This document shows positions 1-20,340 of a stretch of 20,340 bases of DNA, one piece after another. The number at the start of each line of letters is the position of its first letter. The stretch's first letter is position 1. Both the position numbers and the translations under genes were made by a program. Under the pieces are notes generated by a model. The model was not told the origin of the DNA, did no database searches, and worked only from the letters and a program-made list of their open reading frames with translations. The stretch is from a virus: positions 1-20,340 of IMG/VR virus record IMGVR_UViG_3300035670_001476. One strand, given 5' to 3'.

Positions 1-172
1 TTGCAATGAGTTCTACCTTGCCGAGTCTATTGTCAAGTTCTGACACCTTCTCAGGTAGATGCTTCAATCCTCGGATCTCTGCAACCATCTCAATTTGTAC
101 GCTGTTGATTTCCAGTAGCTTCTCGTAGACCTGAGCCTGGGTAATGCGTACGCCGCTTGTTTCTTCTGCCAC
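1..172 (-). CDS. Coiled-coil small phage protein, partial (cut by window edge)
   Basis: An open frame starts at a GTG at 172 and runs off the left edge after 57 codons with no stop. The visible part begins MAEETSGVRITQAQVYEKLL and continues as a charged amphipathic helix with heptad-like Leu/Val/Ile spacing through ...VSELDNRLGKVELIA. Short coiled-coil proteins of this sort (XhlA-like or DUF2746-like) often lie after tail-fibre genes, next to holin and lysin genes. That position is known for those families; the assignment here is only inference. The start has no Shine-Dalgarno sequence, but TAAACT lies exactly 6 nt upstream, so it may be the first codon of a leaderless mRNA. It begins 9 nt after the stop of the preceding gene. 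A role in lysis or at the membrane cannot be shown because the C-terminus, where a membrane segment would be, is missing. Confidence 0.6.
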   Translation of the reverse strand, partial: MAEETSGVRITQAQVYEKLLEINSVQIEMVAEIRGLKHLPEKVSELDNRLGKVELIA

Positions 173-184
173 TTGTCTAGTTTA
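173..184 (-). promoter_or_regulatory. Candidate leaderless promoter -10 element (TAAACT, N6, GTG)
   Basis: On the minus strand TAAACT (179-184) is followed by AGACAA and then the GTG at 172. There is no purine-rich ribosome site in front of the GTG. The TANNNT-N6-start layout matches leaderless promoters known from actinobacteria. No convincing -35 was seen. The element overlaps the stop codon of the upstream gene. Confidence 0.45.
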
Positions 185-415
185 CAGGACGAGGGTGTCG
201 GCTTCCTCAGCCGTCAAAGGAAGTCCAGAGATCAGCTTTGCCTTTGCGCTTGCCTTCAAGTCTGCAAGTGCCTGAGCAGCTTCTTCCTGAGCGATGCGGT
301 CTAGTTCTGCTTGAGCTGCAAGTGCCTCACGCTCAGCAATCTCTTCTGCGGAAAGTGGAATTTCTTTCCTTGTACCTGCGGCGCAGTCAATCACAATTTT
401 CGTTGGAACGCTCAT
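182..415 (-). CDS. Small Ala/Glu-rich helical phage protein (77 aa)
   Basis: A short N-terminal stretch (MSVPTKIVIDCAAGTRKEI) is followed by a long charged helix rich in Ala, Glu and Lys, from about residue 22 to 64, and then a C-terminal AEEADTLVL. The layout, with a short beta-like head, a Q/E/A helix and an acidic LTAEEA tail, is common among small proteins encoded beside tail-fibre genes in siphoviruses and in Bacillus prophages (XkdW-like). Its function is unknown; a chaperone or attachment role for the fibre is speculation. The ATG at 415 overlaps the previous stop as ATGA and has a GAGGT ribosome site, so the start is secure and translation is probably coupled. Confidence 0.75.
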   Translation of the reverse strand: MSVPTKIVIDCAAGTRKEIPLSAEEIAEREALAAQAELDRIAQEEAAQALADLKASAKAKLISGLPLTAEEADTLVL

Positions 416-747
416 TCTGTTACCTCAGTCCATGAAAGGGAGTCTTCATCCCATGAGTAGATTTTACCATCTGTCGGGTATTCAACTGGTGGTATCCACC
501 TGCAAGTGTCCTCGTCAAGAATCCAGCTAGGGAATGGTTGAGGTGCAATGAAGGCATCACGCTCGGAATCGTAAGTGAATCCGACACCTGCAAAGTTCTT
601 ACGGATAGTTGCGTTGTAGCTTGTCTGCACCCATGTTCCGCCCAAGTTCTCGACCAACCAGTCGTAGCCCTCGTTAGGGAAATCGTTATCAGTTACTAGG
701 ACTCGTAGAACAATGTTGTTTTCGTTTAATTCAGCGAAATGTGCCAT
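412..747 (-). CDS. Conserved tail-region protein of unknown function (111 aa, MAHFAELNENN family)
   Basis: The protein starts MAHFAELNENNIVLRVLVTD and contains GGTWVQTSYNATIRKNFAG, then FTYDSERDAFIAPQPFPSW, and ends with a tryptophan-rich WDEDSLSW segment. I recognise this as a family seen repeatedly beside tail-fibre genes in aquatic phages, including cyanophages. It has no established function that I know of; the aromatic, acidic composition fits a small virion-associated beta protein. The ATG at 747 overlaps the previous stop (TAATG), and a GAGGT lies about 11 nt upstream. An in-frame upstream extension to 822 adds a Cys/Trp-rich peptide that is the glycine codons of the neighbour read in another frame, so it was discarded. 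Confidence 0.8.
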   Translation of the reverse strand: MAHFAELNENNIVLRVLVTDNDFPNEGYDWLVENLGGTWVQTSYNATIRKNFAGVGFTYDSERDAFIAPQPFPSWILDEDTCRWIPPVEYPTDGKIYSWDEDSLSWTEVTE

Positions 748-2090
748 TATGCTGCATACCTCACAATCACGATACCCGAACCACCTGCACCAGCAGCGCC
801 AGAAGAACCGCCAGCAGAACATCCTAGACCACCACCACCGCCACCAGTATTAGCAGTTCCAGCACCAGCATTTCCAGAGTCGGTTGAGCCTACTCCGCCA
901 CCACCAAGACCGCCAGCGCCACCAGTATTGGCATAAGTTCCAGACCCACCACCGCCAGCATAATAGGTCGAAGTTCCAGTTATGGAAGATGCTAAACCAT
1001 CTCCACCTTGTCTTAAACCATCAGTATTGCCAACTTCGGCTGCACCACCACCACCAGCGCCATCAAAGCCACCAGAGGAAGTATAACCAGCGTATCCCTG
1101 ATTGGTAGTTCCAGCACCACCAGTTCCACCTGAACCTGCGCTACCACCACCAGAGCCACCAGAAGAACCATTGTGAGTTCCAGACTCGCCTGGTGCGCCA
1201 CCGCCGCCGCCGATTGAAGTAATTGAACCAAATACCGAGTCAGACCCATTAGAACCTGAGCTAAGCAAAGCACCACCAGAACCACCTGCACCAACTGTAA
1301 CTGTATAGCCAGTTCCAGAAGTTAGTGATAGCTTGCTTTCGGCAGATGCACCGCCACCAGAAGATTCACCTGTTACTGACGAGCGGTAGCCACCTGCACC
1401 ACCACCACCAGTTGAGTTGTTTACGGGGTAATCCAATCCTTTACCACCACCGCCACCACCAGCGACAACCAAATACTCGACATTCGAGAGGTTCTCAGTA
1501 GGGGTAAAGGTTCCCGAAGCTGTGAACTTGTGAACCCAGTATCCATCTACATAGCTGATCGCACCACCAGTAGCCTTTGGAGTTCCCGTACCTGCCGTGG
1601 ATTTCACTCCATACAAAGTTGCAGACGAGTATTGAACGAAGTCGGTGCTTGAATCAATAGTGATGCTAGTTATTGGGTCTGTAACGCTCCACAAGTTTGC
1701 CATGATGCCAAGCTCGTTGTATCCGCTGTTAGTTTCAGTTGCACCTTCAGCACTAAAAGACTTGTAGTTGCTTGAAGTGTAATTCGGAATGTAGATTGCG
1801 TGACTTGAAAAGGTGTTTGAAGTAGAAGTTGCAGCATCTACTGAGTTGATTTGTCTTGATGTCGTATAGTCTGCGCTAAAAACGCTAGTTTGTGCACCAA
1901 TCAAGCTTCTGTTTGTAAAGTTTGAGCTACTTCCGTTGAATCGAATTAGCCCAGTATCAACTGAATCATTTTTAGATGTTCTAAGCGATGTTACCAAATA
2001 CAAATCTGTATAACCCTCTTGAGGGATGTCGCTGAATGTAATGCTAGATGCTCCACCAGCACCTACTTCATAGTGAGAGATTACTTCCAT
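747..2090 (-). CDS. Glycine-rich tail-tip adhesin with N-terminal fibre module (447 aa)
   Basis: Two parts are visible. Residues about 5-163 are a beta-rich module ending FVQYSSATLYGVK that matches the modules of the two genes upstream. Residues about 174-447 begin with ISYVDGYWVHKFTASGTFTP and YLVVAGGGGGGK, continue as irregular Gly-rich blocks (GGGGAGGYR, TVGAGGSGG, GGGGAGG), and close with SGIVIVRYAA. This matches the known phage glycine-rich domain with an IVIVRY end. Glycine-rich tips of that type in other phages, such as the gp38 adhesin of phage S16, fold into polyglycine-II helices and bind the host receptor. Receptor binding is therefore inferred by family and position. The ATG at 2090 has an AGGG ribosome site about 7 nt upstream; TAGGGT also lies 6 nt before it. 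An antisense proline-rich frame is only a shadow of the glycine codons. Confidence 0.85.
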   Translation of the reverse strand: MEVISHYEVGAGGASSITFSDIPQEGYTDLYLVTSLRTSKNDSVDTGLIRFNGSSSNFTNRSLIGAQTSVFSADYTTSRQINSVDAATSTSNTFSSHAIYIPNYTSSNYKSFSAEGATETNSGYNELGIMANLWSVTDPITSITIDSSTDFVQYSSATLYGVKSTAGTGTPKATGGAISYVDGYWVHKFTASGTFTPTENLSNVEYLVVAGGGGGGKGLDYPVNNSTGGGGAGGYRSSVTGESSGGGASAESKLSLTSGTGYTVTVGAGGSGGALLSSGSNGSDSVFGSITSIGGGGGAPGESGTHNGSSGGSGGGSAGSGGTGGAGTTNQGYAGYTSSGGFDGAGGGGAAEVGNTDGLRQGGDGLASSITGTSTYYAGGGGSGTYANTGGAGGLGGGGVGSTDSGNAGAGTANTGGGGGGLGCSAGGSSGAAGAGGSGIVIVRYAA

Positions 2091-2099
2091 GTCTATACC

Positions 2100-2621
2100 C
2101 TATGCCTTGATGCCGTAAATCGAGAAGGTTGAACCGATTGCGAAACTCCGAGAATTATAGAGTGAATAGAGGCTAATGCTAGTTACTGCTGAAGTATTGG
2201 CCCATCTTGCAGCATAAGCTTTTACTAAGTAAGAGCTCAGTGATGCGTCATAAGAGCTTGCTCTAACTAAAGCGGTTTTATGCTTATCCGTTGCAGAATA
2301 GTCCATTAGTTGCATGGTCGTTTGAAATGGTGTCGTGTTAAAAGTGTTTCCAAGTATTCTAAAAAACGCATCGGAATTTGTCGCACTATAGGTTCCATTA
2401 TTTCTGCCACCCATTTCTACTGCGGTGTAATTTGAACCAGTATCGCCATTTAACTGAATGTCAAATGTTACGCCAGTTTCAGTTGTAGAGGCTTCTACAA
2501 CCAAAATCAAATCCCTGTAAGTCTGCGGCAAATCATAGAACGACACCTGTGAGGTAGCAGCAGTAAGGGTAATAGTTTCTATAGCCGTATAGGTATTGAC
2601 TGCGGGTGAATAAGTAGTCAT
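2100..2621 (-). CDS. Putative tail fibre/receptor-binding module protein (173 aa)
   Basis: The protein starts MTTYSPAVNTYTAIETITLT, continues with SQVSFYDLPQTYRDLILVVE, and ends FAIGSTFSIYGIKA. The pattern runs beta-strand, LPxxYxDL, an LNGDTGSNY-type turn, an alternating strand region, then SITSLY...FSIYGIK. It is the same module as in the two neighbouring genes and a common one in phage tail regions of aquatic metagenomes, in my recollection. It probably forms a small virion protein at the tail tip or on a fibre; this is inference. The ATG at 2621 overlaps the previous stop (TAATG) and has GAGGT 7 nt upstream. An in-frame ATG at 2720 would add a basic segment overlapping the upstream gene by 100 nt and is less likely. 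Confidence 0.75.
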   Translation of the reverse strand: MTTYSPAVNTYTAIETITLTAATSQVSFYDLPQTYRDLILVVEASTTETGVTFDIQLNGDTGSNYTAVEMGGRNNGTYSATNSDAFFRILGNTFNTTPFQTTMQLMDYSATDKHKTALVRASSYDASLSSYLVKAYAARWANTSAVTSISLYSLYNSRSFAIGSTFSIYGIKA

Positions 2622-3175
2622 TAGCTTGACCTCAATCCGTAAAGGGAGAATCGGGAGTATTGAGCGAAGTTGCTTTCGGTTGTAAATGTTAAAGAACTTA
2701 CTGCGTTTGTATTTAGCCATAAACCCGAGGCTAATTGTAATTGTGAAGCACTAGATAATGCCCTGATTGTCTTATTTTTTGATGTGCTAAATACATCTAA
2801 AAGCTCTATCACGCTTGGAGAAAAAGCATTGGCAGCGTTATTGTTTAATTCAGTTAAGCCCGCTAGTATTTGATTAGTGCTGGTTGAAGCTTGTGATTGA
2901 ACTTGAGTTCCCGTTGCTAATAGTCTGTGCCAAGCATAATTGTTTCCACTATCTGAATTAAATCGTAACCATAGTGGCCCATTACCTGATGTCGCAGAAG
3001 CGCTTCTTGCAACTGCCCTAATCTGCAAGTGCTGATAATCAGCAGCGTAGCTGTCTAGCGAGCTGAAAGTTACAGATGCCTGTGAGCTAGTCAGAATCTC
3101 AGTTGCAAGCAAGTCATAGCTACCACCTGCTACTGCGCCCTGAAACTGTGCGGATAGAAGTCCTGCGAGAAGCAT
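2621..3175 (-). CDS. Putative tail fibre/receptor-binding module protein (184 aa)
   Basis: The N-terminus MLLAGLLSAQFQGAVAGG is short and hydrophobic. It is followed by YDLLATEILTSSQASVTFSS, YAADYQHLQIRAVARS, a FNSDSGNNYAWHRLLATG turn, IELLDVFSTSKNKTIRALSS, and the closing FAQYSRFSLYGLRSS. I recognise this family, with its YxxLQIR, FNxDxGxNYxWHxL and FAQYSxFxLYG signature, from tail regions of many uncultured phages, where it is annotated as hypothetical or tail fibre. The N-terminus is probably not a signal peptide, because it recurs in virion proteins of the same family. The start overlaps the previous stop (TAATG) with GGGAG 4 nt upstream. It is a paralogue of the next two genes. Confidence 0.8.
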   Translation of the reverse strand: MLLAGLLSAQFQGAVAGGSYDLLATEILTSSQASVTFSSLDSYAADYQHLQIRAVARSASATSGNGPLWLRFNSDSGNNYAWHRLLATGTQVQSQASTSTNQILAGLTELNNNAANAFSPSVIELLDVFSTSKNKTIRALSSASQLQLASGLWLNTNAVSSLTFTTESNFAQYSRFSLYGLRSS

Positions 3176-3777
3176 TATGCTCCCGTAACATTACCGATAA
3201 TGCGGTATGAGTTAGAACCCATGCTTACAATGCCTACCGCTTCGTATTGTGCGCCTACTGTGAATGTGACTGCGGTTCCTGCGGTTCCTGCACCTGCAAG
3301 GGTCACGCCGTCACTAACGATTGAGAGTGCTGTTCCGTCTGCAAAGATTTGTACCTGTTGCCCAGCGGTGAACGCTGTGGCTGTTGATACGGTGATTGTT
3401 GCTGCGTTTGTGAATTGCAGGTAGGTTCCGTAGTCACTTGCCTGGAGGGTGTAAGCCGTAGCAGTTGAGCTGGTGAGAGTAGTTTCTACATTCAGGGTTA
3501 CATCGCCTGAAGATCCGCCTCCGGTTAGACCTACGCCTGCGGTTACAGAAGTGATGTCGCCTGGAGAGCTAACATCTGCCCATGCAGTTCCGTAGACCTG
3601 AAGAGTTGAAGTGTCGGCAAGGTAGGAAACCATACCGGCGCTCGGAGTGCCGATTGCTGAAGAACGAGCTGTTGAATCAGCAAACACCATAACGGTCTGA
3701 TCCATCAGATAGCCGTTCACATTTGCTGCTGTTAGGACTTCACCTGCTGTGAAGACTTTTCTACCTAAACCTGCCAT
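3175..3777 (-). CDS. Minor tail / short fibre protein (200 aa)
   Basis: The N-terminal MAGLGRKVFTAGEVLTAANV with NGYLMDQTVMVFADSTARSS and an SYLADTSTLQVYGTAW segment is a recurrent opening of phage fibre proteins. It is followed by GDITSVTAGVGLTGGGSSGD, the Gly-rich repeat also typical of fibre shafts. The C-terminal half alternates short Thr/Val/Ala strands (ATITVSTATAFTAGQQVQIF...YRIIGNVTGA), suggesting a beta-rich tip. It likely links the tail hub to the fibre modules encoded next. The ATG at 3777 has AAGGA 4 nt upstream. The 14 nt AGGAAATCATGGCA around the start are identical to those at the previous gene, which begins 7 nt away on the other side of a short spacer. Confidence 0.75.
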   Translation of the reverse strand: MAGLGRKVFTAGEVLTAANVNGYLMDQTVMVFADSTARSSAIGTPSAGMVSYLADTSTLQVYGTAWADVSSPGDITSVTAGVGLTGGGSSGDVTLNVETTLTSSTATAYTLQASDYGTYLQFTNAATITVSTATAFTAGQQVQIFADGTALSIVSDGVTLAGAGTAGTAVTFTVGAQYEAVGIVSMGSNSYRIIGNVTGA

Positions 3778-3784
3778 GATTTCC

Positions 3785-5005
3785 TTACCAGCTCAAAACG
3801 CCTGAATCTAGTTTACCAAACGCAGCGTCGTCGAGAATGAGCGCTGTGTAGTCGAGTGCCTGGAACCCTAGTGTCACATAGTGTGATGTTGGGTTTACCG
3901 TGTGGTCAATAGAGATGACCTTAGTGAATCTGACGATTGGGTCACCTATGCCGTTAGGCGTGAACTCAATACGACAAAGAGAGTCAATGTCCATGCCAAG
4001 TACGCTTGTCAGCTCGCCCTCAGACAGCTTGTTGAGGTTTATCTCTACGCTGTCGAAGTGGTACTCAGGCTGTGAGAAGCGTTGTGCATACACAAGAGCA
4101 AGTTCTACGGCTTGGTCATCGCTGTTCATCAAGAGCCCGTCAATAGTCAGGTTCTTGATACCGTAGCTGTTCTGTGAGTCTAGGTCGGCTGCAACCGCTG
4201 TTCCACCACCTAAGCGTGAAATCTGAATCTCGTTGTAGAGGTTCTCAGATCCATAAACGACACCGACATTCTGGAATGGAATTCCCGTACCGCCTAGGTA
4301 GACAACTGTGTCAGAAGTAGGGTAGTTAGTCCTGTCTCGGAAGGTAATCTTTCCTTCTTTGTCAATGAACAGTTCACCTGGCTCTGAGGCTGCAACCGTC
4401 TGTAGGTACTGTAGGGCGTTCTGGGAGTCCTCAATAGCTTGTGTGCCAAGTAACTGCTCGCCTGTGTCAATGTCACGAAGCTCTGTTGACCAGTTGACAT
4501 CTGCGGTATCTAGGATGGCATTGATTCGAGCGCCTGTGTACTCGCTGTCAGGAGTCTGAGCAGATAGCGTCGTCTGAGAAATGATTGATGTTGCGTCAGT
4601 TGCAACAGCCGAAACTACAGAGTCGCCGTTAGGCAAGTAGCTTAGGTTCCAGTCGTCAATCCATCCGCTGAACTGTACGATGCCCCCAGAAGTCACACGA
4701 ATCTGTCTACGGGGAATAATGTTGCCAGCGTACGGAGAGCCCGTGTAGAGCGGGTCAAAGGCTCTGTCGTGGTTGTTTAGCTCGATAGAAGCTTGTCCGG
4801 CAGGGAATGTGCTGAATTGAGTCGAACGACCTCGTTGAATGTTGATTGTGCGTACACGAGAAGTAACATCAACAAATTGCAAGCCACCTAGTCCATAGGA
4901 TCCGTCAAGCTGACCCTTTACCGCATCATTCAGCGTGAATAGGTCTGGGCTACCAGAGAATGTTAGGTCGAAACCTAGCTCAACTTTTTGTACAGGTAAT
5001 GCCAT
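3785..5005 (-). CDS. Minor tail protein / tail hub component (406 aa)
   Basis: Residues about 45-85 carry VDVTSRVRTINIQRGRSTQF followed by AGQASIELNNHDRAFDPLY. This signature belongs to a minor tail protein of actinobacteriophages that lies directly after the tape measure gene. The middle has a YLPNGDSVVSAVATDATSII segment and an ISQTTLSAQTPDS region. The C-terminus has alternating strands ending FQALDYTALILDDAAFGKL. By position it corresponds to the distal-tail/baseplate hub (Dit- or Tal-like) at which the tail tip is assembled. No enzymatic motif was seen. It follows the tape measure stop by 6 nt. The ATG at 5005 has TAGGA about 4 nt upstream. Confidence 0.8.
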   Translation of the reverse strand: MALPVQKVELGFDLTFSGSPDLFTLNDAVKGQLDGSYGLGGLQFVDVTSRVRTINIQRGRSTQFSTFPAGQASIELNNHDRAFDPLYTGSPYAGNIIPRRQIRVTSGGIVQFSGWIDDWNLSYLPNGDSVVSAVATDATSIISQTTLSAQTPDSEYTGARINAILDTADVNWSTELRDIDTGEQLLGTQAIEDSQNALQYLQTVAASEPGELFIDKEGKITFRDRTNYPTSDTVVYLGGTGIPFQNVGVVYGSENLYNEIQISRLGGGTAVAADLDSQNSYGIKNLTIDGLLMNSDDQAVELALVYAQRFSQPEYHFDSVEINLNKLSEGELTSVLGMDIDSLCRIEFTPNGIGDPIVRFTKVISIDHTVNPTSHYVTLGFQALDYTALILDDAAFGKLDSGVLSW

Positions 5006-5011
5006 GATTTC

Positions 5012-8000
5012 CTAGGTTAGGTAGCTTGTAAATGTTCCGTTAGCGTTCTGGAAGGTGCTTAGAGCCTGTACGACAGCCTCACCAGCCTTTGCACCACTTA
5101 GACGGGTATCTGCGGTCACATTGACATTGTAGGTCACGGAGCCTCCAGAAGCCTTCGCAGCAGCCTGAGCTAGGTCAGCAGAACTCATGCCTGAGCTAAT
5201 ACCAGACAAGTCAACTGTTCCACCAGCTGCAACTGTGTCACGCAACTGCTGATAGATGTCCTGTTTTACTAGCGCACCCGCAGCTTTTGTAGCATCGCTG
5301 ATGTTAGTTGCGTAGCTTCCTGCTTTCTTGATAAGGGCATCAAGCTGATTAAGCGCTGCTTGGTCAACAGGCTTTGGAACTGTCGGTACAGGAATAGCTG
5401 CAATTTCTTGCTTGGCAGCTTGTCTAGCCACTTCCTCCTGTGCGGTTTGAGCAGCGCCCGTAGCAATGTCTAGGTTCGCCTGGAATGCGTCGTTGAAGCT
5501 CTTTGCGAAGTCCTTAGCCTGTTGCTCTAGGACAGCCTGCTGAGAGCGCATACCAGCCAATAGAGCGTCAATTAGAGCCTGACCTGAGTCATAGTAGGTC
5601 TCGGAGACATCGAAACCTAATTGAGCACCTACAGCGTCAATCTCTTGGAATAGAGCGTTGATTTCGCTAATCGTTGCAGATCCGCCATCAACAAGCGCCT
5701 GAGCTGTCTCACCGCCTGCTTCTACACCCGCCTCGACAAGCTGATTGAACAGCATAGGGTCAAGACCCAGGTCACGAAGCTTACGAAGGTTGTCTGCGAA
5801 CGCACGAGCCTTGTCAGCCATCTCCCTAAAGCCATCTAAAAGCCCCTGAGACTTGCTAGAGACGCTATCTAGGGTTTCCTCATAGGAACGAGTCACTGTG
5901 ACATTGAATGCCCGCAAATCGCTTCCTAGCTGTACTACGCCCTTTGACACTTCGTTAACTGTACGAGTCTGTGCTTCTTCAGACAGGTTCCCGAATAGCG
6001 TTGTTAGGTTTAGAACAGAGGTAAAGGCAGAACGGTATTCCTTTATCAAGCTCTCGCTGAGGCTGTACTTCGTTGCAAGTTCATCACGCTTGCGCTGAAT
6101 CTCTGCAAGTAGAGCGAGCTCTTTGTCGGCGTATGCCTGTAGCTGTTTATAGCCAGCTTCAAGCAAGTCACCGGCACGGAAAGCTTGCTTCAGAGAATCA
6201 CGAATAGAATCTGCGTAGTCTGCTACAGCGCCTTCAAACTGCCCAATCTCACGCTCAATAGTGTTTAGAACGCTAAATTCAGCAATCATGTCGCTGAAGC
6301 TGAGTCTTACATCGTCAAAGTGCTCTGCGATAGAAGCTAGTTCTTTAGCTAAGCTTTCTTCGACAGCAGCTACAGCAGCGTCGTATTCAATCCATGCCTG
6401 CTTAGCAGCCTCTTGTGCATCTTCTAGTTCCTTAGCGCCAGCAGCGGTCTTGTAGTACTGCTTCTCCAAATCGGCCAGAGAAATGACACCTTGCTTGATT
6501 TGAAGCCAAATCTTCATCCAGCCTTCAGAGCTGAGAATCTGATCAATGAGACCTTCAGGAGCACCCATCGTCTCAAGCTGTAGACGAGCTCGTTGTTTCT
6601 TGACCTCTTCGGCAATCTTGCCCATGAAGTCACCGACATAATCGGTAATCTTTTGAGTACCACCAGTAGATACTGAGTCGGCTATTTCAGGTTCAATAGG
6701 CTTGAAGTCAGCCATAGTGAGGTTAGAAGCCTTGAGAATGCCCTCTAGGTTCGTTGTGTTTGTGTAAGTCTTCTGTACTTCAAGGATTCTGCCTCGCAGG
6801 AACTCCATGTACTTACCGAAACGGTAGGTTTCAGCAGCAGCAGCATACGCACCTGGGGTGAACTTCTTGTCAAAGTCATTAGCAATAGAGTTAGCAGTAC
6901 CATGAAGCTGTTCTAGGTATGGCTCTGTTTCCTCAACTTGAGAGGTAACGGCTTGCATACCGCCTGCCATAGCAATAAGGGCAGTTGCAGCAAGAACATA
7001 AGGGTTTCTATTTACAACGACATTGAAGGCTTCTTGAGCCGCCTTAGCAGCCCCTAGAGCAGCCGTCATAAGTCCGATTGATACAGCAGCAGTACCCGCA
7101 GTAGTGGCAAGGACTGAAATCCAGTTCCAGTTGTCCTGAATGTATCTAATAAAGCGAATCAGCTCTTTGAGCGCTTCTACGAAGGCAATAGCTAGATCTT
7201 CTGCGATAGGGCCGATGTCATCTGCAAAGCGCTGTAGAACAGGAGCAGAGATGTCAAAAGCTCGCTTTAGTTCAGGGCCAACTACCTCAATAGTTTCACG
7301 CAAAGACTCCATTAGCGATGCCATGACAGGAAGCAGATTTACAGCTACCGTGTCACGCATGTTAGCGAAGGAAGCAGCAAGCTTTAGCTGTTCGGTTGCA
7401 AGGGTTCCAGATTGACGCTGGAAGGCTCCTTGAGCATCAGCAGAGCGCTGGAACAATAGGTCAACACGAATCTGCTGTTCTTCAAAGCGTCGTGCAGCTC
7501 CGGTAAGTCCGTCAAGTCCTCGTGCAGCAAGTTCAGAGTTGATTTCGGATTGCTTCATAGCAACACCGAACTTCTCAATCGGGTCGTATTCACCACGGAA
7601 CAAGGCAGTCATACCCAAGAGGGCTTCTTGCACATCGTAGCCGTAGGTAATTGATAGGTCAGTTGCTAGACCTACTAGGCGCTCTGTCAAGTCAGCAGTT
7701 TGCTGAATGTCAAACCCAGACTGCTTTAGAACAGATCCGATGAAGGTAGATGATTTAGAAGCTTCGTTGAGCGACAGACCCATTTGCACAGCATTAGCGC
7801 TAAAGGTCTTCATCTGAGGCGTTACTTCATCAAAGACGGTCTTCAGACCTGCCATGTTGCGCTCTAGGTCACGAGCACCTGCGATTGCTTGAACAGCAAA
7901 GTCAGCACTCTTGACCGCACCTGCAAACAGAGCAAAACCAGCAGCAGCAAGACCAGCAGTCTTACCTACGGAGCTTACGCCTTTGCCTAGCTGAGATAGT

Positions 8001-8065
8001 TGTGCCTGAGTCTTGGCAATTCCCTGTATTGCAACGGAAATAGGAACATTGACTTTACCTGCCAT
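5012..8065 (-). CDS. Tail tape measure protein (1017 aa)
   Basis: This is the longest gene in the window and lies after the tail chaperones, as tape measures do. It begins MAGKVNVPISVAIQGIAKTQ and is mostly helical and Ala/Gln/Glu-rich. The N-terminal third has the usual LERNMAGLKTVFDEVTPQMK, STFIGSVLKQSGFD and EALLGMTALFRGEYDPIEKF segments of the TP901/phage-related tail protein family. Hydrophobic stretches at about residues 316-340 and 356-370 match the membrane-inserting segments common in tape measures. Long coiled-coil stretches follow (about 530-720). By the usual rule of about 1.5 angstrom per residue the tail would be near 150 nm. No lysozyme or peptidase motif was recognised. The ATG at 8065 overlaps the previous stop (TAATG) with GAGGA 7 nt upstream. 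Confidence 0.95.
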   Translation of the reverse strand: MAGKVNVPISVAIQGIAKTQAQLSQLGKGVSSVGKTAGLAAAGFALFAGAVKSADFAVQAIAGARDLERNMAGLKTVFDEVTPQMKTFSANAVQMGLSLNEASKSSTFIGSVLKQSGFDIQQTADLTERLVGLATDLSITYGYDVQEALLGMTALFRGEYDPIEKFGVAMKQSEINSELAARGLDGLTGAARRFEEQQIRVDLLFQRSADAQGAFQRQSGTLATEQLKLAASFANMRDTVAVNLLPVMASLMESLRETIEVVGPELKRAFDISAPVLQRFADDIGPIAEDLAIAFVEALKELIRFIRYIQDNWNWISVLATTAGTAAVSIGLMTAALGAAKAAQEAFNVVVNRNPYVLAATALIAMAGGMQAVTSQVEETEPYLEQLHGTANSIANDFDKKFTPGAYAAAAETYRFGKYMEFLRGRILEVQKTYTNTTNLEGILKASNLTMADFKPIEPEIADSVSTGGTQKITDYVGDFMGKIAEEVKKQRARLQLETMGAPEGLIDQILSSEGWMKIWLQIKQGVISLADLEKQYYKTAAGAKELEDAQEAAKQAWIEYDAAVAAVEESLAKELASIAEHFDDVRLSFSDMIAEFSVLNTIEREIGQFEGAVADYADSIRDSLKQAFRAGDLLEAGYKQLQAYADKELALLAEIQRKRDELATKYSLSESLIKEYRSAFTSVLNLTTLFGNLSEEAQTRTVNEVSKGVVQLGSDLRAFNVTVTRSYEETLDSVSSKSQGLLDGFREMADKARAFADNLRKLRDLGLDPMLFNQLVEAGVEAGGETAQALVDGGSATISEINALFQEIDAVGAQLGFDVSETYYDSGQALIDALLAGMRSQQAVLEQQAKDFAKSFNDAFQANLDIATGAAQTAQEEVARQAAKQEIAAIPVPTVPKPVDQAALNQLDALIKKAGSYATNISDATKAAGALVKQDIYQQLRDTVAAGGTVDLSGISSGMSSADLAQAAAKASGGSVTYNVNVTADTRLSGAKAGEAVVQALSTFQNANGTFTSYLT

Positions 8066-8769
8066 TATTCAGTCCTCAGCCTTCTGTTTAGTTCCATGTT
8101 CACTTGCGTAATCCTCATGTCCATTTGCTTTGTTGCTTCTGGCATAGCCTTCTCTGCTGAAGGCCAAACAATACGAGAAGCCTTTGCTTTCTGGTATCCA
8201 GTCGAGCGAGCAAGTTTCGTTAGGAAGTTTGTAGGGTTGACCTTGTGACGACGCTTGCCAGGGAACTTAGTACCGCCTGGAAGTGTGTACATGTAGTCAT
8301 ACCAAGGGGTGTAACCTTTTCTGCCCTTTACGCCGTTTACACGCCCTGCCATGTCGTATAGGACTGTAGCTGGCGACTGCACTTGAAGTCTAACAATAGG
8401 TATCTGCTCAACGCCTCTGAACTTACGAGAGCGTGTATTAGGGGTTTGAATGACTACGGACTTTGATGGCTTAGCACCATTACCAAAGGTTGATCCCCAT
8501 GCAAGGCGACCAAAGTGCACCTGACGCATTCCACTTAGCGGAGGCTTTGCTTTGCTAGGGATAGCCTTACGAATTCGTGTCTGTACAGGCTTAGCGATGC
8601 CCTTGAAGTCTTTTCTTAAAGCTGAGACATACTTCTTGTCTAGCTTCTGAAGCTCTTTCATTACTTGAGCCCAGTTTGTAATTTCAAGTCTGACGGTGTT
8701 AGCTGAGCCGAATGCACCTGACTGAATACCAGCCTCAATGTTAGGTGTAATCGCCAATGTAACCGCCAA
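8065..8769 (-). CDS. HK97 gp10-like tail completion/minor tail protein (234 aa)
   Basis: Residues about 27-60 read VRLEITNWAQVMKELQKLDK followed by a basic helix with SALRKDFKGIAKPVQTRIRK. This resembles the gp10-like family linked to head-tail joining. The middle and end are strongly basic (GRKGYTPWYDYMYTLPGGTK, FPGKRRHKVNPTNFL, a C-terminal helix). In most HK97-type phages this family is encoded before the tail tube gene; here it lies after the chaperones and just before the tape measure. The start is uncertain. The frame opens with TTG at 8769, with no Shine-Dalgarno site but TATACA 6 nt upstream. A second TTG at 8757 is possible, and the first in-frame ATG (residue 36) would delete the conserved start. 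Confidence 0.7.
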   Translation of the reverse strand: MAVTLAITPNIEAGIQSGAFGSANTVRLEITNWAQVMKELQKLDKKYVSALRKDFKGIAKPVQTRIRKAIPSKAKPPLSGMRQVHFGRLAWGSTFGNGAKPSKSVVIQTPNTRSRKFRGVEQIPIVRLQVQSPATVLYDMAGRVNGVKGRKGYTPWYDYMYTLPGGTKFPGKRRHKVNPTNFLTKLARSTGYQKAKASRIVWPSAEKAMPEATKQMDMRITQVNMELNRRLRTE

Positions 8770-8781
8770 TCGTCTTGTATA
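8770..8781 (-). promoter_or_regulatory. Candidate leaderless promoter -10 element (TATACA, N6, TTG)
   Basis: Minus-strand TATACA (8776-8781) is followed by AGACGA and then TTG at 8769. It lies 11 nt past the T-tract of the preceding terminator, so a new promoter is needed here unless readthrough feeds the tail genes. The match is weaker than at the other sites: the hexamer ends in A, and TTG is an unusual leaderless start. Confidence 0.35.
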
Positions 8782-8792
8782 AGTTTACCGCC

Positions 8793-8821
8793 AAAAGAAA
8801 AACCGCCCCTTGCGGAGCGGT
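8793..8821 (-). terminator. Intrinsic terminator after the tail chaperone genes
   Basis: On the minus strand an 8-bp stem (8814-8821 pairs with 8802-8809, one G-T wobble) closes a GCAA tetraloop (8810-8813). It is followed directly by TTTTTCTTTT. It begins 3 nt after the chaperone stop codon. Stem, GNRA loop and T-tract together make this a textbook Rho-independent terminator. Confidence 0.9.
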
Positions 8822-8824
8822 CTT

Positions 8825-9225
8825 CTAGTTTCGTGGAAGCGTCTTAGCGACTAACCACCTTTGCATAGTCCAGAGCATTCTCGGAGACTCTTGCATAAGG
8901 ACACTTGGAGCAATCCCAGTCTCAACGGCTAATCCTGCGATAAACCAGTGAGCGGAGGAATCCCCCAAGCCCTTTATTTTGGGTCGTTGCCTGAATCCCC
9001 AACCGAAGCTACGGACTCTAGCCACTTGTCGAACTGATCCTTGGTTCCACCAGTTCGCTTCTCGGAGTGCCAAGCTAGGAAGAGCAGGTGGCTCAACTTA
9101 GTCTCGGCTCCGAGTGCAGAAATAGAAACATTGAACTTATCTTCGAAGGCTACTAGGTCAGCAGCATTGCATGTTACTGACTTAGTAGTACCGTCTTCGA
9201 AAGTGATTTGTAGGTTGATTTTCAT
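8825..9225 (-). CDS. Tail assembly chaperone GT fusion by -1 frameshift (133 aa)
   Basis: The downstream frame (8825-8977) has no plausible start of its own and joins the upstream chaperone frame by a -1 slip at C CCA AAA. The fused product reads the first 83 residues of the short chaperone and then continues IKGLGDSSAHWFIAGLAVET, GIAPSVLMQESPRMLWTMQR, ending VAKTLPRN. The second half is helical with the LLxxxPRMLxTMQR-type segment I associate with the T part of actinobacteriophage chaperones. In lambda the G and GT proteins bind the tape measure and recruit tail tube subunits during assembly and are not kept in the virion. The frame arithmetic is exact: 83 codons, shift, then 50 codons and a stop. 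Placement between tail tube and tape measure agrees. Confidence 0.9.
8974..9225 (-). CDS. Tail assembly chaperone G (83 aa)
   Basis: This is the unshifted product, MKINLQITFEDGTTKSVTCN...DQFDKWLESVASVG, stopping at TAA immediately after the slippery AAA codon. It has a short beta-strand opening followed by helices with an ALGAETKLSHLLFLAWHSEK segment, as in chaperone G proteins. It is made in excess over the fused GT form because most ribosomes do not slip. It acts in the cytoplasm on the tape measure during tail assembly. The ATG at 9225 has AAGGA 6 nt upstream and lies 9 nt after the tail tube stop. Confidence 0.9.
   Translation of the reverse strand: MKINLQITFEDGTTKSVTCNAADLVAFEDKFNVSISALGAETKLSHLLFLAWHSEKRTGGTKDQFDKWLESVASVGDSGNDPK
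8977..8983 (-). promoter_or_regulatory. -1 ribosomal frameshift slippery heptamer C CCA AAA
   Basis: In the chaperone G frame the codons are GAC CCA AAA TAA, giving the canonical X XXY YYZ heptamer CCCAAAA directly before the stop. A -1 slip repositions tRNAs on CCC AAA and continues ATA AAG GGC TTG, which is exactly the open frame that follows. A short G/C-rich stretch just downstream (GGGGG and CCTCC on the minus strand) could pair weakly as a stimulator, but no strong pseudoknot was found. Confidence 0.9.
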
Positions 9226-9234
9226 TTTCTATCC

Positions 9235-9648
9235 TTATGCGGTTGCGTATGTTACTTCACCGGTGGTCGGAAAAGTAACGCTAAAGGTGCTCAAATCGCC
9301 CACGGCCCCTGCGACAGGGGTGAAAGAATTTACAAGCACGGTTGCGCTATAAAGCGGCGTAGTTGCCGAAGCAGCAGTTCCGTTAGCAGCAACGATGGTT
9401 ACAGTACCGATAGTTCCAACAAGGTCTTGGAAAGTAGCAGAAACGCCACCAACTCCAAAGTCGCTGTGGAAGTCAAGCGATACCTGACCGGACTTTAGGC
9501 CACCAATGACCTCTGTCCAGCCTGCTGAGCCGAAGTCTGTTACATCTACCTCAGCGGCGTTGATCACCAGCTCTGCACGGGCACATGAGCTGGAGATGTC
9601 TGTTCCGTTTAGAGTCACCTTAGTACCGGTGGCTACGAACTTACCCAA
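9235..9648 (-). CDS. Major tail tube protein (137 aa)
   Basis: The protein, MGKFVATGTKVTLNGTDISS, then ELVINAAEVDVTDFGSAGWT, GLKSGQVSLDFHSDFG and a beta-rich C-terminus ending TFPTTGEVTYATA, has the plan of small siphoviral tail tube proteins: an N-terminal insertion loop, a two-sheet beta sandwich and a DVTDFGS turn. It polymerises around the tape measure to form the tail tube. It sits between the tail terminator and chaperone genes, as usual. The start codon is TTG at 9648, supported by a strong AAGGAG 5 nt upstream and a sensible N-terminus. A Gly/Ala-rich segment near residues 87-95 (ANGTAASATTP) may be a surface loop. Confidence 0.9.
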   Translation of the reverse strand: MGKFVATGTKVTLNGTDISSSCARAELVINAAEVDVTDFGSAGWTEVIGGLKSGQVSLDFHSDFGVGGVSATFQDLVGTIGTVTIVAANGTAASATTPLYSATVLVNSFTPVAGAVGDLSTFSVTFPTTGEVTYATA

Positions 9649-9657
9649 TTTATCTCC

Positions 9658-10062
9658 TTATGCATAGACGGTGACTGTGAATTCAGCCGCCAAGTAGGTC
9701 TGATCATTTATTTGTATTGACCCAATCGAACCTGTGCTTATTACCCGAAGGTCATAAACAACGCCCGAAAGAGTTCTATTAGATTCTACCGCACTCTTGA
9801 CGGAGTATTCTCCCTCATTCTCGCAGTAGAGATCAAGCTTTCTTTGTTGCTCTCGTTCGGCTGCACGCCCGACGATTACGGTAATCAAAAAGTTGTACTG
9901 AGTAAGACCCTGTTGCATCGCCAGGTCGTAGTCAATGCTATCAAGGCTAACTAGGGCTATAGGCGGAGAAGGGTTGTCGATTAGCTCAGCAGAAGTGCGC
10001 AATCCGCTGATAGTCGCAAGATTAGTTACGAGACCAGCTCGGATGTCAGCAATGCTAGTCAC
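9658..10062 (-). CDS. Tail terminator protein (134 aa)
   Basis: The protein opens with MTSIADIRAGLVTNLATISG and continues PSPPIALVSLDSIDYDLAMQ, TQYNFLITVIVGRAAEREQQ, LDLYCENEGEYSVKSAVESN, ending TYLAAEFTVTVYA. A short helix, the PPxALV strand, a DY-x-GLTQYxF strand with VxVGRxxER, the SVKSAVE helix and a closing AEFTVTVY strand form the pattern I know from actinobacteriophage tail terminators (lambda gpU role). These cap the finished tail tube before head joining. The start is GTG at 10062, which overlaps the connector stop (TAGTG) and has GAGGAT about 7 nt upstream, so translation is coupled. No separate head-tail stopper gene lies between connector and terminator. Confidence 0.8.
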   Translation of the reverse strand: MTSIADIRAGLVTNLATISGLRTSAELIDNPSPPIALVSLDSIDYDLAMQQGLTQYNFLITVIVGRAAEREQQRKLDLYCENEGEYSVKSAVESNRTLSGVVYDLRVISTGSIGSIQINDQTYLAAEFTVTVYA

Positions 10063-10655
10063 TAAGCCATCCTCATTTTCTTGAATGGCGAGATAAGAGC
10101 GTCGATGTCAGGGTCAATGCGACTGACACGGATAACGCCGATGTCACCGATGCCAGCCACTCCTAGAGGTGAGTCCATGCGCTTGAACAAGCGAGAGCTT
10201 AGAAGAATAGTTGCATACTTGATTGCAGTAGGCACAGCAGACCAGCCAAAGGTTCCTACAACCTGCACAGTTACCTCTTCGCCTGACCTAGGGAACAAGT
10301 AGTCGCCTACAGCACGAAGCTGAGTTATAGGGGAAGTGATGCCTCCGGCAATGCCGTTTACAGGCTCGGTCTGATAGTCAGAGGTTGTCCAAGTGACATC
10401 GTAAGTACCGTCAGCAGCAGAGGAGCTCTTTAGGGTTGTGATAGACACGATGTCATCGGTCTCGCACACATAAGAGTCTCTAGGCACGAAGTAGCGGGTA
10501 GCAGCGGTTGTGTAGAACACACGCTCGCAGTAGTCGTCGATTTGGCGTGATGCAGTCTCTACAGCAAGCTCCAGCAGGGTGTCATCGACATTATCCGTGA
10601 TTCGTAAGCTGTCTTTGATCTGCTGAAGTGTGCAATAGCCTTGTGTAATCGCCAT
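10062..10655 (-). CDS. Head-tail connector / adaptor protein (197 aa)
   Basis: The N-terminal half is helical: MAITQGYCTLQQIKDSLRIT, DDTLLELAVETASRQIDDYC. It is followed by YFVPRDSYVCETDDIVSITT and a beta-rich insertion, then PTAIKYATILLSSRLFKRMD and a C-terminal ISPFKKMRMA. This is the HK97 gp6-like connector plan: an LxLxDxxDDxLLxxxxxxAxxxIDxYC opening and a late helix with a basic tail. It forms the ring under the portal to which the tail joins. It is the first gene after the glycosyltransferase cassette. It has no properly spaced Shine-Dalgarno site (AAAGGG is 12 nt from the ATG), but TAGAAT lies exactly 6 nt upstream, suggesting its own leaderless promoter. Confidence 0.85.
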   Translation of the reverse strand: MAITQGYCTLQQIKDSLRITDNVDDTLLELAVETASRQIDDYCERVFYTTAATRYFVPRDSYVCETDDIVSITTLKSSSAADGTYDVTWTTSDYQTEPVNGIAGGITSPITQLRAVGDYLFPRSGEEVTVQVVGTFGWSAVPTAIKYATILLSSRLFKRMDSPLGVAGIGDIGVIRVSRIDPDIDALISPFKKMRMA

Positions 10656-10667
10656 GTAACTATTCTA
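10656..10667 (-). promoter_or_regulatory. Candidate leaderless promoter -10 element (TAGAAT, N6, ATG)
   Basis: Minus-strand TAGAAT (10662-10667, 5 of 6 matches to TATAAT) is followed by AGTTAC and the ATG at 10655. The hexamer overlaps the TAG stop of the nucleotidyltransferase gene. This would restart transcription of the head-tail genes downstream of the accessory cassette. No clear -35 was seen. Confidence 0.5.
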
Positions 10668-11087
10668 CCCTTTACGGATACGCTCTTTGATTGCCGTTGA
10701 GCTAATGCCTTTAGTGTATGGAACATACATAAGGGAAATGCCACGCTCGTCTAACCAGTCCTGAGTAAAGCCCATCTGCTTGTAATAGTCTTTTCTAGCC
10801 CAGTCAGAGCCAATGATTAGAACATCTGGGTCTAACTCATCAACAACATCAGCGCAGTTTTCTTCGCCCCAGTTATGTATGACTTTATCTACGCAACGAA
10901 ACTCTCGTAATACGCCAGCTCGTTCGTCGTAAGACATAACTGGCTTCTTACCCTTGTAGCGCTCAATAAACTCATCGGTATTCAGCACAACGGTAACACT
11001 GCCAATCTCCGCACAGCGCTGAAGAAAAAGCACATGCCCCAAATGAGGGGTGTCGAAGGTTCCCGCCGTTACTACTCTTAGTCCCAT
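10665..11087 (-). CDS. TagD/TarD-like cytidylyltransferase family nucleotidyltransferase (140 aa)
   Basis: Residues 9-18 read GTFDTPHLGH, carrying the HxGH motif that binds the nucleotide triphosphate. Residues 43-58 read RYKGKKPVMSYDERAG, as in glycerol-3-phosphate cytidylyltransferases, and residues 127-135 GISSTAIKE form the family's second signature (ISSTxIK). The length is that of a complete TagD-type enzyme. Such enzymes join CTP (or another NTP) to a phosphorylated polyol or sugar, giving for example CDP-glycerol; the real substrate cannot be read from sequence. It overlaps the GT2-like gene by 10 nt and has AGGGA 7 nt before its ATG, so it belongs to the cassette. It could supply an activated donor to the two neighbouring transferases. 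Confidence 0.85.
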   Translation of the reverse strand: MGLRVVTAGTFDTPHLGHVLFLQRCAEIGSVTVVLNTDEFIERYKGKKPVMSYDERAGVLREFRCVDKVIHNWGEENCADVVDELDPDVLIIGSDWARKDYYKQMGFTQDWLDERGISLMYVPYTKGISSTAIKERIRKG

Positions 11088-11728
11088 CTGTTGTCCCTTC
11101 TGACTTTGAGTGACCAGCCTCTTTCGGTAAGGTCGTGAGCCACCCTTTTGCTTGTAAATAGCGAACGATTCCTATCAAAAGTAAGGGTATTGCGTTCGTT
11201 GTAACCAGATTTGAGCGTTGAGGAGTTGTCATGATGCACCTTTGCGTTTAGGTACTTGAATGGCACACCAAGTTCCTGCATACGCCACTCATAGTCGTCA
11301 TCGTCATAATAGATAGGGTGGAATGCTTCATCCCAAAGCCCTGCTTTTAGTACTGCACCTTCGCCAGGTACTACGCATGACCACTTGGGATTCACATCGA
11401 CAAAGTTGAATGCCTGTGGGTCTACATTCTTTGAGATTATCTCTAGCGCCCCAGGTTCGAACCATGAATCATCATTTGGGATTACCCAGTACTTAGCGTG
11501 AGGCGTTGACTTGATAATCAGGTTCCATGCGCCATTAGCACCTAGCCCATGCGGAACTTGTAATAACCATAGATTTTTTACAAGTTCTGGATTTACCTTT
11601 GGCTCAAATTCTTTCTTGCCTGAGTTATCAACAATAACTAAATGCTCGACAGGATGATCGATTGAATCTATCAATCGTTGTGCCATGTCAAAGCGAGATA
11701 GGGTCGCAAACCCTAGCACCGGAATCAC
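11078..11728 (-). CDS. Family 2-like (GT-A) glycosyltransferase (216 aa)
   Basis: The N-terminus IPVLGFATLSRFDMAQRLID followed by HLVIVDNSGKKEF is the nucleotide-binding beginning of GT-A enzymes. NDDSW at residues 85-89 is the probable metal-binding DxD-type motif. YYDDDDYEWRMQELG at 140-154 matches the acceptor-side acidic loop, and VHH at 164-166 is a likely further metal ligand. At 216 residues it is a compact, soluble enzyme with no membrane segment. It would transfer a sugar from a nucleotide donor; donor and acceptor are unknown. The start is GTG at 11728, overlapping the previous stop as GTGA, with GAGGG 8 nt upstream. It is translationally coupled to the GT4-like gene. Confidence 0.85.
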   Translation of the reverse strand: MIPVLGFATLSRFDMAQRLIDSIDHPVEHLVIVDNSGKKEFEPKVNPELVKNLWLLQVPHGLGANGAWNLIIKSTPHAKYWVIPNDDSWFEPGALEIISKNVDPQAFNFVDVNPKWSCVVPGEGAVLKAGLWDEAFHPIYYDDDDYEWRMQELGVPFKYLNAKVHHDNSSTLKSGYNERNTLTFDRNRSLFTSKRVAHDLTERGWSLKVRRDNRWD

Positions 11729-12909
11729 TTGAATAGCCCTCGTAGAAATGGCATCCAGCGCCAGTTCCAGACGGTCTCTACATCGAATTGAGAGGCGAAC
11801 TCTCTGGCAATCTTAGACTCGCCTCGTTCGGCGTTGTAGGAGTCGCTGAGAGCCTTTACGATGCCGTTTACGGATGGAATCATGAAGTAGGAACCCTGAG
11901 CCTCATCCCAGAACGCCTGCCCGTCTACCTTCCAGCTATCTTCTGAAGCCAAGTCCTGTGATGCAGCAAAATTGCTAGTGATAACTCGTGTGCCACAAGC
12001 CTGAGCCTCTACCGTCGGGATGCCAAAGCCTTCGCCGTATGAGGTGCTTAGCAGAACATCAAAAGCTGAATAGAAAGCAGCCATCTGCTCTTCTGTAAAG
12101 CCCTGTCGCAGGGTGTATGGGTCAGGAAATAGAACATGCTCTTTAGGGATACCTGACATCTTTATCAGCACATCAAGAGCGAAGCCGTTGTATGCCTTAG
12201 ATGGCTCAGAGTGTATGTATAGATAGCTGTCTGGATACTTCTTCTGGTGAATGGCAAAAGCTAGTAGGTTCTCTGCAAACGCCTTACGATGAATCTGACC
12301 ATTAGCCTTGTTAGCTGCAACCATGCCGACTAAGAACGCATCTTCTGGGATTCCCATGTACTCACGGGTTGGGATGCCATCAAACTTATCTGTTGGTTTG
12401 TAGACCTTTGTATCAATGCCGTGAGGAATGTATGTTGACTGAATTCCCATTTGTTCCAACTGTCGCTGACCATGTGGCGACATAGTGATTGGCGTTACAT
12501 TCTCACGCACTAGAAATTCACGGACTCCTGGCGGGAGTGTGATGTGATCTAGAGGAACCCATGAAACAATTTGGTCATCATACTTGAGGTTGTTGTAAAC
12601 CCATACATCGTAGAGAGTGAATAGAACTGTCTTTAGGTCAGGATGTTGCTGTGCAAACTCTTTAGTCCAAACTGGCATGACATCGGTTGAATAAGGTGTC
12701 AATCCTCTTGGGTAATGTGGGATTTCCGTATCACCGATTTTGAGCGTTGACTTTACGCCTTCTAGCCCGTAATTAGATAGTGCGGCTACTTTGAGCCCGT
12801 GACGGAGCATTCTTTCTACAAGAAGCTTGCCTTGATTTCCGTACCCCGTAGGCATCCCAGGGGTGTTTGAAGCTAGTGCGACAGCACCTTGCAGGTTTTC
12901 GTAGGTCAT
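11725..12909 (-). CDS. Family 4-like (GT-B) glycosyltransferase (394 aa)
   Basis: Starting at the ATG at 12909, the protein has the GT-B two-domain plan. The N-terminal acceptor domain opens ALASNTPGMPTGYGNQGKLL. YIPHGIDTKVYKP at about 160-172 marks the domain junction. The C-terminal donor domain has LLSTSYGEGFGIPTVEAQAC, where E293 and E301 form the EX7E motif of GT4 enzymes. No transmembrane segment is seen. It is the first gene of the accessory cassette and lies immediately after the capsid terminator: the T-tract ends 14 nt before its ATG. It has no Shine-Dalgarno site, but TATGGT is 6 nt upstream. The frame extends to a TTG at 12948, inside the terminator hairpin; that longer start adds an implausible Cys/Tyr-rich peptide and was not chosen. 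Confidence 0.85.
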   Translation of the reverse strand: MTYENLQGAVALASNTPGMPTGYGNQGKLLVERMLRHGLKVAALSNYGLEGVKSTLKIGDTEIPHYPRGLTPYSTDVMPVWTKEFAQQHPDLKTVLFTLYDVWVYNNLKYDDQIVSWVPLDHITLPPGVREFLVRENVTPITMSPHGQRQLEQMGIQSTYIPHGIDTKVYKPTDKFDGIPTREYMGIPEDAFLVGMVAANKANGQIHRKAFAENLLAFAIHQKKYPDSYLYIHSEPSKAYNGFALDVLIKMSGIPKEHVLFPDPYTLRQGFTEEQMAAFYSAFDVLLSTSYGEGFGIPTVEAQACGTRVITSNFAASQDLASEDSWKVDGQAFWDEAQGSYFMIPSVNGIVKALSDSYNAERGESKIAREFASQFDVETVWNWRWMPFLRGLFK

Positions 12910-12921
12910 GCAATAACCATA
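12910..12921 (-). promoter_or_regulatory. Candidate leaderless promoter -10 element (TATGGT, N6, ATG)
   Basis: Minus-strand TATGGT (12916-12921) with a preceding TGC is followed by TATTGC and the ATG at 12909. The site begins 2 nt past the T-tract of the capsid terminator, so a transcript that stops there could not reach this gene. The -35 region would fall inside the terminator stem and shows no good match. Confidence 0.45.
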
Positions 12922-12923
12922 GC

Positions 12924-12968
12924 AAATAAAAAGAGGAGCTGCCCGCAACCTACAACGGACAGCCCCTC
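12924..12968 (-). terminator. Strong intrinsic terminator after the major capsid gene
   Basis: On the minus strand 12956-12968 pairs with 12933-12945 in a 13-bp stem (two G-T wobbles). A 10-nt loop lies between them, and TTTTTATTT follows the stem. It begins 16 nt after the capsid stop codon. It would insulate highly expressed capsid mRNA from the glycosyltransferase genes. Confidence 0.92.
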
Positions 12969-12984
12969 AGCTTATTTCGCTAGA

Positions 12985-14139
12985 TTAGCTTGCGCCACCA
13001 ACGAAGTACTTGATGTGACTTGCGTGAGTCAAGTCACCGTCAACACGCATCATCACACGGTAGGTGATGGTGTCAGTGTTGAATGCGTAGTCGGTAGAGG
13101 TTGCAACCTGTAGACCACCAGCAACACGAACCTTGTAAGAAGGTAGGTGGCCGAAGAGTACAGACTTAGCAGCAGTACCGATAGCTGCCATTCCAGGGTT
13201 CTCGATTACAGAGTAGCCAGCAAAGGTGTCAGGGGTTCCAACGCCCACCTGGTATAGGAAGTTGCCAGCGTCATCCTTTAACTTGCGCATTGCACCGATG
13301 GTTGCACCAGCAGCCATGTAAGCAACACCTGGTAGACGACGAGCAGCACCGTCAAGCGAGTACTGAAGGTCGATTAGGTTGTCAGCGGTGAAGCCACCAG
13401 TAACACCAGTTCCACCAGTTACACCAGAGCCAGCAGCGGTTACAACACCGTTAGGCTTGCTTGATCCGTCACCAGTAGTTAGTGCAGCGTTGATTGCGTA
13501 ACCTAGACCGTTACCAGCCTGCTCAGCTAGGTGAGCAGAGATGTCGAATCCTGCATCGCTTACTAGTTCTGCGGCTACTGGGATGAGCAGACCGTACTTG
13601 TAGGCTCCTAGGGTGATAGAGCTGTAGGTAGGCTCAGAGTCAGCTACGGTTCCAGCAGCAGCTACTAGAGCAGCGGTGCTGTATGCAGTTAGGGTTGGGA
13701 TGGTGATGTCCTCACCAGAAGCGGTGTTGATTCTCTCACCGACATCTAGCATTGGGCCAACCAAACGAGCAACATCGAATACCTGGTCGTAGAACGACTT
13801 AGGAACGGTGTTGGTAGAAGGGGTTAGAGTACGCTTCTCGAAAGTGTGTGCACCACGAGTGTTAGCAATCTCACGAAGGATAGCGGAAGCAGAACGCTCC
13901 TCTACCGATGGGATGAAGCCCTGAGCAGCTACAGATGCCTCTAGCTTGCGCTCTTCGTTGCGGGTTGCTACAGCGATTGCCTCGTCAGCACGACGAATGT
14001 CGACCTCGATAGCGTCGATTTTTTGTAGTTCAGCTAGGTCAAGCCCACGCTTCTCTGCTTCTGCTGATTCGATTACATCACGAATCTGCATGGTCAGGTT
14101 AGCACGGAGTTCCTGCTGAGCCTTGATGAACTCAGACAT
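12985..14139 (-). CDS. HK97-fold major capsid protein (384 aa)
   Basis: The first 95 or so residues are helical and charged (MSEFIKAQQELRANLTMQIR, EKRGLDLAELQKIDAIEVDI), matching the delta/scaffold domain that the prohead protease removes. The mature part follows: TPSTNTVPKSFYDQVFDVAR, the E-loop region with ITIPTLTAYSTAALVAA, KYGLLIPVAAELVSDAGFDI, the hallmark AALTTGDGSSKPNGV, and a C-terminal P/A-domain with ITYRVMMRVDGDLTHASHIK. This is the phage_capsid HK97 family. A short Gly/Val/Thr repeat (SGVTGGTGVTGGFT) lies in a probable surface loop. The ATG at 14139 has AAGGAG 5 nt upstream, the strongest ribosome site in the head region. The gene sits alone between two terminators. Confidence 0.97.
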   Translation of the reverse strand: MSEFIKAQQELRANLTMQIRDVIESAEAEKRGLDLAELQKIDAIEVDIRRADEAIAVATRNEERKLEASVAAQGFIPSVEERSASAILREIANTRGAHTFEKRTLTPSTNTVPKSFYDQVFDVARLVGPMLDVGERINTASGEDITIPTLTAYSTAALVAAAGTVADSEPTYSSITLGAYKYGLLIPVAAELVSDAGFDISAHLAEQAGNGLGYAINAALTTGDGSSKPNGVVTAAGSGVTGGTGVTGGFTADNLIDLQYSLDGAARRLPGVAYMAAGATIGAMRKLKDDAGNFLYQVGVGTPDTFAGYSVIENPGMAAIGTAAKSVLFGHLPSYKVRVAGGLQVATSTDYAFNTDTITYRVMMRVDGDLTHASHIKYFVGGAS

Positions 14140-14258
14140 TTAGTCTCCTTATTATTAGTTTCGGATAACCAGCGGCGTTGACGCACAACTGAATACGGCA
14201 GAGCTGACTCACATCCGTTATGTAAATTTTACAAGAACTTGGACAAGCGGTTTCAGGT
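14140..14258 (-). promoter_or_regulatory. Capsid gene leader with candidate promoter
   Basis: This stretch between a terminator and the capsid ATG holds no gene. A possible promoter on the minus strand is CTGAAA (14251-14256), a 19-bp spacer and TAAAAT (14226-14231, 5 of 6 matches to TATAAT), giving a leader of about 80 nt ending in AAGGAG. The promoter is a guess from sequence; the long leader and strong ribosome site fit high, separately set capsid expression. Confidence 0.4.
14221..14233. repeat. Inverted repeat TGTAAA-T-TTTACA in the capsid leader
   Basis: A perfect 6-bp inverted repeat with a 1-nt centre overlaps the candidate -10 of the capsid promoter. It could be an operator-like site, or simply a by-product of an AT-rich -10 region. 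Confidence 0.4.
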
Positions 14259-14295
14259 AAAGGAAAACCCCACCAGAGAAAGATAGCTGGTGGGG
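14259..14295 (-). terminator. Intrinsic terminator upstream of the capsid gene
   Basis: On the minus strand 14287-14295 (CCCCACCAG) pairs perfectly with 14268-14276 (CTGGTGGGG). The 9-bp stem closes a 10-nt loop and is followed by TTTTCCTTT. It begins 23 nt after the stop of the 78-residue gene and would end the terminase-portal-protease transcript. Confidence 0.88.
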
Positions 14296-14318
14296 CGATT
14301 CCCGTTGCTTGGCAGGTA

Positions 14319-14555
14319 CTAGCGAGTAGCCTCTGGCTTGGTTACACGGGTTTCCTTAGCTGGTCTTTCGAAAGGTGTACCCTCTTGGACTACGCCGTCG
14401 CCATCTGCATCTTTAGCATCTGACTTGAAGGGTACTGGAGCATCCAGACCAACGATTGCGTCTGCGAATCGGTCAGCGTATTCTGCGATAACGCCCGACT
14501 CAGGGTTACCGGCAACCGTCAAGATTGCCTTTTTGATGTCATCTCTTGTTGCCAC
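14319..14555 (-). CDS. Small acidic protein with calcium-loop-like motif (78 aa)
   Basis: The N-terminal half is a helical MATRDDIKKAILTVAGNPES followed by IAEYADRFADAIVGLD. Residues 49-60 read DADGDGVVQEGT, which resembles the D-x-D-x-D-G loop of EF-hand and related calcium-binding repeats but lacks the usual acidic twelfth residue. The tail is polar and rich in Lys/Pro/Thr (ERPAKETRVTKPEATR). I recall similar small proteins between the protease and capsid genes of actinobacteriophages, without known function. It could be a head-assembly factor or a minor head component. The start is GTG at 14555, with AGGA 6 nt upstream, 1 nt after the protease stop. A terminator follows. Confidence 0.75.
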   Translation of the reverse strand: MATRDDIKKAILTVAGNPESGVIAEYADRFADAIVGLDAPVPFKSDAKDADGDGVVQEGTPFERPAKETRVTKPEATR

Positions 14556-14556
14556 T

Positions 14557-16158
14557 TTAGATCCTGTCCATGAGTAGTTGTAGCTTCTTCTTTTTGAGCT
14601 CTAGCATAGCCTCGCTCGTATCAGGCTCCGCCTGTACTTCCTCAACTGCTGGAACTAGAGAGTCTACAGCCTGAGTAATAAGTCTGCCCTCGTCGGCAGT
14701 TAGGTCGTCGCCCTGTTCTAGCTTGATCATTGCATCTGCCAAAGCGTCTGCATCGATTCCTGAGCGCTGAGCTACCTTGTCCAAACCACGAACGCTTACA
14801 GTACCTGCGGTTGAGCTATAGGCAGGGAAGGCAACCAAACTGACCTCATGAAGTCTGACTGAGTTTAGAGTGCGCTCTGCACCGTCTGTGCTCCATGAGT
14901 CTCCGCCCTGTGGAACAGAGAAGCCAAAGCTCATTGAGTCAATGTCACCTCGGCGTAGTAGTTCTGCAACATCACGACCACGAGAAGTGTTAGGCAATAG
15001 ACCGTCGACCTTTAGTCCGTGAGAGTCCTCAGATAAGGTCAGAGTTCCTGCACGAGTAGAACCTAGGATTTCGCCTGTGTCGTGGTTCCAGAGGAACTTG
15101 ATGTCGTTGCGAGCACGGAGTGACTTGCGGAAAGCTCCTGGAGCAATTCGCTCGGTGAATGGTAGAGGCTCTGATGGAGAGTTGAATACGGCAGCATAAC
15201 CGCTGAAGCGCATCCCTTCGCCTTCTTCTCTGACCTCAAACTGCGTGTGATTTACACGAGTCTCAATCTTTGACAATGCTTCGCCTTTCGCTCTGCCTTC
15301 ATTCTCAGCTTCAATTCTAGCAACTACGCCCTCTGCATGGGCAAGAGCTCGTTGTGCTGCTCGCTTTGATGGGCCAGAACCCCAAAGCAAGTGAGCAACT
15401 ACGCCAGCACTAGGATAATCAGCGGAATCAGGTCTAGCGGAGGGCGAATCCAAATCCACAAGATGACGAGCAATCCAAGCCCGAATCCTAACCCACTTGT
15501 CAGCCGTGACATTGCCCTGCGCCATTGCCCTAGCTTCACGGATAGTTGCGTCAACCAGTCCATCTCCGCCCTTGCCTTCTTCGTAATAGCGCAAACCCTG
15601 ACGGGCTGCTGCTCGCATGTAGGCTGGTGGAGTTAGGTTGACTGCTCTTTGATCAGATGGGTCTGGCTCGGGATAGGTGTCAGGTTCCATTTCTTCTGAT
15701 GGTGGAGTTAGACGCTCAATCTTCTGAACTGACGAAACATGTTTTGCAACAAACTCACCCGTCTCAACCCAACCATCCATAGTCTCTTCGTAAACCTGAA
15801 TTAGTAATGCAGGGTCTAGGACTGATCCGTTGAGGTGGATTCCGCTACCTGGGACTGCGATGCTACCGGCTTCGACGAGCTCTTGGACTTCGCCGTACTT
15901 GGTTTGCTTTCGGTCTTTGAAGACGACATAGTCTCCGACTTCAACTGTGCCTTGGGCGGCTCTGGATTCGTAGTTGTCGGAATTCCGCTCTTGTGGGGTA
16001 TAAGTGCCACCTGGTTCTATCCCTTCTGATAGTGAAATAGCGACCATCTGGTCGATAGCGCCTTGTTTGGTCGTGTGACATCCTAAGACATCGCCATTGT
16101 CTTTTACAGTTGCCCAACCTGAGCAATCTGGTGATTTATCTGTGATGAAGTATGGCAT
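14557..16158 (-). CDS. Prohead serine protease with N-terminal accessory modules (533 aa)
   Basis: Residues about 315-448 are an HK97-type prohead protease: MRFSGYAAVFNSPSEPLPFT, APGAFRKSL, FLWNHDTGEILGSTRAGTL, DSMSFGFSV, LHEVSLVAFPAY. His359 and Ser410 are the probable catalytic pair, about 50 residues apart as usual. It cleaves the capsid delta domain during maturation. The N-terminal 300 residues are extra. Residues 1-47 (DKSPDCSGWATVKDNGDVLG) form one module. Residues 70-147 form a small beta, SH3/Tudor-like module (VEVGDYVVFKDRK...VPGSGIHLNG). Residues 176-282 form a helical module with RAWIARHLVDLDSP and VVAHLLWG. The C-terminus is a Lys-rich helix. The ATG at 16158 overlaps the previous stop (ATGA) with GAGG 8 nt upstream; an in-frame TTG at 16188 is less likely. 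Confidence 0.93.
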   Translation of the reverse strand: MPYFITDKSPDCSGWATVKDNGDVLGCHTTKQGAIDQMVAISLSEGIEPGGTYTPQERNSDNYESRAAQGTVEVGDYVVFKDRKQTKYGEVQELVEAGSIAVPGSGIHLNGSVLDPALLIQVYEETMDGWVETGEFVAKHVSSVQKIERLTPPSEEMEPDTYPEPDPSDQRAVNLTPPAYMRAAARQGLRYYEEGKGGDGLVDATIREARAMAQGNVTADKWVRIRAWIARHLVDLDSPSARPDSADYPSAGVVAHLLWGSGPSKRAAQRALAHAEGVVARIEAENEGRAKGEALSKIETRVNHTQFEVREEGEGMRFSGYAAVFNSPSEPLPFTERIAPGAFRKSLRARNDIKFLWNHDTGEILGSTRAGTLTLSEDSHGLKVDGLLPNTSRGRDVAELLRRGDIDSMSFGFSVPQGGDSWSTDGAERTLNSVRLHEVSLVAFPAYSSTAGTVSVRGLDKVAQRSGIDADALADAMIKLEQGDDLTADEGRLITQAVDSLVPAVEEVQAEPDTSEAMLELKKKKLQLLMDRI

Positions 16159-16865
16159 CAGTCTTGCCTCATTACTGCTAGTCTGCAACCTTCTGACCCT
16201 GCGGTTGCATTGATAATTTCGTATGGTCGTAGATACATTGAAATCTCTTCTCCGCCATGCAGGATGTATGAGTCATCCTTAGTGCCTAGCCAAATGTCGT
16301 TGTAGCCGTTGTATTGCTCGGCCCAATCTAGCTGAATGTGAACATTAGTTCCATTACCGCCGACATCTACAAACTTGAAGCCGTACTGAGTATTTGGCTC
16401 TAGGGTTACTGGAATGTTCTGACTTGAACCGCCAACTGCCTGATTAGAAGCACCTACATACTGAGAGATGACTGTCGTTCCACCTGTCAAAGCAGATGCG
16501 CCAATTAGAACTGCTGCGTGTGCGTCTGAGTCATTGCGATTCAGGTTATAGGCAGGTATAGCAGAGCCAGTCGTTGTAATCGTTGCGCCTTCGATTAGCG
16601 ATGCTAGAACGCTAGATGTTGAACTGTTGAACTCCCAGTTCTCAAACTGCGCTCCTGAATCACCTGTCGTAAACGAAAAGATTGCAGTTCCGTTGTTAGC
16701 AATAGGAAAGTATCGGCCTACAGAGTAGATGTGGCCTTTGCGAGCCAAGTCACCCATGAAAGGTGATGGCTGCAGATTCTTTAGAACATAACGAGCAGAG
16801 TCAACTGTTGGTGCTACAACCGTTGTGGTTGCCGTACCAACTGTATACACATTTTGCTCAAGCAT
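16158..16865 (-). CDS. Beta-rich putative virion protein of unknown function (235 aa)
   Basis: The protein opens MLEQNVYTVGTATTTVVAPT followed by YVLKNLQPSPFMGDLARKGH, then IFSFTTGDSGAQFENWEF, ATITTTGSAIPAYNLNRNDS, VTLEPNTQYGFKFVDVGGNG, YNGYNDIWLG and EGCRLAVMRQD. It is strongly beta-rich, with no enzyme motif, signal peptide or membrane segment. I recall the ATITTTGSAIPxYNLNRNxSDxHA and AEKYNGYNxIWLG pattern from unannotated phage proteins of about this length near portal genes. A head decoration or head-fibre role would fit; this is inference. It overlaps the portal stop by 1 nt (TAATG) and the protease start as ATGA, so it is translated with them. No properly spaced Shine-Dalgarno site was seen (closest is AGGTAGAG, too far), so coupling probably drives it. 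Confidence 0.75.
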   Translation of the reverse strand: MLEQNVYTVGTATTTVVAPTVDSARYVLKNLQPSPFMGDLARKGHIYSVGRYFPIANNGTAIFSFTTGDSGAQFENWEFNSSTSSVLASLIEGATITTTGSAIPAYNLNRNDSDAHAAVLIGASALTGGTTVISQYVGASNQAVGGSSQNIPVTLEPNTQYGFKFVDVGGNGTNVHIQLDWAEQYNGYNDIWLGTKDDSYILHGGEEISMYLRPYEIINATAGSEGCRLAVMRQD

Positions 16866-18208
16866 TAGCTCGGATACTCTACCTGTGGGGGCTGTACTGG
16901 CTGTAGCTGTACTGATGGAACACCTGTGTGAGTCATTGCAGGTAGTCCAAGCTTCTCTAGAACGCTTGCAGGGTCAAAACCTACCTGAATCAAGCGCTGT
17001 GCCATGTCTACACGCTCGGTCTGAGCAGATAGGTCAGCGGCTTCTACATTCACATTCGCTAGAGGGACTCGTACGGTGTCTGCTGAGGGGTCGGCAATCG
17101 GAGGAAGGTCTTCTATGCGACGAACATCGTTTATGGTCAGGAAGCCCGACTGTAGTCCCGTAGAGAAGGCTGTCATGCGTGAGTTGATGTCAGCACGAAG
17201 TAGCCCATCAAGGTTGAAACGAATAAAGGCGTTCTCTCCGCCTGGATAGCGATTCATGAGTGGGCTCATAGCGCCCTCAATCTTCTGCACGATTGGTCGA
17301 AGGCAATGTGTTACCCAAGCAAGGTTGTTCTGTTCGACTGATGCGTAGCTTGTCGTGCCAGGAAGTCCCATTAGATGAGGAGGAATGTTGAATGCACGAG
17401 CGACATCCTCAACAGCCATCCTGCGAGAGTCTAGGAACTGAGCTTGGTCGTTTGGAACATTGGTTGGCTTGTAAACAGCTCCACCAGATAGCACAGCGGT
17501 CTTGTGTGCCTGTCTCCAGCCCTTGTGACGAGAATCAAAGGCTTCTTGCATTGCCTTAGCTTGATCGGCTGTAATCGGTACTGAGCCTGGGACTTCGATT
17601 ACGCCTGATGTCTGAGAACCTGAGCCAAAGAACTTAGCAGCGTAGTTCTCTAGGGCTTTAGCTAGACCAAAGTTTTCTTTTAGTGCTTCAGTTCTTGACA
17701 CGCCTCGTAGGTATCCTGGGCGAACTAGGTCTGGGATGAAGATGACATCATCAGTCGTAAGCATCTTGTCTTCACCCTTGACGACAAAACCTACACGCCC
17801 GATTCCGGTGCGCTTGATCTCAACATCCATCGGGTTTAGCACTGAGAGGTTCACAATCTCGCCCTGTGGGTTCGAATAGATGCGGATGAACGCATTACCG
17901 TCTAGAAGCAAAGAAACGATTACAGAGCCGTAGAAGGCTTCTTTAGTGGTGTCGATGTCTGGCTGGACAACCCATTGCGGGCGTGGGCGGAAAGGGTAGC
18001 GAGCGCCGTCTCTGCGGATGAATACATCTACAGGCAGGGTAGAGATAGTGTCAGAGATAAGAGAGACAGCAGAAAAGACAGCATTGATTTGCAGAGCAGT
18101 CTGTGAGTCAACATAAACACCTGAATTCGACTGAAGCTCAATGTCTGCGCCTGAGCCCCAGATTGTCTGAAACGAGATTGCTCGCTTTTCAAAAAGATTA
18201 TTGAGCAT
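16865..18208 (-). CDS. Portal protein, HK97 family (447 aa)
   Basis: Diagnostic segments are TALQINAVFSAVSLISDTIS near the N-terminus, LLLDGNAFIRIYSNPQGEI, LNPMDVEIKRTGIGRVGFV, VEDVARAFNIPPHLMGLPGT followed by TSYASVEQNNLAWVTHCLRP, and GFLTINDVRRIEDLPPI. Together these are the phage_portal (HK97 gp3) family. Twelve copies form the ring at one head vertex through which DNA is packaged and ejected. The length is normal. The C-terminus ends in a flexible Pro/Gln/Val segment (PVQPPQVEYPS). The ATG at 18208 overlaps the 3' end of the micro-ORF by 11 nt and has GGAG about 7 nt upstream. Confidence 0.96.
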   Translation of the reverse strand: MLNNLFEKRAISFQTIWGSGADIELQSNSGVYVDSQTALQINAVFSAVSLISDTISTLPVDVFIRRDGARYPFRPRPQWVVQPDIDTTKEAFYGSVIVSLLLDGNAFIRIYSNPQGEIVNLSVLNPMDVEIKRTGIGRVGFVVKGEDKMLTTDDVIFIPDLVRPGYLRGVSRTEALKENFGLAKALENYAAKFFGSGSQTSGVIEVPGSVPITADQAKAMQEAFDSRHKGWRQAHKTAVLSGGAVYKPTNVPNDQAQFLDSRRMAVEDVARAFNIPPHLMGLPGTTSYASVEQNNLAWVTHCLRPIVQKIEGAMSPLMNRYPGGENAFIRFNLDGLLRADINSRMTAFSTGLQSGFLTINDVRRIEDLPPIADPSADTVRVPLANVNVEAADLSAQTERVDMAQRLIQVGFDPASVLEKLGLPAMTHTGVPSVQLQPVQPPQVEYPS

Positions 18209-18341
18209 TTACTCGCTCCATCGCTACACCGAACAGAATTGCAGCAGCGCCTCCGACGATTAGTCCAGCAGGTACGAACATGAGCCCTACGCCAACTGTG
18301 ACTAGGACAGCACCTGTAATTTGCAAAATTGTCGCTAACAT
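18198..18341 (-). CDS. Small hydrophobic membrane protein between terL and portal (47 aa)
   Basis: The frame from ATG 18341 reads MLATILQITGAVLVTVGVGL then MFVPAGLIVGGAAAILFGVA and ends MERVNAQ. About 38 of 47 residues form one long or two short membrane segments hinged at MFVPAG, with a charged C-terminus. I recognise a recurrent micro-protein type with a VPAGLIVGG hinge beside portal genes of actinobacterial and other HK97-like phages; its role is not established. It starts 6 nt after the terL stop with AGGCGG close upstream, and ends inside the portal gene, overlapping by 11 nt. That tight fit, and the lack of any other explanation for the gap, supports a real gene. Confidence 0.8.
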   Translation of the reverse strand: MLATILQITGAVLVTVGVGLMFVPAGLIVGGAAAILFGVAMERVNAQ

Positions 18342-18347
18342 AACCGC

Positions 18348-19862
18348 CTAAACGAATACCTGTGGCACTACTGCTTCTATTCTACCTACGGTAGCCCTAT
18401 CGTAAGCAATAATGAAAGCGATAGCGTTGTCAATCTTCTTTTTTGAGTTGGCATGTTCCTTAGTTACACGCTGTCCTCGGTGATCTGTCTTGATTACACA
18501 GTTATCTATGTGCCTTGAGAGTGCTGGGTTGCCGTCATGCACTAATTTCTTCTCAACTACAGCGTCAAAGACCTTTTGAGTGGCTGGAATCATCAAATTG
18601 AGCAAGTTTGTCTTGTATTCGACGATTGGAAGCCCTAATTCCTCTAAATCTTGCATCATTTGAGCCCATCGATACGGGTCACAGGCAATTTCACGGACTT
18701 TTGGGTAATTCTGGGTGTATTCAATGATAGTTTGCTTGACTTCTTCCATTGGCACTCGCCAAGAGTCGTCATCTACACCGAAATTTTTCTCCCAAGTGCG
18801 TATTAGGGCTACTTTTGGCAATTCATCGCCTTGTGGGATGGTACAAACGACTAAAGCGGTGCTGTCAGAGGCGTAAGAGCCGTCAAAGCCCAAAACATAG
18901 TCCTCATCGGGTGAAATTTCGATGTCAGCGCCTAATTCATCCCATGCGCCTGCCGGAAGCCATGCAGATTGGGATGAAACCCACTGATTACAGCGTTTTG
19001 TGCGGAATTCGGACTCAGGAGTACGCTTTACAGCCGATTCAAAGTCAGAAGCAGCACAAATGTCGTCAAATCCTGGGTTGGAAGCTCTCCATGTGCTCTC
19101 AAGACGGTGATCAGCATCCTCTGGAGCCTCCCACCATGCCATGTAGAAGGTGGGGTCGTCAACTTCACCCTTAGCAATCTTTTTACCGTACTGATAGAGC
19201 TCATAGGCGATTGTGTCCTTGCCTGACTGACTTTCGGTCTTTACACCAGCAGTCGTAATAGCAATCATTGTCGCAGACTTACCACGAGCACCCTGAGCAA
19301 GCGACATAACATCGAATAGCTGTCGATTAGGCTGTGCGTGAAGCTCGTCGAAGAGAACTAGGGTCGGAGATAGACCTTCGTGTCTTGGAGCGTCTGCCGA
19401 GAGCACTCGGTACACATTGTTAGTAGCTGGAACCAGAATTGCGTCTCGGTAAATCTTTACATGGTCTTTGAGCTCTGAGTTCTGAATCATGCGCTTGGTA
19501 TCTTCAAACACGATGCGAGCCTGATTGCGGTCAGCGGCTACGGAGTAAATCTCTGCACCCTGAGTCTTGACATCCATTAGGGCAAATGAGGCAATGACGG
19601 AACCCAAGGCGCTCTTGCCTGATTTACGGGGCATCCCGATAAGTGAGATGCGGTGTCGTAATCCACCGTCTTCATCTCTAGCAAAGACTTGATGTAAGAG
19701 TTCTTTTTGCCATTCTCGGAGAACCAGTTTGGTTCCCGCTCGACCCGCTACTGAGTCCTTAGTGATTGTGGCAAAAGCATCAGCAAAGCGACAGAGGAAG
19801 TCCCCGTCGCCTCTTTCTATGGCCTCCTGCGGTACAGGGGTTTGCCACGCTGGAGGAATCAT
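18348..19862 (-). CDS. terL: Terminase large subunit (504 aa)
   Basis: The N-terminal ATPase domain has the Walker A-type GMPRKSGKS at residues 76-84, Walker B LVLFDELH at 168-175, and the coupling motif TTAG at 203-206. The C-terminal RNase-H-like nuclease has three acidic positions: D327 in GFDGSYASDS, D395 in EIACDPYRW, and D478 in KKKIDNAIAFI. An adenine-binding type WQKEL lies near residue 51. This is a complete Terminase_1/HK97-type motor that packages and cuts DNA at the portal. The length is normal. Its ATG overlaps the small subunit stop as ATGA. Confidence 0.97.
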   Translation of the reverse strand: MIPPAWQTPVPQEAIERGDGDFLCRFADAFATITKDSVAGRAGTKLVLREWQKELLHQVFARDEDGGLRHRISLIGMPRKSGKSALGSVIASFALMDVKTQGAEIYSVAADRNQARIVFEDTKRMIQNSELKDHVKIYRDAILVPATNNVYRVLSADAPRHEGLSPTLVLFDELHAQPNRQLFDVMSLAQGARGKSATMIAITTAGVKTESQSGKDTIAYELYQYGKKIAKGEVDDPTFYMAWWEAPEDADHRLESTWRASNPGFDDICAASDFESAVKRTPESEFRTKRCNQWVSSQSAWLPAGAWDELGADIEISPDEDYVLGFDGSYASDSTALVVCTIPQGDELPKVALIRTWEKNFGVDDDSWRVPMEEVKQTIIEYTQNYPKVREIACDPYRWAQMMQDLEELGLPIVEYKTNLLNLMIPATQKVFDAVVEKKLVHDGNPALSRHIDNCVIKTDHRGQRVTKEHANSKKKIDNAIAFIIAYDRATVGRIEAVVPQVFV

Positions 19863-20290
19863 TGTGCTCTTTCGGCCATCAACTTTTCAAAAGCAGACTG
19901 AGCCTTGATTTCAGCTAGTCCTAGGCGAGCCCTTGAGTCAACAGTCATACCTAACTTGCCTAAGTTCGTGACTATTTCTTTCTCAAGCTCTAGGAGCTGT
20001 CGCATCACATGGAAATCCTTCTGGTCTTCTTGAAGGATGCTGTCTAGAAGTACCTGACGATCAAGTTGCTTACAGGTAAGCAATAGCAGGTCAACATCAG
20101 TTTCTGCAATCCAAGTCTTACCCATCGAGAACACTCTGTCCCAAAGTTGCAGTCCTGCCCAGTCAAGGGGCTGGTGAGGTTGGCGATAACCGCCTTGTAG
20201 GGGCACGGTGTCGTTGATGTCAGGCAATTTGCGCTGCCCTGGATTGCCGGTAATGCGCTTCTGCTCAAGTGAGGTCGCTGGTCTGCCCAT
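19859..20290 (-). CDS. terS: Terminase small subunit, P27 family (143 aa)
   Basis: The N-terminal MGRPATSLEQKRITGNPGQR carries the GNPGxR signature of P27-type small terminases. WAGLQLWDRVFSMGKTWIAE and DVDLLLLTCKQLDRQ form helices of the oligomerisation core. The C-terminal LGKLGMTVDSRARLGLAEIK matches the conserved LGxTxxSRARLG segment. It recognises phage DNA and feeds it to the large subunit. The ATG at 20290 has no Shine-Dalgarno site, but TAGCCT stands 6 nt upstream. It is the first gene of the module in this window; about 50 nt lie beyond it to the right. Confidence 0.93.
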   Translation of the reverse strand: MGRPATSLEQKRITGNPGQRKLPDINDTVPLQGGYRQPHQPLDWAGLQLWDRVFSMGKTWIAETDVDLLLLTCKQLDRQVLLDSILQEDQKDFHVMRQLLELEKEIVTNLGKLGMTVDSRARLGLAEIKAQSAFEKLMAERAQ

Positions 20291-20302
20291 AGTTAGAGGC
20301 TA
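20291..20302 (-). promoter_or_regulatory. Candidate leaderless promoter -10 element (TAGCCT, N6, ATG)
   Basis: Minus-strand TAGCCT (20297-20302) is followed by CTAACT and the terS ATG. The region upstream is A-rich (a run of seven A on the minus strand). No clear -35 was seen. This would start the head transcript without a 5' leader. Confidence 0.45.
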
Positions 20303-20340
20303 TCAGGTTTTACTTTTTTTCGCAGAAAAATAAGCGAAGG

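Follow-up and report, generated by a model that had tools for sequence, protein, structure and literature searches.

An exchangeable glycan-enzyme locus beside the capsid gene of a likely actinophage, and a capsid terminator loop complementary to the starts of glycosyltransferase and putative chaperone genes

Organization of the locus

The DNA analysed here (the window) is a whole IMG/VR virus record of 20,340 bases, a partial phage genome in which the structural genes all lie on the minus strand, as do all features given below. Genes are ordered as small and large terminase, portal, protease, major capsid protein (MCP), two glycosyltransferases (GT1 and GT2), a nucleotidyltransferase, head-tail connector, tail terminator, major tail protein, a putative tail assembly chaperone (TAC), tape measure, and tail genes. 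The MCP has the HK97 fold (12985..14139; PF05065, E 2.2e-50; phrog_10) and the connector is gp6-like (10062..10655; PF05135, E 4e-8; phrog_442). Between them a preliminary description had placed three overlapping enzyme genes, and both boundaries and overlaps proved exact. GT1 (11725..12909; 394 aa) and GT2 (11078..11728; GTG start, 216 aa) share the four bases GTGA at 11725-11728, and GT2 overlaps the nucleotidyltransferase (10665..11087; 140 aa) by 10 nt at 11078-11087. Compared with the closest relative, L002, the three genes give dN/dS values of 0.03, 0.12, and 0.07, pointing to purifying selection on their proteins, and they are kept in dozens of relatives; by these two measures of sequence the cassette is far from a chance assembly.

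Further along the operon, TAC (8974..9225) sits between the major tail protein (9235..9648) and the tape measure. Its putative identity follows from this position and from a slippery CCCAAAA just 5' of its stop codon with an open -1 frame beyond (overlapping ORF, 9073-8825). The TAC protein belongs to phrog_6889, a family without annotated function.

Enzymes encoded by the cassette

GT1 scores over the Pfam cut-off (PF13692/PF00534, Glycos_transf_1 / Glyco_trans_1_4; 35.6 bits, cut-off 27), matches phrog_2170 (E 4e-44), carries an EX7E motif (EGFGIPTVE), and has the chlorella virus glycosyltransferase B736L as its nearest solved relative by sequence. Gathering score and motif identify it, at the level of sequence class, as a GT4 / GT-B glycosyltransferase. 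A Pfam search with GT2 gave no match; it belongs with phrog_29879 (E 1e-35), and its structure is predicted as a GT-A fold (pLDDT 92.6) with 323 PDB matches at E up to 0.001, the top ones glycosyltransferases, and AvpGT, the WrtF fucosyltransferase, GlfT2, and TarP among them. Residues D87 (of NDD) and D143 are invariant across 21 relatives. The modelled fold together with this conserved acidic metal-site motif makes GT2 a GT2-like GT-A glycosyltransferase, and both fold classes proposed earlier are borne out.

The nucleotidyltransferase is cytidylyltransferase-like (PF01467, E 2e-19); it has HLGH (the HxGH motif), and TagD is its nearest solved relative (1coz, E 1e-18). The earlier label of a TagD/TarD-like cytidylyltransferase survives at the level of the family and is weak at that of the reaction. 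As a TagD glycerol-3-phosphate cytidylyltransferase the protein reaches only 76.8 bits with TIGR01518 (cut-off 165), and as a heptose-1-phosphate adenylyltransferase (RfaE2) only 79.4 bits with TIGR02199 (cut-off 181.5); YTKGISST replaces the RTEGISTT of TagD, with Tyr for the Arg of the RTxGISTT motif. Since both scores fall far under their cut-offs and this Arg is replaced, an activated polyol as its product is a guess.

Modularity of the capsid-connector interval

The queries GT2, MCP, and connector, followed by four divergent MCPs, were run against IMG/VR, and one scan of cellular genomes was added, giving a set of 198 distinct MCP-to-connector intervals. In counts that are biased by the query genes (GT2, MCP, connector) and are not prevalences, these intervals hold 48 gene arrangements; the slot is empty in 22, the GT1-GT2-nucleotidyltransferase arrangement occurs in 72, and GT1, GT2, and the nucleotidyltransferase are present in 170, 140, and 97, respectively. 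GT1 is nearly always the first gene of the slot. Most added genes are glycan-related, with swap-in glycosyltransferases of GT2-like, GT4-like, and GT17 type alongside an NDP-sugar epimerase, an RmlD-like reductase, a UDP-glucose/GDP-mannose dehydrogenase, and methyltransferases. An MCP tree of 70 rows requires no fewer than 22 changes of arrangement, along with 14 switches between presence and absence of the nucleotidyltransferase.

Empty and rearranged slots in relatives rule out the cassette as a fixed core, and comparison of the intervals shows that the slot is a modular insertion hotspot, an exchangeable locus for glycan enzymes. The moron-like character first attributed to the cassette is likewise upheld by its sequence context, as it forms an extra unit with its own predicted promoter between co-oriented core genes and is absent from relatives, among them L075, whose slot is empty and whose MCP and connector are 78% and 73% identical to those of the window.

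The nearest named phage is Pontimonas phage phiPsal1 (MG835450), whose host is in the Microbacteriaceae. It uses the same slot, with identities of 55% for GT1, 38% for GT2, and 68% for the MCP; the order there is MCP-GT1-methyltransferase-GT2-neck, an antisense methyltransferase replacing the nucleotidyltransferase of the window. MCP relatives at 68-71% identity are binned in a Microbacteriaceae metagenome-assembled genome, and the host is likely an aquatic actinobacterium, binned viral contigs being weak evidence of host. Homologues of GT1 also occur inside the head genes of Synechococcus phage S-CBS4 (25%) and Microcystis phage Mae-JY09 (37%), and S-CBS4 carries GT2 (29%) and a methyltransferase as well; these are, however, cyanophages with different neighbouring genes, and in S-CBS4 the position also differs.

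Association of GT1 with capsid residue 238

Position 238 of the MCP (codon 13426..13428; TAAGS238GVTGGTG, in the context TAAGSGVTGGTG) is a candidate glycan acceptor. In the MCP alignment it is Ser or Thr in 156 of 159 GT1-bearing phages versus 0 of 23 without GT1, the latter comprising 17 with empty slots and 6 others, four of these with GT2 alone. The residue in GT1-less phages is mostly Ala or Glu, and GT1 is present without Ser238 in L089, L091, and L190. The Fisher value of this column (5e-23) is the lowest of all MCP columns, the next being T322 at 2e-14; the best column in three control proteins (connector, tail terminator, tail tube) reaches 1e-10, which gauges the phylogenetic background. 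GT1 presence and residue 238 each change about six times on the MCP tree, and independent contrasts (3 concordant, 0 discordant, 1 without difference) are too few for significance. Aligned to solved HK97-fold capsids, Ser238 falls in the segment after the conserved PNG motif. The MCP model, mediocre overall (pLDDT 71) and near 90 around Ser238, puts the residue in a short strand before a Gly-rich loop, where it may face outward. The tail tube residue T136 was considered as an acceptor and rejected, its association (94% vs 38%) being within the phylogenetic background.

These sequence patterns make the capsid the best candidate acceptor, and the tracking of Ser238 hints that GT1 acts on it. Attachment of a sugar to the virion, one of the roles first suggested for the cassette, is thereby favoured, the polyol of that suggestion aside.

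Virion glycosylation of mycobacteriophages by phage-encoded glycosyltransferases has reportedly been described by Freeman et al. in 2023, and would resemble the present case in that actinophage-encoded enzymes have the virion as their proposed target. According to PMC12619734, which cites the finding, the mycobacteriophage glycans are at the C-termini of capsid and tail tube, whereas the residue implicated here is internal to the capsid protein and the locus forms a modular slot next to the MCP gene. No C-terminal MCP column stood out as an acceptor of the mycobacteriophage kind, and tblastn with GT1 or GT2 found no mycobacteriophage glycosyltransferase.

Such enzymes could also modify a wall polymer of the host, for instance as a block to superinfection. 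The TagD-like nucleotidyltransferase and the presence of TarP among the fold matches of GT2 fit a wall substrate, a Pontimonas host has a wall of polyrhamnose together with numerous wall glycosyltransferases (PMC6106888), and such a role has been proposed for glycosyltransferases of freshwater actinophages (PMC10202952). Nevertheless, each filled slot found among relatives follows the capsid gene within the virion operon, the late-gene position leaves little time for exclusion, and the association with Ser238 would go unexplained. A wall target is thus regarded as unlikely, if still a serious competitor to decoration of the virion.

Promoters and the capsid terminator

An intrinsic terminator hairpin ends the MCP transcript at 12933..12968. 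It folds far better than shuffled sequence (z-score -6.3) and is the sole terminator found within 9000-14600, in agreement with the strong terminator reported upstream of the cassette. Because it stands 3' of the MCP gene in both filled and empty slots, the hairpin is part of the capsid unit. This membership, and the complementarity of the loop to the GT1 and TAC starts, were not part of the preliminary description. An Rfam search of the window gave no match at the gathering threshold.

Separate promoter-like hexamers had been noted before the cassette and before the connector gene. A scan for two-hexamer sigma-70 promoters found none relevant at either start; what stands at both is TANNNT-N6-ATG. 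The GT1 element TATGGT (12916..12921) lies 6 nt before the start codon (TATGGT-TATTGC-ATG), and that of the connector unit, TAGAAT (10662..10667), overlaps the nucleotidyltransferase stop codon (TAGAAT-AGTTAC-ATG). TANNNT is the -10 element of actinobacterial promoters, often yielding leaderless mRNAs (PMC3898074). The pattern TANNNT-N6-[AG]TG is found in 139 of 205 distinct GT1 starts versus 6.6 after shuffling, and TANNNT lies 5-8 nt upstream of the start in 50 of 69 distinct connector starts. Conservation of the element at GT1 indicates that the cassette is probably a separate leaderless transcription unit with a predicted promoter of its own.

Complementarity of the terminator loop to gene starts

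The loop of the MCP terminator, UGUAGGUU (12947..12954), is complementary to the starts of TAC and GT1. In TAC, 3.7 kb downstream of the loop, a 10-bp complement is formed by CAACCUACAA in codons 3-6 (9208..9217), and in GT1 a 9-bp duplex with one G-U falls in codons 2-7 (ACCUAC and AACCUGCAA; 12889..12906). Predicted duplex energies are -13.8 kcal/mol for TAC and -11.8 kcal/mol for GT1, versus -6.0 kcal/mol for the connector as a control. Most pairing among relatives involves positions +6 to +13 or -9 to -6 relative to the AUG, within the ribosome initiation footprint.

At least 7 Watson-Crick pairs with the loop are found for TAC in 107/138 cases (78%) and for GT1 in 99/198 (50%), against 0-2% in controls: connector 1/161, tail terminator 4/160, tail tube 0/136, GT2 3/141, and nucleotidyltransferase 1/95. 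The 5' stem arm of the hairpin reaches this number with TAC in 0/141. The TAC start is the best or second-best of the gene starts in 52 of 54 loci, which are not all independent, and a search for a third recurrent target of the loop found none. Its pairing is kept in empty-slot phages and with MCPs down to 43% identical, for which reason TAC looks like the older target and GT1 like one recruited into the circuit, as far as sequence comparison can order them. The phiPsal1 loop matches TAC by only 6 bp. In REQ1 and Shagrat, two Rhodococcus phages with connectors about 28% identical, a loop-chaperone match is not evident by eye, and among the actinobacterial prophages found, those of Streptomyces and Nocardioides included (MCP about 40%), no TAC was located.

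The match between loop and start is kept through more than 15 loop sequences. The loop UCUAGGUU goes with AACCUAG in both TAC and GT1 starts (tables 31-0-0-10 for TAC and 33-0-0-13 for GT1), with at least 2 independent loop/start switches for TAC. Matched loop/partner pairs include UGCAGAUU/AAUCUGCA, GCGUAGG/CCUACGC, CGCGUAGA/UCUACGCG, UGGAGGUU/AACCUCCA, UGGUUGAU/AUCAACC, UGGUUGGU/ACCAACCA, and GUAGGGU/ACCCUAC, as well as UUGUAGGUCA/UGACCUACGA with one G-U and CAUCGCAGGA/UCCUGCGAUG covering the AUG, and more pairs exist besides these. In L142 the GT1 partner is in the 5' leader, and in L031 and L378 that of TAC precedes the AUG; the match is therefore not a codon effect.

With one random representative per distinct loop, loops score 18.2 with their own TAC starts versus 13.4 with those of others (p at most 2e-4); for the 22 unusual loops lacking UAGGUU the values are 21.2 and 14.0 (p 5e-5), and the GT1 test, again with one representative per loop, gives p 5e-5, all of these p values being floors of the permutation counts. 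Pairing is lost in clades L143, L145-148, L150-158, L371/375, L385/393, and L395-406, mostly where loops are small. Base pairing between loop and start is strongly supported by this covariation of sequences. A single-strand RNA-binding protein fails as the cause, since the covarying sequences are complementary and not identical.

Reverse-complement matches at the level of DNA, such as oppositely oriented operators recognized by a phage regulator, would likewise follow changes in the specificity of that regulator. The site, however, is in the loop of a hairpin and not in its stem, the TAC site is within an operon rather than at a promoter, the pairing admits G-U (L140, L339, L180), and the partner moves into the 5' UTR or to positions upstream of the AUG in the three phages named above; operators are accordingly held to be improbable, and pairing of RNA remains the preferred explanation. 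Also at odds with the data is an autonomous moron, unlinked to phage assembly or regulation: its own promoter and the empty sites in relatives would suit such an element, yet GT1 starts covary with the MCP terminator loop and GT1 presence tracks MCP residue 238, leaving it slightly less credible than operator sites. Glycosylation of modified bases in phage DNA, of which phage glycosyltransferases are capable and which has been proposed for related actinophages (PMC10202952), appears very improbable, as no base-modifying gene is seen in this partial 20 kb record, the phiPsal1 annotation has only an N6 DNA methylase as DNA modification, and swap-in sugar-nucleotide enzymes in a structural slot better suit a surface glycan.

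Relation to known RNA regulators

Long-distance interactions of the coat gene are known from RNA phages, where the start of a different phage gene is bound by the coat message; the present case differs in being a dsDNA phage, in using a terminator loop, and in pairing that is probably between separate transcripts. Among bacterial 3'-UTR-derived small RNAs, CisR of Vibrio represses translation (PMC13250501), and such RNAs resemble the loop element in sharing a terminator with an mRNA and matching the start of another. They differ from it in that the source here is the capsid gene of a tailed phage, the seed is the terminator loop itself, and the predicted targets, chaperone and glycosyltransferase, are encoded by the phage itself. 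Small RNAs derived from 3' UTRs are an already known kind, and so is virion glycosylation in phages. No earlier report of such a terminator-loop element was found in open-access full text, where coverage is incomplete, which suggests that an RNA switch of this kind is previously undescribed.

Proposed mechanism and meaning

The observations may be drawn together as an exchangeable glycan slot with a GT1-dependent glycan on the virion and RNA-coupled expression, and this whole is considered, with moderate confidence, the best explanation of the locus. GT1 would most likely start an O-linked glycan on the virion, with Ser238 in the A-domain of the MCP as best candidate site; GT2 and the swap-in enzymes would extend or vary the glycan, and the nucleotidyltransferase would supply an activated building block. 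Transcription of the cassette would begin at its own leaderless promoter, beyond the MCP terminator, while the terminator hairpin at the 3' end of the abundant MCP mRNA would expose a loop that pairs with the translation starts of GT1 and TAC. As the paired sites are inside the ribosome initiation footprint, repression is the simplest outcome, and the pairing probably blocks ribosome entry. A leaderless GT1 mRNA would lack the hairpin, so that the loop would act in trans, or in cis on read-through RNA. Such repression would probably keep the low-dosage GT1 and TAC scarce relative to capsid.

The MCP gene would then double as a regulator, the loop of its terminator being an antisense element that sets TAC dosage; incoming glycosylation cassettes would have become wired in as the start of their first gene evolved the same target, and the level of capsid mRNA would control the amount of virion-decorating enzyme. 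This regulatory part is held a shade less firmly than the whole, and is still thought somewhat probable.

A long-standing question is how dsDNA phages balance the amounts of capsid, tail-tube, and chaperone proteins. The loop and its targets offer a candidate RNA circuit that is defined by sequence, persists among widely diverged phages, and is open to two-plasmid reporter tests. Ser238 and the modular slot make virion glycosylation directly testable in abundant uncultured aquatic actinophages, and the modularity of the slot suggests that these phages vary their surfaces through cassette swapping.

Within GT2, the second enzyme gene of the cassette, pairwise comparison with the closest relative gives a DNA identity of 40-57% across window positions 11549-11641 (codons about 30-60) versus mostly 80-97% in the rest of the gene. 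The stretch is a mosaic block, which suggests recombination within GT2. Codons about 30-60 are likely the nucleotide-sugar-binding part.

In four relatives, L018 and L020-L022, an extra hairpin-containing stretch of about 150 bases lies between the terminator of the major capsid protein (MCP) gene and GT1. This second hairpin stretch falls within the first 240 bases after MCP, and complementarity between the terminator loop and GT1 is retained despite the intervening insert. In L160, L354, and others, an antisense HNH-endonuclease-like gene (family C10) is found between MCP and GT1; placed ahead of the cassette, it is possibly a homing agent mobilising it. In L140 the terminator loop matches the start of a 198-aa ORF at 7829 very strongly (score 28), a match that does not recur in other loci.

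Directly before the stop of the putative tail assembly chaperone gene (9225-8974, negative strand) lies a slippery CCCAAAA (8977-8983), accompanied by an open -1 frame at 9073-8825; together these are a candidate classical programmed frameshift. A glycine-rich, tail-fibre-like protein of 447 aa (747-2090, phrog_2295) is a possible adhesin.

Ser/Thr tracks GT1 at two other structural protein columns, MCP T322 in window numbering (90% versus 6%) and tail tube T136 (94% versus 38%). These residues may be second sites or else reflect phylogenetic background.
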